A stretch of DNA of 64,000 nt from Halobacillus amylolyticus. Its GTDB lineage: Bacteria; Bacillota; Bacilli; Bacillales; Halobacillaceae. The notes beneath the pieces are model-generated. The model made no database searches, had not been told where the DNA came from, and saw nothing but the letters and a program-made list of their open reading frames with translations. This document shows positions 1 through 64,000 of the stretch, one piece after another. The position numbers and the translations under genes are program-made. Position 1 is the first letter of the stretch. Each line of letters begins with the position of its first letter. The stretch is from the NCBI RefSeq assembly GCF_022921115.1, contig NZ_CP095075.1, positions 2,864,001-2,928,000 of the forward strand, given 5' to 3'.

Positions 1-1
1 G

Positions 2-1078
2 ATTTCCAACGCTGCTGCGGGGTTCATTACAACCCTGCCACTCCTGTCGTTTGCCGTTTTCTCCTTGCTTGCCCCTAAGCTGGGTTACCGATTCGGATAT
101 GAACGAATGGTTTTTATTGGCTTATTGACATTAATAACGGGAATCGTTATCAGGTTTATCTCACTGACATTCACATTGTTTGCAGGAACTGCTTTAATTG
201 GGATCGGGATTGCTATCTCAAATGTGTTGCTGCCTGGTATTGTGAAAGGGAAATATCCTCAAAAGGTTGGGTTGATGACAGCTGTTTATACAACATGTAT
301 GTCCGTGTTTTCAGCAATAGGAACTGGACTAAGTATTCCCTTAGCCAAAAATTTAGGTCTAGGCTGGGAAAAAACATTATTATGTTGGGCTTCGTTAGCC
401 TTGTTAGCAGCAGTTGCATGGCTGCCCCAACTACGCAAACCATCGAAATTTAATGACGTGAAAACATCTACATTACAAGGAAATTCAATATGGCGTTCCA
501 AAATCGCCTGGCAGGTGACCATTTTTATGGGGTTACAATCTTTTTTATTTTATTCCATGATTGCGTGGTTGCCTGAAATTCTTAATGGGCGGGGTCTAAG
601 CATCTCAACAGCAGGTTGGATGGTATCAATCATGCAGCTAACAGGTCTTCCAATAACCTTTCTTACTCCTGTCCTTGCTGCTCGCTTCCACAGTCAAAGA
701 GGGATTGTAGGTTTGATTGGTTTTCTTTATACTGCAGGGCTATTGGGAGTTCTGTCCGGTAGCAGCATTGGCGTGCTGACTGTCAGTGTCATGCTGATGG
801 GAATTGGCCAGGCAGCTTCGATTAGTTTAGCCCTAACGTTACTTGGGCTTCGGACTGCCAATGCCCAGCAAAGTGCTGCATTGTCAGGAATGTCTCAATC
901 AGTCGGGTATTCGCTTGCGGCGGTGGGCCCAGTATTGATCGGCATACTGCTGGATGTTACGGCATCCGTGACCGTACCGTTACTGTTGTTCATTGCCATT
1001 ATTATTGTGATGGTGACAGCAGGTCTTGGAGCAGGGAGGAATCAGACGGTTTTTAACGAGAATAGGGCTTACGATTAG
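2..1078 (+). CDS. MFS transporter, CynX/NimT-like (5' end outside window)
   Basis: Membrane carrier of the major facilitator superfamily. The reading frame is open from base 2, so the true start lies before the window; the first possible internal start (TTG at 65) is inside a membrane helix and is not the real one. The visible 358 residues hold about ten hydrophobic helices separated by short loops. The residues GIGIAISNVLLPGIVK resemble the cyanate/nitroimidazole transporter subgroup (CynX/YycB), which is known from the family; the substrate here is not shown by the sequence. The gene ends before an inverted repeat that may be its terminator, and the next gene lies on the other strand. Confident for MFS, moderate for the subgroup. 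Confidence 0.8.
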   Translation: MSNAAAGFITTLPLLSFAVFSLLAPKLGYRFGYERMVFIGLLTLITGIVIRFISLTFTLFAGTALIGIGIAISNVLLPGIVKGKYPQKVGLMTAVYTTCMSVFSAIGTGLSIPLAKNLGLGWEKTLLCWASLALLAAVAWLPQLRKPSKFNDVKTSTLQGNSIWRSKIAWQVTIFMGLQSFLFYSMIAWLPEILNGRGLSISTAGWMVSIMQLTGLPITFLTPVLAARFHSQRGIVGLIGFLYTAGLLGVLSGSSIGVLTVSVMLMGIGQAASISLALTLLGLRTANAQQSAALSGMSQSVGYSLAAVGPVLIGILLDVTASVTVPLLLFIAIIIVMVTAGLGAGRNQTVFNENRAYD

Positions 1079-1080
1079 TC

Positions 1081-1117
1081 AAAGCTTCAACGTAGCACTC
1101 TTGTGATATGAAGCTTT
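1081..1117 (+). terminator. Putative terminator after the MFS gene
   Basis: Perfect 9-bp inverted repeat AAAGCTTCA / TGAAGCTTT with a 19-nt loop, three bases after the stop codon. There is no long T run, so it may be a weak terminator or only a hairpin. Confidence 0.4.
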
Positions 1118-1241
1118 CCTTCCTGGCTCAACTACTGAATAGTAATGTAGCTAAAGGTACATAGAGCTACAAAATGATTTCACTATAAGAAGGTCTTAAG
1201 CGAACACTTGGGGGCGCTGTAATAAGGTGGATCTTTGAAAG

Positions 1242-2060
1242 TTACCCAATAAAGCCGGCCAGTTCATGATTAAATTTTTCCATCTCACAATAGAATAATC
1301 CATGACCACTATACATAAAAGGAACGAGTTCTGACCCCTTGATCCCTGCTTGCAGCGCTTCGGCAAGTGTGAAGGGGCAAATCTCATCATGTACACCATG
1401 GAAAATGCCAGTAGGTACATGAATCTTGGACATATCTTGCCATAACTCTTCATCACGGAGGGAAACCGCAGTCTTCGCTGTTGCATTTCCAGATGCCGTG
1501 AGTCCTAATCCCTGAAACCATTCTTTGAAGCTTTCTGTTATATTTTGATAGAAAAACATTTTCCCAAAGTTATGCAGCATTTCGGGGCGATCAGTATAGG
1601 TAGCCTTAATTAATTCATTTACTCTTTCCTTTGTAATAGTGGTTAGTCCATAAGGGTAACCTTGACGTTGGGTAAAGATGGGTGCTGCTGCTGCGATAAG
1701 GGCAAGTTTAAAAATCTTATGCCCCGCATGACGAGCCATATATCGAATGGCAATAGCTCCGCCCATAGAGTGCCCGGTAAGGGTGACATGTTCAAGCTTT
1801 AATGTGTCAATAACCGAACGAATATCATCTGCTAGACGATCATAAGAATATCCAGTCCAAGGATTATCCGATTTGCCGAATCCGCGTAAATCAACACCTA
1901 TGCAGCGATAACCTGCTTTTGGAAGTTGGTCGTACTGATACTCAAATACTCGATGGTTGAGGGGCCATCCGTGTATGAATAAGATTGGCTGGCCGTCTTC
2001 TGGGCCGTAGTCCTCTATATAAATATTCACATTATGTTCAACAGTAATGTAATATCCCAT
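1242..2060 (-). CDS. Alpha/beta-fold hydrolase
   Basis: Probable serine hydrolase of the alpha/beta superfamily, 272 residues, no signal peptide, so cytoplasmic. The oxyanion-loop motif HGWP is at residues 30-33, the nucleophile elbow GHSMGG at 96-101 (Ser98), and the later GVHDEICPF and SGHGLFY segments supply likely acid and histidine members of the triad. The overall pattern (a DLRGFGKSDNPW segment after the first strands) is that of the haloperoxidase/epoxide hydrolase/esterase group. A ribosome binding site GGGAGGG precedes the ATG. The substrate cannot be told. It is a single gene flanked by convergent and same-strand unrelated genes. Confidence 0.85.
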   Translation of the reverse strand: MGYYITVEHNVNIYIEDYGPEDGQPILFIHGWPLNHRVFEYQYDQLPKAGYRCIGVDLRGFGKSDNPWTGYSYDRLADDIRSVIDTLKLEHVTLTGHSMGGAIAIRYMARHAGHKIFKLALIAAAAPIFTQRQGYPYGLTTITKERVNELIKATYTDRPEMLHNFGKMFFYQNITESFKEWFQGLGLTASGNATAKTAVSLRDEELWQDMSKIHVPTGIFHGVHDEICPFTLAEALQAGIKGSELVPFMYSGHGLFYCEMEKFNHELAGFIG

Positions 2061-2279
2061 CTAAGCCCTCCCATATTATTATTCTTTCGGCACACTTTAC
2101 ACTTTATTAGCAGGTGTCGGATTTTATGAAAAAACCTCTAAATATAGCAATTGTCTATTGACCTTAGTGTGTAAAATATTAGTAGTGGTTATAAGGTATG
2201 TACCCATTTGAAAATGATTGTGACATGAATAAGACACCGTATCAAAAGTAATGAAGAAGGATGTTTTATTTCAGAAAAT

Positions 2280-2323
2280 AAAATGGTGATGGAAGTCAGT
2301 AGGAAGATTTCCATCACCATTTT
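2280..2323. terminator. Hairpin terminator, bidirectional type
   Basis: Perfect 15-bp inverted repeat (AAAATGGTGATGGAA with its complement) around a 14-nt loop, A-rich on one side and T-rich on the other. It lies between the amidase and hydrolase genes, both on the minus strand, and most likely ends the amidase transcript. Confidence 0.7.
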
Positions 2324-2411
2324 AATCAAGGCTTCTATGATAATCATATAGCAATCTGCTTAGATATTTTAGAGGGCCGGAAACAGCCATGCCCCTATAT
2401 ATCTTCAAAGA

Positions 2412-3317
2412 CTAATACTCCTCTATGCCCTTGACAATGCCCTTCGCTATTTGCTCGCGATAATCTTCGCTTTTTAACAACTCGGCATCCTCTTTATTCG
2501 AGACAAACCCAGTTTCTGCAAGAATCGCTGGCATATTAGTATGACGCAAAACAAAGTAATCTGCTTTAAACACCCCGCGGCTCAGGTTGCTAGTTTTAGA
2601 GATAACGTGTTCCTGGACTAAGTCTGCAAGGTTTCTTGCTTTTGAACCCCCTGCACTATAAAAGGTTTCAATACCTTTAGCACTGGAGTCATGGTACCCG
2701 TTGGCATGAATACTAATAAAAAGATCAGCCCCCCAGGTATTGGCTTGTTTTGCACGATTTTCAAGGGTAACAAAGGTATCATCTGTCCGCGTCATTAAAA
2801 TATCATAACCTTTTTCAAGTAGTTTAGACTCAACGCGCTTAGCAATGTTCAGAACGACGTCTTTTTCCTGAAGAGAGTTCCCGATGGCACCGGGATCTTT
2901 GCCTCCATGACCAGGGTCTAGAACAATGCGTTCGACGTCCTGAGTTTCGGTTTGATTAGGGTTTATCTCCCTGAATTCGTCTGTTTTTTTCACATCTTTC
3001 TCTTCTACTTGTTTTTCTTCCTCAATGCGATCCCAAGCAACTTCTGATAGAAAGGCTGTGCTCACAAACCCTAGTTCTCCTTGGTAAGTGATTTGCCCCC
3101 ACCCATTTCCAAGTTCAATATATTCCACTCGTTGCCCCGGTAAGAGACTTCCGATGACCTTAGCATTCAAACTAGGCGCTTGCCGTACATTTAAGGATGA
3201 CTGGGTGTCAACTTCGCCTGTTTGTGCGGCTTCAACTGGCTGGGCAATCGTCAGTGCAGATATAACGATTAGTACAAAAGAAAGAACCACCGTTATGAAA
3301 CGCGTTCTCATGTTCAT
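2412..3317 (-). CDS. N-acetylmuramoyl-L-alanine amidase with SH3 domain
   Basis: Secreted peptidoglycan hydrolase that cuts the bond between N-acetylmuramic acid and the stem peptide. It has 301 residues: a signal peptide (about 1-30, ending near VEAA), a bacterial SH3 domain (about 33-95, with LNVRQAPS and GWGQITYQGELGFV), an acidic linker (about 96-125), and an Amidase_3 domain to the end. Zinc and catalytic residues are visible in LDPGHGGKDPG (His), QEKD (Glu), SIHANGYHD (His) and ILAETGF (Glu). Domain order matches the CwlC/CwlD-like amidases of Bacillus. The start is set by the GGAGGAG site just before the ATG. Single-gene unit. Confidence 0.92.
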   Translation of the reverse strand: MNMRTRFITVVLSFVLIVISALTIAQPVEAAQTGEVDTQSSLNVRQAPSLNAKVIGSLLPGQRVEYIELGNGWGQITYQGELGFVSTAFLSEVAWDRIEEEKQVEEKDVKKTDEFREINPNQTETQDVERIVLDPGHGGKDPGAIGNSLQEKDVVLNIAKRVESKLLEKGYDILMTRTDDTFVTLENRAKQANTWGADLFISIHANGYHDSSAKGIETFYSAGGSKARNLADLVQEHVISKTSNLSRGVFKADYFVLRHTNMPAILAETGFVSNKEDAELLKSEDYREQIAKGIVKGIEEY

Positions 3318-3663
3318 AGATAACTCCTCCCGACTATTAAAAGTGAAAACTTTTATTCTATGAAAAACTGAATCATACTATTAATCTTGGTCAAGTTTTC
3401 AATGATCTATTCATCATAAGGCTGTTAAATCTAATCTAGGATTATATATGGTTAGCATTATTCAAAAGTTATGCTTCATGAGCAGTTTATCTCTGACTCA
3501 CTGGACAAATAAATATTATAGCTATTAATACTGAACAATGAATATTTATATAATGTAGTGAACCATGTTGTCACATGCCATAAGGAAAATATTTGACAAA
3601 AAAGTCTAAAAACCAAGCATTTTTTCATAATCTTTAGTAGAATAATAGATAGTTGAATAGGCG
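3318..3663. other. Intergenic stretch before the riboswitch
   Basis: AT-rich spacer between the divergent amidase gene and the cobalamin leader. It should hold the promoters for both. I see no gene, tRNA or convincing repeat in it. Confidence 0.5.
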
Positions 3664-3828
3664 AAGAAACAGGCGTGATGTGATTCATCACTTAATAGGG
3701 AAGTTGGTTCAAATCCAACGCGGTCCCGCCACTGTATTTGAGAGCAACCTGCACGATTCCACTGTGTGATAAACATGGGAAGGAGCAGGAAGCCATGACC
3801 ATAAGTCAGGAGACCTACCTGTTTTTCT
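3664..3828 (+). ncRNA. Cobalamin riboswitch
   Basis: Conserved features of the adenosylcobalamin aptamer are visible in order: a first stem arm with AAACAGGCG near 3667, the GCCACTG element at 3728-3734, an internal GGAGCAGGAAGCCATGACC segment, the B12-box core AAGTCAGGAGACC ending at 3815, and the closing stem arm ACCTGTTTTT. It stands upstream of a B12 uptake and salvage operon and is followed by a terminator hairpin, so binding of cobalamin should stop transcription of the operon. Boundaries are approximate. Confidence 0.95.
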
Positions 3829-3865
3829 CACCAATAACCTACGCGGATAGGAGGTGTATAGTAAA

Positions 3866-3944
3866 AAAGGAGGCTGCCTGCATGTACTTAAGCAGCATGC
3901 AAAATCCTTTGTGTACACATCTTCAATGCGAGATGTGTTTTTTT
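3866..3944 (+). terminator. Riboswitch expression platform with intrinsic terminator
   Basis: A strong hairpin ACACATCT / AGATGTGT (3915-3938) is followed by seven T residues and ends before the btuF start. Just upstream, AAAGGA...TCCTTT together with GCTGC...GCAGC can form an extended hairpin (3866-3910) that may take part in the switch. The terminator is seen directly; the antiterminator pairing is inference. Confidence 0.85.
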
Positions 3945-3981
3945 GTGCTCAAAAACTTTTTATTACAGGGGAGAGAGGAAC

Positions 3982-4971
3982 TTGAAACGACTATCGAATT
4001 ACATATTTATGCTTCTAATGACGATTGGATTGCTAGTAGGCTGTGCAAGCAATGAGGGATCGAGTCAACCAGAGGAAAACCAGAATGAGAAAGGTACTAA
4101 TTCAGAAGAAGCGCAAGGACAGGCATCGACTTATCCTCTGACTGTGGAGGATTCTACAGGGAACGAGGTTGTCCTAGAGGAAGACCCTGAAAGAATTGTA
4201 TCTCTTATTCCAAGTAATACAGAGATTGTGTTTGCCCTTGGTGCAGGGGAAGAGGTTGTAGGGGTCTCTGACAATGATAATTACCCTGAGCAGGTGAATG
4301 AGATTGATAAGGTTGGCGGGATGCAAATTAATACGGAGAAAGTTCTATCATTAAAGCCTGATCTCGTGCTTGCACACGGTTCAAGTGCTCATAATTTCCA
4401 GGCAGCGATTGATCAAATCAGAAATGCTGGGATTCCAGTTTATGTGGTTAAGAATGCTTCCGATTTTAAAGGCGTTTATGAAACGATTCAATCAGTTGGT
4501 AAATTGGTAGATGAGCAGGAAAAAGCCGAGAGCATCGTAACAGGGATGAAAGAGAAACTTAAAGGAATTAAAGAAAAAGCATCTGACATCAAAGATCCTA
4601 AAAGTGTATTTGTAGAAGTGTCTCCGGCTCCGGAAATTTATACAACTGGAACGGGTACATTCATGAATCAAATGCTCCAAGCGATCAACGCCGAGAATGC
4701 TGCTGCTGGCCAAGAAGGATGGGTGAAAATGAATGAAGAGGCTATTATTAACTTACAGCCAGATGTCATCATTACGACCTATGGCTATTACACAGAGAAA
4801 CCTGTAGAAAAAGTGCTTTCTAGAGAAGGTTGGGAAGAAGTACCCGCAATCGAAAAGAAACAGGTCTATGATGTTCACTCTGATCTTGTTACACGTGCGG
4901 GTCCGCGCTTGATTGAAGGGGTAGAGCGGTTGGCTGAAGCTGTTTATCCGGAAACGTTCGGTGATGAATAA
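3982..4971 (+). CDS. btuF: Cobalamin/cobinamide ABC transporter, substrate-binding lipoprotein
   Basis: Captures B12 or cobinamide outside the membrane and delivers it to the BtuC permease. The likely start is the TTG at 3982, spaced behind GGGGAGAGAGG; the next in-frame upstream start lies inside the terminator. From there the protein has 329 residues: an N-terminal lipoprotein signal with lipobox LVGC (Cys21), an acidic Glu/Asn/Ser-rich linker, then a periplasmic-binding fold starting at about residue 50 (RIVSLIPSNTEIVFALGAG, then VVGVSDNDNYP), typical of BtuF/FecB proteins. First gene of the riboswitch operon; its stop overlaps the btuC start. Confident. Confidence 0.92.
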   Translation: MKRLSNYIFMLLMTIGLLVGCASNEGSSQPEENQNEKGTNSEEAQGQASTYPLTVEDSTGNEVVLEEDPERIVSLIPSNTEIVFALGAGEEVVGVSDNDNYPEQVNEIDKVGGMQINTEKVLSLKPDLVLAHGSSAHNFQAAIDQIRNAGIPVYVVKNASDFKGVYETIQSVGKLVDEQEKAESIVTGMKEKLKGIKEKASDIKDPKSVFVEVSPAPEIYTTGTGTFMNQMLQAINAENAAAGQEGWVKMNEEAIINLQPDVIITTYGYYTEKPVEKVLSREGWEEVPAIEKKQVYDVHSDLVTRAGPRLIEGVERLAEAVYPETFGDE

Positions 4972-5988
4972 ACCAGTAGCTTATATAGGGAGCTTAATGA
5001 TTTTAGTGGGTGCATGGCTGGCAGGAGTAGCTGTTGGCAGTGTACCTATTCCGCTTCCTGTCATTATCGGAGCGATAGCAGAAACGATAAGTCCTTATCA
5101 GTCCAATGTTGATCCGATAAATATCAGTATTATTGTGGATGTCCGCTTGCCGCGCGTCGTATTAGCAGGGTTAGTGGGTGCGTCACTTGCAATAGCTGGA
5201 GCGTCTTTTCAGGGCTTGCTGCAAAATCCGTTAGCTGATCCTTATACATTAGGTGTGTCTTCAGGTGCGTCTGTCGGAGCAGTATTGGTTTTGTTTGTAG
5301 GATTTTCCCTCCCGGTTTTCTCTTCTTTCACACTTCCCATTGTCAGCATTTGTACTGCAGTTCTAACGCTGCTTTTCGTTATTGGGTTTGCACGTATGCT
5401 TGATCGTACACTTTCGATTGAAACTCTCATACTGACAGGGATCGTGATGGGGTCTTTTCTCGGATCGGTTATTTCTCTCATGATTGCGCTTACAGGAGAG
5501 GAGCTTCGCCAAATTGTCGGCTGGCTCCTTGGAAGTGTAGCGATGCGGGATGGAATCACGTGGGGCTGCTGCTCCCATTTTTTATTGTTGGTGTGCTGCT
5601 TCTTTTAACTCAAGGACAGGAATTAAATGCGATGTCGTTAGGCGAGGAACGGGCAAAGCAACTTGGTGTTCCTACCGAGAAAAGAAAAGCGCTGATCTTA
5701 TTAGCTGCTTCGATCTTAACTGGGGCGGCAGTTGCTGTGTCAGGGACAATCGGCTTCGTCGGTCTAGTCGTTCCTCATATTTGCCGAAGGATTTTTGGTA
5801 CAGACCACCGTCACCTTATTCCACTGTCTTTAATTAATGGAGCGACCTTCTTAATATTGGCGGACCTCGTATCACGAACGGTTATTGCCCCTGCTGAGTT
5901 ACCTATTGGGGTGATCACATCGCTCATAGGAGCACCGATTTTTGCTTTTATTCTTTACCAGCAGAGGAAAAAAGGGGCGAGTGTATGA
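4964..5988 (+). pseudogene. btuC: Cobalamin ABC transporter permease, interrupted by a frameshift
   Basis: Polytopic FecCD/BtuC-family permease. Residues 1 to about 196 are in one frame (conserved RLPRVVLAGLVGASLAIAGA and LLQNPLADPYTLGVSSGA), and the rest, from GLLLPFFIVG to the end, is in another (5560-5988, with GTIGFVGLVVPHICRRIFG). The break is at the GGG run 5547-5549: one extra G restores the usual AMRGW...PFFIVG reading. Both halves are well conserved, which suggests a very recent mutation or a base-calling error; if real, the permease is broken and the transporter cannot work. Start ATG 4964 (GTG 4961 is an alternative) overlaps the btuF stop; the stop overlaps the btuD ATG. Confidence 0.85.
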
Positions 5989-6869
5989 TTGAAGTAACCA
6001 ATATGACGGGTGGATATGAAACTAAGCCCATTGTTGATCATGTCGATTTTCAAGTCAATCGTGGTGAGTTCTTTGGTGTGGTTGGTCCTAACGGAAGTGG
6101 AAAAACAACCTTATTTAAGTTGATGAGTGGGATTCTTCCTCTATGGGAAGGGGAGGTGGTTATTGATCGGAAGCCCCTTGAACATTACCCTCGTAAACAA
6201 CTTGCTCGCAAGGTTGCGACATTGCCCCAGGTTCAGCAGAGCTTTTTTTCCTACAATGTCTATGAAACCGTGATGATGGGACGTTATGCATACCAATCGG
6301 GCTTTTTTAAGCAGCCGACCGAGCGGGATAAAGAAGTGGCTGAACAGGTATTAGAGCAAACGGGGCTGACAGATATGTATTCTCTCCCTCTCGACCACTT
6401 GAGTGGAGGAGAAAGGCAGCGTGTATATCTGGCCCAAGCCCTTGTTCAGGAACCGGATATTTTGCTGCTTGATGAGCCAACGAATTACCTTGATTTTAGT
6501 TATCAAAAACAGCTCCTTGATGAACTGAAACAGTTATCGCTGACAAATCATTTAACGGTGGTGTCGATTTTTCACGACTTAAATATAGCTAGCCTGTATT
6601 GTGATCGACTGTTACTGATCGACCAAGGGCAGATCACTCAGATAGGCAAGCCGGAAGAAGTGATGCAAAAGCCCTTACTTGAACGAGTCTATCATTCTTC
6701 TATCGATGTTCATGCTAATCCTACGTTATCAAGCCCTCAGATGAACTTGCTGCCGGATTATTTTTTAGACAAAACAAGGACTGCTATCAAACCTGAGCTT
6801 GTGGAAGCCACAGAGGAGAAGGTTTTAGTAAGAACCCCCAGCTGCTTAAAACCTTTTCATCAGCTGTGA
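5985..6869 (+). CDS. btuD: Cobalamin ABC transporter, ATP-binding protein
   Basis: ATPase that powers corrinoid import. 294 residues with Walker A GPNGSGKTT (34-42), the signature LSGGERQR (about 139), Walker B ILLLDEPTN and the switch His in SIFHDLNIA. About 40 residues follow the usual ATPase end. It starts with an ATGA overlap onto btuC behind AAAGGGGCGAG. In Bacillus relatives (YvrA type) BtuD is fused to CbiZ. Here the protein stops just where the CbiZ domain begins, and the next frame carries FSSAV directly upstream of the CbiZ start; a single extra A in the run 6848-6851 would rejoin them. The ATPase itself looks intact. Confidence 0.92.
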   Translation: MIEVTNMTGGYETKPIVDHVDFQVNRGEFFGVVGPNGSGKTTLFKLMSGILPLWEGEVVIDRKPLEHYPRKQLARKVATLPQVQQSFFSYNVYETVMMGRYAYQSGFFKQPTERDKEVAEQVLEQTGLTDMYSLPLDHLSGGERQRVYLAQALVQEPDILLLDEPTNYLDFSYQKQLLDELKQLSLTNHLTVVSIFHDLNIASLYCDRLLLIDQGQITQIGKPEEVMQKPLLERVYHSSIDVHANPTLSSPQMNLLPDYFLDKTRTAIKPELVEATEEKVLVRTPSCLKPFHQL

Positions 6870-7450
6870 TGGGAGGGGGATTTGGCTGGTATCGGAACTT
6901 TGTTAACTATCATGTTGATAAAAGCTTTAATTGTGATTCCCCTTCCCCATTCATGATAGAAAAATGTCAGCAGTGGGGGCTGGCTGAGCATGACACCTTA
7001 GCGATGATGACAGCAGCCCACCTACCGGATTATTCGGAACGATTTTTCCAGGGAGACGGTGTCTCTATCTTGATTTTAGTTACAGCTGGGTTAGGTAATG
7101 CAGTAGATGTTGTTCACGGGACTAAACGAGTAGCGGAGCATCAGCCTGGGACGGTTAATACATGGATTTTCGTTGATGGTCACCTCTCTGAGCAAGCATT
7201 TATTCAAGGAATTGTAACGGCGACGGAAGCGAAGACGCAAGCTTTTTCGAGATGTGAAATTAAAGATCCACTGACAAATACTGCAGCTACAGGAACGTCT
7301 ACAGACAGTATTATGATTGCGAGTACTCAAACAGGGATACAGCTAGAATATGCGGGGCCGATTACCTTTCTCGGGAGCAAGGTTGGGCAGATGGTTTATG
7401 AAGCTACGAAGGAAGCCATTAAACGCTATTTGGAAAGAATGAAGCCCTGA
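6866..7450 (+). CDS. cbiZ: Adenosylcobinamide amidohydrolase
   Basis: CbiZ removes the aminopropanol arm of (adenosyl)cobinamide, giving cobyric acid that CbiB can rebuild. The 194 residues show the family landmarks GGGFGWYRNFVN, TAGLGNAVD and TAATGTSTDSI. It starts at GTG 6866 or ATG 6869, overlapping the btuD stop. The CbiZ domain probably begins a few residues earlier, because the upstream codons in this frame still read FSSAV. It therefore looks like the second half of a split btuD-cbiZ fusion, translated by coupling or made after a frameshift. The role in salvage follows from the family and from its position next to the transporter. Confidence 0.9.
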   Translation: MMGGGFGWYRNFVNYHVDKSFNCDSPSPFMIEKCQQWGLAEHDTLAMMTAAHLPDYSERFFQGDGVSILILVTAGLGNAVDVVHGTKRVAEHQPGTVNTWIFVDGHLSEQAFIQGIVTATEAKTQAFSRCEIKDPLTNTAATGTSTDSIMIASTQTGIQLEYAGPITFLGSKVGQMVYEATKEAIKRYLERMKP

Positions 7451-8412
7451 TGATCGAGCATCTCATTGCCTTAACTGCAGCGCTTTTACTAGATTTATGG
7501 CTTGGGGATCCGCGTTGGCTCCCACATCCCGTCCGCATGATGGGAAGCGTGATTCATTTTCTTGAAAACAGATTGAATAAAGGGAGATTTCGCCGCTTCA
7601 AAGGGGTGACTATGGTTCTCATGGTCTGCAGTTTTGTTTTCGTGATTACATGGTCTGTTACTGCAATTAGCTATCACGTTCACATCTTGCTCGGTGTGGC
7701 CGTGGAGTGCTTTTTTATTTGGACGACGATCGCATTAAGGGGGTTGAAGGAAGCGTCGATGGACGTATATACACCGTTAATACAGTCTGACTATACTCAA
7801 GCACGCCATCATTTATCCATGATTGTTGGGAGGGATACCGACAATTTAGATGAACCTGAGGTGGCGAGAGGTGCGATTGAAACAGTTGCTGAAAATACAA
7901 GTGACGGCATTACAGCACCCCTTTTCTTCGCTTTTTTAGGCGGTGCGCCTCTGGCTATGCTTTATCGTGCCGTGAATACGTGTGACTCGATGGTCGGGTA
8001 CCGACATGAGCGATTCTACCATTTTGGCTGGGCTTCGGCTCGATTGGACGATGTGCTGAATTGGATTCCGGCCCGGCTGACATCGATGTTACTTTTATTA
8101 CTAGAGAAAACTCCTTTTCAAACGAAAAGAGAAGCGATTGCTTTATTATTCCATCATTCAAAGCGTCATCCGAGTCCTAATAGTGGCTGGGGTGAAGCAG
8201 CTTTTGCTATTTTAATGGGGATTCAGTTAGGTGGTGAAAATCGGTATTTCGGCGAAGTATCCACGCGTCCTACGATTGGGGTTCCCTATAAGGAGATCGG
8301 CGCTGAGCATATTAAAGCGGCCCATCACTTTATGGTAAGAGCTACAGTTTATATTATTTTATTGTTATGGATAGGAGGTGCAGTCATTGAAGTGGCCGTC
8401 ACATGGGGCTAA
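7450..8412 (+). CDS. cbiB: Adenosylcobinamide-phosphate synthase
   Basis: Joins cobyric acid to (R)-1-amino-2-propanol phosphate to make adenosylcobinamide phosphate. An integral membrane protein of 320 residues with the CbiB motifs LGDPRWLPHPVRMMG (19-33), ETVAENTSDGITAPLFFA and YRAVNTCDSMVGYRHERF, and a C-terminal hydrophobic helix. The ATG overlaps the cbiZ stop (TGATG) and its 3' end overlaps cobD. It acts after CbiZ and CobQ and uses the product of CobD. Full length for the family. Confidence 0.95.
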   Translation: MIEHLIALTAALLLDLWLGDPRWLPHPVRMMGSVIHFLENRLNKGRFRRFKGVTMVLMVCSFVFVITWSVTAISYHVHILLGVAVECFFIWTTIALRGLKEASMDVYTPLIQSDYTQARHHLSMIVGRDTDNLDEPEVARGAIETVAENTSDGITAPLFFAFLGGAPLAMLYRAVNTCDSMVGYRHERFYHFGWASARLDDVLNWIPARLTSMLLLLLEKTPFQTKREAIALLFHHSKRHPSPNSGWGEAAFAILMGIQLGGENRYFGEVSTRPTIGVPYKEIGAEHIKAAHHFMVRATVYIILLLWIGGAVIEVAVTWG

Positions 8413-9454
8413 CCCGCAATATTTAACCGACCCCTTACAGCTGCCAGAGGTGACCTATGATTTTAGTGTGAATGTGAATCCATTAGGGCCTCCGCCTTGG
8501 CTGGGGGAGAAGTGGGGAGATCTTTTCGAGCTGATCACGATTTATCCAGATCCCCATGTTGAAGATCTCCGTCATACGATCGCTTTACAAGAGGGGATTT
8601 CGGAAAAACAAATTCTGGTAGGGAATGGTGCGTCGGAGCTGCTTACATTATTAGGGCAGGAGTTTGCCGGCAAGCGTCTATTGATTGTTGAACCGACTTT
8701 TGTTGAATATCGAATGATTGCTGAGATGAATGGTTGTATAGTAGAGTCTATTTTTCTAACCGAGTCGGAAGGGTGGCAACTGCCTTTAGAACGGCTCAAA
8801 TCTAAGCTTACTGGTGTAGACCTTGTGATGGTCTGCAATCCAAATAACCCTACAGGCGTTGCCTACAAACAAAGTAAGTTAGTCGAATTGTTGAATGAGC
8901 TTGAAAAGAGAGAAGTCTCTCTTCTAATCGATGAAGCGTTTTATGATTTTGTTCAAAACGAGCCGTCCCTAATTCAGCAAATAAACAAGTCATCTCACCT
9001 TATCATTTTGCGTTCACTGACGAAGATGTACTCCATCCCAGGATTAAGGGTCGGTTATCTTGCTGGATCGGAAGCGATGGTTCAAAAATTAGCGTCCTAT
9101 CAGCCGACATGGAGTGTAAATGCTTTGGCTCAACACATTGCTAAGGGATGTATCAAGGATCATTCCTTCCGTCAACAAACAAGAGACTTGATTCAAGCTG
9201 AGCGAGAGCGAATTTTCCCTAGGCTTCAGGAGCTTGCTTTTACTGTCTCGAAAAGCGATGTAAACTACTATTTATTAGGGGGATATCCTTCTTTAAGTGA
9301 TACCTTGCTGCCTTTTCTGTTGAAAAATCGATTGGCTGTTCGCCATACAAATAATTTCCCGGGGCTAGATGGCAAATTTGTACGAGTAGCTGTTCGCACA
9401 CAAAAGGACAATGACTACTTGCTTGAACTCCTAAAAAGGTGGGTGCAAACATGA
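8387..9454 (+). CDS. cobD: L-threonine-O-3-phosphate decarboxylase
   Basis: PLP enzyme that makes aminopropanol phosphate for CbiB. Fold type I aminotransferase-like protein of about 355 residues; the probable Schiff-base lysine is in LRSLTKMYSIPGLRVGYL, and VCNPNNPTG and LLIDEAFYDF are the cofactor-binding strands. The preferred start is TTG 8387, seven bases behind AGGAGG; GTG 8378 overlaps that site and is less likely. It overlaps cbiB by about 26 bp and ends in an ATGA overlap with cobU. Related to histidinol-phosphate aminotransferase, but the locus makes CobD much the better call. Confidence 0.92.
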   Translation: MKWPSHGANPQYLTDPLQLPEVTYDFSVNVNPLGPPPWLGEKWGDLFELITIYPDPHVEDLRHTIALQEGISEKQILVGNGASELLTLLGQEFAGKRLLIVEPTFVEYRMIAEMNGCIVESIFLTESEGWQLPLERLKSKLTGVDLVMVCNPNNPTGVAYKQSKLVELLNELEKREVSLLIDEAFYDFVQNEPSLIQQINKSSHLIILRSLTKMYSIPGLRVGYLAGSEAMVQKLASYQPTWSVNALAQHIAKGCIKDHSFRQQTRDLIQAERERIFPRLQELAFTVSKSDVNYYLLGGYPSLSDTLLPFLLKNRLAVRHTNNFPGLDGKFVRVAVRTQKDNDYLLELLKRWVQT

Positions 9455-9984
9455 TGATCTTTGTCTGTGGAGGTGTAAGAAGTGGGAAGACGAGTTATGC
9501 AGAGAGCTGTATGTTGCAATCGAATCTGCCACACCTCCACTATGTGGCAACGGGGGTGGTGACAGATTCAGAAATGCTAGACCGTGTAACCCGCCACAAA
9601 AAGGACCGCAAGCAAAGTAAAGGGTCATGGCAAACATGGGAACAGCCGACAGCCATTGATCAGCTTTCATTTACAGCGGAAGATGCTATCCTGATCGACT
9701 GTTTAACTACATGGGTCACGAATGAAATGATGGCCGAGGAGTATGTGCCTCCGGATGATATGGTTACTTTTCTCATGAAACAGCTGGACCGTCTAATCAC
9801 AGGTGCCGGGGAAGTATATATTGTTTCTAATGACCTTGACCGTGATCTGCCTTCACCTTATAAAATGGTTCGTGACTATCTATACATTCTTAATTCCATA
9901 CATAGATACGTTGTGAGGAAAGCAGATGAGGCGATTGAAATGGTATTTGGCCGGCCATTTTTTCATAAGGGGGTAGAAGCATGA
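9451..9984 (+). CDS. cobU: Adenosylcobinamide kinase/guanylyltransferase (CobU)
   Basis: Phosphorylates adenosylcobinamide and transfers GMP to it. 177 residues with the P-loop GGVRSGKTS (residues 6-14) and the RHKKDR segment, whose His is the GMP-carrying residue in the family. The C-terminal half departs from typical CobU: where others have an NEVG..GIVP loop this one reads NDLDRDLPSPYKMVRDYL. A second CobU-like protein in the same operon (12756-13160) has the opposite pattern. Start ATG 9451 overlaps the cobD stop; the stop overlaps cobQ. Confidence 0.85.
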   Translation: MMIFVCGGVRSGKTSYAESCMLQSNLPHLHYVATGVVTDSEMLDRVTRHKKDRKQSKGSWQTWEQPTAIDQLSFTAEDAILIDCLTTWVTNEMMAEEYVPPDDMVTFLMKQLDRLITGAGEVYIVSNDLDRDLPSPYKMVRDYLYILNSIHRYVVRKADEAIEMVFGRPFFHKGVEA

Positions 9985-11453
9985 AGGGAGTCATGATCCA
10001 AGGGACAGCATCAAATGTAGGGAAAAGCTGGATTGCGACTGGCCTATGCCGGCTACTCGTTTGCCATGGTCTAGCCATCGCTCCATTTAAATCGCAAAAC
10101 ATGTCAAACAACTCCTATATAACAAGGAATGAAGAAGAGATTGGTCGTGCTCAAGGAATTCAGGCTGAGGCTGCTTTCGTTGAGGCAACCGTTGACATGA
10201 ATCCGATCTTGTTAAAGCCGACAAGTGACCAGCGATCTGAAGTGATTATCCATGGAGTCAGTCAAGCTGCCTGGACGGGATCAGAATATCGAACCCATTG
10301 GTATGAACAAGGGAAGCAGGCCATCAAGCAATCTGTTCAACGATTGGAGCAGGACTATGACGCGTTAGTGATCGAAGGAGCCGGCAGCCCTGTTGAGGTG
10401 AATTTGAATGACCGTGAGTTGGTGAATATGTCAGTTGCTGATCTGATTGATGTGCCAGTTATTTTAGTTGCGGATATTGACCGAGGTGGGGTGTTCGCTA
10501 GCATCGTCGGGACGCTAGAGTTATTGTCTGAGAAGCATCGGAAGCGTGTTAAAGGACTAATTATTAACAAGTTTCGCGGAGAACGTGCTTTATTTGAAAG
10601 TGGGATAGAATGGATTGAAAACTATACAGGCGTACCTGTTTTAGGTGTGCTGCCACATTTAGAAGATCACGGGATTGAGGGAGAAGACTCATTAACGGTC
10701 CAATCTACGTCAGCTAAAAGGGAAAAGTCCTTAGATATAGCTGTGATTCATTGGCCTTATTTATCTAATGAAACGGATATATCACCACTTACTCAAGAAC
10801 AGGATGTATCGATTCGTTACGTTCGCTCCGTCGATCAGCTTGGAAAACCAGATGCACTTATTTTACCAGGAACGCGAAGCACAATTGAAGACTACCTTGC
10901 ATGTGAGGAAAAGGGGCTGACAGAAGCGATCAGGGTTTATGCCGAGCGAGGAGGAGTGATCGTAGGGATTTGTGGTGGCTATCAGATCCTTTCTGATGTC
11001 ATGTATCGTCATGAAGCTGATAGAGAGGGTGTGCAAGGAATAGGAATATTTCCTCTCTCAACAACTTTTGTGAAAAACAAACAAACGATTCGTGTAAGCG
11101 GACATATTCACGAAGCAAGCGGTTACTCTCCTGTGCCCATGTCTGGTTATGAGATTCATCTTGGGCGAACGGCTGGATCTATCAAGTATCCCTTCCTTCA
11201 ATTGAACGATGAGCCTGAGGGAATCAGTCTTGATCAGGGGCGTTTGATTGGCACTTACCTTCATGATTGTTTTCATAATGATGGGTGGAGAACGGAATGG
11301 TTGAATCGTTTGCGTAGAAAATCGGGTTTATCCGAACAGGTAATGATTGATACAAGCGATCGAGACGAGCGTTATGAACGTCTGGCTAAACATTTAGAAA
11401 CCTATCTCAATACCGAAAAGATTATAAAGATGATCGAGGAGAGCGCGCCATGA
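9981..11453 (+). CDS. cobQ: Cobyric acid synthase (glutamine-hydrolysing)
   Basis: Amidates the b, d, e and g side chains of the corrin ring with glutamine-derived ammonia and ATP (also called CbiP). 490 residues: an N-terminal dethiobiotin-synthetase-like ATPase domain with P-loop QGTASNVGKSW (7-17) and DIDRGGVFAS, and a C-terminal class I glutamine amidotransferase domain with nucleophile Cys in GICGGYQILS and the later histidine in GTYLHDCFHND. Full length. ATGA overlaps at both ends, so translationally coupled to cobU and cobS. Its presence lets the cell process incompletely amidated precursors as well as cobinamide. Confidence 0.95.
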   Translation: MKGVMIQGTASNVGKSWIATGLCRLLVCHGLAIAPFKSQNMSNNSYITRNEEEIGRAQGIQAEAAFVEATVDMNPILLKPTSDQRSEVIIHGVSQAAWTGSEYRTHWYEQGKQAIKQSVQRLEQDYDALVIEGAGSPVEVNLNDRELVNMSVADLIDVPVILVADIDRGGVFASIVGTLELLSEKHRKRVKGLIINKFRGERALFESGIEWIENYTGVPVLGVLPHLEDHGIEGEDSLTVQSTSAKREKSLDIAVIHWPYLSNETDISPLTQEQDVSIRYVRSVDQLGKPDALILPGTRSTIEDYLACEEKGLTEAIRVYAERGGVIVGICGGYQILSDVMYRHEADREGVQGIGIFPLSTTFVKNKQTIRVSGHIHEASGYSPVPMSGYEIHLGRTAGSIKYPFLQLNDEPEGISLDQGRLIGTYLHDCFHNDGWRTEWLNRLRRKSGLSEQVMIDTSDRDERYERLAKHLETYLNTEKIIKMIEESAP

Positions 11454-12226
11454 AAAATTTCGGATTGGGTGGATTATTTGCCTTGCAATTCTTCTCTGTG
11501 TTTCCTATCCGAAAAGGCATTGACCCGAACCCGGCTGTCGTTCGCAGTTGTCTTATGTGGCTGCCAATTCTAGGGCTGGTAATCGGAGGGTCTAATGCGT
11601 TTATTTTCTATGGACTCTCCCCTCTAACAACTATGAGTCTAGTTAGTTTAACTGTTTTTGCGTTGATGATTCCGGCCGTATGGAGCGGGGGGCTTCATCT
11701 TGACGGATTAATGGATACAGGAGATGCCTTCTTCTCCTATCAAGACCAGCAAAAGCGCTTGGAAGTGATGCAGGACCCTCGGACAGGAGCTTTCGGAGTA
11801 TTGGTTTTACTGGCCGTGTTAATTCTCCGTTTTGTATTCATGTATGAATCGTTTCTTGCTGATTTATCGATGCTCTGGTTTATTTTATTGATTCCCTTTT
11901 TATCAAGATGTGTGATGGTGTTGATGTTAGGACATACCCCTTCAGCAAGACAGAAGGGCTTAAGCTATTTCTTTAAAAATCACTATAGCCAAAGTGTGAC
12001 GGTTTGGGTTGTAAGTCTGATGATTGTGGTGAGTGTTGTAACAGCCTTTTTCTCTTGGAGTCATTTTATCGTCAGCTTAGTAATGGGCTTAGCTGCTATG
12101 ATCGGAATGTGGGGAATTCGTAGATGGGCGGTACGGTCGTTTGGTGGAATAACAGGTGATGTTTGTGGGGCGACACTTGAAGGAATGGAGACATATTTAT
12201 GGTTCATCGTTTGGTTGTGTATTTGA
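11450..12226 (+). CDS. cobS: Adenosylcobinamide-GDP ribazoletransferase (cobalamin synthase)
   Basis: Last joining step: adenosylcobinamide-GDP plus alpha-ribazole (phosphate) gives cobalamin (phosphate). Polytopic membrane protein of 258 residues; the family motifs GGLHLDGLMDTGDAFFS (about 77-93) and FGGITGDVCGATLE near the C-terminus are intact. It starts in the cobQ stop and overlaps the next gene by 28 bp. Confidence 0.95.
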   Translation: MKNFGLGGLFALQFFSVFPIRKGIDPNPAVVRSCLMWLPILGLVIGGSNAFIFYGLSPLTTMSLVSLTVFALMIPAVWSGGLHLDGLMDTGDAFFSYQDQQKRLEVMQDPRTGAFGVLVLLAVLILRFVFMYESFLADLSMLWFILLIPFLSRCVMVLMLGHTPSARQKGLSYFFKNHYSQSVTVWVVSLMIVVSVVTAFFSWSHFIVSLVMGLAAMIGMWGIRRWAVRSFGGITGDVCGATLEGMETYLWFIVWLCI

Positions 12227-12795
12227 TTCGTCACGGGGAAACCCGCTCAAATGTACAAAGACGTTATCTCGGTTGGAGAAATGAGGCAATGTCTGAACAA
12301 GGGCGAAAGCAAGTTGACTTTTTAAAAAAACGTCTTCCTGAACTTTCAAAAATCTATGCTAGTGACCTTGATCGTTGTAGCGAGACAGCGTCTATCCTCT
12401 TCCCATCAGTTGAAACGACAGAGAAGCTACGCGAATATAACTTTGGAGATTTTGATGGCTGGACATACAAAGAGTTAAAGGAGAGGGACGACTATAAGCA
12501 GTGGCTGACCCATATGGAAACAGTCACCCCACCTAATGGGGAGAGTTTTGTTGATTTCAAAGATCGCGTCCTTCGCTTTGCTGACCAAATCCTTGGGTAT
12601 CAACGCAATTTAGAAGAGCCGATTGCCTTTGTTACTCATGGAGGGGTGATACGTACAATACTCCACCAATGGTCAAAGGAATCGAATTCTATTTGGGATT
12701 GGCCGATAGCACCGGGAGAGGCTTACAAAATTCTACTGGAGAAGGAGAGGGAGCAATGGATTTTGTCACAGGAGGAGCATATAACGGGAAGCTAG
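12199..12795 (+). CDS. cobC: Histidine phosphatase family protein, probable alpha-ribazole phosphatase
   Basis: Phosphoglycerate-mutase-like phosphatase of 198 residues. The catalytic LIRHGETRSN motif is near residue 10, with YASDLDRCSETA and a second histidine in FVTHGGVIRT. In this context it most likely removes the 5' phosphate of cobalamin phosphate or alpha-ribazole phosphate, the CobC role. The family is broad, so the substrate is inferred from the operon. The start overlaps the end of cobS behind GGAATGGAG, and the 3' end overlaps the next gene by 40 bp. Confidence 0.85.
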   Translation: MVHRLVVYLIRHGETRSNVQRRYLGWRNEAMSEQGRKQVDFLKKRLPELSKIYASDLDRCSETASILFPSVETTEKLREYNFGDFDGWTYKELKERDDYKQWLTHMETVTPPNGESFVDFKDRVLRFADQILGYQRNLEEPIAFVTHGGVIRTILHQWSKESNSIWDWPIAPGEAYKILLEKEREQWILSQEEHITGS

Positions 12796-13160
12796 ATTGG
12801 GTGATTGAGAATTATGACAGCGATTACACGATTTTAAAGGACGACCAGCAGCCTGAATCTGTTGATACACCTCGTCTGATTATAGATAAGCTTGAAGATA
12901 GGATTTATAACTACTTGAGTGACCAAGATGAAGAGACGGAGAAGTGGCAGAAATATTATCGTTCATTAATGAAATGGGAACAAACTTTTACATCAAGACA
13001 GCTCGTAATTATAGGGACAGATATCACAGGAGGGATCGTCCCTATGGATAAGCAGAACCGATTATGGAGAGATATGACGGGATTTATTTATCAGCAATTA
13101 ACAAAAGATGCCCAGAGAGTATTCCGAGTATGGTTCGGAATCCCTCAACAACTAAAATAG
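12756..13160 (+). CDS. CobU-like protein (second paralogue)
   Basis: 134 residues resembling the bifunctional adenosylcobinamide kinase/guanylyltransferase but reduced. A P-loop-like GGAYNGKLDW stands at residues 6-15 without the usual Ser/Thr after Lys, and the RHKxxR segment with the GMP-accepting histidine is absent. The C-terminal part is canonical: VIIGTDITGGIVP, then NRLWRDMTGFIYQQL and WFGIPQQLK. It begins inside the phosphatase gene, at an ATG with GGAGAGGGAG before it. It may complement or regulate the main CobU; its activity cannot be told. Confidence 0.75.
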   Translation: MDFVTGGAYNGKLDWVIENYDSDYTILKDDQQPESVDTPRLIIDKLEDRIYNYLSDQDEETEKWQKYYRSLMKWEQTFTSRQLVIIGTDITGGIVPMDKQNRLWRDMTGFIYQQLTKDAQRVFRVWFGIPQQLK

Positions 13161-13173
13161 GAGCGTGTTAAAC

Positions 13174-13761
13174 ATGAGATTATATACAAAAACAGGTGAC
13201 AAAGGACAGACGAGCGTTATTGGCGGCAGAGTGGATAAAGATGATGTGCGTGTAGAGGCTTATGGAACGGTTGACGAGGCGAATAGTTTTGTAGGGAAGG
13301 CACGCTCAGAATTAACAGATTTCCGCTTTAGTGATGTTCAAGAGGAACTTGAGAAAATCCAACATGAACTGTTCGACTGTGGCAGTGATTTGGCAAATAA
13401 AAAGTCAAACCGTCCCTTCAAGCTTCAAGAAGAGAGTGTCGAGTGGCTGGAGCAGCGGATGGATGATTACATTAAGCAGGCACCAGAATTGGAGCGGTTT
13501 ATTTTACCGGGTGGATCACCAGCATCCTCAACACTACACATCGCTCGAACCATTACTCGCCGTGCCGAACGTCTCGTCGTCTCCTTGCAAAAACATGAAA
13601 CGATCCATCCTGTCTGCCTGACTTATTTGAACCGACTATCCGATTACTTTTTTGCTCTGGCACGCTATGTGAATATGGTCCTCGAAACAAAGGATGTTGA
13701 GTACATTCGCAGTGCGAAAGTATTCCGTTCCGCGAAGAAAAAATCGAAAGACGAAGAGTGA
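13174..13761 (+). CDS. pduO: Cob(I)yrinic acid a,c-diamide adenosyltransferase, PduO type
   Basis: Transfers the adenosyl group of ATP to cob(I)alamin or cobinamide. 195 residues with family motifs YTKTGDKGQTSVIGG (residues 4-18), VEAYGTVDEANS and RTITRRAERLVV near the C-terminus (active-site Arg cluster). Start ATG 13174 is nine bases behind AGGAG; GTG 13165 lies too close to that site. It is next to last in the cobalamin operon and supplies the adenosylated forms used by the CobU and CobS steps. Confidence 0.92.
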   Translation: MRLYTKTGDKGQTSVIGGRVDKDDVRVEAYGTVDEANSFVGKARSELTDFRFSDVQEELEKIQHELFDCGSDLANKKSNRPFKLQEESVEWLEQRMDDYIKQAPELERFILPGGSPASSTLHIARTITRRAERLVVSLQKHETIHPVCLTYLNRLSDYFFALARYVNMVLETKDVEYIRSAKVFRSAKKKSKDEE

Positions 13762-13765
13762 TTAA

Positions 13766-14476
13766 ATGGGACAACCATTGTTTATTCCTATGGAGGAGGG
13801 ACGTGAACTTGTCATAGCCACTGATAATTCAGGAGGGATTGGTTTAAAACCAGATGACATGGTTCACGTCTCTTATAAAACAGTTGTAGAGTCCTTGTTT
13901 CGTGTGTCGCTAATGGATTGTTTAGCAGTAGGGGCAACACCGTTTGCTGTAACGATCAGTAACTTTGTTGGCGACGAGGTGTGGGAAGAACTCGAACAAA
14001 CCGTTAGAAACCTTGGGAATTCGCTTGGTTACTCTCTGGATATTACCGGAAGTACTGAATCGAATATGGAAATGAGTCAGTCGGCGATAAGCTTATCTAT
14101 TCTTGGATGGGTTGATTCGAGTGAAAAAAGAATTGGTATTTCCCCGGAAATATGTGGGGTAGCGATCATCGGTGAGCCACTTGTCGGGAAGGATGTTCTC
14201 GCACATCCTGAAAAAATTGCCCCGCTTGAACTGTTTTTAACGATTGCAGAACAAGATTGGGTTTATGAAATTTTGCCTGTTGGTTCTAAAGGTATCCAAC
14301 ATAGTGTCAAAGAGTTGGAAAAAAGAAATGGTTGGACGAAGAGGGGTTTAGACATTCCATTTGATGAGAAAGCTTCTGGCGGTCCATCGACCAGTTTTAT
14401 GATTACTTATGATCAGAAATATCAGCAAGACTTATTACGTCTAACAGGTAAATACACAACCTTTTTCAATAACTAA
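13766..14476 (+). CDS. AIRS/PurM-fold ATP-binding protein, candidate alpha-ribazole kinase
   Basis: 236 residues. ATDNSGGIGLKPDDMV near residue 18, DCLAVGATPFAVTISNFVG and the closing ASGGPSTSFMITYD recall the N-terminal domain of AIR synthase, ThiL and selenophosphate synthetase-type ATP enzymes. It starts four bases after the adenosyltransferase and closes the operon. No cobT gene is present, so the cell would need another source of alpha-ribazole phosphate; in Listeria and Geobacillus this is done by the kinase CblS. That this protein is CblS is inference from position and fold; I could not compare sequences. Confidence 0.6.
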   Translation: MGQPLFIPMEEGRELVIATDNSGGIGLKPDDMVHVSYKTVVESLFRVSLMDCLAVGATPFAVTISNFVGDEVWEELEQTVRNLGNSLGYSLDITGSTESNMEMSQSAISLSILGWVDSSEKRIGISPEICGVAIIGEPLVGKDVLAHPEKIAPLELFLTIAEQDWVYEILPVGSKGIQHSVKELEKRNGWTKRGLDIPFDEKASGGPSTSFMITYDQKYQQDLLRLTGKYTTFFNN

Positions 14477-14656
14477 ATTGTGCGGTGATTCTTTAAATCG
14501 CAGAAAATTAGCTTATCGTGGTTAAGTCTTGTTTGTAACGGATAAAATGAAAAGTGAAGATAGGGTTAACTAGACGTGGTTAGGGCATGGAGAGTGGGGG
14601 ATTTGCTATGTATGTTCTAGTCCAATGAATGATTGACTATCTAAAGGAGCTTCATT

Positions 14657-14842
14657 ATGAACGATACCAAAAATTTGAGAATGATCGTAAGTATTTTAAT
14701 GGGTATTATGTTAGTCGTGGGATTTCAGATTGGTTTATCGCTGACAGGAAGCACTGTTATTAGTATTATGATTTCTTTAATCATAGGTCTGTTTACACGT
14801 ATGATCGGTTATTTCCTCATTAAGGTTCTTAGTTCTACATAA
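14657..14842 (+). CDS. Small membrane protein, unknown
   Basis: 61 residues with two hydrophobic segments (about 8-28 and 31-56) joined by a short polar turn, and a charged N-terminus. A good ribosome binding site, AAAGGAG, lies nine bases before the ATG, which supports a real gene. I do not recognise the family. It stands alone between the cobalamin operon and a gene-poor stretch. Confidence 0.55.
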   Translation: MNDTKNLRMIVSILMGIMLVVGFQIGLSLTGSTVISIMISLIIGLFTRMIGYFLIKVLSST

Positions 14843-15092
14843 ATGAAGGAAGGGCACCTATCCAATTTATACCTCTACGCGAAGGCAAATGGCCAACACT
14901 CTTACTGTAACTGCAAATGCCGGTTCAGTAGGTAGAAGACCCTTTAGTAGTACTTATAATAACGCTAAAAAGACCTTTGTTCATTTTATCACTTTTCCTC
15001 TTTGCAATTTTTCAGCGTAAGAGTTGGTAATTATCGAAATAAAGTAAGTTTCAGCATCACTCCTTGTCTTGCAATTTTGAATAAAAAGATAT

Positions 15093-15128
15093 ACCCACAC
15101 CTATTGCGACGGTGTGGGTTCTTTTTTT
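15093..15128. terminator. Isolated strong hairpin terminator
   Basis: ACCCACACC / GGTGTGGGT, a perfect 9-bp stem with a 9-nt loop, then TTCTTTTTTT on the plus strand; A-rich on the other side. It lies about 250 bases after the small membrane gene, with no other plus-strand gene before it. Confidence 0.75.
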
Positions 15129-15628
15129 ACCCAGGGAGAATACGGGTTTCCCTATGGAGAGTACTCTGAATTAGTTTCACATTTGTTTTATGCATTGTAC
15201 TGAACCATTTCTATTCTTAATGAAGTGGCTATATAGTTGGTAAAAGGCACAGCATGATACGTTCAGGTATGTCAACTGTGGTTAGTGTTATGGTCTTATT
15301 TATTAAAAGGGTAAGGTACTCGTCTTTTTTTTAAAAATAATTTAGTTAGAGGATTATTCAGTAAGAAAACATCGTCTTCCAAAAACTTCGATAGTATGAG
15401 TTGATCTGAATAGGTAAATTCTTTGAACATAGGAAGCATCCTCGTGATGTTGTTAACAGATAAAGAGGAATAGGGCGGAGCTAACACAACCAAACAGGGA
15501 ACATTTGTTTTGGTATTTATATTCTATATTCTATATTCTTATTAACTACTACACAGGTTTTTATTAAGGCTGGTTGTGAATCTCTACCAATAAATCATTT
15601 TTAAGAGGTAAGACAGGAAGGAGAATCT

Positions 15629-15670
15629 ATGATGATTAAACACTCAATCAAAAAAACTGAGGAGGAATAG
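15629..15670 (+). other. Micro-ORF with strong Shine-Dalgarno, possible gene remnant
   Basis: AGGAAGGAG followed by ATG and 13 codons (MMIKHSIKKTEEE), then a stop. Straight after it, GAGGAGGAA precedes another ATG with only four codons. The paired strong binding sites look like remains of deleted genes or a leader. Whether either is translated is unknown. Confidence 0.3.
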
Positions 15671-15944
15671 CACATGACAGTTGTTTAAACTTAGGCTGCT
15701 TAAAGATCTAAAGGGGTTTAATTATCGCCGGACACTATGTTTATATACGAACACAAGATTGTGGTGGTGTTGAGTGAGGTGATTGTGTCGATCATTGCAC
15801 CTGGGTTGACTTCCACTTTGTTGGGAGGATGAATTTTGATAAAAAGGTTTGAATGTATAAAAAATAGGAAAATAGTAATGGCAGGCAAAAAGGTCCCGTA
15901 GAGGGATCATTTTGTTAGATGGAAGTTGTGAAGGGGAGAGGAAC

Positions 15945-16643
15945 ATGTATTTTGCGGATCGGAAGCTTTCTGATTTGAATAATGGCACAAGGTTGTTGCT
16001 TCTTTTTATTGGCCTTCTGCTTTTAGTAGGAACCTATTATGCTGTTCAGCTGACGTTGAACGTCCTTTCAGAAAAGCAGCTGGAGGTTGACCAGGATGTC
16101 TTTGAACTTGTGAAGGCAACGTCACCTGAGGGCAAGGAGCTTATTTTTCAATGGATCAGCAAGCTTGGTTCTGTACCTGTTCTCGCCACGGCCTCGGTTC
16201 TCACCGCTCTATATTTTCTGTTTTTATCTCCATTCAGCAAATGGCTGGCGCTTTATTTTGCGATTGGAATGGCAGGCATCAGTGGACTGACCAAGCTCGC
16301 GAAGAGTCTTACATCACGTACGCGTCCTGAACTTCTCGGTGAATATCACGGGACGACATCAAGCTTCCCCAGCGGTCATGCCTCTGCGGCCGTCGTCTAT
16401 TACGGCTTCATAATTTATATCATCGGCGCCATCCAGCTCGGAACGAAATGGAAGGTGGCTATCAGCTCAGTTCTCACCCTCATCATTGTCGGCATTTGTA
16501 TTGGCCGTGTTTATCTGGGTGTCCACTACTATTCAGATGTCATCGCTGGTTTTTTTCTTGGCTGTGTTTGGCTGTTCCTGTGCATCGCCGGTTTTGAAAT
16601 CACCATGATGTGCAAGCAAAAAAGTAAGGAGCGTTCTACGTGA
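15945..16643 (+). CDS. PAP2-superfamily phosphatase
   Basis: Membrane-bound phosphatase, probably acting on undecaprenyl or phosphatidyl phosphates. 232 residues with about six helices and the three PAP2 motifs: KSLTSRTRP (KxxxxxxRP), PSGHAS, and GRVYLGVHYYSDV with the catalytic His. The ATG at 15945 sits behind AAGGGGAGAGG; an upstream in-frame TTG at 15912 has no such site. The stop overlaps the GTG of the next gene, suggesting a two-gene unit. Confidence 0.9.
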   Translation: MYFADRKLSDLNNGTRLLLLFIGLLLLVGTYYAVQLTLNVLSEKQLEVDQDVFELVKATSPEGKELIFQWISKLGSVPVLATASVLTALYFLFLSPFSKWLALYFAIGMAGISGLTKLAKSLTSRTRPELLGEYHGTTSSFPSGHASAAVVYYGFIIYIIGAIQLGTKWKVAISSVLTLIIVGICIGRVYLGVHYYSDVIAGFFLGCVWLFLCIAGFEITMMCKQKSKERST

Positions 16644-17529
16644 AAAAAAGAAAAATGATAGGGCTCCTTGTGATCGCCGGCTTTGTTTTACTGATTTCCT
16701 GGGGAATGGTGGAGCCCTACTTGCTTGAAGTCGAGGAGGAAACCGCCGAAATTGATTACCTCCCCCTGAATGGGAAGGACGAACCATTATAACAGTTGGG
16801 GATTTCCAGGTAGGGATGTGGCTTGATAACGACAGGAATCTCGAGGATATGGTTGAAACGATCATTGAAAGAGACCCGGACATCGTGTTGCTGCTTGGAG
16901 ATTATGTCTATCATTCGGTTGAGAATCATGAGGAGGAAATGGAGAAAGTCGTTTCTTACTTGAAGCCTTTAGCGGAAACGGATATTCCTGTCTTTGCATC
17001 GCTTGGAAACCATGATTACAGCATGAGCGAGAAAGACGGAAATCCAAATATAGAAACCGCCGAGCGCGTCATCCGGAAGCTAGGCATGATCGGAATCGAA
17101 GTATTGCAAAATGAATCTGTTCCGGTAACGCTCGGGGAGACGGAAGAGCCACTTTATCTTGTAGGAATCGGGGCGCGTTGGCCAGAGAAAGATCACCTGG
17201 AGGAAGCGTATGAGGAGTTAGAGGAGAAAGCTCCAAGATTCTCCTTTATGCATAATCCGAATACATTTGTGAAAATCGAAGCAAACCATGCCCCTGTAGC
17301 GGTGGCCGGCCATACTCATGGTGGGCAGATCCGCATTCCTTTTACCCCGCATTGGTCTTGGAAGAATTTGATTGTTGAAGGGGAAGCCCACATGGATGGC
17401 TGGATTGAAGAGGATTATGGAGCAGAGGGCAACCATCTTTACGTAAACAGGGGTATAGGTGTCAGCATTGCACCGATCCGTATTAACAATTTTCCTGAAA
17501 TTACCGAGTTCACTTTACAGCAAGGCTAG
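16640..17529 (+). pseudogene. Metallophosphoesterase, interrupted by a frameshift
   Basis: Membrane-anchored phosphoesterase of the YkuE-like group. It starts with GTG 16640 overlapping the previous stop; the first 50 codons give a lysine-rich start and a transmembrane helix (GLLVIAGFVLLISWG), then run into a stop at 16790. The remaining protein is in the next frame, with GDFQVGMW, LLGDYVYH, LGNHDY and AGHTHGGQ. Adding one C to the run 16762-16766 joins them (YLPPEWEGRTI). The first metal motif reads Asp-Phe-Gln where the family usually has Asp-x-His. Without the frameshift it would be about 296 residues. Confidence 0.8.
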
Positions 17530-17551
17530 TTCTATGATTGGAGCTGGCTTT
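17522..17551 (+). terminator. Hairpin after the metallophosphoesterase gene
   Basis: An 11-bp stem (AAGGCTAGTTC with GAGCTGGCTTT, three G-T pairs) overlaps the stop codon and is followed by a short T-rich stretch. Moderate terminator. Confidence 0.45.
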
Positions 17552-17890
17552 CCTGTTTTGTCGAAGATAAAGCAGTGTTGAGTGAGGCTGCATGTAACCA
17601 TTATCCAATATAGGGTGAAATAGGGGTTATACATGGAATGTTGATTAGGGAACAACATGCACTACATATTTTCGATAGGCACTTATATATAGAAACCCTC
17701 CAGCTGTTTACCAGTAAATTCCCTCAAACAAACGCGCTTTACCAAGGGATAGAGTATTTTGAGTATATTGACATATTATTCTGACATTAATCAAGTGATA
17801 TAATTGCGTATAAGACCGCATCCTTGGAATCTAACATACTAGTATTACCTGAAAGAGAGTGTTAACAATTCAATCCTAGGAGGGAAAAAC
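17552..17890. other. Promoter-containing spacer before the intracellular protease
   Basis: No gene seen. Near its 3' end TGATATAAT (17796-17804) is an extended -10 element, and the ribosome binding site CTAGGAGGG is at about 17876-17884. A TTGACA at 17768 is too far upstream to pair with that -10. Confidence 0.4.
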
Positions 17891-18892
17891 ATGAGTGAAG
17901 TAAGATTGATTCCGTACCGAACGGAAGAAGTTCTAGAAACCACCTCAGAAGTACCTAAAGGAATTGAGATGATCGAAGCCCCCGCTCTTTGGGAACGTAC
18001 AGAGCGAGGCAAAGGAAATGTCATAGCTATCATTGATACGGGCTGCGAGGCAGACCACCCTGATCTTAAAGGTCGTATCATCGATGGAAAGAACTTTACT
18101 ACAGATTATGATGGGGACGGAGCGAATTTTAGTGATAATAATGGGCATGGAACTCACGTATCAGGAACTGTTGCTGCGATAGAAGATGGAAAGGGAGTAG
18201 TTGGAGCAGCACCTCAAGCAAGTCTTCTTGTGTTAAAAGTTTTGACTGGAGAGGGCAGCGGAAAGATGCAGTGGATTATTGACGCCATTGATTACGCTAC
18301 AAACTGGACTGGGCCTGATGGTGAAAAGGTAAGAGTCATATCGATGTCGTTAGGTGGCCCTACAGATATACCTGAACTTCATAAGGTTATTCAAGAAGCG
18401 GTGAACCAGGAAATCTCAGTCGTTTGTGCAGCCGGAAATGAAGGGGATGGTCGTGAGGAGACAGGTGAGTACGCCTATCCTGGAGCCTATAATGAGGTCA
18501 TTCAAGTAGGGGCGGTAGATTTTGAGTGCAATCTCGCTGAGTTTACCAATACAAATAATGAGATTGACCTTGTCGCACCTGGGGTAAACATTCTATCAAC
18601 TTATCTGGAGAGCAAGTATGCAAGGCTATCTGGAACCTCTATGGCTACCCCGCATGTTTCAGGAGCCATAGCCCTGATCATTAATTTAGTGGAGGAACAG
18701 TTCCAACGGCGGATGACTGAAGCTGAAATCTTTGCACAGTTGGTAAAAAGGACAGTCCCTCTCGGCCATTCTAAGGTGGCAGAAGGGAACGGGCTTTTGT
18801 CGTTAGCCCTTCAGGATAAGTTAGAGGGTCTACTTCTTGCTCCTAATAGAAAGCAGGAAAGTTTAGTACGGCCTTATTCTACTACTAGATAA
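17891..18892 (+). CDS. isp: Intracellular serine protease (subtilisin family S8)
   Basis: Cytoplasmic subtilisin, 333 residues, no signal peptide. The catalytic triad is Asp49 in [10 protein letters not shown], His86 in [10 protein letters not shown] and Ser in [14 protein letters not shown] near residue 245; the oxyanion Asn lies in CAAGNEGDG. The N-terminus carries [10 protein letters not shown]: the LIPY motif that in the intracellular subtilisin family blocks the active site until the first residues are cut off. Likely role: protein turnover in stationary phase (known for the family). Single gene with a good binding site; its terminator seems to lie beyond an inserted repeat element. Confidence 0.93.
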
Positions 18893-18920
18893 CTAGGTGG
18901 TTACAACAGCACAATAATAG

Positions 18921-19238
18921 AGGTTGTTCAAAAAGTCACCAAATGATAAGCGGCGAATCTCTTCGTTGGCTTGCTTTTGAAGAGCATGTGCCCCTGTGTC
19001 TACGAGCCTATTCGAAGGAGTAAATTCCTCGGGGTAAGGCAGCAGTGGAACTTCTACTAAAACCGTGCACGGTCCTGTGCACAACGTAGAAGTCAGCACG
19101 TTCTGTGCAAGTCCGTTCCTTGGAAAAGAAGGACACTTTTCCTTCGTGCGAAGCCAATTCGGGGAAGATTTCCTTGGTGCTCAAAGCTACACCGCCTCGA
19201 CCTTCTTGCTTCTAATTTGGCAACTTTTTGAACACACA
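18921..19238. repeat. MITE-like element with terminal inverted repeats
   Basis: The ends are 21-bp inverted repeats: TTGTTCAAAAAGTCACCAAAT (18924-18944), one base over-long to quote safely as a unit with its partner, and its near-complement at 19215-19235 (3 mismatches). Between them are about 270 bases with no convincing gene but with internal symmetry, such as ACCGTGCACGGT. There is no transposase, so it would be moved in trans. It sits between the isp stop and a strong terminator. No clear target duplication was seen. Confidence 0.6.
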
Positions 19239-19257
19239 CTAATACAGATTTTATCTT

Positions 19258-19293
19258 AAGCCAGCCCGCAAAATTTGCAGGGTTGGCTTTTTT
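19258..19293 (+). terminator. Terminator, probably of isp, displaced by the MITE-like element
   Basis: AAGCCAGCCC / GGGTTGGCTT, 10-bp stem with one G-T pair, followed by TTTTT. It is the only strong plus-strand terminator between isp and purU. Confidence 0.8.
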
Positions 19294-19397
19294 GTTGATT
19301 AAACTTATAGTAAAGGAATAATTAAAGTAGCTATCGTCTATTTATATGTGTTCCTGTTAACATTATAATAAGTATTATACGAAGAGAGGAGTCCGAT

Positions 19398-20297
19398 ATG
19401 AAGTCATATATTCAAGACCACATCGATACATTTCAAGAAAGCAATGAGAATAAGGGACGTTTATTAGTCAAATGTCCAGACCAACCCGGCATCGTTTCAG
19501 CCATATCCTTGTTTTTAGGTGAACACGATGCTAATATCATCGAGTCCAACCAATACACAACTGATCCAGAGAATGGGATCTTTTTTCTCCGCATGGAGTT
19601 TGAATGCCCGAACTTGCAGGAAAAGAGAAAAAAGCTAGAGAAGCAATTTTTAGAGGTCGCTTATAAATTTTCTATGGAATGGGAAATCAATTTTCTCTAT
19701 GATGTCAAAAAGACCGCTATTTTTGTATCAAAAGAACTGCATTGTTTACGAGAGCTGTTGCTAGAGTGGCAGAGTGGGGATCTTATGACAGATGTTGTCC
19801 TCGTAATCAGTAATCATGAAGAATGCCGCGAGATTGTTGAATCCTTTAATATTCCTTTCTATTATATACCTGCAAACAAAGATATTCGTAAAGAGGTGGA
19901 AGCAAAGCAATTGCAGCTATTAAAGGATTACGAGATAGACCTGATTGTGCTGGCTCGTTATATGCAAATTCTAACACCGGAATTTGTCCGCGCCCATCAA
20001 GCTCAGATTATTAACATCCATCATTCTTTCTTACCGGCCTTTGTTGGAGCAAATCCGCATAAACGTGCATTTGAACGGGGAGTCAAGCTAATAGGGGCAA
20101 CAGCACATTACGTGACAAACGATTTGGACGAAGGACCGATCATTGAACAAGATATTATTCGTGTCGACCACCGTGACACAGTAGAGGATTTAAAGAAAAA
20201 GGGGCGTTCTGTTGAGCGCAGTGTCCTGGCCCGTGGTGTGAAGTGGGCAATAGAGGACCGTTTAATTGTCCATGAGAACAAGACGATTGTTTTATGA
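19398..20297 (+). CDS. purU: Formyltetrahydrofolate deformylase
   Basis: Hydrolyses 10-formyl-tetrahydrofolate to formate and tetrahydrofolate, balancing one-carbon pools. 299 residues: an N-terminal ACT domain (about 20-95, KGRLLVKCPDQPGIVSAIS) and a formyltransferase-type catalytic domain with VISNHEEC, LARYMQIL, NIHHSFLPAF (catalytic Asn and His) and the Asp in TNDLDEGPIIEQD. Full length. GAGGAG precedes the ATG. Single gene, followed by a terminator. Confidence 0.95.
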   Translation: MKSYIQDHIDTFQESNENKGRLLVKCPDQPGIVSAISLFLGEHDANIIESNQYTTDPENGIFFLRMEFECPNLQEKRKKLEKQFLEVAYKFSMEWEINFLYDVKKTAIFVSKELHCLRELLLEWQSGDLMTDVVLVISNHEECREIVESFNIPFYYIPANKDIRKEVEAKQLQLLKDYEIDLIVLARYMQILTPEFVRAHQAQIINIHHSFLPAFVGANPHKRAFERGVKLIGATAHYVTNDLDEGPIIEQDIIRVDHRDTVEDLKKKGRSVERSVLARGVKWAIEDRLIVHENKTIVL

Positions 20298-20307
20298 TGA
20301 AGGGGTT

Positions 20308-20342
20308 AGAAAAGGAGAGGCTTTAGGTTGTTCTCCTTTTCT
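20308..20342 (+). terminator. Terminator of purU
   Basis: Perfect 11-bp stem AGAAAAGGAGA / TCTCCTTTTCT with a 13-nt loop, ten bases after the stop. It may also serve the convergent peptidase gene. Confidence 0.75.
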
Positions 20343-20373
20343 TTACTTAAGTGGTTGCTAACGGTTTTGGAAG

Positions 20374-21435
20374 TCATAGTTGGGTGTCATGCTTTACAAG
20401 CAAATCAGATAGGGCCGGCCGCATATTACCGTCCCTGCCTACAGTATGTCGTGCAGTAACTAACGCATTCAGTACAGCCTCCTCTGTGGCTTCACCAACT
20501 GCTCGAAACGGGAGATCGATATCCTCCTCATGAATTGTCGGAATGGACAAACAATGATTCGGTTTTTCATGAGGGATTTTCGTTGCTGTTGAAAACCCGA
20601 TGACAATATCACCGCTTCCATTCGAAATCGTTGAACCTGTACGGGCCAATCCGGTTACGGTACGTTTGATGATTCGATTAAGCTGTCTTTCTGAGACGGG
20701 CAAGTCTGTTGCAACGATTACCATAACGGATCCTTTATCCTTTTCCTCTGGGATACGAAGGAGAGCTTCGCGCAACTCAACTCCTACAGCCCTTCCATTA
20801 ATCGTTAAGTCGCTTAACATACCAAAATTAGCCAATACTAAAATCCCTATCGTATAGGTCCCATGATCAAGTTCAATTTTCCGCGAAGAGGTTCCAATCC
20901 CCCCTTTTAGCGAGTAGCAAAGCATTCCTGCTCCTGCGCCTGCAGCCCCTTCCTCGAATTTTGAGGCAGCTGAATCTAGTGCTTCCAAGACATGGTGCTT
21001 TTCTACAAACTGGGCACGAATATCGTTAAGATACATGTCATTACATTCACCAATTACTGGATTGATTGTTCCAGTTGTTCTGCCGATCTCTGGATTTTGT
21101 GCCATCATATATTCCGTTAATGCTAGGGCAGCTGTGCCGATGTTCAATGTATTCGTTAAGACAATTGGCGTTTCGATTGTACCTAGTTCCTCCATTTGAA
21201 TCGTCCCCATGGTTTTACCAAAGCCGTTAATCACATGACTTGAGGCGATCAGTTTCTCTTTAAATAGATTCCCCTGGTGAGGGATAATGGCTGTGACTCC
21301 TGTCTGCATCCCTTTGTTACTAAGCGTGACATGTCCCACTGTAACACCTTCAACATCGGTAATTGAATTTAGGCTGCCGGTTTGCAATTGGCCGACTTTC
21401 AAATTATAATCCCGTATTCTCTTTTGATCGTTCAT
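20374..21435 (-). CDS. P1 family peptidase (DmpA-like L-aminopeptidase/D-esterase)
   Basis: N-terminal-nucleophile hydrolase of 353 residues. Family landmarks are DVEGVTVGHVTLS near residue 30, VIPHQGNLF, and the self-cleavage region KGGIGTSSRK at about residue 182, where cleavage before the Ser would produce two chains and the catalytic Ser. The C-terminal end, EAVLNALVTARHTVGRDGN, is also typical. Likely cleaves N-terminal residues of small peptides or D-esters; the substrate is unknown. Cytoplasmic. AGGAG is placed before the ATG. Confidence 0.88.
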   Translation of the reverse strand: MNDQKRIRDYNLKVGQLQTGSLNSITDVEGVTVGHVTLSNKGMQTGVTAIIPHQGNLFKEKLIASSHVINGFGKTMGTIQMEELGTIETPIVLTNTLNIGTAALALTEYMMAQNPEIGRTTGTINPVIGECNDMYLNDIRAQFVEKHHVLEALDSAASKFEEGAAGAGAGMLCYSLKGGIGTSSRKIELDHGTYTIGILVLANFGMLSDLTINGRAVGVELREALLRIPEEKDKGSVMVIVATDLPVSERQLNRIIKRTVTGLARTGSTISNGSGDIVIGFSTATKIPHEKPNHCLSIPTIHEEDIDLPFRAVGEATEEAVLNALVTARHTVGRDGNMRPALSDLLVKHDTQL

Positions 21436-21786
21436 CGTAAATAATCACTCCTAATCTACTTCTTATATCACTATTTCGTTACATTGTCGAAACAACCCTT
21501 TTTAACTAAAAGATATATTAAATTTCGTTTCTCATTAAAAAAAATTAAAAAAATTTCCGAATAGTTTTGATTGCGCTTACATTTTTAATCGTCTATATTT
21601 AAGGTCAATAAAGACAGGAGTTTTGTTAGAATTATATTAGTTATAGTATTCAGATAATTATACTGAAACTAGCGTTTAAAGCGCCCTTACATAGTGAATA
21701 CAGTTTATTTTCATGCTATAATAATAAAAAACTGTAAAAGACAGAATTTTAACTTTTTTACAATGAATAGATGAGGGGGACCTGTT
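21436..21786. other. AT-rich promoter region of the glutamate synthase operon
   Basis: Spacer between divergent genes with long A and T runs near 21535-21555. I see no gene and no T-box or riboswitch. An extended -10 promoter is listed separately. Confidence 0.5.
21714..21722 (+). promoter_or_regulatory. Possible extended -10 promoter of gltB
   Basis: TGCTATAAT, that is TG plus one base plus TATAAT, 65 bases before the gltB ATG. No good -35 is seen at 17 bp, which fits extended -10 promoters. Not proven. Confidence 0.4.
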
Positions 21787-24700
21787 ATGCAAAAAAATGG
21801 CTATCCTATTCCGCAAGGGCTGTATCATCCAGACTTTGAACATGAGGCCTGCGGAATTGGCATGATCGCAAACATAGATGGGACAAAATCACATAGCATT
21901 GTTGAAAATGCAATAACAATCCTATGTAACCTGGAGCACCGAGGAGGCCAGGCTGCTGATGTGAGTACAGGGGACGGAGCGGGAATACTAACGCAAATTC
22001 CTCACTACTTCTTTGAGAAACAATGTGAAAAGGAAGATATAGAGCTGCCTGCAGAAGGCGAATATGGCGTAGGGATGTTATTTCTCCCACACGATCACGA
22101 TACCCGAATGAAGTGTAAGGAAATCTTTGAAGATATTGTGAAGGAAGAGGGACAAACTTTCCTTGGCTGGCGTACTGTACCAGTTAACGATTCCTTTGTC
22201 GGTAATGATGCTAAAAAGACAAAACCGTTTATTCGTCAAGCATTCGTTGCACCTAGTGAAGGCATTAAAGATAGGATGGAATTTGAGCGAAGACTATATA
22301 TTATTCGCAAGCGTGCTGAGATGACGATGGCAAAAATGGAAGGCTTTGATGACTTTTACTTATGCAGCTTGTCAACGAGCACAATTGTTTATAAAGGAAT
22401 GCTCGTACCTGAGCAACTAGATTCCTTTTATATTGACTTGAACCACCCTGATTTCAAAACGGCTCTTGCCTTAGTGCATTCACGTTTCAGCACGAACACG
22501 TTCCCGAGCTGGAAACGTTCCCACCCGAACCGTTTTACGATTCATAATGGTGAGTTTAATACGTTAAGAGGTAATGTGAACTGGATGCGGGCTCGACAGG
22601 AACTTTGCAAATCGGAATACTTCAATGAAGAAGACCTCCAAAAATTGCTGCCTGTTATTGATGCGAACGGCAGTGATTCCTCAATGTTCGATAATGCGTT
22701 TGAATTCCTTTATTTATCTGGACGATCACTTGCCCACACGGCAATGATGATGGTGCCTGAGCCGTGGTCAAATGATGATACGATCCATCCGGAGAAAAAG
22801 GATTTCTATGAATACCATAGTTGCTTAATGGAGCCATGGGACGGTCCTGCTGCTCTCGCTTATACGGATGGAAAACAAATCGGGGCTTGTTTAGACCGGA
22901 ATGGTTTGCGCCCGGCCCGTTATTATGTGACGAAGGATGGCATGATTGTCCTAGGGTCCGAAGTGGGCGCGTTAGATATTTTTGCTGACGATATTGAATA
23001 TAAAGACAGACTTCATCCAGGGAAAATGCTTCTTGTTGATTTGGAAAAGGGAAAAATTATACCGGATGAAGACATCAAATTGGAAATTTCTGGGGAAAAG
23101 CCGTATAGAGAATGGTTAGATGAGTACAAGTGGGACCTGGAAGATTTGCCTGTGCCTATGCATCAGCCAAGTACGCATGTAGAAAATTTGATTGATCATC
23201 AATTGGCTTTTGGTTATACAACTGAAGAATTAAATAAAATATTGATCCCACTTGTTTCAGATGGAAAAGACCCTGTTGGTTCAATGGGATATGATTCTCC
23301 ACTCGCAGTTCTTTCGAAAAAGCCTCAGCTTTTATACAGCTACTTTAAACAGCTTTTTGCCCAAGTGACGAACCCACCGATTGATGCGATCCGTGAAAAG
23401 ATCATAACAATGGTTGAGACAACGATTGGCGCAGAAGGGAACTTAGTGAACCCGCAGCCAGAGTCCTGCAGAAAAATAAAATTGGAAACGCCAATTTTAA
23501 CGAATCTGGAATTAGAAAAGCTGCGTCAACAAAAACTTGAAGGCTTTGAAGCAGAAACACTTTCGATTCTGTTTAACACTGCAAATCAATCTGATCAAAT
23601 GGAGCATGTACTTGATGCTTTATTTAAACAAGCTGATCAAGCGATTGAAAATGGTACGACCTTACTCATTCTATCTGATCGGGGTGTTGATGAGAACCAC
23701 GCAGCAATGCCGGCGTTGCTAGCTGTATCAGGTTTGCACCATCACTTAATTCGTCAAGGAACAAGAACGAAGGTCAGTTTGCTCGTTGAGTCGGGCGAGC
23801 CGCGTGAGGTGCACCATTTTGCTACGCTTCTAGGTTATGGTGCAGAAGGAATCAATCCGTATCTAGCGTATGAATCGTTAGGTGCGCTCATTGAAAAGGG
23901 AGATATCGCTGTTGCTTCGCTAGATGAAGCAGTGGACCGTTATATTCACTCTGTTACGGATGGAGTTATAAAAGTTCTTTCAAAAATGGGAATATCAACG
24001 ATCCAAAGTTATCGTGGAGCACAAATCTTCGAGGCAGTGGGTATCCACACTGATGTGATTGACAAGTATTTCACTCGAACGGCATCTCGTCTGGGCGGAG
24101 TTGGCTTAGACATTATTGAAAAAGAGGTACGCATGCGTCATGAACGCGGATTTAGTGAACAAAGAGTCAGCGGGAGAACACTTGATGCAGGCGATGAATT
24201 CCAATATCGAGCAAATGGAGAGGATCATCAGTATAACCCTAAAACGATCCATACTCTACAACATGCATGCCGTACGAATAACTACAACCTTTTTAAAGAC
24301 TACTCGAAACTGCTCACAGATGAAACGAGCAACTTGCAATCGCTGCGTGGACTTATCTCCTTTAAGAAGCGAAGAGCTATTCCTCTTGAAGAAGTAGAGT
24401 CTGTAGAAGAAATTACAAGAAGGTTCAAAACAGGTGCAATGTCTTACGGATCAATCAGCCAGGAAGCTCACGAGGCCCTTGCTATTGCGATGAACCGTGT
24501 CGGTGGCCGCAGTAACACAGGGGAAGGCGGGGAAGACCCTGATCGTTTTACTCCAGACGAGAATGGTGACTCACGTCGAAGCTCGATTAAACAAGTGGCA
24601 TCAGGACGCTTTGGAGTAAACAGTCATTATCTTGTGAATGCAGATGAAATCCAAATTAAAATTGCCCAGGGTGCGAAGCCAGGTGAAGGTGGGCACCTTC

Positions 24701-26379
24701 CGGGGAAAAAGGTTTACCCATGGATTGCAGAAGTGCGTGGTTCCACACCAGGTGTCGAACTAATTTCACCACCGCCACACCATGATATTTATTCGATTGA
24801 GGATTTAGCCGAGCTGATTCACAACTTGAAAAACGCTAACCCTAGAGCACGTGTAAGTGTGAAGCTAGTGTCGGCTGTTGGAGTAGGAACGATAGCTGCT
24901 GGTGTAGCCAAAGGACGTGCGGATCTCGTGCTAATTAGCGGTTATGATGGCGGAACAGGCGCGGCTCCTAGAACGAGTCTTAAACATACAGGATTGCCAT
25001 GGGAAATTGGCTTAGCGGAAACCCACCAAACCCTGATGCTGAACCGTTTGCGTGATCGAATCGTCGTTGAAACGGATGGGAAAATGATGACAGGACGTGA
25101 TATTGTTGTCGCAACCCTTCTTGGCGCTGAGGAATACGGGTTCTCTACGGCTCCTCTTGTTGTACTTGGCTGTGTAATGATGCGCGTTTGCCACCTCGAC
25201 ACATGTCCCGTAGGTGTAGCTACCCAAAACCCTGAGCTTAGGAAGAAATTCGGCGGCGACCCTGAGCATGTCGCAAACTTTATGCGTTTTATTGCACAGG
25301 AAGCACGTGAGCTCATGGCAGAACTAGGGTTTAGAACAATTAATGAAATGATTGGAAGATCAGATGTCCTGCAAGCAAATGAAGCGATTGATCATTGGAA
25401 GGCAAAAGGTGTAGATTTATCTGCTCTGCTTTACCAACCGGAAGTTGCTCCAGGAGTAGGCCATTATGCCATGTACGAACAGGATCACGGCTTAGATAAG
25501 ACAGTCGACCGTGAAGAACTCATCCCACTATGTAAAAATGCACTGGAAAACCAGGAGCCGGTTAAAAGTACAGGATCGATCAGAAACATTCATCGTGTAA
25601 CAGGAACCATTCTTGGTAGTGAGATTACTAGACGATACGGAGCTGCCGGCTTAAAAGAGGATACCATTCAATTGACGTTTAAAGGGTCCGCGGGACAGAG
25701 CTTCGGTGCTTTTATCCCTAGAGGAATGACGTTAAGACTCGTGGGAGATGCCAATGACTATGTTGGAAAAGGCTTATCTGGCGGTAAGATCATCGTCCAT
25801 CCTTCAAGGAAGTCTACATTCCCTCCAGAAGAAAATACGGTTATCGGCAATGTATCACTCTACGGTGCTTCAGATGGCGAAGCCTATATCAACGGTCTTG
25901 CTGGGGAACGTTTTTGTGTAAGAAATAGTGGTGCTGAAGTTGTTGTAGAAGGCGTAGGCGATCATGGCTGTGAATATATGACAGGTGGAAAGGTTGTTAT
26001 ACTTGGGGGCACAGGTCGAAACTTTGGTGCCGGAATGTCCGGTGGTGTCGCTTACGTACTTGATGATTCAGAAGCAGCCTTCGATACAAAATGTAATAAA
26101 GAACTCGTACACGTGCAGCAGTTAACTGATCAGCAGGAAATCGAAGAATTACATGAACTAGTGAGAAAGCATGTGGTTTACACGCACAGTCCAAAGGGAC
26201 AACGTATCCTTGAGGATTGGGATGATATTTTACCGATGTTTAAACGTGTTATTCCAAAAGCATATCTAGAAGTGCAAGATAGAATTAAAGTTTTGAAGAC
26301 AGAAGGATTAAGCAAGTTTGATGCTGAAATGCAAGCATTTGAAGAAAGCAAACAAGAGAAGAAGCCTGTAGAAGCTTAA
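21787..26379 (+). CDS. gltB: Glutamate synthase, large subunit
   Basis: Large subunit of NADPH-dependent GOGAT (called gltA in Bacillus subtilis): makes two glutamates from glutamine and 2-oxoglutarate. 1530 residues, full length. A class II glutamine amidotransferase domain starts at Cys22 (HEACGIGM), so the first 21 residues are a cleaved propeptide. The central and FMN-binding synthase domains follow ([31 protein letters not shown]), then the 3Fe-4S cysteines in [15 protein letters not shown], and the C-terminal beta-helix domain (about 1270-1490). The partner subunit lies 22 bases downstream. Regulation would be through the long AT-rich upstream region. Confidence 0.97.
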
Positions 26380-26400
26380 ACATATAGATAAGGAGGGGAT

Positions 26401-27891
26401 ATGATGGGGAAATCTACTGGATTTATGGAATATCAACGTCAGTCTCAAACCGAACGAGATCCGGCTGAACGGACGAAGGATTGGAAAGATTACACCATTC
26501 CTATGTCAGATGAAGAGGTTCAAAAACAGGGAGCACGTTGCATGGATTGTGGCATCCCAACGTGTCATACAGGCATGGAGATCAACGGTTCAACAACAGG
26601 ATGTCCCGTCTATCATTTAATCCCAGAGTGGAATGACCTTGTGTATAAAGGTCAGTGGAAAGAAGCTTTGCAAAAGGAACATGAAATGAATAACTTTCCT
26701 GAGTTTACTGGGTTCGCGTGCCCTGCACCATGTGAAGGGGCTTGTGTGCTTGGGATCAATGAACCTCCAGTTGCGATCCGTACAGTAGAACGCTCCATTA
26801 TTGAAAAAGGGTTTGATGAGGGCTGGGTAGTGCCAGAACCGCCTTCAAGCCGAACAGGTAAAAAGGTTGCTGTTGTTGGTTCAGGACCAGCTGGTTTGGC
26901 GGCGGCTGCTCAACTGAATAAAGCGGGACATACAGTAACTGTTTTTGAGAGGAATGACCGGGTGGGTGGATTGCTTACGTACGGTATTCCTGAAATGAAA
27001 CTCCCTTATTCCGTTGTCGAGCGACGTGTGAGTCTTTTAAAGCAGGAAGGAATTAAATTTGTTACCAATACAGAAGTTGGTCGAAATTATCCGACCTCTC
27101 GTTTACGCGAGGAGTTTGACTCGATCATTCTTTGTGGAGGAGCAACGATTCCACGTAATATAGAAGCAGAAGGTAGAGGGCTCAAAGGCATTCATTATGC
27201 AATGGATTTCCTTCATGCCAATACTAAGAGTTTGCTAGATTCAAATCTTGAAGATGAAAATTATATTTCGGCCGAAGGGAAAGATGTCATTGTCATTGGC
27301 GGGGGAGATACTGGTACAGACTGTATTTCAACATCTGTTCGCCATAATTGTAAGAGTCTTACTCAATTCGACATTTACGATAAGAAAATGGATGAACGTG
27401 ATGACCTGACAAATCCATGGCCTCAATATCCAATCGTTCACCGTGTCGAGTACGGACAAAAGGAAGCGGGATCTGTGTTTGGTCGCGACCCAAGGGCCTA
27501 TTCGGTCATGACAAAGAAATTTGTCGGTGATGAGAACGGTCGTGTTAAAGAAGTTCACACGGTTAACGTGGAACTAGTATTTGATGAGAAAGGGAATCGA
27601 TCCCGTAGAGAGATTCCTGGTACTGAAAAAGTCTGGAAAGCTGATCTCGTCCTACTAGCGATCGGATTCGGCGGACCTGAGCAGGACCTCATCGAAAAAC
27701 TTGAAATTGAAACAGATGATCGCACAAATGTTAAAGCGGAATATGGAGAATATATGACAAGTGAAGAAGGAATTTTCTCTGCCGGCGATATGCGTCGCGG
27801 CCAAAGTTTGATTGTTTGGGCAATCAATGAAGGAAGAGAATCTGCCCGTGAATGTGATCGCTATTTAATGGGAGAAACTGTCTTGCCATAG
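26401..27891 (+). CDS. gltD: Glutamate synthase, small subunit
   Basis: Beta subunit that passes electrons from NADPH through FAD and 4Fe-4S clusters to the large subunit. 496 residues: N-terminal cluster-binding region (CMDCGIPTCHTG, GCPVYH, FACPAPCEGACVLG), FAD-binding GSGPAGLAAA at about 158-167, NADPH-binding GGGDTGTDC at about 300, and a C-terminal SAGDMRRGQSLIVWAI segment. The start could be ATG 26401 or 26404 behind AAGGAGGGG. Operon with gltB, closed by a strong terminator. Confidence 0.97.
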   Translation: MMGKSTGFMEYQRQSQTERDPAERTKDWKDYTIPMSDEEVQKQGARCMDCGIPTCHTGMEINGSTTGCPVYHLIPEWNDLVYKGQWKEALQKEHEMNNFPEFTGFACPAPCEGACVLGINEPPVAIRTVERSIIEKGFDEGWVVPEPPSSRTGKKVAVVGSGPAGLAAAAQLNKAGHTVTVFERNDRVGGLLTYGIPEMKLPYSVVERRVSLLKQEGIKFVTNTEVGRNYPTSRLREEFDSIILCGGATIPRNIEAEGRGLKGIHYAMDFLHANTKSLLDSNLEDENYISAEGKDVIVIGGGDTGTDCISTSVRHNCKSLTQFDIYDKKMDERDDLTNPWPQYPIVHRVEYGQKEAGSVFGRDPRAYSVMTKKFVGDENGRVKEVHTVNVELVFDEKGNRSRREIPGTEKVWKADLVLLAIGFGGPEQDLIEKLEIETDDRTNVKAEYGEYMTSEEGIFSAGDMRRGQSLIVWAINEGRESARECDRYLMGETVLP

Positions 27892-27918
27892 GATGCTGTT
27901 GATTCATAATTATTTTTG

Positions 27919-27947
27919 ACCCACTCTACTTGAAGAGTGGGTTTTTT
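27919..27947 (+). terminator. Terminator of the glutamate synthase operon
   Basis: ACCCACTCT / AGAGTGGGT, perfect 9-bp stem with a 6-nt loop, followed by TTTTT. Confidence 0.9.
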
Positions 27948-27960
27948 AATGACTGTATCT

Positions 27961-28019
27961 CCAAAAACTTCCACCTCAGGTCATCCATTTTATGGATGAC
28001 CTGAGGTGGAAGTTTTTGG
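27961..28019. repeat. Dispersed palindrome, copy 1 (28-bp arms)
   Basis: Perfect inverted repeat with 28-bp arms and a 3-nt loop. The inner 17-bp core, CCACCTCAGGTCATCCA, is shared with the copies at 37180-37218 and 60121-60159. It lies between the gltD terminator and the katE promoter. Because it is perfectly symmetrical it has no orientation. It could fold into a very stable hairpin in RNA. Confidence 0.9.
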
Positions 28020-28062
28020 TTGTTTGTGGTTACAACGAGATTGAATCTTCTTAAGATTAGGT

Positions 28063-28087
28063 GTTTATTTTGCTTTATTATGGGTAT
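28063..28087 (+). promoter_or_regulatory. Sigma-B-type promoter of the catalase gene
   Basis: GTTTAT, 13 bases, GGGTAT: a near-perfect match to the general-stress sigma-B consensus (GTTTAA, 12-14 bases, GGGTAT) 45 bases before the catalase ATG. Large catalases in Bacillus are known sigma-B targets, so this is likely real. Confidence 0.75.
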
Positions 28088-28132
28088 TAGGAAAGAGTAG
28101 TTACATTTTAATTCTGAAGGAGGACTAGATGT

Positions 28133-30184
28133 ATGGGCGATGACCACAAGGGAAGAAACAATAAAAAAGATAAACAACTGGAACAGTTCAGAACAGATGA
28201 TAGAGACAAAAAAATGACGACTGACCAAGGTGTCAAGGTATCAGAGGACGAATTTTCCTTGAAAGCAGGAGAACGTGGTCCCACCCTCATGGAGGACTTC
28301 CACTTTCGCGAAAAGATGACACATTTTGACCACGAGCGAATCCCTGAAAGAGCTGTACATGCACGCGGGTTTGCTGCACATGGTGAGTTTCAAGTCTATG
28401 AGTCCATGAAGGAATATACCAAAGCCGGATTTTTACAGGATCCATCGGTTAAAACACCAGTTTTCGTCCGGTTTTCAACAGTTGCAGGTTCAAAGGGTTC
28501 TGCAGAAACCGCCCGTGATGCGCGCGGTTTTGCTACAAAGTTTTACACAGAAGAAGGAAATTATGATTTAGTCGGAAACAACATTCCGGTATTTTTCATC
28601 CAGGATGCAATTAAGTTTCCAGACTTAGTTCATTCGTTTAAGCCAGAACCTCACAACGGGATGCCGCAAGCAGCTACTGCCCATGATACATTTTGGGATT
28701 TCGTCGCAAATAACCAAGAGGCGGCCCATATGGTGATGTGGACGATGTCAGATCGAGCGCTGCCAAGAAGTTTCAGAATGATGGAAGGATTCGGTGTGCA
28801 TACGTTCCGCTTTGTGAATGACAAAGGGGAGGCGCATTTTGTGAAGTTCCACTGGAAACCAGTACTTGGAACACATTCCCTTGTCTGGGACGAAGCGCAA
28901 AAAATTGGCGGGAAAGATCCAGATTTCCACCGTGGTGATTTATACGGATCGATTGAGGCAGGCAATTATCCAGAGTTTGAGCTTGGTGTCCAAATTATTA
29001 AAGAGGAAGACGAATTCAAGTTCGACTTCGACATTCTTGATGCAACGAAGCTTTGGCCTGAAGAAGATGTACCTGTCAAAATTATTGGCAAGATGACGTT
29101 AAACCGCAATGTCGATAATGTTTTTGCAGAAACAGAACAAGTGGCCTTCCACCCGGGGAATGTCGTGCCAGGTATAGACTTTTCGAATGATCCACTTTTG
29201 CAAGGGCGTTTATTTTCTTATACGGATACACAATTAATTCGCCTTGGCGGGCCGAATTTCCATGAGCTGCCGATTAATAGGCCCGTGTGTCCTTATCACA
29301 ATAACCAGCGTGATGGCTATAATCGGATGACGATCAATAAAGGGCCAGTGAGCTACCATAATAATTCTCTCGCTAACAATACACCGGCGACTTCAACAGA
29401 AGAAGAAGGCGGCTATGTCCATTACCAGGAGAAAGTGGAAGGGCGCAAGGTGAGAAGCCGCAGTGAGAGCTTTAAAGATCACTTTTCACAGGCTGCGCTG
29501 TTTTGGAACAGTATGAGTGAAACTGAAAAGGAGCATATCATTTCCGGATTCAGTTTTGAACTTGGTAAGGTAGGGAGCAAATCTGTCCAGCAACAAAACG
29601 TTGATATGTTTGCCAATGTCAGCCTTGATTTGGCAAAGGCAATTGCAGACAATATTGGTGTGAATCCTCCAGAGGGCGGAGGTTCAGATGTTACAAAAAC
29701 TTCTCCTGCCTTAAGCCAGGAAAATACGAAGAAAACCCCTTCGACTAGAAAAGTAGCCGTTCTTGTTTCTGAAGGTTTTGATGGTTCTGAGGTGTCCTCT
29801 GTGTTAGCGGCATTGAAAGTTGAAGGTGTCATTCCTGAAATCGTTAGCAATAAGCTAGGGACGGTGAAGGGATCAGATAACGCTGAGTTCAATGTTGACC
29901 ACACCTTTTTAACGGCTGACTCGGTGCTGTTTGATGCGGTTTATGCTGTTGGCGGCAATGATGTGAGTCAAAAATTCCATCAAGATGCAATGTACTTTGT
30001 TGATGAAGCTTTCAAGCACTTTAAACCAATTGGAGCAACACATGAAGGGAAGAAGTGGTTGAAAAAAGCTGATCTTGAAAAAAGTTCAGGTGTTATTCTT
30101 GGGGATGATGATTCAAGTGAATTTGCGAGGAATTTTAGTGAGGCAATTGGTGCTCACCGTTTCTGGGATCGGCAAATCGTTTAA
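28133..30184 (+). CDS. katE: Large-subunit catalase (clade 2, HPII/KatE type)
   Basis: Breaks down hydrogen peroxide. 683 residues, the large-subunit size. The haem-side catalytic His lies in [15 protein letters not shown] (near residue 78), the catalytic Asn in [12 protein letters not shown], and the haem-ligand Tyr in [10 protein letters not shown]. After about residue 530 a linker leads to a C-terminal flavodoxin/DJ-1-like domain ([16 protein letters not shown]) found in this clade. The N-terminal 40 residues are highly charged. AGGAGG precedes the ATG; a sigma-B-type promoter stands upstream, matching a general-stress role. Single gene. Confidence 0.95.
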
Positions 30185-30201
30185 TGAATTTACAATAAAA
30201 T

Positions 30202-30226
30202 GAAAGTCCCATCAGTGGGAGCTTTC
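30202..30226 (+). terminator. Terminator of katE
   Basis: GAAAGTCCCA / TGGGAGCTTTC hairpin (one bulge) 17 bases after the stop, then TTCC. Moderate strength. Confidence 0.55.
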
Positions 30227-30412
30227 TTCCTCTCCTGCTGATGATTATTGAGGTCTACACGACATGGGTCACACAGACGTTGTCACAGGACGTGGCGACC
30301 TTAATCTGTGTTCCTTAAAATCGGACATCAACGGGCAGTTGATCACCACTTAAACTTCTTATTTATAATGAAATCTTGAAATGGGAGTCTTAATGTTAGT
30401 TAATACGAGATA

Positions 30413-30453
30413 AAAGAGCCTAATGCTTATTAGAAATAAGCATTAGGCTCTTT
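30413..30453 (-). terminator. Terminator of the molybdopterin oxidoreductase operon
   Basis: Perfect 18-bp inverted repeat with a 5-nt loop, ending in AAAGAGCC/GGCTCTTT, at the 3' end of the minus-strand gene. T-rich on the minus strand beyond the stem. Confidence 0.85.
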
Positions 30454-32881
30454 ATGTTTTAATATCAAATGGTATCGAGTAATCCTCCACTTCTACTTCG
30501 TGAATCTTAAGAGGTATTTCTAAAGTAGTTCCCTCTACAATCGAGTCCTCTATTAACCGATTGGCTTGCATTAATTGACTAGTTGTTAAATGATAGTCCT
30601 GGGCGATGGCGGCCAATGTCTCACCGTTCTTCACTCGATGTCTGCCCCGATCCTTTCCTAATTGGCAAACTGAATTTTTATAAAGGGGTTGATGGGACAG
30701 AGGATCAACAACATCGATCGTTAATTCGTTGGCTGCTTGCTCTTTTTCAAAGTTTCCGAAATGAAAAGGACTAAATACCGTCCCCTTACTTATTGAATTA
30801 CTAACCCTAGCTGGCACCTTAATCGATCCCCGAGGTGAAGTAACATTTACTTCTTCTCCTGGAAGAATTCCTAGTTGATCAACATCTTCTTCATGAATTT
30901 CTACGTACGCTTCTTTTGCAGCATTGTCCAAGTACGGGGAACGCCCTGTTTTCGTCCGAGTATGCCAATGCCAGACGATTCTTCCTGTGTTAAACCAGAA
31001 AGGGTAGTCCTGACTCGGCTGTTCAGATGGTTCATAGTAGGGGGTAGAGTAAAATATCGCTTTCCCTGCTTCACTCTTTTCTTTATATTCATTTCGAGAA
31101 AGCGGTCTTCCTGTAATTATATCTTTTCCATAGCTTTGGGCATAATCGAGTTCTGTGTTGAATTGAAAGTCTTCATATAATCGCGTCGTTCCTTCAGGAT
31201 TCTCTTCATTAGCAGGCCATTGCATGCCTCTACTTTCTTCAAGTTTTTGATAACTCATGGCTGTCATGTCACTTGGTCTTCCTTTAGAAACTTTTTTCCA
31301 TTCTTCAAAGGCTTCTTCAGGTGTTTCATATTGAATTAATGGCTGATCATCTTTATCCTGAAAGCCCATTCTCTTAGCAAAATCCAGTAAGATATCAAGG
31401 TCAGATTTGACACCGTTTGGCGGTTCCACAGCTTTTCTTAATAGGTTAATGGTTCGGTCGGCATTTTCCATCGTTCCTTCTTTTTCACCCCACATGGCAG
31501 GAGGTAAGACGACGTCGGCGATCTTGGCCGTTTCTGTTAAAAAAGGGTCCTGTACAACGACGAACGGTTTCTTCAAGGCTTCCTTTGCTCGCTTAAGATT
31601 GGGTAAGGAAACGAGCGGATTGGTATGAATGTTCCAGAAAAAACCGATTTGGTCGTTTTCCATCATTTCAATTTGTTTGATGATTCCTTTTTCTGGACCG
31701 ACTTCAAGCTTGTCTTCTTCGACATTCCATAACTCAGCCATTTCTCTTAAATGTCTAGGATTGATGGGGTTGCGGTTACCTGGATACGTACCAACACCAC
31801 CAACTGTACGGTTGGCTGAGGAGCTTGGCTGTCCAGCCATATGCAACGGGCCAGATCCTTGTTTTCCAATCAATCCCCTCATAAGATGTAGGTTGTTAAT
31901 CGCTACACAGGTAGCCGTGGCATCGGCGGCTTGGTAGGCACCTTGAAGTGTTGTGCTGACAAGACTCGATGTTTGGCCAAGCTGCTCCACAGCTTGCTCC
32001 AATTTTTCAATCGGAATCTCCGTATTTTCCATTGTTTCTTCTAACGACCACTCTTTGGCTGTCTCCTTCATTTCATCAAAGTGAACGGTATGCTGTTGAA
32101 CAAAAGGAGCATCTACATAATTTCGAGCAATCATCTCGGAGATTAAACCATTTAGTAAAGCTAAATTAGATCCTGGTTTTAAAGGTAAGTGTAAATCGGC
32201 CGCTTCAGCTGTTAAGGTTCTACGCGGGTCTACGACAATCATGTAAGGCTTACCTGTTTTCTTTTTGCGAGTCATCACTCTCTCAAATAAAACAGACCCT
32301 GTTTCTGCGGGGTTGTGACCAAAGAACATCACGGTATCTGTATGGTCTAAGTCCTCAAACGAGGCAGGAACGCCGTCTGAACCAAAAGATTGAATCAGAC
32401 AATACTCTGTGGTTGCCGTACACAATCTAGTATTCGCATCCAATAGATGTGTCCCGATCCCAGCCCGGCCAATTTTAGCGATGGTGTAATAGTCTTCAAG
32501 AAATCCCTGGCCTGTACTGTAGATGGCCGCACCATTCGGCCCCTTCTCTTGAATAACTTCTTTCGCTTTATCGACAATCTTACTCATCGCCTGATCCCAT
32601 GTCGCTTCCTTGAGCTTGCCTTCGTGGTTTCGAACTAGGGGGTGTAGCAGACGATCAGGGCTGTTATTAGCAATCCATTGATCCTTCGCTTTAGGGTCAA
32701 GACGTCCTAAGTTGGTCTGATGCTCTTGCATGCCGCGCACACCAATCAGCTTATTTTCTTTCACAGCAATTTCGCATCCACAGCCAATGGAGCATAAATT
32801 GCAGGTGCTATGAACCCATTGATCGACTTCCTGCTGGTCTTTAATATGATGATCATTTTTTGTTGGACCCCATTTTTCCAT
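30452..32881 (-). CDS. Molybdopterin oxidoreductase with C-terminal LysM domain
   Basis: Large molybdenum (or tungsten) bis-MGD enzyme related to NapA, FdhA and assimilatory nitrate reductases; about 809 residues from ATG 32881, behind GGAGGG (an upstream ATG overlaps that site). The N-terminal iron-sulphur motif is C-x2-C-x3-C-x27-D (Cys27, 30, 34 and Asp62): the usual fourth Cys is Asp. A Mo-ligand Cys is likely in NTRLCTATTEY. The MGD-binding C-terminal domain ends near residue 735, and then VKNGETLAAIAQDYHLTT and the following residues form a LysM domain (about 748-791), which is odd for this family. No Tat signal. It follows a 140-residue partner gene by 15 bases. The substrate is unknown. 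Confidence 0.88.
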   Translation of the reverse strand: MEKWGPTKNDHHIKDQQEVDQWVHSTCNLCSIGCGCEIAVKENKLIGVRGMQEHQTNLGRLDPKAKDQWIANNSPDRLLHPLVRNHEGKLKEATWDQAMSKIVDKAKEVIQEKGPNGAAIYSTGQGFLEDYYTIAKIGRAGIGTHLLDANTRLCTATTEYCLIQSFGSDGVPASFEDLDHTDTVMFFGHNPAETGSVLFERVMTRKKKTGKPYMIVVDPRRTLTAEAADLHLPLKPGSNLALLNGLISEMIARNYVDAPFVQQHTVHFDEMKETAKEWSLEETMENTEIPIEKLEQAVEQLGQTSSLVSTTLQGAYQAADATATCVAINNLHLMRGLIGKQGSGPLHMAGQPSSSANRTVGGVGTYPGNRNPINPRHLREMAELWNVEEDKLEVGPEKGIIKQIEMMENDQIGFFWNIHTNPLVSLPNLKRAKEALKKPFVVVQDPFLTETAKIADVVLPPAMWGEKEGTMENADRTINLLRKAVEPPNGVKSDLDILLDFAKRMGFQDKDDQPLIQYETPEEAFEEWKKVSKGRPSDMTAMSYQKLEESRGMQWPANEENPEGTTRLYEDFQFNTELDYAQSYGKDIITGRPLSRNEYKEKSEAGKAIFYSTPYYEPSEQPSQDYPFWFNTGRIVWHWHTRTKTGRSPYLDNAAKEAYVEIHEEDVDQLGILPGEEVNVTSPRGSIKVPARVSNSISKGTVFSPFHFGNFEKEQAANELTIDVVDPLSHQPLYKNSVCQLGKDRGRHRVKNGETLAAIAQDYHLTTSQLMQANRLIEDSIVEGTTLEIPLKIHEVEVEDYSIPFDIKT

Positions 32882-32896
32882 AAGGACTCCCTCCAT

Positions 32897-33319
32897 CTAT
32901 CTGTTTTTGGAACGATATAACGCTGGGACAACATATTTAATATCATCATCCCCTAAAATTTCTTCTAAAAGGGGTATCGCTAGCTGCAAGTCCCTTTTCA
33001 CCTGGCTTTTATATTTACTCATTTCTTTTACTGTACTTTTTCCCTTTAGCCCGTTCCATTTCGTGGCTCTTTTCCAGGCGCCGAAAAGTAAATTCCCTAC
33101 TTCATCTGAGTGGTAGATTTCAAACGAGAGGGTATGAAATCTATCTTTATTCATTTTGTTTTCATTTAGCAGTGTTAATGCTTGAGAAAGACTGGTTTGT
33201 TTGTTACCAAGTGTGAGCCTGAATCGCTGTTCAAGGGAATTATCATTGACGATCGGTATGTTGAGTAAGTACGTTGTGACCCGATAGGCATTTGAAAGAT
33301 GGTGATAGCCTTCGATCAT
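32897..33319 (-). CDS. Hypothetical protein in operon with the molybdopterin enzyme
   Basis: 140 residues, not recognised. Mostly polar and predicted helical, without membrane segments or cysteines; it opens MIEGYHHLSNAYRVTTYL and ends in basic residues (VVPALYRSKNR). The start is set by AAAGGAGG before ATG 33319. Its stop is 15 bases before the start of the oxidoreductase, so the two are co-transcribed. A cofactor-insertion chaperone or an accessory subunit would fit the position, but nothing in the sequence proves it. Confidence 0.7.
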   Translation of the reverse strand: MIEGYHHLSNAYRVTTYLLNIPIVNDNSLEQRFRLTLGNKQTSLSQALTLLNENKMNKDRFHTLSFEIYHSDEVGNLLFGAWKRATKWNGLKGKSTVKEMSKYKSQVKRDLQLAIPLLEEILGDDDIKYVVPALYRSKNR

Positions 33320-33413
33320 AAGAGCCTCCTTTTTAACCTTTGTAAAATTAAGTAGATAGTAGACATTTCCCGACAGTAAAACAGTTAAACATATACAGTT
33401 GGACACAAAAAAC

Positions 33414-33440
33414 CCCCTTCACTAACGATTAGTGAAGGGG
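33414..33440 (-). terminator. Terminator of gntK
   Basis: Perfect 12-bp stem CCCCTTCACTAA with its complement and a 3-nt loop; on the minus strand it is followed by a run of six T residues. Confidence 0.9.
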
Positions 33441-33449
33441 ATGAAGTAG

Positions 33450-34991
33450 TTATTTAATGTGTTTGCGCTGGAAGTTGGAAATCGACTCATACTCTTCTTC
33501 AAGCAAGCGAGACAGGCGAATATAAATAGGAAGAAGTTCTCTATAAACTCCTGTCGTCTCTTCGTCTGGATTGTGTGTATGTGTGTGGCCGATCATGTCA
33601 GATACAATACTGAAATCTTTAATCTCCCCTGTAGCATACATGCCAAGCACAACAGCTCCAAGGCAAGAGCTCTCATAGCTTTCAGGGACAACAACAGGTT
33701 TATCAAAAATGTCGGTCATCATTTGTCTCCACATTTCTGATCTTGCAAAACCGCCAGTGGCTTGAATACGCTTTGGCTCACCCGTTAATTCCTCAAGAGC
33801 TAACAGAACAGTGTACAAATTATAGACGATTCCTTCCAATACTGCACGTACCATATGCTGTTTCTTGTGGTGAATACTTAATCCAAAAAAGGAGCCGCGG
33901 GCATTCGAATTCCATAATGGAGCACGTTCTCCTGTAAGGAAGGGGTGGAAGATTAGGCCATCGGAGCCGGGAGCAATCGATGAAGCAATTTTTGTTAACA
34001 CATCATAAGGGTCGATTCCGAGGCGTTTGGCCGTCTCAACTTCGGAGGCGGCGAATTCATCACGCAGCCACCTTAACACCATGCCGCCATTGTTGACAGG
34101 TCCGCCAATAATCCAATGATCCTCTGTTAACGCATAACAAAAGATCCGTCCTTTAGGATCTGTTCTAGGTTTACTTGAAACCGTACGGATTGCCCCACTT
34201 GTCCCAATTGTTACAGCGATCACTCCAGGGTCAATTGCATTTACACCGAGATTTGAAAGCACTCCGTCACTAGCTCCGATAATAAAAGGGGTGTGGTCAG
34301 ACAGGTTTAGAACCTGCTGATATTCAGGTTTTAAGCCAGTTAAGGAGTGTGTTGTCGGAACAAGTGTAGATAGATGATCAGGGGTGATCCCTGTTAGTTC
34401 TAGGGCCTCTTGATCCCATTCTAATGCTTCTAAATTGAATAACCCTGTTGCAGAAGCAATCGAGTGGTCCACAACATACTGATCAAATAATTTATAAAAC
34501 ACGTACTCTTTAATAGAAATAAATTTAGCTGCTTTAGCAAAGGTATCCGGTTCTTCTGCCTTTAACCAGACTAATTTTGATAGGGGGGACATGGCGTGAA
34601 TCGGCGTGCCTGTCCGCAAATAAATCTCGTGTCCGTTGTGGTTTTCTTTTATGTCTCGTGCATATTCGGCACTTCTCGTATCCGCCCATGTAATGCTGTT
34701 TGTTAATAATGAGCCGTGCTTATCAACTGCAATAAAGCTATGCATGGCTGAACTGAATGAAATGAACTGAATCTGACTTGTATCTACTTTGCTTTCGTTA
34801 ACGGCTTCTCGGATCGTACCAAGTACAGCCTCAAAGATTTCATCGGGGTCTTGTTCAGCTACTAAGGGGTTCGGAGTTTGCAGTGGATAATTGATCGTAT
34901 GCTGTGTAATGATTTTACCCTTTTTGTTAAAGAGAACTGACTTTGTGCTTGTTGTGCCGATGTCGACGCCTAAATAATAGTGTGCATTCAT
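33450..34991 (-). CDS. gntK: Gluconate kinase (FGGY family)
   Basis: Phosphorylates gluconate to 6-phosphogluconate. 513 residues, full length for FGGY sugar kinases: the N-terminal phosphate-binding GVDIGTTSTKSVLF (8-21), ITWADTR, the second-domain TIGTSGAIR and the C-terminal ATGGFARSEMWRQMMTDIF. FGGY kinases vary in substrate; gluconate is inferred from the adjacent 6-phosphogluconate dehydrogenase. AGAGGAGG lies before the ATG. A hairpin between gnd and this gene suggests it also has its own transcript. Confidence 0.9.
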   Translation of the reverse strand: MNAHYYLGVDIGTTSTKSVLFNKKGKIITQHTINYPLQTPNPLVAEQDPDEIFEAVLGTIREAVNESKVDTSQIQFISFSSAMHSFIAVDKHGSLLTNSITWADTRSAEYARDIKENHNGHEIYLRTGTPIHAMSPLSKLVWLKAEEPDTFAKAAKFISIKEYVFYKLFDQYVVDHSIASATGLFNLEALEWDQEALELTGITPDHLSTLVPTTHSLTGLKPEYQQVLNLSDHTPFIIGASDGVLSNLGVNAIDPGVIAVTIGTSGAIRTVSSKPRTDPKGRIFCYALTEDHWIIGGPVNNGGMVLRWLRDEFAASEVETAKRLGIDPYDVLTKIASSIAPGSDGLIFHPFLTGERAPLWNSNARGSFFGLSIHHKKQHMVRAVLEGIVYNLYTVLLALEELTGEPKRIQATGGFARSEMWRQMMTDIFDKPVVVPESYESSCLGAVVLGMYATGEIKDFSIVSDMIGHTHTHNPDEETTGVYRELLPIYIRLSRLLEEEYESISNFQRKHIK

Positions 34992-35039
34992 GCTGTGCCT
35001 CCTCTTTGCTCTTTATGTATGATTTCATATACAGAAAAA

Positions 35040-35059
35040 GGGCAGTCGCAGTCCTGCCC
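35040..35059 (-). terminator. Terminator between gnd and gntK
   Basis: GGGCAG / CTGCCC stem with an 8-nt loop, followed on the minus strand by TTTTTC. It may set the ratio of gnd to gntK transcript. Confidence 0.65.
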
Positions 35060-35070
35060 CAGTTTATTTT

Positions 35071-35967
35071 CTATTTCTTGACGACAGCATGACCGCCAAA
35101 TTCATTACGTAAGGCAGCAACTACTTTTCCAGTAAACGTGTCGTCCTCTAACGAGCGATAACGCATCATTAGCGATAAAGCTATGACGGGGGCAGCTACT
35201 TGATGATCAAGGGCTGTTTCAACTGTCCATTTTCCTTCACCTGAGGAGTTCATCACACCTTTTATTTCATCAAGATTCGCGTCTTTAGCAAAGGCTTGCT
35301 CTGTCAGTTCCATTAACCATGAACGAATGACTGAACCGTGATTCCATACCTTAGCAACCTTTTCGTAATCATAATCAAATTCACTTTTGTTCAGAATATC
35401 GAATCCTTCTGCAATCGACTGCATCATCCCGTATTCAATCCCATTGTGAATCATTTTCAAAAAGTGTCCACTACCTGCTTTTCCTGTATAAAGGTATCCA
35501 TTCTCAATCGAAACATCTTCAAAAAGTGGTTCGATGTGTTTAAATTTATCAGGATGGCCTCCTACCATTGTGCAAGCACCATTACGAGCTCCATCTGTAC
35601 CACCGCTCGTCCCGCAATCGAAAAAGTACATGTCTTTTTCTTCAAGGATGGCCGCGTGTCTTAAGGTTTCTTTGTAATTAGAGTTACCGCCGTCAATGAC
35701 CATATCCCCAGCTTCTAAAAGGCCTGTTAATTCACTAATTACAGATTCTGTTATCTCGCCTGCAGGAACCATCATCCACACGACGCGTGGGGTTGGAAGT
35801 TCATTGACAACCTTTGCTAAAGAATCTTGGTATTCGAACTGCTGATGTGAAATTTTTTCTTTAATAGTTAAGTCTGTATCATATCCTACGACCTCATGGT
35901 CATGATCCAGCAAATTTAATGTTAAATTTAGCCCCATTTTTCCTAGGCCTATCATGCCGACTTTCAT
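35071..35967 (-). CDS. gnd: 6-phosphogluconate dehydrogenase (decarboxylating), short NAD-type
   Basis: Oxidises 6-phosphogluconate to ribulose 5-phosphate. 298 residues from ATG 35967 (AGGAGG behind it): Rossmann GLGKMGLNL at residues 7-15, DGGNSNYKET, the active-site motif CGTSGGTDGARNGACTM and catalytic Lys in GHFLKMIHNGIEYGMMQ. The short length and the NYKET/GTSGG pattern match the YqeC/GntZ-like group rather than the 470-residue enzyme. Divergent from the RpiR regulator and upstream of gntK: a gluconate catabolic unit. Confidence 0.93.
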   Translation of the reverse strand: MKVGMIGLGKMGLNLTLNLLDHDHEVVGYDTDLTIKEKISHQQFEYQDSLAKVVNELPTPRVVWMMVPAGEITESVISELTGLLEAGDMVIDGGNSNYKETLRHAAILEEKDMYFFDCGTSGGTDGARNGACTMVGGHPDKFKHIEPLFEDVSIENGYLYTGKAGSGHFLKMIHNGIEYGMMQSIAEGFDILNKSEFDYDYEKVAKVWNHGSVIRSWLMELTEQAFAKDANLDEIKGVMNSSGEGKWTVETALDHQVAAPVIALSLMMRYRSLEDDTFTGKVVAALRNEFGGHAVVKK

Positions 35968-36106
35968 ATAAGTTCCTCCTAGTGATGAAGAATTATTTTT
36001 CATTCTAAACTAAGTGTATCAAATATTTTTCCGTAATCAATGGATTTAAAAAAACTTTTTTTCTTATATAATGAGAATAACAAAGGAAAAGCGAGGAGAT
36101 CGAATA

Positions 36107-36961
36107 ATGGAGAATGAGACACAGCATGGATTAGCAAGAATTCGAAGCAGCTATGGGAAATTTAGTGACAAGGAAAAGAAAATAGCCGATTACATTCTAA
36201 ATAACCCTGAAACGATCATTCACCATACGATTAATCAAGTATCAGACGAACTGGGTGTAGCTGAATCAACCGTTTTTCGTTTTTGTAAGCGGATTGGTTT
36301 TAAGGGGTATCAGGCTTTAAAGATTGCTCTTGCCGCAGAGATTGTCACTCCTATAAAAGATATCCATGAAAAAATAAATGATGGAGACAACGTTTCGACA
36401 GTTTCAGAAAAAGTATTCCGCTCGAACATTAAAACGCTTGAGAGCACGCTGCAAATCGTTGATGGGGCAACAATAATAGAGGCAGTGAATGCCATGTTGC
36501 AAGCTCGTAAAATTGATTTTTTCGGTTGTGGGGGCTCAGCTGTAGTAGCATTGGACTGCTATCATAAATTTATTCGTAGTGGGCTTCTAGTGGGTGCACA
36601 ACTTGAGTCTCACATGCAGCTTATGTCTGCCTCACAGCTTACGAAGGAGGATGTAGCTGTAGTGATTTCACATTCGGGGTCAACGAAAGACACTCTAGAC
36701 GTCATGCAAGTTTTGAAGGAGAACGAAGTGAAAACGATCTGTATCACTAATTTTGCGAAATCACCGTTGACGAAGGAAGCGGATATCCCTCTTTATACGG
36801 TGGCAGAGGAAACGGATTTCCGCTCAGAAGCTTTCTCGTCACGGATTGCTCAATTGAGTATAATTGATGCTCTGTACACGAACGTGATGATGGCTAAAGA
36901 ACAAGGGGGAAAGCAGGCATTACAAAATATGCGTAAGGCGATGTCATTAAAGCGATTATAA
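36107..36961 (+). CDS. MurR/RpiR family transcriptional regulator
   Basis: Sugar-phosphate-responsive DNA-binding protein, 284 residues from ATG 36107 (GAGGAG upstream). The N-terminal RpiR-type helix-turn-helix contains INQVSDELGVAESTVFRFCKRIGFKGYQ, split here only for description, at about residues 37-64. A C-terminal SIS domain (about 115-250: FFGCGGSAVVALD, VISHSGSTKDTLD) should bind the sugar phosphate. Divergent from gnd-gntK across a 139-base gap, so it most likely controls that unit, with 6-phosphogluconate or a related sugar as signal (inference). Confidence 0.9.
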   Translation: MENETQHGLARIRSSYGKFSDKEKKIADYILNNPETIIHHTINQVSDELGVAESTVFRFCKRIGFKGYQALKIALAAEIVTPIKDIHEKINDGDNVSTVSEKVFRSNIKTLESTLQIVDGATIIEAVNAMLQARKIDFFGCGGSAVVALDCYHKFIRSGLLVGAQLESHMQLMSASQLTKEDVAVVISHSGSTKDTLDVMQVLKENEVKTICITNFAKSPLTKEADIPLYTVAEETDFRSEAFSSRIAQLSIIDALYTNVMMAKEQGGKQALQNMRKAMSLKRL

Positions 36962-37092
36962 GAATTTTCAAGAGATATAATCAGACTGAACTATTTGGGA
37001 GTAGGAAAAACGTATGATTTTAGATTGAATTGTTTCGTTACGTAGATAATAAGGGAAAGGGAAATTAACTAAAATGAAAAGAGGGTGTTCTT

Positions 37093-37161
37093 ATGCTAAG
37101 AACGATATTAATGATTATTGGATTAATCGTGGTCATAGGCTTCATTATTTCATTGTTTTAA
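37093..37161 (+). CDS. 22-residue membrane peptide (candidate)
   Basis: ATG to TAA reading MLRTILMIIGLIVVIGFIIS then LF: one basic residue then an unbroken hydrophobic helix. AGAGGGTG stands before the ATG at fair spacing. It lies in the otherwise non-coding gap after the RpiR gene, 20 bases before repeat copy 2. Small hydrophobic peptides are often missed; this one is plausible but unproven. Confidence 0.4.
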   Translation: MLRTILMIIGLIVVIGFIISLF

Positions 37162-37179
37162 CTTTTAATCTATAAACTT

Positions 37180-37218
37180 CCACCTCAGGTCATCCAAATT
37201 ATGGATGACCTGAGGTGG
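37180..37218. repeat. Dispersed palindrome, copy 2
   Basis: Arms CCACCTCAGGTCATCCA and TGGATGACCTGAGGTGG with loop AATTA; only the 17-bp core is shared with copies 1 and 3, apart from a few flanking bases (ACTTC before the left arm, as in copy 1). It lies in the gap between convergent genes. Confidence 0.9.
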
Positions 37219-37234
37219 GAGAAAATGCAAATTC

Positions 37235-37268
37235 AAAGGCCCTCGAAATGTAAATTTCGAGGGCCTTT
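37235..37268. terminator. Strong hairpin terminator between convergent genes
   Basis: Perfect 15-bp stem AAAGGCCCTCGAAAT with its complement and a 4-nt loop; ends the SLC13 gene on the minus strand and can serve the plus strand too. Confidence 0.85.
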
Positions 37269-37271
37269 GTT

Positions 37272-38914
37272 TTAACGCAGGTTACTAGGGAATTCTGTGA
37301 GTGTAATCCCCCATACTAATGGAATAAGGAAATAAACGGCTATGGCTAAAATGAAAATGGAAATGATATTTAACCAAAAGCCTGCCTTAGCCATGTCAGG
37401 AATTCTCAGGTAGCCTGATCCGAATACCACCGCGTTTGGCGGTGTTGCCACAGGCAGCATAAATGCGCATGATGCGGCTACTCCGGCACCAATCATTAAA
37501 CTGTATGGGTGTACATTAATCGCGACAGCAAGGGAGGCCATAATCGGGAACATCATTGTCGCTGTTGCTGTATTTGATGTAATTTCAGTTAAGAAAATGA
37601 CTAGTGTAATGACAGCAAGCAAGATGATAAAGAAGGGTACTCCCTCTAATACGGTTAACTGTTCTCCAATCCATTGAGCAAGACCAGAATCTCTAAATCC
37701 GGCTGCTATAGCCAAACCACCACCAAAGAGTAAGAGGATACCCCAAGGCAGCTCCTTTGCTGTATCCCAGTTCATTAATGCCTTAGCCTTCTTATTTCGG
37801 GCTGGAATAACAAATAGAACAATGGAAGCGGCAATCGCAATAACGGCATCGTCAATACCCGGAACAAGGGGAGCGAGTATAAATGAGCGTGAGATCCATG
37901 CTAACGCAGTGATAACAAATACAGTCATAACTGCTTTTTCCTCATAGCTCATGTTTCCTAATGCTTTTCTTTCATCAGAGATAACCTTCCGTCCTCCTGG
38001 GATTTCTTTTAACTTCATTGGATAGGCTACTTTTACAAGATACACCCAAGCGATCGCCAATAAAACAACCGCAATCGGTACACCAAACAACATCCAGCGG
38101 GCAAAAGAAATATCTATGCCATAAAGTTCATCAATTGTACCCGCAAAGATCGTATTAGGGGCGTACCTATTAAGGTGCCAAGCCCGCCAATTGAAGCCGA
38201 ATAAGCAATCCCAAGCATAAGAGCTTTACCAAAATTAAAGTTTTCTTTAGATGTATCAATCGGGTCATTCTTAAGAGAGTCAGCCACTTGATAAATAATA
38301 GCAAGGCCAATAGGGACCATCATCATCGCTGTAGCTGTATTTGAAATCCACATCGATAGAAATCCGGTGGCGACCATGAAACCGAGGATGATGCGCTCCG
38401 TATTTGTCCCAATCGCTGATATGATACCAAGAGCGATTCGCTTATGTAGATTCCATCTTTCCATTGCAAGTGCAATAATAAATCCACCCATAAATAAGAA
38501 AATAGTATCAGAGCCGTAGGAGGAAGTCGTTGCATCAAGGTCTAAGCCTCCAGTGATCGGGAATAGCACGATAGGTAACAGTGAAGTAACGGGAATAGGT
38601 ATAGCTTCACTAATCCACCACGTCGCAATCCAAATGGTCGAGGCTAAAATAGCTTGCCCTTCACTTGATAACGTTTCAGGGTTGAAAAAGATCATCATAA
38701 TAGCAAATAATAACGGACCAAGCCAGAGACCGATTTTTTGAGCTGGTTTATAATGGACTGGCGGTTCATCACCACCGCCATCTTCTTCTTCTTTGTGGCT
38801 TTTCTCTTCAAAAGAACTGCCTGTGTTTCCGCTTACAAAAAAGCTTAGCAGATCTTTTGCCTGCTGGTGGAGTTTCCACATATCATTCCACCAGTGGGAA
38901 AGTGCGTACTTCAT
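37272..38914 (-). pseudogene. SLC13/DASS sodium-dicarboxylate symporter, interrupted by a frameshift
   Basis: Sodium-coupled di/tricarboxylate carrier. The 5' part (38914 to about 38160) has a charged N-terminus, then helices with WWISEAIPIPVTSLLPI and SNTATAMMMVPIG, and reaches GGLGTLIGTP. The 3' part (from about 38160 to 37272) continues in another frame through NTIFAGTIDE, TEITSNTATATMMFPI and ATPPNAVVFGSG. One extra base in the run GGGG 38158-38161 (CCCC on the coding strand) restores LIGTPPNT, the known sodium/substrate motif. Joined length would be about 547 residues. AAAGGAGG precedes the ATG. Confidence 0.85.
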
Positions 38915-39060
38915 AGGTTTTCCTCCTTTTAGGTGTGTGAACTTTTAAACTATTACGAAATCGCTCGAATTTCAAGTGTTTTACACTAGGATAATTTTGT
39001 ATATTATCATCTATCACCATTATAATAGACATATAACAGCAATTATAGGAGGCTAAAGTA

Positions 39061-40410
39061 ATGAGAGAACAAGTAGAGTTACATAAAGGCAAATTTTTAG
39101 AAGAACTGCAAGAATTTTTAAGAATACCGAGTATTTCTAGCTTATCAGAGCATAAACAAGATGTTCAAAAAGGTGCCGATTGGGTAGCGAATGCTCTAGA
39201 GAAAATAGGTATGGAGAATATTGAAGTCATTGAGACCGACGGCCATCCAATTGTTTATGCAGACTGGCTTCATGCAGATGACCGACCCACGGTGCTTATT
39301 TATGGTCACTATGATGTTCAGCCTGCAGATCCGCTTGAGTTATGGGATTCAAAGCCATTTGCTCCTGATATTAAGGACGGTAAAATTTATGCTAGAGGCG
39401 CGACGGATGATAAAGGGCAACTGTTTATTCATATTAAGGCATTAGAACTTCTTATGACCGAACACAGATCTCTGCCCGTCAATGTAAAGTTCTGCATTGA
39501 AGGGGAAGAGGAGATTGCAAGCCCGCATCTACCACCATATATTGATAAGAATACAGAGAAGCTTTCTGCTGATGCTGTGCTGATTTCCGACACTTCTTTT
39601 ATTGAAAAAGGGCAGCCAGCGATATGTACATCATTACGTGGGGCTCTTGCCATGGAGGTAGGTGTGAAAACGGCCAATACAGACCTGCATTCCGGCTCGT
39701 ATGGAGGCGGTGTTCCTAATGCCATTCACTCGCTCGTTCACATTCTCGACACCCTCCATGATCAAAAGGGAAAAATAGCCGTGGATGGTTTTTATGAAGG
39801 AGTTCCGACTGTAACGGATAACCTTAGAAAAGAAGTCGCAGCTATACCCTTTGATGAAGGAAAAACGATGCAAGAATTGGGATTAGACTCACTGTACGGA
39901 GAAAAAGGATTCACCTTTCAGGAGCAAACGGGGATCCGTCCGACTTTAGAAATCAATGGGATCACCGGCGGTTTTCAAGGTGAAGGCATTAAAACCATTG
40001 TACCTAGTGAGGCAAGTGCGAAAATAAGCTGCCGCCTTGTTGGTGAACAGGATCCTCAAGAGGTTTATGAGCGTATTGAACGGCATATGAAAACACATAA
40101 ATTAGAAGGAAGCCGCATCACAGTAAATTCATTGATTCAAGCAAAACCAGTTTCATTAAATTCACAGGAACCTATGATCCAAAAAGCCGCAGAAGCGTAT
40201 GAAAAAGTGTACGGTGTCAGACCGCTTTTTCCTAAAGAAGGCGGTTCAATTCCAATCGTTGAAGTATTTTCCAGAGTACTTGATGCCCCTGTTGTCCTGA
40301 TGGGATTCGGTTTGCCATCGGAAAATCTGCATGCGCCAAATGAACACTTTCACTTAGAAAATTTCACACAAGGGATCGAAACCGTGTGCGAGTATTTAGA
40401 GAACCTCTAA
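39061..40410 (+). CDS. M20 family dipeptidase
   Basis: Zinc-dependent dipeptidase of the M20 family (CNDP/DapE-like), 449 residues. Metal and catalytic residues lie in YGHYDVQPAD (His and Asp), ARGATDDKGQ (bridging Asp), EGEEEIASP (catalytic Glu and metal Glu), ISDTSF and the late His in LPSENLHAPNEHF. The inserted dimerisation/lid domain carries TDLHSGSYGGGVPNA. Cytoplasmic, acting on dipeptides or peptide-like amides. AGGAGG before ATG. A terminator hairpin follows. Confidence 0.92.
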   Translation: MREQVELHKGKFLEELQEFLRIPSISSLSEHKQDVQKGADWVANALEKIGMENIEVIETDGHPIVYADWLHADDRPTVLIYGHYDVQPADPLELWDSKPFAPDIKDGKIYARGATDDKGQLFIHIKALELLMTEHRSLPVNVKFCIEGEEEIASPHLPPYIDKNTEKLSADAVLISDTSFIEKGQPAICTSLRGALAMEVGVKTANTDLHSGSYGGGVPNAIHSLVHILDTLHDQKGKIAVDGFYEGVPTVTDNLRKEVAAIPFDEGKTMQELGLDSLYGEKGFTFQEQTGIRPTLEINGITGGFQGEGIKTIVPSEASAKISCRLVGEQDPQEVYERIERHMKTHKLEGSRITVNSLIQAKPVSLNSQEPMIQKAAEAYEKVYGVRPLFPKEGGSIPIVEVFSRVLDAPVVLMGFGLPSENLHAPNEHFHLENFTQGIETVCEYLENL

Positions 40411-40418
40411 CATTCAAA

Positions 40419-40450
40419 CGGGGCAGCTTATTTCGTGAAAGCCTGCCCCG
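40419..40450 (+). terminator. Terminator of the dipeptidase gene
   Basis: CGGGGCAG / CTGCCCCG stem with a 16-nt loop just after the stop, followed by CTATTTTAT. It also lies at the end of the convergent small zinc-protein gene. Confidence 0.65.
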
Positions 40451-40455
40451 CTATT

Positions 40456-40590
40456 TTATGAGCCTTCTTTTTCGTCTGCACAGTCAAAGCAATAAAGCGT
40501 TTTATCTTCACCAACCACACCATTCAAAAAACCATCTAAACAAGAGATTTCTTTGCCGCACTGACGGCAATTGCCTACGAGCTCCTGCAT
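40456..40590 (-). CDS. Small zinc-binding protein, 44 residues
   Basis: Short gene with four usable cysteine pairs: NCRQCGKEISC in the first half and YCFDCADE near the end, the CxxC...CxxC layout of a zinc ribbon. AGGATGG lies ten bases before the ATG. It starts 18 bases after the DUF488 gene and probably shares its transcript. Function unknown; no family recognised. Confidence 0.65.
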   Translation of the reverse strand: MQELVGNCRQCGKEISCLDGFLNGVVGEDKTLYCFDCADEKEGS

Positions 40591-40607
40591 GCTATCACCA
40601 TCCTGTG

Positions 40608-40964
40608 TTAATGATCTTCAATCAATTCCTTTAGTACAACGGCATGGTTGTATTCCGTTTCTTTTGCTGCAAAAAGAAGGACAAGCCGCTCGCTGTCAGC
40701 CATCTTTTTTAGTTCATCAAGTTTTTCAGTCCGTTCAGAGCTTTGCTGAATTTCCTTTTTATAAGACTTCTTGAATTCATAAAATTTCTCAGGATCATGG
40801 TCGAACCATTTTCTTAATGAGGAACTTGGTGCAATATCCTTCATCCATTCATCAAGGTCGGCATCCTCTTTTGATATACCTCGCGGCCAAACACGGTCGA
40901 TTAGTATTCTATTACCACCTGTACGAGTGTCTTCATCATAGATGCGTTTGAGTACAACTGACAT
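40608..40964 (-). CDS. DUF488 family protein
   Basis: 118 residues. The family pattern is clear: LKRIYDE near the start, RVWPRGISKEDADLDEWMKDIAPS (quoted in part as RVWPRG and WMKDIAPS) at about 26-50, LRKWFDHDPEKF and LLFAAKETEYNHAVVL at the end. The biochemical role of DUF488 proteins is not known. Soluble, first gene of a two-gene unit with the 44-residue zinc protein. Confidence 0.9.
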   Translation of the reverse strand: MSVVLKRIYDEDTRTGGNRILIDRVWPRGISKEDADLDEWMKDIAPSSSLRKWFDHDPEKFYEFKKSYKKEIQQSSERTEKLDELKKMADSERLVLLFAAKETEYNHAVVLKELIEDH

Positions 40965-41055
40965 TCTATCACCTTCCTTGAAATTATTGTATAGTATTCC
41001 TTTACCCTAAATGAGTGAGATCAATCCCTGAAAACAAACCACTTTTTGACAAACA

Positions 41056-42258
41056 CTAAGCTTTCATGGATGCACGAACATGCTGTTGCTTTCTTTGTTT
41101 AGACTGATAAAAAAGGAATAAACCAAACACACCAAGTACAACAACGGCGCAAAAGATATAAAGTGCTGAAAAACTTGCGAACGCAATTAGAAGGCCTAAT
41201 ACATAGGAGCCAATCGCAATACCTGTATCGTATAAAGTGAAGAAAGTGGCTGTAGCATGGCCGCTGCGATAATCAGAAGTGGATTGAACAGCTATCGTTT
41301 GGAGGCTTGGCAGTAAAGATCCATACCCCAAGCCGATTAACCCCGCTGATATTAACAATCCCCAGGCAGATTGGATGAAGCTTAGGCTGACTAATCCAAC
41401 CGCAAAAATAAGTAAACATGGTAAAATGACAAAGCCAGGGCCTTTTACATCAAAGGTACGACCCATATAGGGGCGAGATAAAATCATGACAAAAGCAAAA
41501 ACAACAAAAAAGTAACTGGAGACTTCTGACAATCCTAGAGAATTAGCGTACACGGAGATAAATGAAATAATCCCAGAGTAAGCAAAAGCTACCAAGCTAC
41601 TAATGAACGCGATAGGCAAGGCTTTTACTTCAAATAAATCATGAATGGAAAGCTTGCTTCTAGTTGGAGATGAAGTTTGCTCTAGTTGTTTTGGCACATG
41701 AACAACACAAGAACAAACGAGACCAATGACCATCGATACACTTAAGGTTAAAAATAGTGTGTGGAATGAGGTGAATTGAAGCATGGTCAAGCCAATAAAC
41801 GGCCCTACAACGACAGCTAAATTCATCGCCATAGCGAAATATCCTAGCCCCTCTCCACGCCTTTCGGACGGGATCACATCGGCTGCAATAGCTCCTGTTG
41901 CTGTTGTCAGCACCCCAAAGGAGAGACCATGAAAGAACCTTAATGCTAACAATGCCTCATATTGCGTGATCCACATATATAAGAATGTGGTCGCAGCAAA
42001 TAGGGTAACCGACAGAACTAGGCCTCTCTTTTTGCCTATTTGCTCAAGTAGTCTGCCAGAAAATGGACGGACAACGATAGCGGCTATAAGCATCATCGTC
42101 ACGAGTAACCCACCCTGCGCTCCACTTCCATCTAGGTTTTCTATTACATAAATAGGTAATGTCGTTAGTAAAGTATAAAAAGTTATAAAAACTACGAAAT
42201 GTGCCAACGACACACTTATAAAGCTTTTAGTCCAAATCGGTTTTCTATTGTTCTTCAT
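41056..42258 (-). CDS. MFS transporter, drug/metabolite efflux type
   Basis: 400 residues with about twelve membrane helices. The loop after helix 2, RPFSGRLLEQIGKKRGL, is the MFS A-motif region. GGAGCGG precedes the ATG. The gene overlaps the upstream marR gene by 14 bases, so it is co-transcribed with, and probably repressed by, that regulator. An efflux role is inferred from the pairing; substrate unknown. Confidence 0.88.
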   Translation of the reverse strand: MKNNRKPIWTKSFISVSLAHFVVFITFYTLLTTLPIYVIENLDGSGAQGGLLVTMMLIAAIVVRPFSGRLLEQIGKKRGLVLSVTLFAATTFLYMWITQYEALLALRFFHGLSFGVLTTATGAIAADVIPSERRGEGLGYFAMAMNLAVVVGPFIGLTMLQFTSFHTLFLTLSVSMVIGLVCSCVVHVPKQLEQTSSPTRSKLSIHDLFEVKALPIAFISSLVAFAYSGIISFISVYANSLGLSEVSSYFFVVFAFVMILSRPYMGRTFDVKGPGFVILPCLLIFAVGLVSLSFIQSAWGLLISAGLIGLGYGSLLPSLQTIAVQSTSDYRSGHATATFFTLYDTGIAIGSYVLGLLIAFASFSALYIFCAVVVLGVFGLFLFYQSKQRKQQHVRASMKA

Positions 42259-42685
42259 AATTGTTATTCCGCTCCTTGGACCCTAGTTTTCTCAAAAGCA
42301 ATCTCAGTTGTTCTTCTTCTTTTGCAGACAAGCCTATTAAAATTTCATCCTCGTATGTTCTAATTATTTCTACTAATTCAGCCACTTTAGCATGTGCCTC
42401 GTTTGAAATCTCTATGATCCGTTCTCTTTTGTCTGATCCCTTTTCACGGGTGACCCAACCTTTTTCCACAAGACGAGTAATGGTTCTGGTAACAGTAGGT
42501 GCTTCTACATTTAAATATTGCCAGATGGATGTTTGTGTCATGGGACCCTTCTTATACAAACAATAAAGAATAGACCACTGTGAGAGGAACAATCCGTGGA
42601 CCTTCAATCTTTCGTTAACTTGTTTATTCAACGTACGGACTTGTTGATTTAAAAGGTGTAACAAATGATGATTAGAAAAATTCAC
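42245..42685 (-). CDS. MarR family transcriptional regulator
   Basis: 146 residues with a winged helix-turn-helix: QTSIWQYLNVEAPTVTRTI as the recognition region and LVEKGWVTREKGSDKRERI as the wing. GTG 42685 is preferred because AGGAG is seven bases upstream; GTG 42694 abuts that site. It heads a two-gene operon with an MFS carrier. A perfect palindrome just upstream is the likely autoregulatory site. Confidence 0.88.
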   Translation of the reverse strand: MNFSNHHLLHLLNQQVRTLNKQVNERLKVHGLFLSQWSILYCLYKKGPMTQTSIWQYLNVEAPTVTRTITRLVEKGWVTREKGSDKRERIIEISNEAHAKVAELVEIIRTYEDEILIGLSAKEEEQLRLLLRKLGSKERNNNYEEQ

Positions 42686-42703
42686 TATATTCACTCCTGA
42701 TAT

Positions 42704-42719
42704 TTACTTAGGTAAGTAA
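42704..42719. promoter_or_regulatory. Candidate MarR operator
   Basis: TTACTTA GG TAAGTAA, a perfect 7-bp inverted repeat with a 2-base centre, 18 bases before the marR start. The size and symmetry fit MarR-type dimers. Binding is inferred. Confidence 0.6.
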
Positions 42720-42791
42720 TGCGCATGAAGAACATACTAAAAGATCATGATTCTTTTGTAAAGAGAAGAGCCCTAACTTATAACCAGTAAT

Positions 42792-42836
42792 CCCTCTCAC
42801 CAAGTGAATTTGCTCGCTAGGTGAGGGGGTTTTTTT
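42792..42836 (+). terminator. Leader or orphan terminator before the methyltransferase gene
   Basis: CCCTCTCACC / GGTGAGGGGG (one G-T pair), 18-nt loop, then seven T residues. No plus-strand gene lies before it: the nearest genes are divergent. It sits 52 bases before the methyltransferase ATG and would stop a leader transcript. Confidence 0.7.
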
Positions 42837-42887
42837 GTGTTATCTTATCTATAGTTATTCAATCACGTAATAAGGCAGGAGAATGGT

Positions 42888-44087
42888 ATGTCGAAGGAAA
42901 TTATAGTGAAAATAAGCGAAAAGCACGTAAATAAGTATAGAAAAGGGTATCCGTTGCTGCACAAAGAGGCGATGATCAATCAACACGAGTTACGGGATGA
43001 GGGCACAACCTTGAAGCTTGTTGATAGAAGAGGAAATTTTATCGGAAAAGCTTACTATGGAAAACAAAACAAAGGTTCTGGCTGGATAGTGACCCGCAAT
43101 GAGTCGGAAGCTATCGATGAGACTCTTTTTAATAAAAAAATTAAACGAGCATTGAAGGATAGAGAGAACTTATTTATGGATCCAGAAACCACAGCCTTTC
43201 GAGTATTCAATGGAGAAGGGGATGGCATTGGCGGTTTTACCATTGATTATTATGCTGGCTACTATTTAATCAATTGGTACAGCGAAGGAATCTATTCATT
43301 TCGTAATCATGTCATCGAATCATTGAAAAGTAATGTTGAATACAAAGCCATTTACCAGAAGAAACGCTTTGGAAAGCAAGGCCAATATATTGAAGAAGAT
43401 GAGTTTGTCGCTGGAGAGCGTGGGGAGTTTCCTATTATAGTCAAAGAAAATGGTGTGGATTTTGCTGTCTATTTAAATGAAGGTGCCATGGTAGGGATCT
43501 TCCTTGATCAGCGTGAAGTGAGAAGAGCTATCCGAGATCAGTATGCCAAAGGTAAGACGGTGCTTAACACCTTCTCCTATACGGGTGCCTTCTCAGTGTT
43601 TTCCGCACTTGGCGAAGCATCACATACAACGAGTGTCGATTTAGCGAACCGCAGCTATGCGAAAACGATCGAGAACTTTAGTCTTAATGGGATTGATTAT
43701 GAAGCTCAGGATATTATTGTCGATGACGTATTCAAATACTTTAAATATGCTAAAAAGAAGCAGAAATCGTTTGACCTAGTTATTCTTGATCCCCCAAGCT
43801 TTGCCCGGTCAAAGAAATTCACCTTCCGTGCTGAGAAGGACTATACGAATCTGCTGAAAGAAGCGATTGCGATTACTGAAGAACAAGGTGTCATTATAGC
43901 TTCAACAAACTGCAGCAAATTTGGTATGAAGAAGTTCAAAACATTTATTGATAAGGCTTTTAAAGATGCTTCAGTAGCATATAAGCTGATTGAGGAGTAT
44001 TCGCTTCCTGAAGATTACAAAACGATTTCTGAATTTAAAGAAGGGGATTATCTTAAAGTTGTTTCTATACAATTGCTAAAAGGATAA
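42888..44087 (+). CDS. Class I SAM-dependent rRNA large-subunit methyltransferase (RlmI-like)
   Basis: 399 residues: N-terminal PUA domain (about 1-75), a linker beta-domain, and a Rossmann-type methyltransferase domain from about residue 200. VLNTFSYTGAFSVFSALGEA is the SAM-binding motif I, LVILDPPSFARSKK is motif IV with the catalytic-loop DPPSF, and ASTNCSKFG follows. This layout matches RlmI/YwbD proteins that make 5-methylcytosine in 23S rRNA; exact target not shown. GCAGGAG before ATG. A terminator lies in the leader. Confidence 0.9.
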   Translation: MSKEIIVKISEKHVNKYRKGYPLLHKEAMINQHELRDEGTTLKLVDRRGNFIGKAYYGKQNKGSGWIVTRNESEAIDETLFNKKIKRALKDRENLFMDPETTAFRVFNGEGDGIGGFTIDYYAGYYLINWYSEGIYSFRNHVIESLKSNVEYKAIYQKKRFGKQGQYIEEDEFVAGERGEFPIIVKENGVDFAVYLNEGAMVGIFLDQREVRRAIRDQYAKGKTVLNTFSYTGAFSVFSALGEASHTTSVDLANRSYAKTIENFSLNGIDYEAQDIIVDDVFKYFKYAKKKQKSFDLVILDPPSFARSKKFTFRAEKDYTNLLKEAIAITEEQGVIIASTNCSKFGMKKFKTFIDKAFKDASVAYKLIEEYSLPEDYKTISEFKEGDYLKVVSIQLLKG

Positions 44088-44203
44088 GCTTGTCTTAATC
44101 ATGTCTCTCCTATAAATAACATTCGTTTATGGTCAGTTTGGGTAAATACGAGGGTGGGAAAACTGAGTATAGACGATTTTTATATAAAAGGAGCGGTTAG
44201 AAT

Positions 44204-44968
44204 ATGGGTAAATTAGATGGTAAAACAGCTTATATTACTGGTGGTGCAGGCGGTATTGGCAAAGAAACAGCCAAGTGCTTCTTGCAAGAGGGAGCTAAAG
44301 TTGCACTTGTTGATCTAGAGGAAGAGGCTCTGAGTAAAGCTAAATCTGAAGTTGAGGAATTTGGTGAAGTCGTTACCATTCAAGCCGATGTAACAAATGA
44401 ATCTGAGGTAAAGAAATATGTACAAAAGGCAGTGTCAGAATTAGGTTCACCTAATATCTTCTTTAATAATGCTGGTATTGAGGGAAAAGTTGCGCCTATT
44501 GTTGAACAATCAGTGGATGATTTCGATAAAGTAATGGGAGTGAATGTTCGAGGAGTCTTTTTAGGTCTAAAACATGTATTGCCCGTTATGGCGAAAGAAG
44601 GCAGCATCATCAATATGTCCTCTGTAGCTGGTTTAATGGGAAGTCCTGGTGTAGCTCCTTATGTTGCATCAAAGCATGGTGTTGTGGGTTTAACTAAAAC
44701 AGCTGCACTTGAGGCTGCCGAGGAAAATATCAGAGTGAACTCCATCCATCCATCACCAGTAAACACACGAATGATGAGATCACTGGAAGAAGGAATGAAT
44801 CCTGGTAAAGGCGAAGAGGCAAAAGAATCCTTCACAAGTACCATTCCTCTCCATCGTTATGGGGAAACAGCTGATATAGCAAATTTAGTATTATTCCTAG
44901 CTTCTGACGATAGTAAATTTGTTACCGGCGGACAATATCGTGTAGATGGTGGAATGGGCGCAACATAA
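44204..44968 (+). CDS. SDR family oxidoreductase
   Basis: Classical short-chain dehydrogenase/reductase, 254 residues: cofactor motif GGAGGIGKE at 12-20 with Asp37 in VALVDLEEE favouring NAD(H), NNAGIEG, catalytic Ser in NMSSVAGLMG, and YVASKHG (Tyr and Lys). The Cys-free C-terminus ends in TGGQYRVDGGMGAT. Substrate unknown; the closest types are glucose or 3-oxoacyl dehydrogenases. AAAGGAG before ATG. Single gene with its own terminator. Confidence 0.9.
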   Translation: MGKLDGKTAYITGGAGGIGKETAKCFLQEGAKVALVDLEEEALSKAKSEVEEFGEVVTIQADVTNESEVKKYVQKAVSELGSPNIFFNNAGIEGKVAPIVEQSVDDFDKVMGVNVRGVFLGLKHVLPVMAKEGSIINMSSVAGLMGSPGVAPYVASKHGVVGLTKTAALEAAEENIRVNSIHPSPVNTRMMRSLEEGMNPGKGEEAKESFTSTIPLHRYGETADIANLVLFLASDDSKFVTGGQYRVDGGMGAT

Positions 44969-44983
44969 TTCATGTAAGGAATT

Positions 44984-45016
44984 GGAGGGCAGCTTTAAAA
45001 GGCTGCTCTTCTTTTT
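44984..45016 (+). terminator. Terminator of the SDR gene
   Basis: GGGCAGC...GGCTGCTC stem with a short loop followed by CTTTTTT. Confidence 0.75.
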
Positions 45017-45333
45017 TGTGTTTTTCATACTGAGTAGGGGTAATGATTTTTTCTTTATGACGCAAAAGCATCTTTAAGGCCTTCTGTGAGCTTTCTTAGC
45101 AATTAAGGTCTTATGGCATGTCAAATCTATTAAACCGCCTTTAAAAGGCTTTTATTTCATTTAAATTTGACTCGATTGTACATTATTTTAGAACTTTTAC
45201 TCTATTATCCATTCCTGAAGCATTTTCGTAGTTTAGTTCATCTTGTTTTGCTACAGATAAATCCTATAGTTCTTGTTTACAATAACTGTGAGAAAAGGGG
45301 GTAGTTACTAACAGGAGAATAGAATATACAAAA
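45017..45333. other. AT-rich spacer upstream of the partition locus
   Basis: No gene seen. One weak hairpin, GCCTTT/AAAGGC near 45135, followed by TTTTATTTC may be a second terminator. Confidence 0.4.
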
Positions 45334-45490
45334 AAGTGTACTTGCAAACAATTTGTTTTCAAAAAGAACACATTTCAGTTTGCAAGTAAACAAATAAGTA
45401 CGCAAGCTGCTTTTACAGTAGGTGTGCTTATTTGTGTGCAAGAATTCATTTTTGTGTTCTTGCGTGCACAAAAGAACACGCAAAAAGGCA
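45334..45490. repeat. Iteron-like repeat cluster, candidate centromere (parC) of the actin operon
   Basis: Six copies of a short YGCAAG/A motif, in both orientations, begin at 45341 (CTTGCA), 45381 (TGCAAG), 45401 (CGCAAG), 45437 (TGCAAG), 45459 (CTTGCG) and 45479 (CGCAAA). Neighbouring starts are about 20 or 40 bases apart, roughly two or four helix turns. TACTTGCAAAC (45339) and GTTTGCAAGTA (45378) form a perfect 11-bp inverted pair. AAGAACAC occurs at 45364 and 45472 and inverted at 45454. The cluster ends at the promoter of the actin gene, the place where ParR-type adaptors bind in plasmid systems. The repeats are seen; the centromere role is inferred. Confidence 0.6.
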
Positions 45491-45492
45491 CA

Positions 45493-45521
45493 TTGACTAT
45501 TATGAGAAATTTTAATATGTT
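45493..45521 (+). promoter_or_regulatory. Sigma-A promoter of the actin operon
   Basis: TTGACT, 17 bases, TATGTT. It abuts the last YGCAAG-type repeat, so a protein bound to the repeats would also control transcription. Confidence 0.6.
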
Positions 45522-45581
45522 TGATATAGAGGCAGGTTATCTCTAGTAACCTACTGTTTGAAATAAAAAGGAGAGTTTAAA

Positions 45582-46751
45582 ATGACAAAATCAAGAATTG
45601 CAGCTGTTGATGTAGGAAATGATGCAGTAAAAGCAAATTTCGGAAAATTGGAATCTGAACTATATATCCCTAATGTCATTGCAAGAGACTTAGAAGATCG
45701 CCCTGTTATAGGCATTGAAGATCTAGATGACAAGGACCCACTCGACAACTTACATATACGTGTCCATTCACCGGCACTCGCTGAAAATAATGCTATCTAT
45801 CGTGTAGGAAACCTTGCAGCAAAAAGTGACAACTCTACAGAGCTTGATCCTGGGAGCAGTAAATCAGAGGAAGATCAAACACTTGTAATGCTATTTGCAT
45901 CTCTAGCAATGGATTCAGTAGCTAATAAAGATGCTAAATCCTCAAAGAATAATGTTGTCGAGGCTAATTACACATTAGGAACAGGGTTGCCTCTCCGTGA
46001 AGTTAAAGAAGGCAAAGACGTAGGCTATCGTTCACAACTTCTAGGCTCTGTGCATCAAGTTGAATTTCTCGTTACACCGAAATACCAAGGTATGAAAGTG
46101 AATATCAAATTCGATGAAGTCAAAGTGTACCCTGAGGGATTTGCAGCGTTCGTTAACCTTGTTATGGATAATGACCTTACTATCATTAATAAGGACTTGA
46201 TTGATAAGCAAATCCTTATTCAGGATATCGGTGGTCTATCTACTGATATTGCGGTGATTAGAAATAGAAATGTAGACGATGATAAGGCTCAGGGCTTTAA
46301 CCTTGGTGTGGCAGAATCGTTGGAGCAGATCAGAGAGGAAATCTTGACGAAACATGGAGTGGAGTTAGACAGTCGTCGTGATGTGGTCGACATTATCACA
46401 AGGAAAAATGATCGTCATCACATTATGGTTAGGGGAAGCCGTACAAGTGTCCATGACATTACAGATCGCATTTTGTTGGAATTGGCTAAAAAGCAATACC
46501 GCTTTTTAAGAAATGTATGGCAGAAAAACTCTCAGTCCGAGATTTGCTATTTTGTTGGCGGTGGATCTGCTGTACTGAAAGACTACATTAAAACACTTAA
46601 CAATAAACTGGATGGCTTCAACATTGACTTTTTTGAAGATGAAAATGAAAGCATTTGGATGATGGCCAATGCGTATTATAAGCTCATTTCTGACTTCGTG
46701 CGTAAATCTGAGAAAGAAAACAAGAAAACAGAAGTTACTCCATCAAAGTAA
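45582..46751 (+). CDS. ParM/StbA-family actin-like ATPase
   Basis: Filament-forming actin homologue of the plasmid segregation type. 389 residues with actin-fold nucleotide motifs: phosphate-1 VDVGNDAVKANFG (9-21), phosphate-2 IQDIGGLSTDIAVI near residue 214, and the adenosine motif YFVGGGSAVLKDYI near residue 326. AAGGAGAG precedes the ATG. A ParR-like gene follows after 9 bases, and a repeat cluster with a promoter lies upstream: the full three-part layout of a type II partition locus. Homologues are known on Bacillus plasmids and, as orphans, on some chromosomes; which replicon this one serves cannot be told. Confidence 0.85.
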   Translation: MTKSRIAAVDVGNDAVKANFGKLESELYIPNVIARDLEDRPVIGIEDLDDKDPLDNLHIRVHSPALAENNAIYRVGNLAAKSDNSTELDPGSSKSEEDQTLVMLFASLAMDSVANKDAKSSKNNVVEANYTLGTGLPLREVKEGKDVGYRSQLLGSVHQVEFLVTPKYQGMKVNIKFDEVKVYPEGFAAFVNLVMDNDLTIINKDLIDKQILIQDIGGLSTDIAVIRNRNVDDDKAQGFNLGVAESLEQIREEILTKHGVELDSRRDVVDIITRKNDRHHIMVRGSRTSVHDITDRILLELAKKQYRFLRNVWQKNSQSEICYFVGGGSAVLKDYIKTLNNKLDGFNIDFFEDENESIWMMANAYYKLISDFVRKSEKENKKTEVTPSK

Positions 46752-46760
46752 GGTGATTAA

Positions 46761-47351
46761 ATGAGTAACACCAAGAAGAGTGTTGAGCGGGGACAGTCCA
46801 TTACGTTTCGTGTTCCTTCCGACACTCCTGATCACTTATTGAAGCAATTGACCGAGCTTAAAGAAAAAGAAAGAAGAAACTTTTCAAGTAAAATTGCACA
46901 ATACGTTATGGATGGGGTTAGTGAATCAATTTCTAAAGAAAAAGAAACAGTCACAATCCCACTACCTAGAAAACTGACGAAAGAACAACGAAGCTGGATG
47001 AAGCATGAGCATTCTGAAGCGCTAATGGGAAGCATCATCTACCAGCTTATGATCGATCCAACAAGAGCAATGACACTTTTAGCCTCACTAAACAGTAACT
47101 CCGTAGATATCAACGACGCATTGTATTTACAAGAAGAAACAGCAGCAACAATGTCAAATGTTGAATATGAAGTGCAAAAAGAACCTGATGTTACTGAAGA
47201 AGCTGAAATGGAATTTGATGATAGTGCTCTAGATGACTTAAGCCTTGATAATCTTCATGGTGAACTGCATCAAAATCAGAGTGAAGAGCAAGGGGAAAAA
47301 GAGGAAGATGATGACCTTCTTGGTGATTTTCTGTCCAGTATGAATAAATAA
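46761..47351 (+). CDS. ParR-like DNA-binding adaptor of the actin operon
   Basis: 196 residues, not closely recognised. The N-terminal 55 residues look like a ribbon-helix-helix domain: a strand with QSITFRVPS, then two helices (HLLKQLTELKEKERR and SSKIAQYVMDGVSE). The middle is helical; the C-terminal third (from about 135) is strongly acidic, ending DDDLLGDFLSSMNK, a tail that could contact the actin filament. AAGGTG before ATG, 9 bases after the actin gene, and a terminator follows. ParR function is inferred from fold and position. Confidence 0.7.
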   Translation: MSNTKKSVERGQSITFRVPSDTPDHLLKQLTELKEKERRNFSSKIAQYVMDGVSESISKEKETVTIPLPRKLTKEQRSWMKHEHSEALMGSIIYQLMIDPTRAMTLLASLNSNSVDINDALYLQEETAATMSNVEYEVQKEPDVTEEAEMEFDDSALDDLSLDNLHGELHQNQSEEQGEKEEDDDLLGDFLSSMNK

Positions 47352-47356
47352 TACCG

Positions 47357-47390
47357 AGAGCCAAAAGCCTATAAAGCTTTTGGCTCTTTC
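47357..47390 (+). terminator. Terminator of the actin partition operon
   Basis: Perfect 12-bp stem AGAGCCAAAAGC / GCTTTTGGCTCT with a 7-nt loop, then TTC. Confidence 0.85.
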
Positions 47391-47427
47391 AAATTCCCGG
47401 ACTTAGGAGCCAAATTCCCAGACTTAG
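47391..47427. repeat. Tandem direct repeat AAATTCCCRGACTTAG
   Basis: Two 16-bp copies (47391-47406 and 47412-47427) differing at one base, 21 bases apart, directly after the actin-operon terminator. Spacing is two helix turns. Meaning unknown; possibly a protein-binding site. Confidence 0.7.
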
Positions 47428-47441
47428 TTATATGTATAATG

Positions 47442-47471
47442 AAAGAACTGCTATAATTATAGCAGTTCTTT
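47442..47471. terminator. Perfect hairpin terminator at the end of the zinc-ribbon gene
   Basis: A 30-bp perfect palindrome, AAAGAACTGCTATAA plus its complement, followed by TTTT on the plus strand and overlapping the stop of the minus-strand gene. Confidence 0.8.
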
Positions 47472-47716
47472 TACAATGGGTTATGGTCGGCAAAGGCAAG
47501 AAAAGTTCTCTCTTCTTCAATTAATCCACAAGCTCCGCATTGGACTTTATATTCCGGGCCTCTATAGTCCATATGGAAGGTAGCTAATTGGCCAGTATCG
47601 CATTCTGATAGGACTTCACCAGTTTTGGGGTCCAGTTTAACTGAAGTAGAAAGTTGTTTGATTTTATTAAATCTGGAACGGTTCGTCTTGCAGTTAGGGC
47701 ATAAATATGGATGCAT
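47471..47716 (-). CDS. Zinc-ribbon protein of unknown function
   Basis: 81 residues from ATG 47716, set by GGAGGTG before it. Two cysteine pairs, LCPNCKTNRSRF at the start and VQCGACGLIEEE near the end, would bind one zinc. The middle holds KLDPKTGEVLSEC. Similar small proteins occur in Bacillaceae without known role. Single gene; not linked to the actin operon by strand. Confidence 0.7.
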   Translation of the reverse strand: MHPYLCPNCKTNRSRFNKIKQLSTSVKLDPKTGEVLSECDTGQLATFHMDYRGPEYKVQCGACGLIEEERTFLAFADHNPL

Positions 47717-47826
47717 ATTTTTCACCTCCAGGAATTATTTTATACTATTACCCCCTCCTTATACAAAAAGTAGTACAAAATGTTATGAAAACTAACTAAT
47801 CCTACTACATTAACTGAAAAGTCGAC

Positions 47827-47840
47827 ATTTCCCGGGAAAT
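47827..47840. promoter_or_regulatory. Perfect 14-bp palindrome upstream of the permease gene
   Basis: ATTTCCCGGGAAAT, about 84 bases before the TauE/SafE start. A possible operator; no regulator identified. Confidence 0.35.
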
Positions 47841-47923
47841 ATCGATTAATATCTACAGAAGATTAAATAGAAAAGTGGGATAGCTGAGAAATTTCGTGTA
47901 ATACAGAAGGGTAAGTGAGTAAG

Positions 47924-48652
47924 ATGGATGCAATTGTTCTTTTTAGTATCATCATTGTGGCAGCCTCTATTCTACAAACGAGTACTGGTTTTGGTTTTTC
48001 AATAATGGCAACACCATTTTTACTATTATTGTTTGAACCAAAAGAAGCGATCCAAATAAACTTGATACTATCATTAGTGATTTCAGTAGCTCTTATACGG
48101 AAGGTCCATCAGGATGTAGATGTGACTATATTAAAGAGGTTTATCACAGGTAGCTTCTCAGGATTAGTATTAGGAATCGTTATATTCTTATATGTTAATA
48201 CAGCTCAATTGAAGCTAGTAGTAAGCTTGGTTATTTTACTGTTAACATTTCTGTTGATCCTTTCTTTTCGGGTGAAGCAAACAAAAGAAAGAGATTTTTT
48301 CGTAGGGGGTATTTCCGGGGCTTTAACGACTAGCATTGGTATGCCAGGCCCGCCTTTACTTCTTTACTTTTCAGGTACGGGAGCAAGTAAAGAAAAGATC
48401 AGAGCAACCACTCTTGCCTTTTATTTGTTTATCTATTCAGCAAGCTTAGCTGTCCAGATTGTGTTTGTGGGAGCGACTCAAACTGTATGGGTGTCAAGTG
48501 CATTAGCTTTGCCGCTAGTGATCATTGGATTGGTTGTAGGTCAAAAGCTTTTCATGTGGGTGAGTCAACGTTTGTTTAGGCTATTTACTTATATCCTCTT
48601 GCTGTTTACTGGCTTTTATTTACTTCTAGAACGTTTAATCTCAAATGGGTAA
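47924..48652 (+). CDS. TauE/SafE family sulfite/organic-anion exporter
   Basis: Membrane permease of about 242 residues and seven to eight helices. Family landmarks: ILQTSTGFGFSIMATPF near the start, VGGISGALTTSIGMPGPPLLLYF in the middle, quoted in part, and a C-terminal LLLFTGFYLLLE. ATG 47924 is preferred (GAAGGG about 12 bases upstream); GTG 47915 is too close to it. Transport of sulfite, taurine-derived or other anions is known in the family; substrate unknown here. Single gene beside an insertion sequence. Confidence 0.88.
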   Translation: MDAIVLFSIIIVAASILQTSTGFGFSIMATPFLLLLFEPKEAIQINLILSLVISVALIRKVHQDVDVTILKRFITGSFSGLVLGIVIFLYVNTAQLKLVVSLVILLLTFLLILSFRVKQTKERDFFVGGISGALTTSIGMPGPPLLLYFSGTGASKEKIRATTLAFYLFIYSASLAVQIVFVGATQTVWVSSALALPLVIIGLVVGQKLFMWVSQRLFRLFTYILLLFTGFYLLLERLISNG

Positions 48653-48844
48653 AAGGAGAAAAAGTCAGCCTGCTGGGCTGACTAAAGATCCAATGAATTA
48701 AATGTATTACCACATGAGCTGTGTTAGGAGGGGCGGTTATGCTCGTTGTTTATTAAGGAAAATCCTTCCTTTGTAGGTTTTTTTACTAGCTCTCTTTTCT
48801 TTTGTACACGCTTAGGGGAAATTTTGTTTTGGAGATCTGTCAAT
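48653..48844. other. Spacer between the permease gene and the IS element
   Basis: Contains the hairpin AGTCAGCC / GGGCTGACT (48663-48683), possibly the permease terminator, and an AGGAGGGG site followed by an ATG with only five codons. It may hold remains of the gene whose 3' part survives beyond the IS element. Confidence 0.4.
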
Positions 48845-48958
48845 ATAGTGGACATTCATAGACCGGTATTTGAACCATTCTTTTTCTTCCGCGCGTCCTC
48901 TTTCGAGACGCTTGGATGCCTCCGCCTAAAGGAAAGAATCAAAAACCAATTCATTCCT

Positions 48959-49870
48959 TTAGGCAGAGGACATTTGGTTCTTTTTGAGCTTTTTATCATG
49001 GTTCATTTTATAGCTCTTTTCTTTTTCTAACGGAGTTAAATAGTCCAATGTAGAATGGAGTCGTTTTTGGTTATAAAAATTGATGTAAAACTGAATGGCT
49101 AGTTTGGCTTCTGCTTTTGTCTCATAAACATGTTTGTACAGGTATTCTTTTTTCAGAGAGGCAAAGAAACTCTCTGCACATGCATTGTCGTAGGGGTTTC
49201 CCTTCCGACTCATACTTATGGTCGCTCCTGCCTCCTTAAGTGTATCTAAATAAGCCTTAGAACAGTACTGAGAGCCACGATCTGAATGGTGAATCCAACC
49301 CGACTTAGGGTTACGAATGGCCAAAGCCTTTTCTAAAGCTTTTAAGCACAGGGTGTGATCCATATGATCGTCTAACTGATAACTTATGATCCGTCGGGAA
49401 GCAAGATCAATGACAGGATTCAGATATAAAAAGCCTTCTCCTGTGTGAATATAAGTAATATCAGTAGCCCAAACCTGGTCTGGGGCCTCTGGAAGAAAGT
49501 CACGGTTTAAATGGTTTGAGTGAATGGTTTCATCGTGATCAGAGTCTGTCGTATTGATGAACTTTTTAGGTGGTGTGGCATAAAGGTCCAGTTCTCTCAT
49601 TCGATTCGTCACTTTCTTTTGAGAAACCTCCACCTGATCCACTTCTCGAAGCATAAAGTGGATGCGAGGGCTGCCGTAACACCCATAATTATCATGATAA
49701 TGGAAGAGGATCCGTTCATCGATATAACGGTTCCAAGCCTCTCTTTTCGTTTCTTCTCTGTCCAGGCGATTCAAATAATCATAATAACCAGATTTAGACA
49801 CACCAAGAACTTGGCACATCCTCGAAATGGTGTGTTCGTGTCGGTGTTCATGAATGAACTCGAACTTCAC
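48959..49870 (-). CDS. IS3-family transposase orfB (integrase domain)
   Basis: 303 residues: an HTH_21 segment (about 40-95, RILFHYHDNYGCYGSPRI in part), then the rve catalytic core with the DDE residues in VWATDITYIHT (first Asp), HHSDRGSQYCS (second Asp) and NPYDNACAESFFASLKKE (Glu). It starts with a GTG in a TAGTG overlap with the orfA stop, so it is translated by coupling or as an OrfAB frameshift product through the run GGAAAAG. Intact. Confidence 0.93.
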   Translation of the reverse strand: MKFEFIHEHRHEHTISRMCQVLGVSKSGYYDYLNRLDREETKREAWNRYIDERILFHYHDNYGCYGSPRIHFMLREVDQVEVSQKKVTNRMRELDLYATPPKKFINTTDSDHDETIHSNHLNRDFLPEAPDQVWATDITYIHTGEGFLYLNPVIDLASRRIISYQLDDHMDHTLCLKALEKALAIRNPKSGWIHHSDRGSQYCSKAYLDTLKEAGATISMSRKGNPYDNACAESFFASLKKEYLYKHVYETKAEAKLAIQFYINFYNQKRLHSTLDYLTPLEKEKSYKMNHDKKLKKNQMSSA

Positions 49871-50175
49871 TACTTTTCCTGATTGAAGATGTGCATGGCC
49901 TTTTTTAAAATGTCGACTTCCTCCTGGAGCTCTACGTTACTTTTTTTCTCTTTTTCATACATTTCCTTGTACTCAGAGGCGGTCAACAGTTGATTCTGTG
50001 CTTCTTTTTCTTCCTTCTTTTTTTGGTCACGATACTCCGTCTTCCATCTTTTAAGGTTACCGTAGGGAATATCGAGTTTCTGACTAAGGTCCGTCATTTT
50101 GTGTCCGTCCAATTCCATTAACTTCACAACATAAAGCTTAAACTCAGGGTCATAATTTCTGTACTTTTGGGTCAA
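49870..50175 (-). CDS. IS3-family transposase orfA (helix-turn-helix)
   Basis: About 101 residues: a helix-turn-helix (TDLSQKLDIPYGNLKRWKTEY) preceded by YRNYDPEFKLYVVKLME, the standard OrfA start, and a C-terminal leucine-zipper-like coiled coil (EKEKKSNVELQEEVDILKKA). The preferred start is TTG 50175, with AAAGGA nine bases before it; the frame stays open to 50235, inside the terminal repeat. Confidence 0.85.
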   Translation of the reverse strand: MTQKYRNYDPEFKLYVVKLMELDGHKMTDLSQKLDIPYGNLKRWKTEYRDQKKKEEKEAQNQLLTASEYKEMYEKEKKSNVELQEEVDILKKAMHIFNQEK

Positions 50176-50253
50176 TGTGAACACGTCCTTTAATGCTTTG
50201 TGATGATTAAAACATGGTTCAATACTTGTGTCCACTTTTTATACTAACTCTAA

Positions 50254-50637
50254 AAGGAGGGGGAGTTAGCTCCCGCTTTTCGTGAATTTGACCACAACAA
50301 TAATGTGGTGACTTTACCATCGGGTGATAAAGCCATAATCCTTTTTTTGCAACCTTCATGTAATAGGTGCGAGGATATTATTTCTTACATAAAAAAAGCA
50401 CCCTCTTTAAGAAATAAGTTGTACGTTATTTCAAAAGAAAAAGTTCTTGAAGAGTCGGGGAATTTGCCGATTAATGTTCATTTAATCACTTCAGAGACTG
50501 TTCTAAAAAACTACGGTATCAAAGACTTTCCGTCGGTTATTTCTATTGAGGGTGAGTTAGTAAAAAAAGTCTATTTCCAGACCAACGTAGATGAAGTAAT
50601 TGAACTTATGAAAGAGGAGCAGTTTAAGGCTGTATAA
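50254..50637 (+). pseudogene. Thioredoxin-like (redoxin) domain protein, 5' end lost next to the IS element
   Basis: The frame is open from 50254 and reads KEGELAPAFREFDHNNN before any good start, the opening strand of a redoxin/TlpA domain. It goes on with ILFLQPSCNRCEDII (a CxxC-type active site, Cys-Asn-Arg-Cys) and FPSVISIEGELVKKVYF. These proteins usually have an N-terminal membrane anchor; here an in-frame stop and the IS end lie directly upstream, so the anchor is missing. A GTG at 50305 would give a 110-residue product lacking the first strand. Most likely a remnant. Confidence 0.65.
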
Positions 50638-50760
50638 TAATGCTCGTAGAGTGAAAACTGCTATTCAAAGCCAATTTGTGAAGGGGTCTTTATAAAATTG
50701 TCTTGTCAAATGTGCAAATAAAACGTGGTTGCCGGGGAGTATAATGGATTCGTTATAATA

Positions 50761-50808
50761 AAAGAGCTATCTATTTCGCGTTTATCAACAAGAAATAGGT
50801 AGCTCTTT
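50761..50808. terminator. Bidirectional terminator
   Basis: 17-bp stem AAAGAGCTATCTATTTC / GAAATAGGTAGCTCTTT (one G-T pair) with T and A runs on both sides, between convergent genes. Confidence 0.8.
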
Positions 50809-50852
50809 ATTTTTTAAGGATTCCTCAGTGACTTGAGATCCCTTTTTTGAAG

Positions 50853-51185
50853 TTATTTAGTTATCGTGCCGTTTTCTTCAAGGTCGACCCAATCATGAGC
50901 CCATTTCTCGATGTCATCCATAATTGGTTTTAAAGACAAGCCTTTTTCAGTTAAAGAATATTCAATGCGGACAGGGGTTTCGGGAAACACGTCTCGCTTT
51001 ACCAATCCACTTTTCTCCATGTCTTTTAATCGGTCTGAAAGTACTTTTCCGCTAATGCCAATAGAGGATTCTATTGTACAGAAGCGTTGTTTACCTTCTA
51101 AAAGCTGGTAGATGATTAAACCTGTCCAGCGTTGACTTAGGAGGCCAATTGCTTTTTCAAAACGAGGACATATCGATTTGTTCAT
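50853..51185 (-). CDS. HxlR family transcriptional regulator
   Basis: 110 residues, winged helix-turn-helix of the HxlR/YodB type: CPRFEKAIGLLSQRWTGLII in the N-terminal helix with the conserved Cys6, GISGKVLSDRLKDMEKSGL for recognition, and YSLTEKGLSLKPIMDDIEKW at the end. Family members often sense oxidants or aldehydes through the N-terminal Cys. Single gene; target unknown. GGGAGTG before ATG. Confidence 0.9.
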   Translation of the reverse strand: MNKSICPRFEKAIGLLSQRWTGLIIYQLLEGKQRFCTIESSIGISGKVLSDRLKDMEKSGLVKRDVFPETPVRIEYSLTEKGLSLKPIMDDIEKWAHDWVDLEENGTITK

Positions 51186-51287
51186 GTCTCATCACTCCCA
51201 TTACCTTCATTATATCATTAGCCTGCATGTTATTAAATGATATTTATTGCCTTAATAATGAAAAATAACCTCATTACTTAAAGTAAC

Positions 51288-51324
51288 AAAGGCACTTGAA
51301 TTAAGCATTATTTCAAGTGTCTTT
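51288..51324 (-). terminator. Terminator of the CapA-like gene
   Basis: AAAGGCACTTGAA / TTCAAGTGTCTTT, 13-bp stem with one G-T pair and an 11-nt loop, just after the minus-strand stop. Confidence 0.75.
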
Positions 51325-51332
51325 GCTTGTCC

Positions 51333-52469
51333 TTATTCTATAAAAGCTAGCTCAGGGAGCCATTGAGAGAGGTGTTGCTTTTGTTCTTCCATAACTTGCT
51401 TATAATTTTTAAGCTGCGTTGGGGTTAGCTTATGCATTGGGATGACCTCATAGTTATGTGCACCAGATGATGTAACATAGGTTAGCAGGAATCGGGGATT
51501 CTTAACTTGTACGTTGTTTTGATCTTTTACAATGTTGAATTTTATAATGCCACCAATTCTCTTCATAAATGCATCCTGACCTGAAAAGAAATTTCCCAGG
51601 GAATAAACAGCAAGCATTTTATTGCCTTGTTTGCCTTCTACCCATTCGATTGGCTGTAGCACATGTGGATGGTGTCCGATGACTACGTCTACACCCAGAT
51701 CAGCTGTGAATTGAACAAGCTTCTTCTGCCGCTGATTAGGCATTGGTTCGTATTGTTTGCCGAAATGCAGGCTTAAAATGACAGCATCACTGATCTCCTT
51801 AGCCTGTGCGATATCTTGTTTCATTTCTCTCTTATCGATAAGGTTAACAAGATAAGGTTCACTTTCAGGAACAGGTATGCCGTTCGTTCCATAGGTGTAG
51901 CTTAAAAAGGCTATGTCGATCTCTTGTTTAGTTTCGTACACCCGAATATCTTTGCTATCCTCTTTACTCTTATAAACGCCTGTGTACATCATCCCGATGG
52001 TCTCCCAATGCTCGATTGCACTACGAATGCCTCGGGCTCCCTTATCTAGGCTATGATTATTAGCCAGTGTTACCACATCTACTCCGAGTTCCTTGAGGTT
52101 ATTACCCATTTCTTTAGGGGTATTAAAGGCAGGGTACCCAGATAAACCGAGATCTTCTCCGCCAATCATCGTTTCCTGGTTAGCCATTGTAATTGTTGTA
52201 TCTTCTAAGTATGGTTTGACTTGTTTAAGCATTGGCATGAAGTCGTAGCCGTTACTCGTTTTAGCATCATTATACACACGGTCATGTATGAGCATGTCAC
52301 CAATAGCTGAGATACTTATTTCTGAGGGCCGCTCAGGGATGGCCTTTTGCTCAAGGGAAGACTGGGAGGAGGGCGATAACTTTGCTTCTTCAACAGGGGA
52401 AGTTTTCCCTTCACAAGCAGCCGCAAAAATGCTTATAAATAAGAGGAGGAATATAGGGTGAAAACGCAT
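51333..52469 (-). CDS. CapA family lipoprotein
   Basis: 378 residues: an N-terminal lipoprotein signal (hydrophobic FLLLFISIFAAAC, Cys19), a linker to about residue 50, then a CapA/metallophosphatase-like domain (SISAIGDMLIHDRVY, MANQETMIGG, VVTLANNHSLDKG, SLHFGKQYEPMPN, VVIGHHPHVLQPIEW, YSLGNFFSG). CapA proteins take part in poly-gamma-glutamate synthesis or anchoring, but no capB/capC is nearby, so it is probably one of the stand-alone relatives. Acts outside the membrane. Confidence 0.9.
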   Translation of the reverse strand: MRFHPIFLLLFISIFAAACEGKTSPVEEAKLSPSSQSSLEQKAIPERPSEISISAIGDMLIHDRVYNDAKTSNGYDFMPMLKQVKPYLEDTTITMANQETMIGGEDLGLSGYPAFNTPKEMGNNLKELGVDVVTLANNHSLDKGARGIRSAIEHWETIGMMYTGVYKSKEDSKDIRVYETKQEIDIAFLSYTYGTNGIPVPESEPYLVNLIDKREMKQDIAQAKEISDAVILSLHFGKQYEPMPNQRQKKLVQFTADLGVDVVIGHHPHVLQPIEWVEGKQGNKMLAVYSLGNFFSGQDAFMKRIGGIIKFNIVKDQNNVQVKNPRFLLTYVTSSGAHNYEVIPMHKLTPTQLKNYKQVMEEQKQHLSQWLPELAFIE

Positions 52470-52570
52470 AACATCACGATCCCTTTTAATAATTAGGAAT
52501 AAAGTCGAACTTTGTCTTTATTATAACAGATGTTTTACGCTTTTTTTAATAGGTTAAAGTGTCAATGAAA

Positions 52571-52595
52571 AACCTGACCAATTAATGGTCAGGTT
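52571..52595. terminator. Hairpin terminator
   Basis: AACCTGACCA / TGGTCAGGTT with a 5-nt loop between the CapA gene and the bioY remnant, both on the minus strand. Likely once the bioY terminator. Confidence 0.6.
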
Positions 52596-52638
52596 ATATA
52601 TTAGACGATTTCTTATATGTCTTGGTGATTAGGCTTGC

Positions 52639-53017
52639 TTAAATTAGCCGTTTTCTTACAGTTATCCCCACCAACTTGCCAGAAAGGCTTTGATCAATCC
52701 GACGACTACAAATCGATAAACGCCTGCTGCAAGTGCTTCATTCCATCCTAAATCTACACTGAATTTTAATTGAATCGTGCCAAACAGTAATGTGATGATC
52801 ATGCCTGCAGTATTGGCGATCATTGCCATACGTAAGGTGAAGCTCGTTTTTCTAATATAATTCCAGTGAAAAAGGCGGCTGCAATAAAACCAATAATGTA
52901 CCCGCCGGTTGGTCCTGCTAATATTTGGGGGCAAACGCTAAACCCCGCAAATACCGGAATCCCGATTGCCCCTGTAGCTGCATAGCCTTTGTAGCTGAGG
53001 AAAAAGAAAATTATTTG
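52639..53017 (-). pseudogene. bioY: bioY remnant (biotin ECF transporter S component)
   Basis: Three frames together read a BioY C-terminal two-thirds: GAIGIPVFAGFSVCPQILAG and GGYIIGFIAAAFFTGIILEK, then after a shift TSFTLRMAMIANTAGM and GWNEALAAGVYRFVVVGLIK, then after a second shift ITVRKRLI. The shifts are at the T run 52847-52851 and the C run 52666-52669; one added base in each restores the frame. The first 60 or so residues are absent and the frame upstream is closed by a stop at 53018, next to the DinB terminator. The gene is dead whatever the status of the shifts. Confidence 0.75.
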
Positions 53018-53044
53018 TTAAATGAAAGATGAAGAGGGAATAGG

Positions 53045-53070
53045 AAGGGCCGCCTTCATAGGCGACCCTT
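53045..53070 (-). terminator. Terminator of the DinB gene
   Basis: AAGGGCCGCCT / AGGCGACCCTT stem with one mismatch and a 4-nt loop, four bases after the minus-strand stop. Confidence 0.65.
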
Positions 53071-53074
53071 ATAA

Positions 53075-53530
53075 TTAAACTTTTACATACATAGGAAGGT
53101 CGGTATGCCCTATTTCTCGAAGGTAAACAAAAAGATTGCCTTTATGATTGATTTCGTGATCCATTGCCATGTTTAGCAGTTGACTAGCAGGAATCCTTTT
53201 CCCGACTATTTGACTTACATCAATCACTTGTTCAAAGTTATCATCAGATAACGAACTAAGCAATTTAACGGTGGCTTCTGTGTACGTGTTCACCTTTTCG
53301 GATAATTCTGTGGAATCAATTTCATCAAAAAGTTTCTCGGGGTCTTGTTTGTTTGCTAGTCTTACGAAAGTGTACGTTGTTTCGATGATATGATTGACTA
53401 GCTTCTGTGCTTCCATAGATGTAGGTGTAGGTTTGTACGTATAATGTTCAGGATCAATTTTTGCAGCTAATTCTTTTGTTACCTCGCGGTGTGATAAGAA
53501 GTAATCAATGAATTGGGCGCTTTTACTCAT
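53075..53530 (-). CDS. DinB family protein
   Basis: 151-residue four-helix protein of the DinB/YfiT superfamily. Histidines of the metal site are visible in YFLSHREVT, KLVNHIIETTYTF and MAMDHEINHKGNL. Known relatives are thiol-dependent transferases or damage-inducible proteins of unknown role. AGGAGGGG before the ATG. Single gene. Confidence 0.85.
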   Translation of the reverse strand: MSKSAQFIDYFLSHREVTKELAAKIDPEHYTYKPTPTSMEAQKLVNHIIETTYTFVRLANKQDPEKLFDEIDSTELSEKVNTYTEATVKLLSSLSDDNFEQVIDVSQIVGKRIPASQLLNMAMDHEINHKGNLFVYLREIGHTDLPMYVKV

Positions 53531-53782
53531 ATTCGGTCCCCTCCTGTAAAAATAGTTACTCCTTCACAATTAAAGCTAGTATTCTTGTAACCAACCGTCA
53601 ATCAAAAACGTCTATATTACACGAAGACATTTTATGTAGTAGTTTATGACCATTTTTATGATCAGAACGTTGTTTAAACTGTTACAATTATTTCATTTTG
53701 TTAAAAGAGGGTGTTTTCTGGTTCAAAAAGGAGTAAAAATAATGTAAAATGGGTAAGTGTAATTTTAACGGAGGTTTTTCAA

Positions 53783-55696
53783 ATGTTTAAAAAAGAAAAA
53801 TATTTAAATAAAAATACAATGTTAAAAGTATTAGTCTACGCCCTTGTTATCGGGATGTTTTGGCTCAAAATGACCTACATTCAGTTTAACATCTTTGATC
53901 TAGGTGTTGAAAACACGAATGAAGGTTTTATTTTAGCTTTTAACCCGCTGAGCAGTATCTTACTCATCTTTGGTCTAGGTATTTTAGTAGCCGGTCGTAA
54001 AGGTATGCTCGTTTCCTATATTCTTGGGTCATTGCTTTTGTACGTAAATATTCTTTTTTACCGCGAATATAGTGATTTCATTACGATTCCCATGCTTGAA
54101 CAAGTTGTCAACTTAGCTGGAATGGGAAGCAGTATTACCAGCATCCTTGCAGCGACAGATGCCTTTCTGTTTATTGATGTCCTTGTGGCTGCCTTTCTAT
54201 TATTCTATTTAAAAGCAGAGCGTCTGCGTTTATTTTTGCCAAAACGGAGAGAAGGATTGGTATTAGCTATTGTTGCGATTCCGCTTTTCCTAGTAAACTT
54301 GGCATGGGCTGAGACAGAGCGTACGGATCTTCTTCAACGTACTTTTGACCGTAATATGCTTGTGAAATATATTGGTTTAATTAACTACCATGTATATGAT
54401 GCTGTTTTGCAAGGGAAGACGGAAATGAAGAAGACTTTGGCTGACAGTAACGAACTTGTTCCTGTTATTAACTATTTAAATGAAAAGAATACACCTTTAA
54501 ATGCCGAATATGCAGGCGTAGCAAAAGGTAAAAATGTGATTGCGATCTCACTAGAAAGTACTCAAACATTTGTTGTTGATAATAAGTTACATGGTGAAGA
54601 GATTACACCATACTTTAATGATTTGAAGGAAGAAGGGCTCTACTTTGATAACTTCTACCATCAAGTTAAGCAGGGACGGACATCAGATTCAGAATTTCTT
54701 CTAGCTAACTCCATGTACCCTACGAACCGTGGTGCTGTCTTCTTTACCCATTCAAGTAATGAGTATGAGGCAATGCCGGAAGTGTTAGGTGAGAATGGTT
54801 ACTCAACGAGTGTTATGCACGCTAATGATAAGACTTTCTGGAACAGAAACGTGATGTATGATTCACTAGGGATTGATAAGTTTTATTCAAAGGAAGATTA
54901 TAATGTGACCGAAGAGAATTCCTATGGGTGGGGATTGTTAGACGAACATTTCTTTGCTCAATCGTTGGATAAAATGAAAAAAATAGAGCAGCCATTCTAC
55001 ACCAGGATGATCACATTAACGAACCATCACCCATTTACATTGCCGGAAGATAAGAAATATATCGAAGAAGGAAACACATCAAGTGGTACGTTAAATCGTT
55101 ATTTCCAAACCATTCGCTATCAAGATGAAGTGTTGAAGCAGTTTGTAGAAAACTTTAAGAAATCTGAACTCTATGATGATACGATTCTAATGATCTACGG
55201 AGACCATTTCGGGATCTCAGAAAATCACCAAAAAGCTATGGGTGAGTATTTAGGTAAAGACATTAATGAATTTGAACAATTTCAACTTCAGCGTGTACCA
55301 CTATTGTTTTACGGCAAGGGAATAGAACCACAGGTGAACCATACAGTGGGCGGTCAGGTTGATCTTCGTCCTACACTAATGAACATGCTCGGAATTGAAG
55401 ATAACAACCCAATTCAATTTGGTCATGATTTATTAAATGAAGATCGTCGCCAGTTGATGGTTACTCGCGACGGGGACTTTGCAAGTGAAAAATATGTCGG
55501 AATTCAAGGTTCTTGTTATGACAGGCAGACAGGTGAAGAAATCGAAGCAGAGCTTTGTGACCCTGGGTTTAAACAAGCCAAAGAAGAACTAACGATGTCT
55601 GATTCAGTGATATACGGAGATCTCCTCCGTTATCTTGATGAAACAAGAGTCGTAGAGCCAATGGATGAACAGAATAAACAAAAGCAGGAAGAATAG
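53783..55696 (+). CDS. ltaS: Lipoteichoic acid synthase (LtaS-type sulfatase fold)
   Basis: Polymerises glycerol phosphate from phosphatidylglycerol onto the lipoteichoic acid anchor outside the membrane. 637 residues from ATG 53783 (GGAGG upstream): five N-terminal helices to about residue 172, a linker, then the extracellular sulfatase-fold domain. The catalytic Thr is at residue 300 (KQGRTSDSEF), with metal ligands in ISLEST (Glu258), YGDHFGIS and NHHPF. A LANSMYP segment follows the catalytic loop. Cleavage between the membrane and soluble parts is usual for the family. Single gene with its own terminator. Confidence 0.95.
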   Translation: MFKKEKYLNKNTMLKVLVYALVIGMFWLKMTYIQFNIFDLGVENTNEGFILAFNPLSSILLIFGLGILVAGRKGMLVSYILGSLLLYVNILFYREYSDFITIPMLEQVVNLAGMGSSITSILAATDAFLFIDVLVAAFLLFYLKAERLRLFLPKRREGLVLAIVAIPLFLVNLAWAETERTDLLQRTFDRNMLVKYIGLINYHVYDAVLQGKTEMKKTLADSNELVPVINYLNEKNTPLNAEYAGVAKGKNVIAISLESTQTFVVDNKLHGEEITPYFNDLKEEGLYFDNFYHQVKQGRTSDSEFLLANSMYPTNRGAVFFTHSSNEYEAMPEVLGENGYSTSVMHANDKTFWNRNVMYDSLGIDKFYSKEDYNVTEENSYGWGLLDEHFFAQSLDKMKKIEQPFYTRMITLTNHHPFTLPEDKKYIEEGNTSSGTLNRYFQTIRYQDEVLKQFVENFKKSELYDDTILMIYGDHFGISENHQKAMGEYLGKDINEFEQFQLQRVPLLFYGKGIEPQVNHTVGGQVDLRPTLMNMLGIEDNNPIQFGHDLLNEDRRQLMVTRDGDFASEKYVGIQGSCYDRQTGEEIEAELCDPGFKQAKEELTMSDSVIYGDLLRYLDETRVVEPMDEQNKQKQEE

Positions 55697-55702
55697 TCGA
55701 GA

Positions 55703-55734
55703 AACCCTCATCACATAGGTGGTGAGGGTTTTTT
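55703..55734 (+). terminator. Terminator of ltaS
   Basis: ACCCTCATCAC / GTGGTGAGGGT (one G-T pair) with a 4-nt loop then TTTTTT. Confidence 0.9.
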
Positions 55735-55896
55735 AGATAAAGTACAGTAGTGCTATAAAGAAAGTTGTCAGCGCGTAACAAAATGGAATGACCCCATTTT
55801 GTGGATCCCCTTTTCAATGCAAAAATACACTCTGCTGTATCAATTCTTTATAATGTACTAAAATAGAGGGAGCAAACGAGAGGACGTGAACAAACG

Positions 55897-56634
55897 ATGG
55901 CAGAAGACATTAAACTTATTGCGTTAGATATGGATGGCACATTGCTAAACCCTGAACATAGGGTATCAAAGAGAAATCGTGAAGCTATTCAACAGGCAAA
56001 GGATCAGGGGGTGCACGTTGTATTAAGTACGGGGCGCTCCTTAGCTACCTGTAAAGATATTGCAAAGTCACTTGGTCGTTCATCTTATATTGTGACGATT
56101 AATGGTGGTGAAATTTATGATGAAGACTTTAAGCTTGTTGAACAAAATCTTCTTGCCCCTAAGCATGTTGAACGATTATGGGAGATCACAAATGGACATG
56201 GTATCCACTTTTGGACATCAACTGTACAAGGTCAATTTAGCAGCCAGGAGCCTTTTGAAAAGGAAATCGTTGATTATGATTGGTTGAAGTTTGGCTATGA
56301 CGTTGAGGATGATGAGGTGCGTCAAGTTATATTGGATGAACTAAATAACAATGACGCCTTTGAGATCACCAATTCTAGTCCCACAAATATTGAAATTAAT
56401 CCTGTTGGTGTAAATAAAGCAGCTGCGCTGTTAAAGGTATGTGGTAAGTTAGGCTTGAAGATGAGCCAAGTAATGGCAGTTGGGGATAGCATGAATGATC
56501 TTGCCATGATTCGTGAAGCTGGATTTGGAGTAGCGATGGGGAATGCTCAAGAAATCCTTAAAGAAGAGGCGAACTGGGTGACACAAACAAATGAAAATGA
56601 CGGTGTTGCTCACGCGATAGACCGAGTTTTGTAG
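55897..56634 (+). CDS. Cof-type HAD family hydrolase
   Basis: Phosphatase of the HAD superfamily IIB, 245 residues. Motif I ALDMDGTLLNP (8-18), motif II VLSTGRS, the Cof cap domain (about 85-180), motif III Lys in GVNKAAAL and motif IV VGDSMNDLAMI. Likely acts on sugar phosphates, nucleotides or PLP; specificity unknown. The protein is somewhat shorter than the usual 270 residues, mainly in the cap. Confidence 0.92.
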   Translation: MAEDIKLIALDMDGTLLNPEHRVSKRNREAIQQAKDQGVHVVLSTGRSLATCKDIAKSLGRSSYIVTINGGEIYDEDFKLVEQNLLAPKHVERLWEITNGHGIHFWTSTVQGQFSSQEPFEKEIVDYDWLKFGYDVEDDEVRQVILDELNNNDAFEITNSSPTNIEINPVGVNKAAALLKVCGKLGLKMSQVMAVGDSMNDLAMIREAGFGVAMGNAQEILKEEANWVTQTNENDGVAHAIDRVL

Positions 56635-57016
56635 TGCTAGGAAGAGGGATTGTAGGCATATTTACGCTTTCCCATCATAAACTAAACTAACCCTATCCCA
56701 AAGTCTCCTCCCTGTTATAAGAAATGTAAAGATATCTATGTAGTCCAGCTAGAAAAAGAAAAGCATCCTTGCTCCCTTTAGTACAATAAGAAGCATCGTT
56801 ACTCACTATGAATAACGATGCCTATTTTTTATTTTCTTAATGGAGCACGCAGGTTTCCCCTTCTACTCAAACTCTTTTTAGATGAAAAATCAATGATTGA
56901 AAAATTAGATTCCCTATACAGCAGGAAAAGCAAAGTTTTAGAAGAATAGTAAAGATAGAGAATATTTTTTTGTAAATTTAATTCCGAATATTCTGTTGAT
57001 TTGAGGGGGATATCTC
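56635..57016. other. Intergenic stretch before the acyl-CoA gene cluster
   Basis: No gene seen. It contains one terminator (listed) and an AT-rich region just before the acyl-CoA dehydrogenase start, where a promoter should lie; TATTCCG elements are present but no clear operator. Confidence 0.5.
56793..56830 (+). terminator. Terminator of the Cof-type phosphatase gene
   Basis: GCATCGTTA / TAACGATGC, perfect 9-bp stem with an 11-nt loop, then CTATTTTTTA. Confidence 0.75.
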
Positions 57017-58165
57017 ATGGAAAAACCTTACTTAAAGGAAGAGCATAAGATATTACGTGAATCCTTACGCAAGTTTTTAGCAAAAGAGGCCTACCCCTAT
57101 TTTGATGAATGGGAAAAACAAGGAAGTATTCCGCGTTCATTTTGGAAGAAACTTGGACAGCTGGGTTACCTTTGCCCATGGCTCGAAGAAAAATATGGTG
57201 GGCTTGAGGCTGATTTCGGTTATTCAGTGGTCATTAATGAAGAACTTGAAAAAGTCGGAACAGGTTTGATTGGTATTGGCCTCCATAACGATATTGTAGT
57301 CCCTTATTTAGCGGAGTATGGCACAGAGGAACAAAAACAAAGATGGCTGCCGAAGTGTGCGTCAGGTGAAATTATAACAGCGATTGCCATGACTGAACCA
57401 GGCACGGGGTCTGACTTGGCAAATATACGTACCACCGCGAAGCTGCAAGAGGACTACTATGTTGTAAACGGTGAAAAAACGTTTATTACAAATGGAATTC
57501 ACGCGGATCTTACAATCTTGGTTTGTAAAACAGATAAGAAAGCAAGCACACCGCATAAGGGAATCAGTTTGCTGGTTGTTGAGAATGATACGGAGGGATT
57601 TTCGCGTGGTAAGAAGTTAAATAAGGTTGGCTTACACAGCCAGGACACCGCTGAACTTATTTTTGACGAGGCAAAGGTACCAAAAGAGAATTTGCTCGGT
57701 GACCACAACAAGGGGTTTTATTACCTTATGGAAAAGTTGCAGCAAGAGCGTCTAATTGTTGCCATTGGAGGAATTGCCGCAAGTGAACGGATGCTTGAGC
57801 TAACGGTTGACTATGTCAAACAGCGTCAAGCATTTGGGAGATCTATAGCTTCTTTTCAAAATACCCAGTTTACATTAGCCGAGCTGCAAACAGAGGTAGA
57901 AATTGGACAAACCTTTCTAGATCGTACCATCGAAGCACATATGAATGGAGAGGATGTCGTAAAAGAAGTATCGATGGCGAAGTGGTGGATTACGGATCTT
58001 GTTAAAAAGGTTGCAGCTGCGTGTATGCAATTGCATGGGGGTTACGGTTATATGGAAGAGTATGAGATTGCGAGAAGGTTTAGGGACGCTCCCGTTACGG
58101 CTATCTATGCCGGCTCAAATGAAATAATGAAATCAATTATCGCGAAAAAGATGGGTCTTTTATAA
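57017..58165 (+). CDS. Acyl-CoA dehydrogenase
   Basis: FAD enzyme that makes trans-2-enoyl-CoA from acyl-CoA. 382 residues, full length. ITAIAMTEPGTGSDLANI (FAD/substrate loop) at about 120-137, ITNGIHADL, RQAFGRSIASFQ, and the end YEIARRFRDAPVTAIYAGSNEI, where a family catalytic Glu is followed by Tyr-Ala-Gly. First gene of a cluster with a thiolase, an SDR and an acyl-CoA ligase, so fatty acid or branched-acid breakdown. GAGGGGG before ATG. Confidence 0.95.
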   Translation: MEKPYLKEEHKILRESLRKFLAKEAYPYFDEWEKQGSIPRSFWKKLGQLGYLCPWLEEKYGGLEADFGYSVVINEELEKVGTGLIGIGLHNDIVVPYLAEYGTEEQKQRWLPKCASGEIITAIAMTEPGTGSDLANIRTTAKLQEDYYVVNGEKTFITNGIHADLTILVCKTDKKASTPHKGISLLVVENDTEGFSRGKKLNKVGLHSQDTAELIFDEAKVPKENLLGDHNKGFYYLMEKLQQERLIVAIGGIAASERMLELTVDYVKQRQAFGRSIASFQNTQFTLAELQTEVEIGQTFLDRTIEAHMNGEDVVKEVSMAKWWITDLVKKVAAACMQLHGGYGYMEEYEIARRFRDAPVTAIYAGSNEIMKSIIAKKMGLL

Positions 58166-58189
58166 ATCGAATATATGGAGGAACGTATC

Positions 58190-59344
58190 ATGAATGAAGT
58201 TGTGATCGTAGAAGCAGTTAGGACACCAGTCGGCAGGAGGAATGGGTTTCTTAGTGATATAAGGCCTGACGAGTTATTTGCAAAAGTATTGAAAGAATTG
58301 GTCTGTCGAGTCAATCTTGATCCGGCAGAAGTGGAGGATGTTATTGCCGGCTGTGTATCACAAGTCGGTGAGCAAGCAGGTGATGTAGCAAGAGTTGCTT
58401 CACTTATTTCCGGGTTTCCAAAAGAGGTTCCTGGTGTCACTATTGATCGCCAGTGTGGATCAAGCCAGCAAGCTGTTCACTTTGCATCACAAGCAATTGC
58501 AAGTGGAGATATGGATGTCGTCATTGCAGGTGGAGTAGAATCGATGTCTCGTGTTCCAATGTTTTCAAATATGAAAGGATCTGAGTATAGTAAGAAGCTT
58601 ACGAGCCAATATGAAATCATTAACCAGGGTTTATCTGCAGAACGGATTGCTGAGCACTGGAAATTAAGCAAGCAGGAACTGGATGAGTTTGCAGTGAAAA
58701 GCCATGAAAAGGCATTAACAGCAATTGAAGAAGCGCGTTTTGAAAGAGAAATCGTGCCATTAGAAGTAAAAGATAAGAATGGGCTACCGATTACGATGAA
58801 GGATGATGAGGGACCCCGTGCTGGGACATCATCTGAAAGTCTTGGGCATTTAAAGCCGGCATTTCAAGGAGATGGAGTGATTACAGCCGGAAATGCCAGT
58901 CAAATTAGTGATGGAGCTTCTGCTGTTTTGCTTATGTCGCGTCAAAAAGCTGAATCTCTTGGTTTAAAGCCTCGTTTTCGAGTTGTGGCACGTTCTGTTG
59001 TTGGGTCGGATCCGACCTTTATGCTTACAGGTCCAGTACCGGCTACTCAGAAAGTTTTACAAAAGGCCGGACTGAGACTTGAAGAAATAGATTTATTTGA
59101 AGTGAATGAAGCTTTTGCCCCTGTACCACTATTTTGGTTGAAAGAGACAGGAGCTGATCCTGATAAACTAAACGTAAACGGTGGTGCTATTGCACTAGGG
59201 CATCCGCTTGGGGCGACGGGCACTAAGCTGATGACAACGCTCATGCATGAATTGGAAAGGACCGGAGGACGGTATGGGCTCCAAGCTGTTTGTGAAGGTA
59301 TGGGGATGGCCAATGCGACAATCATTGAACGATTGGAGGGATGA
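58190..59344 (+). CDS. Acetyl-CoA acyltransferase (thiolase)
   Basis: Beta-ketothiolase, 384 residues. Active-site Cys in DRQCGSSQQAVHFAS near residue 88, then GGVESMSRVPM, the His in EVNEAFAPVP and the second Cys position in GLQAVCEGMGMAN with GGAIALGHPLGATG before it. The start is ATG 58190, nine bases after GGAGG; an ATG at 58175 overlaps that site. It probably releases acetyl-CoA in the last step of beta-oxidation. Confidence 0.94.
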   Translation: MNEVVIVEAVRTPVGRRNGFLSDIRPDELFAKVLKELVCRVNLDPAEVEDVIAGCVSQVGEQAGDVARVASLISGFPKEVPGVTIDRQCGSSQQAVHFASQAIASGDMDVVIAGGVESMSRVPMFSNMKGSEYSKKLTSQYEIINQGLSAERIAEHWKLSKQELDEFAVKSHEKALTAIEEARFEREIVPLEVKDKNGLPITMKDDEGPRAGTSSESLGHLKPAFQGDGVITAGNASQISDGASAVLLMSRQKAESLGLKPRFRVVARSVVGSDPTFMLTGPVPATQKVLQKAGLRLEEIDLFEVNEAFAPVPLFWLKETGADPDKLNVNGGAIALGHPLGATGTKLMTTLMHELERTGGRYGLQAVCEGMGMANATIIERLEG

Positions 59345-60114
59345 GAGTGGACGTGAGGAATGTAGTTGCCGTTGTAACAGGTGGAGCGTCTGGACTTGGC
59401 GAAGCAACTGTAAGAACCATCGTAGGTAAAGGTGGGCGAGCAATTATAGCTGACCGTGATTTAGAAAAGGGGAGAAGCTTAGCTGAGGAGTTAGGTAGCC
59501 AGGCTCTTTTTCATAAAGTTGATGTTACTTCTGAACAACAAGTTTCAAACATGCTAACTGAGGCCATAAGTCATTTTGGAAAAGTGACGGCACTTGTTAA
59601 CTGTGCGGGTGTTGCGATTGGTGAGAAAGTATTAAATAAAGAAGGCGTACATGGCCTTGCGTCTTTTCAGAATGTGATAGAGGTCAACCTTATAGGCACT
59701 TTTAATATGATCCGCCTCGTCTCCGAGCGAATGAAGGAGAATGGGTCTAATGATGATGGTGAACGAGGTGTTATTATCAACACAGCGTCAATTGCAGCCT
59801 TTGAGGGACAAGTTGGACAAGCCGCCTACAGCGCTTCAAAGGGTGGGGTGGTTGGGTTAACTCTCCCTATTTCAAGGGAACTTGCACGTCATGGGATTCG
59901 AGTGATGACAATTGCGCCAGGATTATTTGACACACCTATGTTCGAAACGCTCCCTGATTCAGCTAAGAAATTATTAGGTGAAACCACACCTTTTCCCATG
60001 AGATTAGGACACCCGGGTGAATACGGAAAGCTTGTCCATAGCATCATTGATAATCCCATGTTAAATGGGGAGGTGATTCGCCTCGACGGAGCCATACGTA
60101 TGCAGCCAAATTAA
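59341..60114 (+). CDS. SDR oxidoreductase, 3-hydroxyacyl-CoA dehydrogenase type II-like
   Basis: 257 residues with [11 protein letters not shown] (12-22), NAD-preferring Asp in [20 protein letters not shown], catalytic Ser in [10 protein letters not shown], and [30 protein letters not shown] and [13 protein letters not shown] at the end match the HSD17B10-type 3-hydroxyacyl-CoA dehydrogenases. The ATG overlaps the thiolase stop (ATGA), behind GGAGGG, so the genes are coupled; role in beta-oxidation inferred from that. Confidence 0.92.
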
Positions 60115-60120
60115 TCGTAT

Positions 60121-60159
60121 CCACCTCAGGTCATCCATTTTTTGGATGACCTGAGGTGG
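60121..60159. repeat. Dispersed palindrome, copy 3
   Basis: Arms CCACCTCAGGTCATCCA and TGGATGACCTGAGGTGG with loop TTTTT; one more base pairs on each side. It lies seven bases after the SDR stop and 81 bases before the acyl-CoA ligase start, inside the presumed operon. Confidence 0.9.
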
Positions 60160-60239
60160 AAAAAGTAGGTAATTTAGCGGATCTGTGAAAGGGAGTCATT
60201 AGTTTTAGTTTTCAAACGATATTAAAGGGGTGGAGAAGG

Positions 60240-61796
60240 ATGGGGCCAACACTTAAAAGTATGTTTGAACAAACTGTAGCAAAATTTCCGAATAAAGAGG
60301 GGATAGTGGATGTAAGGTTAGGAACAAGGTGGACGTATCAGGAATGGGATGAGGAGGTGAACAGGCTGGCCAATGCGCTGACAGATTCCGGTGTGCACAA
60401 AGGAGATAAGGTTTCTACCGTACTTTTTAATACGGCAGAATTTGCGACAACGTTATTTGCCTGTATGAAAATCGGCGCCGTTTTTAATCCAATCAACTTT
60501 CGCCTTACCTCAAATGAAATTAGTTTTATCATTAAAGATGCTGATCCGAAAATAGTTTTGTTTGAAAAGGCAACCGCACCACAGCTAAAAGCGATCGCAA
60601 ACGAAAGAACACATATTGGCTTTTGGACCATTGATGAACAGCGGGACGTTGCGTTAGCCCGAAACTATTATGATGTCATCGAGGGGGTAGATCGAACTCG
60701 CCCAGATTATGTAGTAGAAGAAGAAGATTACTATGCTATTATGTACACCTCTGGTACTACGGGTGCTCCTAAGGGTGTTCTTCACACCCATAGAGACATG
60801 GTCGATCAAGCCTTAATCCTTACCGCGACATTAAGACTTACAAATCAAGATCGCGGGTTAACAGTTGCTCCAATGTTTCATTGTGCTGAACTCCATTGTA
60901 CATTTCTCCCAAGAGTCATGATGGGGGCCTCAACCGTTATCCTACACCACTTTGATGCCAAAGAAATGATTCAAACCATCCGTGAAGAACAGATTTCCAC
61001 CCTGTTTGCGGCCCCTACGATGTGGAATATGATCTTGCAAGAGAAATTTAGCAAACGTGATTTCGAAACATTTAGGCAAGGTCTTTATGGAGGCGCCCCA
61101 ATGGCTCCAGCATTAACCACACGTTTACATGAAACCCTAGGTGTCCAGCTTATCCAAGCGTATGGTATGACTGAAATGGGCCCTGCGATCACTGTACTCC
61201 TTGAGGACGAACAATTAATGAAAGCTGGATCTGCTGGACGAGCATTGATAAACCATGAGGTACGGGTTGTCCGCACACTGGAGGACGGACCTGCTGAACC
61301 TGATGACATTTGCAAACCAGACGAACTCGGGGAAATTATCGTCCGAGGTCCAAGTATGATGCCAGGATATTACAATCGGCGTGAGGATTCTGAGGAAGTA
61401 CTGTACAAAGGATGGTACCACTCAGGCGATATTGGGTCTTTCGATGAAGACGGCTACCTTTGGGTGAGCGATCGTGTAAAAGATATGATCATTTCCGGGG
61501 GTGAAAACATCTATTCACGCGAAGTAGAAGATGCCCTGTTTGAACATCCTTCAATACTTGATGCTGCAGTTGTCGGTGAACCTGACGAAATGTGGGGCGA
61601 GAGAGTGGTGGCATATGTTGTGAAAAAAGGTGATTTGGAACAGGATGAACTCGAAGAATTTTGCATATCAGGCAATCGTCTAGCACGGTATAAACGCCCG
61701 CGCCGTTATGTGTTTGTAGATGAATTGCCCCGAAATGCAAGCGGAAAACTGCAGAAGTTTAAGCTAAGGGAACAAGCGGAAAGCGTCACAGAATAG
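60240..61796 (+). CDS. Long-chain/medium-chain acyl-CoA ligase (AMP-forming)
   Basis: Activates fatty acids with ATP and CoA. 518 residues of the ANL family: P-loop-like YTSGTTGAPKGVLHTH (about 170-185), QAYGMTEMGP, the adenylate-binding YHSGDIGSFDEDGYLWVSDR in part, hinge GGENIYSREVED, and catalytic Lys in RNASGKLQKF near the C-terminus. GGTGGAGAAGG before ATG. Last gene of the cluster; the palindrome copy 3 separates it from the three genes before, so it may be differently expressed. Confidence 0.93.
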   Translation: MGPTLKSMFEQTVAKFPNKEGIVDVRLGTRWTYQEWDEEVNRLANALTDSGVHKGDKVSTVLFNTAEFATTLFACMKIGAVFNPINFRLTSNEISFIIKDADPKIVLFEKATAPQLKAIANERTHIGFWTIDEQRDVALARNYYDVIEGVDRTRPDYVVEEEDYYAIMYTSGTTGAPKGVLHTHRDMVDQALILTATLRLTNQDRGLTVAPMFHCAELHCTFLPRVMMGASTVILHHFDAKEMIQTIREEQISTLFAAPTMWNMILQEKFSKRDFETFRQGLYGGAPMAPALTTRLHETLGVQLIQAYGMTEMGPAITVLLEDEQLMKAGSAGRALINHEVRVVRTLEDGPAEPDDICKPDELGEIIVRGPSMMPGYYNRREDSEEVLYKGWYHSGDIGSFDEDGYLWVSDRVKDMIISGGENIYSREVEDALFEHPSILDAAVVGEPDEMWGERVVAYVVKKGDLEQDELEEFCISGNRLARYKRPRRYVFVDELPRNASGKLQKFKLREQAESVTE

Positions 61797-61802
61797 AAAA
61801 AG

Positions 61803-61833
61803 TAGTGCCTCGAGGTCACATCTCGAGGCACTA
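61803..61833. terminator. Bidirectional terminator
   Basis: Perfect 12-bp stem TAGTGCCTCGAG / CTCGAGGCACTA with a 7-nt loop, between the convergent acyl-CoA ligase and ligD genes. Confidence 0.8.
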
Positions 61834-61908
61834 TTATTACCTATAGACGTGCCATAGTAGAAACCCCGCCTTCATCGTAAGTTTCCACCTTATAGTTCAG
61901 TACTTCGC

Positions 61909-63681
61909 TTACCCTCCCAATTGCTTCATTACATCAATTGGTTGTATGCTCCGCACTCGGTCATATTGTTGAAAAGGGCAGCCAAATTCCTGGACTCGCT
62001 TTACAACATTTTTAATAGTGAAGTTTTCGGGGTTTAAATGCTCGGTAACTTCATTCCAAAAGACAGGGGCAGCTACCGTTCCTTTCGAATTGGCCCGCGC
62101 CGAGTAAGGTGAAACAATAGTTTTGCCCTCAGCATGCTGAATATAATCAAGATAAAGCCGTTGCCCTCGCTTCTTCTTTAATCGTTCAATTGTAAACAGG
62201 TCTGGGCTTTCCTTTATAAGCAGGTCGACTAAACTCTTCGTAAACCCTCTTGTTTCATCATATGTCATGCTTCCTTCTTGAATTGGAATATGGATCTGCA
62301 TGCCTTTGTTGCCAGAGGTTTTAACAAAGCAATGCACCTCAAGCTTGTCAAGTAAATGTTTCAATAGTTGTGCAGCTGTAACAGCAAGATAAAACTCTTC
62401 ACGATCAGGCGGATCAAGGTCAAAGACAATCTCATCTGGATTATTTGCACCGGCCTTTTGGAAGGGTATATGAAATTCAAGTGCTCCTTGATTGCTTAGC
62501 CAAACCAGGCTTGAGAGACCATTACTTATCATGAAGGTTTCGTCTTCTTCCTCCCAGCTTTCTACATAGTCAGGTGCATGGTCAGAGCGGTGTTTTTGAA
62601 AAAAGGATTTATCCCCGACTCCATGAGGATAGCGGATTAATGTCAGCTTTTTCCCTTTTATAAACGGAATCATATAGGGTGCAACAGCCCTGATATACAT
62701 AAGGTAATCACGCTTGCTAAACTGCATGTCAGGCCATAAGATTTTATCCGGGTGAGTAATCTCTACGTTGCTAGGAAACAAAAGCAGATCCCAGTCCCGA
62801 TTAGCAACTGTACAATCACCAGGCTCTAAATCAAAGCGGAACCGATCAAATAGCGGCTCACGCATTTCACCATCTTTCGCCATTAGACAATGGATCGCTG
62901 CACAAACACTGGGAGCAAGGTTCCAGTTCGTCCCCTTTTCTTTGAAAAAGTTCTGTAGCGTCTTCGCTTGGTCTGGTTTTAATCCATGCTTAAAGATGCC
63001 TAATGGGACCCGTTTACCCTCATGCCAGATTTCCACCTTGTAATATTCGTTTTGGGGGTCAAATGAGGTTAAAAAACCTGATACTGTGCGCCATTGTTTA
63101 TGCTTTAGCCATTGTCTCGTACGTCCAATTTGGTATGGGCTCTTCTTTTGTTTCGCAACAATTCCTTCACCTAAATGGAGATGAAGAAGTTGGCGAATCA
63201 CGGCTGCATCATCAAAGGTCTCTACAAATTGAATTCTTAGGAAATCAATGGTGTCGATGATTTTTTTTAGCTGTTGTTTTCGTTTGGTGTACGCAGAAGA
63301 AGTTAAAATTCCACCATGTTCTAGAAGGTCGAAAGCCATGAATGTAGCTGGCCGCTGTTCGGCACGGTGTTGAATGGTTGTTTTGTTACTCATGCGGCCT
63401 CTTTTCTGTAAAAGAGGGAAGTTTGCTTGATAGGGGGTATTAAGAATAACGATCTCCCCATCAAGAACAAGTGGAAATTGATCTGGTGAAGCGGCTTCTT
63501 GTTCCGCTTCAATGAGCTCTGGAAATCGATCAGATAAATCCTGTCCGTTTCTACTTATAAGCTTGATCCCTTTTTCGGTCCATTTAAGAAAAGCCCGATA
63601 ACCGTCATATTTCACTTCATATATCCATTCGTCACCCTCCGGTAAATCCTCAGACAATGTTGGAAGCATTGGTTTATCCAT
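61909..63681 (-). CDS. ligD: ATP-dependent DNA ligase LigD (ligase plus polymerase domains)
   Basis: End-joining ligase that works with Ku. 590 residues from ATG 63681 (GAAGGTGAG before it). The N-terminal ligase domain has the adenylated Lys24 in YEVKYDGYRAF, LDGEIVIL and GEGIVAKQ; the OB domain follows to about residue 290; the C-terminal primase/polymerase domain has PDKILWPD, LTLIRYPHGVGDKSFFQKH, EIVFDLDPPD (metal Asp pair) and VKTSGNKGMQIHIPI. There is no nuclease domain, as in Bacillus YkoU. Divergent from ku over 132 bases. Confidence 0.95.
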   Translation of the reverse strand: MDKPMLPTLSEDLPEGDEWIYEVKYDGYRAFLKWTEKGIKLISRNGQDLSDRFPELIEAEQEAASPDQFPLVLDGEIVILNTPYQANFPLLQKRGRMSNKTTIQHRAEQRPATFMAFDLLEHGGILTSSAYTKRKQQLKKIIDTIDFLRIQFVETFDDAAVIRQLLHLHLGEGIVAKQKKSPYQIGRTRQWLKHKQWRTVSGFLTSFDPQNEYYKVEIWHEGKRVPLGIFKHGLKPDQAKTLQNFFKEKGTNWNLAPSVCAAIHCLMAKDGEMREPLFDRFRFDLEPGDCTVANRDWDLLLFPSNVEITHPDKILWPDMQFSKRDYLMYIRAVAPYMIPFIKGKKLTLIRYPHGVGDKSFFQKHRSDHAPDYVESWEEEDETFMISNGLSSLVWLSNQGALEFHIPFQKAGANNPDEIVFDLDPPDREEFYLAVTAAQLLKHLLDKLEVHCFVKTSGNKGMQIHIPIQEGSMTYDETRGFTKSLVDLLIKESPDLFTIERLKKKRGQRLYLDYIQHAEGKTIVSPYSARANSKGTVAAPVFWNEVTEHLNPENFTIKNVVKRVQEFGCPFQQYDRVRSIQPIDVMKQLGG

Positions 63682-63813
63682 ATCTCTCACCTTCTTTTCT
63701 ACCCATTATTTTAAGCAAGTGATTAGTTTTTAGTCATATTTTCAACACCGAAGTAAAAGCTAATAGCAAAAGAGCAAGCGTCTAGGCGCTAAGCTAGAAA
63801 AGAGGCGAACGAA

Positions 63814-64000
63814 ATGCATACAATGTGGAAGGGAACGATAAGTTTCGGGCTTGTAAATATTCCGATTAAATTGCATGCTGCAACGGAAAACAAAGACATT
63901 AAATTACGCCAGTTACATGAAAAATGTAAGTCCCCCATTGAATACAAGAAAAGGTGTCCTGTTTGTGAAGAAGAAGTCAACAATGAGGAGATAGTAAAGG
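63814..64000 (+). CDS. ku: Ku protein, non-homologous end joining (3' end outside window)
   Basis: The first 62 codons of bacterial Ku (YkoV type): MHTMWKGTISFGLVNIPIKL opens the protein in the standard way, then LRQLHEKCKSPIEYKKRCPVC, typical of the ring-shaped DNA-end binder. ATG 63814 lies behind a weak AGAGGCGAACG site. Divergent from ligD, its partner. The gene runs past the window end. Confidence 0.93.
   Translation, partial: MHTMWKGTISFGLVNIPIKLHAATENKDIKLRQLHEKCKSPIEYKKRCPVCEEEVNNEEIVK

Follow-up and report, generated by a model that had tools for sequence, protein, structure and literature searches.

A ParM-type actin operon with a conserved repeat array in a fixed zone left of oriC in Halobacillus amylolyticus and other Bacillales

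Layout of the operon and its products

The window analysed here is a stretch of 64,000 nt from Halobacillus amylolyticus, whose 4.30 Mb genome is assembled in two contigs. The operon described below lies on contig C1, which is 4,154,097 bp long and carries dnaA and rpmH, and this settles as chromosomal a question (chromosome or megaplasmid) raised by an earlier sequence-only reading of the same DNA. A repeat array is followed by a promoter-like site, a gene for an actin-like ATPase (parM), a gene for an adaptor, whose ORF starts 9 bases past the parM stop, and a stem-loop (Table 1). That reading had named these five elements together with an 11-bp inverted pair, and all of them were recovered in place, the promoter-like site (TTGACT-17-TATGTT) as a match to the consensus. 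Its terminator stands only in part: the 14-pair stem is present and is called as a terminator on the minus strand by a terminator scan, but the plus-strand tail consists only of TTTCAAAT, and the structure would thus be a weak terminator for the operon. Neither promoter-like matches (5 versus 6.2) nor terminator-like matches (1 versus 1.1) are commoner than in shuffled sequences. Convergent with the operon is a small zinc-ribbon-like gene (47471-47725, minus strand), and a cluster of similar genes is found downstream in 19 of the 81 loci that were compared. Farther along are two minus-strand ORFs (48959-50235) that, judged by eye, read like an IS3-type transposase pair.

Table 1. Features of the parM locus, in coordinates of the 64,000 nt window
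Feature	Position	Strand	Remarks
Centromere/operator-like array	45324-45490		GYNNRC sites (GTNNAC in relatives)
Array sites	45336, 45344, 45378, 45386, 45398, 45422, 45434, 45462/45464		Weaker sites between
11-bp inverted pair	45339-45349/45378-45388		
Array core, GTACGC-spacer-GTGTGC	45398-45428	+	Best conserved segment; alignment anchor for 81 loci
Promoter-like TTGACT-17-TATGTT	45493-45521	+	Adjoins the array; consensus match only
ParM/Alp7A-like actin-fold ATPase	45582-46751	+	389 aa
ParR-like adaptor	46761-47351	+	196 aa; RHH-like N-terminal segment, helical middle, acidic linker, conserved C-terminal DDLLGDFLSxMNK
Stem-loop	47357-47387		14-pair stem, possible weak terminator

The ATPase carries the stretches DVGNDAVK, QDIGGLSTD and VGGGSAV, which we take to be the nucleotide motifs of an actin-fold ATPase. 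It matches the Pfam families Alp7A_like_C (PF22128; 5e-36, 124 bits, cut-off 22) and ALP_N (PF17989; 4e-9, 37 bits, cut-off 26.3), in agreement with the assignment made previously from the motifs, and the PHROG 'partition protein' (6e-39), and it misses the threshold of the ParM equivalog model NF010498 (35.6 bits, cut-off 417). The second contig of this genome, about 145 kb long and possibly a plasmid, encodes a distant ParM relative (L002, G000:C2:89271-89648; 25 %, E-value 1e-4), and two other genomes of the genus (G010 and G004) have second, distant ParM relatives (L013 and L014, 26-27 % identity) on dnaA-bearing contigs.

The adaptor has no match above the cut-off in Pfam, or in other family models, and among 120 listed of its 2053 relatives the names shown are for the most part 'hypothetical' or 'uncharacterized', so that it is poorly annotated, in line with the earlier doubt about a close ParR match; three of the 120 names open with 'Plasmid segregation centromere' and a fourth with 'Arc-like DNA binding'. 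Its N-terminal block, RGQxITFRxPSDTPDHLLKQLxxLKExERRNFSSKIAxFVLxGV, fits a strand-helix-helix arrangement, and a ribbon-helix-helix fold is plausible; the predicted structure, which is of modest confidence (mean pLDDT 64), has helices at residues 24-36 and 41-59. The acidic C-terminus pointed out previously is confirmed, and its conserved end, DDLLGDFLSxMNK, is a putative ParM contact.

The repeat array

The repeat unit upstream of parM had been given as YGCAAG/A. When the segment 45322-45571 is compared with 1000 dinucleotide shuffles of itself, YGCAAR is found 8 times versus 1.9±1.4 (1 shuffle in 1000 is as high) and GYNNRC 10 times versus 3.2±1.6 (0 in 1000), with strict GTNNAC, at 3 versus 1.1, being matched by 94 of the 1000 shuffles and not significant. 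The relatives show GTNNAC instead, and in 70 of 80 upstream regions (those of the 81 loci minus the truncated L084) the GTNNAC count is unreached by any of 100 shuffles; the ten exceptions include the H. amylolyticus locus (7 of 100 shuffles), L034 (37) and L015 (71). As judged from these sequences, the array unit is a palindromic GTNNAC site that is degenerate (GYNNRC) in H. amylolyticus, with YGCAAG as a local form.

Sites within the array are spaced mainly by 8 or 12 bp, with a 24-bp step at the core, and in the relatives the pairwise distances between GTNNAC sites peak at 8, 12, 20, 42, 54 and 62 bp. With the loci aligned on the conserved 31-base core (near GTACACATGTTGnTATAnnAGnATGTGTACA), GYNNRC recurs at offsets −74, −62, −54, −32, −20, −12, 0, +24, +36 and +44, each of which is occupied in between 26 and 66 loci, counting the 75 of the 81 whose flanks are long enough. 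In 80 of the 81 loci the core outscores every one of 243 mononucleotide shuffles, with a matrix trained on the same sequences, and the 81 loci carry 21 genus names as counted from record titles. Loss of the repeats where the two genes are kept, named in the sequence-only reading as evidence that would tell against a partition module, is therefore the opposite of what is found.

Across 400 kb around the oriC of genome G046, the longest chain is the array itself, with 16 linked sites, and all others have 3 at most; the array has 15 sites per 170 bases, as against 6 in the densest other window of that size. The idea of many dispersed arrays near oriC was rejected on the shortness of these other chains and, for the H. 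amylolyticus genome, on the BLAST result and the tandem repeats described below. The H. amylolyticus genome is different, the degenerate GYNNRC being too common there for the array to stand out by density (10 sites, versus 9, 9, 8 and 8 at other places, the 9s at tandem repeats, in 170-base windows across 400 kb). A BLAST search of the array against the same genome gives no second copy, the next match having an E-value of 0.18. The long GYNNRC chains found elsewhere in this genome are unrelated 21-bp tandem repeats. Two 21-bp tandem-repeat arrays that share GAGCGCCGATAAA are situated near the window and outside of it (L165, G000:C1:2833362-2833740, and L170, 2936148-2936316).

Conservation and chromosomal position

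The operon is present in all 11 genomes of the genus, that of H. amylolyticus included, with 91-97 % identity in the ten relatives, and the nearest named relatives are Halobacillus. In an even sample of 397 genomes of the order, 208 match ParM at 1e-10; 201 of these have strong orthologues (E<1e-190) and seven have weak matches only (4e-20 to 2e-13), with none between 4e-20 and 3e-195. Conservation in related chromosomes, which had been proposed as a check, is thus evident both in the genus and in about half of the sampled genomes of the order. In the sample of the class 43 of 398 genomes match at 1e-40, and outside the order ParM orthologues below 1e-190 occur in eight genomes, every one of which belongs to family f49 or f73. 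A genome scan confirmed 444 encoding loci, and in the best 80 of these, which were kept, the adaptor gene is directly downstream of parM in every case. Other than parM and the adaptor gene, every gene cluster within 8 kb is confined to 23 or fewer of the 81 loci, and on that ground gene neighbourhood was set aside as a guide to function. The dN/dS values of parM against three relatives of the genus, the pairs of seven in which it was computable, are 0.019-0.030, with dS >1.7 in two of the three, and parM is more conserved than the neighbouring gene at 42888-44087 in 38 of 38 genomes (median identity 82 versus 64.5 %).

The position of the operon was mapped in 46 genomes from 22 genera, chosen for few contigs and a parM match. 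In all 46, parM is on the contig with dnaA, to the left of dnaA and in the opposite orientation, at a distance of 35.6-303 kb (median 94 kb), where, for genomes linearised at the origin, rpmH served to estimate the contig ends, and the value for G016 rests on a rounded genome size. Each mapped genome has one strong parM copy, and the ParM orthologues of the 45 other genomes are 76-97 % identical and occupy the same chromosomal zone. Outside the order, parM has the same side and orientation in G639, 56 kb from dnaA, and in G565, where it sits close to the end of a contig beginning at dnaA. The neighbouring gene mentioned above, a methyltransferase-like ORF, served as a single control; it was found in 39 of the 46 genomes, in the same zone in 26 and elsewhere in 13, a difference from parM with a Fisher p of 1e-5 in a statistic that ignores phylogenetic kinship. 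Part of the fixed position of parM is regional synteny, yet in these genomes parM always stayed in the zone, which the control gene did not. The earlier description of the surroundings as ordinary metabolic genes is true but hides the main point, which is this fixed zone left of oriC.

Related systems and possible functions

Relatives of this ParM are found in 33 plasmid records, at identities of at most 43.5 % and of 36-44 % in most. The plasmid ParM/StbA operons of Bacillaceae and Paenibacillus (e.g. pBM69, L120) have the same two-gene order, with a small gene following parM in all 12 records that were fetched, and their adaptors are homologous to the present one over its residues 11-106 (E-value 7e-17), many also having an acidic C-terminus. 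These plasmid adaptors differ in being only 109-151 aa long and in their tails, 5 of the 12 ending in TFL(N/D)F and a run of D, and half-sites are few, with 0-6 GTNNAC in the 350 bp upstream; GC-variants of the site occur in some of them, and the plasmid arrays may therefore be understated by this count. In a tree of 24 of the 81 chromosomal ParMs and 12 plasmid ParMs, with long branches among the latter, the two groups are on either side of a branch with support 94/91. A resemblance to Alp7A/Alp7R of the Bacillus subtilis plasmid pLS20, judged by family match, is seen in the Alp7A-like C-terminal domain (PF22128). The pLS20 system likewise has a small DNA-binding partner and an upstream DNA site, but the operon described here is chromosomal and origin-left.

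RacA with its ram sites and ParABS with parS act on the origin or the origin-left region in B. subtilis, and are not actins. RacA-like genes and parS-like sites occur alongside the operon: parS-like sites are located by the origins of both genomes examined, and weaker RacA-like matches, below the cut-off of model NF009648, coexist with parM in a number of genomes. The ten genomes of the order sample above that cut-off all belong to genus g45 of family f43. In B. subtilis, the forespore traps a segment centred slightly left of oriC, and the ram sites are mainly within 250 kb left of oriC (PMC4949633). Chromosomal ParMs are already in print, as the ParM-ParR cassettes of Dh-cParM1, Cb-cParM and Bt-cParM, which are conserved within genera (Bt-cParM in Bacillus) and whose function was left open (PMC12270681). 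The present ParM is similar to this group in being chromosomal and conserved among related species (11/11 in the genus, 201/397 in the order), although Dh-cParM1 barely matches it by sequence (E-value 0.009). The main text of PMC12270681 has no statement on origin proximity under the terms oriC, origin or synteny, and neither an order-wide spread nor an origin-left zone of cParM was met there.

Three sequence features of a type II (ParMRC-like) locus are present, namely a ParM/Alp-family ATPase, an adaptor in the same operon (80/80) and a conserved iteron array, and they support the actin-type partition module of the sequence-only reading; the locus departs from a plasmid partition locus in lying on the chromosome (dnaA contig, 46/46). 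From direct observation of the operon, its family, the array, their conservation, the chromosomal location and the fixed zone left of oriC, we favour, with a probability of about 0.58, a chromosomal ParMRC-like system that is native to much of the Bacillales and works beside ParABS to position the domain left of the origin. Cooperative loading on the array is proposed for the adaptor, which is probably a ribbon-helix-helix dimer and would also repress the adjoining promoter and present its acidic C-terminal end to ParM, which would polymerise with nucleotide so that filament ends could be captured by the array-bound adaptor. The filaments may then drive the two sister origin-left regions apart, pull on them or anchor them, during growth and/or at the onset of sporulation. 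The fixed zone suggests that the cargo is the chromosome, and the parS-like sites near the origins suggest that the operon would act beside ParABS.

Of the two origins previously offered for the locus, the one that survives is a chromosomal system for segregation or a cytoskeleton. Its alternative, a captured plasmid piece (or a prophage or ICE segment), could draw on the IS-like ORFs in the window, recognised by eye, and on a family known from plasmids, but is largely contradicted by the constant zone in 46/46 genomes, the identity of 76-97 % across genera against 43.5 % at most for plasmid kin, the split in the tree and the lack of any matching phage record, and we regard it as highly improbable. 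Phage origin in particular was rejected, the phage collection having given no match. That the operon acts on plasmids, by partition incompatibility with incoming related ones or by serving them in trans, is unlikely: Bacillaceae plasmids do carry the same two-gene operon (the 33 records noted above), and the Discussion of the 2025 paper leaves a plasmid role of chromosomal ParMs open (PMC12270681), but the chromosomal and plasmid forms are divided by a well-supported branch (given the sampling and long branches noted), their adaptor tails differ and a fixed left-of-oriC zone would be unexpected.

Somewhat less improbable is that the array is simply the autoregulatory operator of the adaptor and that ParM filaments serve cell shape, membrane or division, the origin zone reflecting gene dosage. 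Growth genes often lie close to the origin, the promoter-like site borders the array, and the 400 kb around the G046 oriC contain no long array other than that of the operon; moreover, a family of bacterial actins with a part in cell morphology has been described (PMC12645912). The arrays are, however, long and regular, with 6-16 GTNNAC in 470 bp upstream (25 loci), which is beyond the need of a simple operator; the 12 plasmid loci have 0-6 in 350 bp, a possible underestimate. We are more doubtful still, and slightly more so than of a plasmid-directed role, about a module specific to sporulation that would fix or orient the arm left of the origin within the forespore, either alongside RacA or in its place. 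Its zone matches the domain of RacA (PMC4949633), the genomes over the RacA cut-off all lack parM, and so do five of the six genomes without Spo0A, which is present in 391 of 397. Against this, parM and RacA-like matches coexist, for example in G250 and G281, TTGACT/TATGTT looks vegetative, and six Spo0A-negative genomes, one of which has parM, are too few; the distribution across the 397 genomes does not separate a sporulation role from a growth role.

An old, conserved chromosomal operon on a fixed side of the origin suggests that actin may serve these bacteria to push their chromosome or hold it in place. A chromosomal actin 'spindle' in about half of the order, in which the chromosome is segregated or oriented, beside ParABS, by dedicated ParM filaments that move or anchor an adaptor-bound centromere left of oriC, is a more tentative proposal, to which we give somewhat less than even odds. 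If true, it would be, to our knowledge, the first case in bacteria of chromosomes segregated by an actin, and would stand as a counterpart to RacA. With a single conserved operon, a defined array, a zone beside oriC and many named, cultured species of Bacillaceae, the family offers a test bed for this question that would be informative either way, whether it proves to be a chromosome mover or an origin-dosed cytoskeleton.
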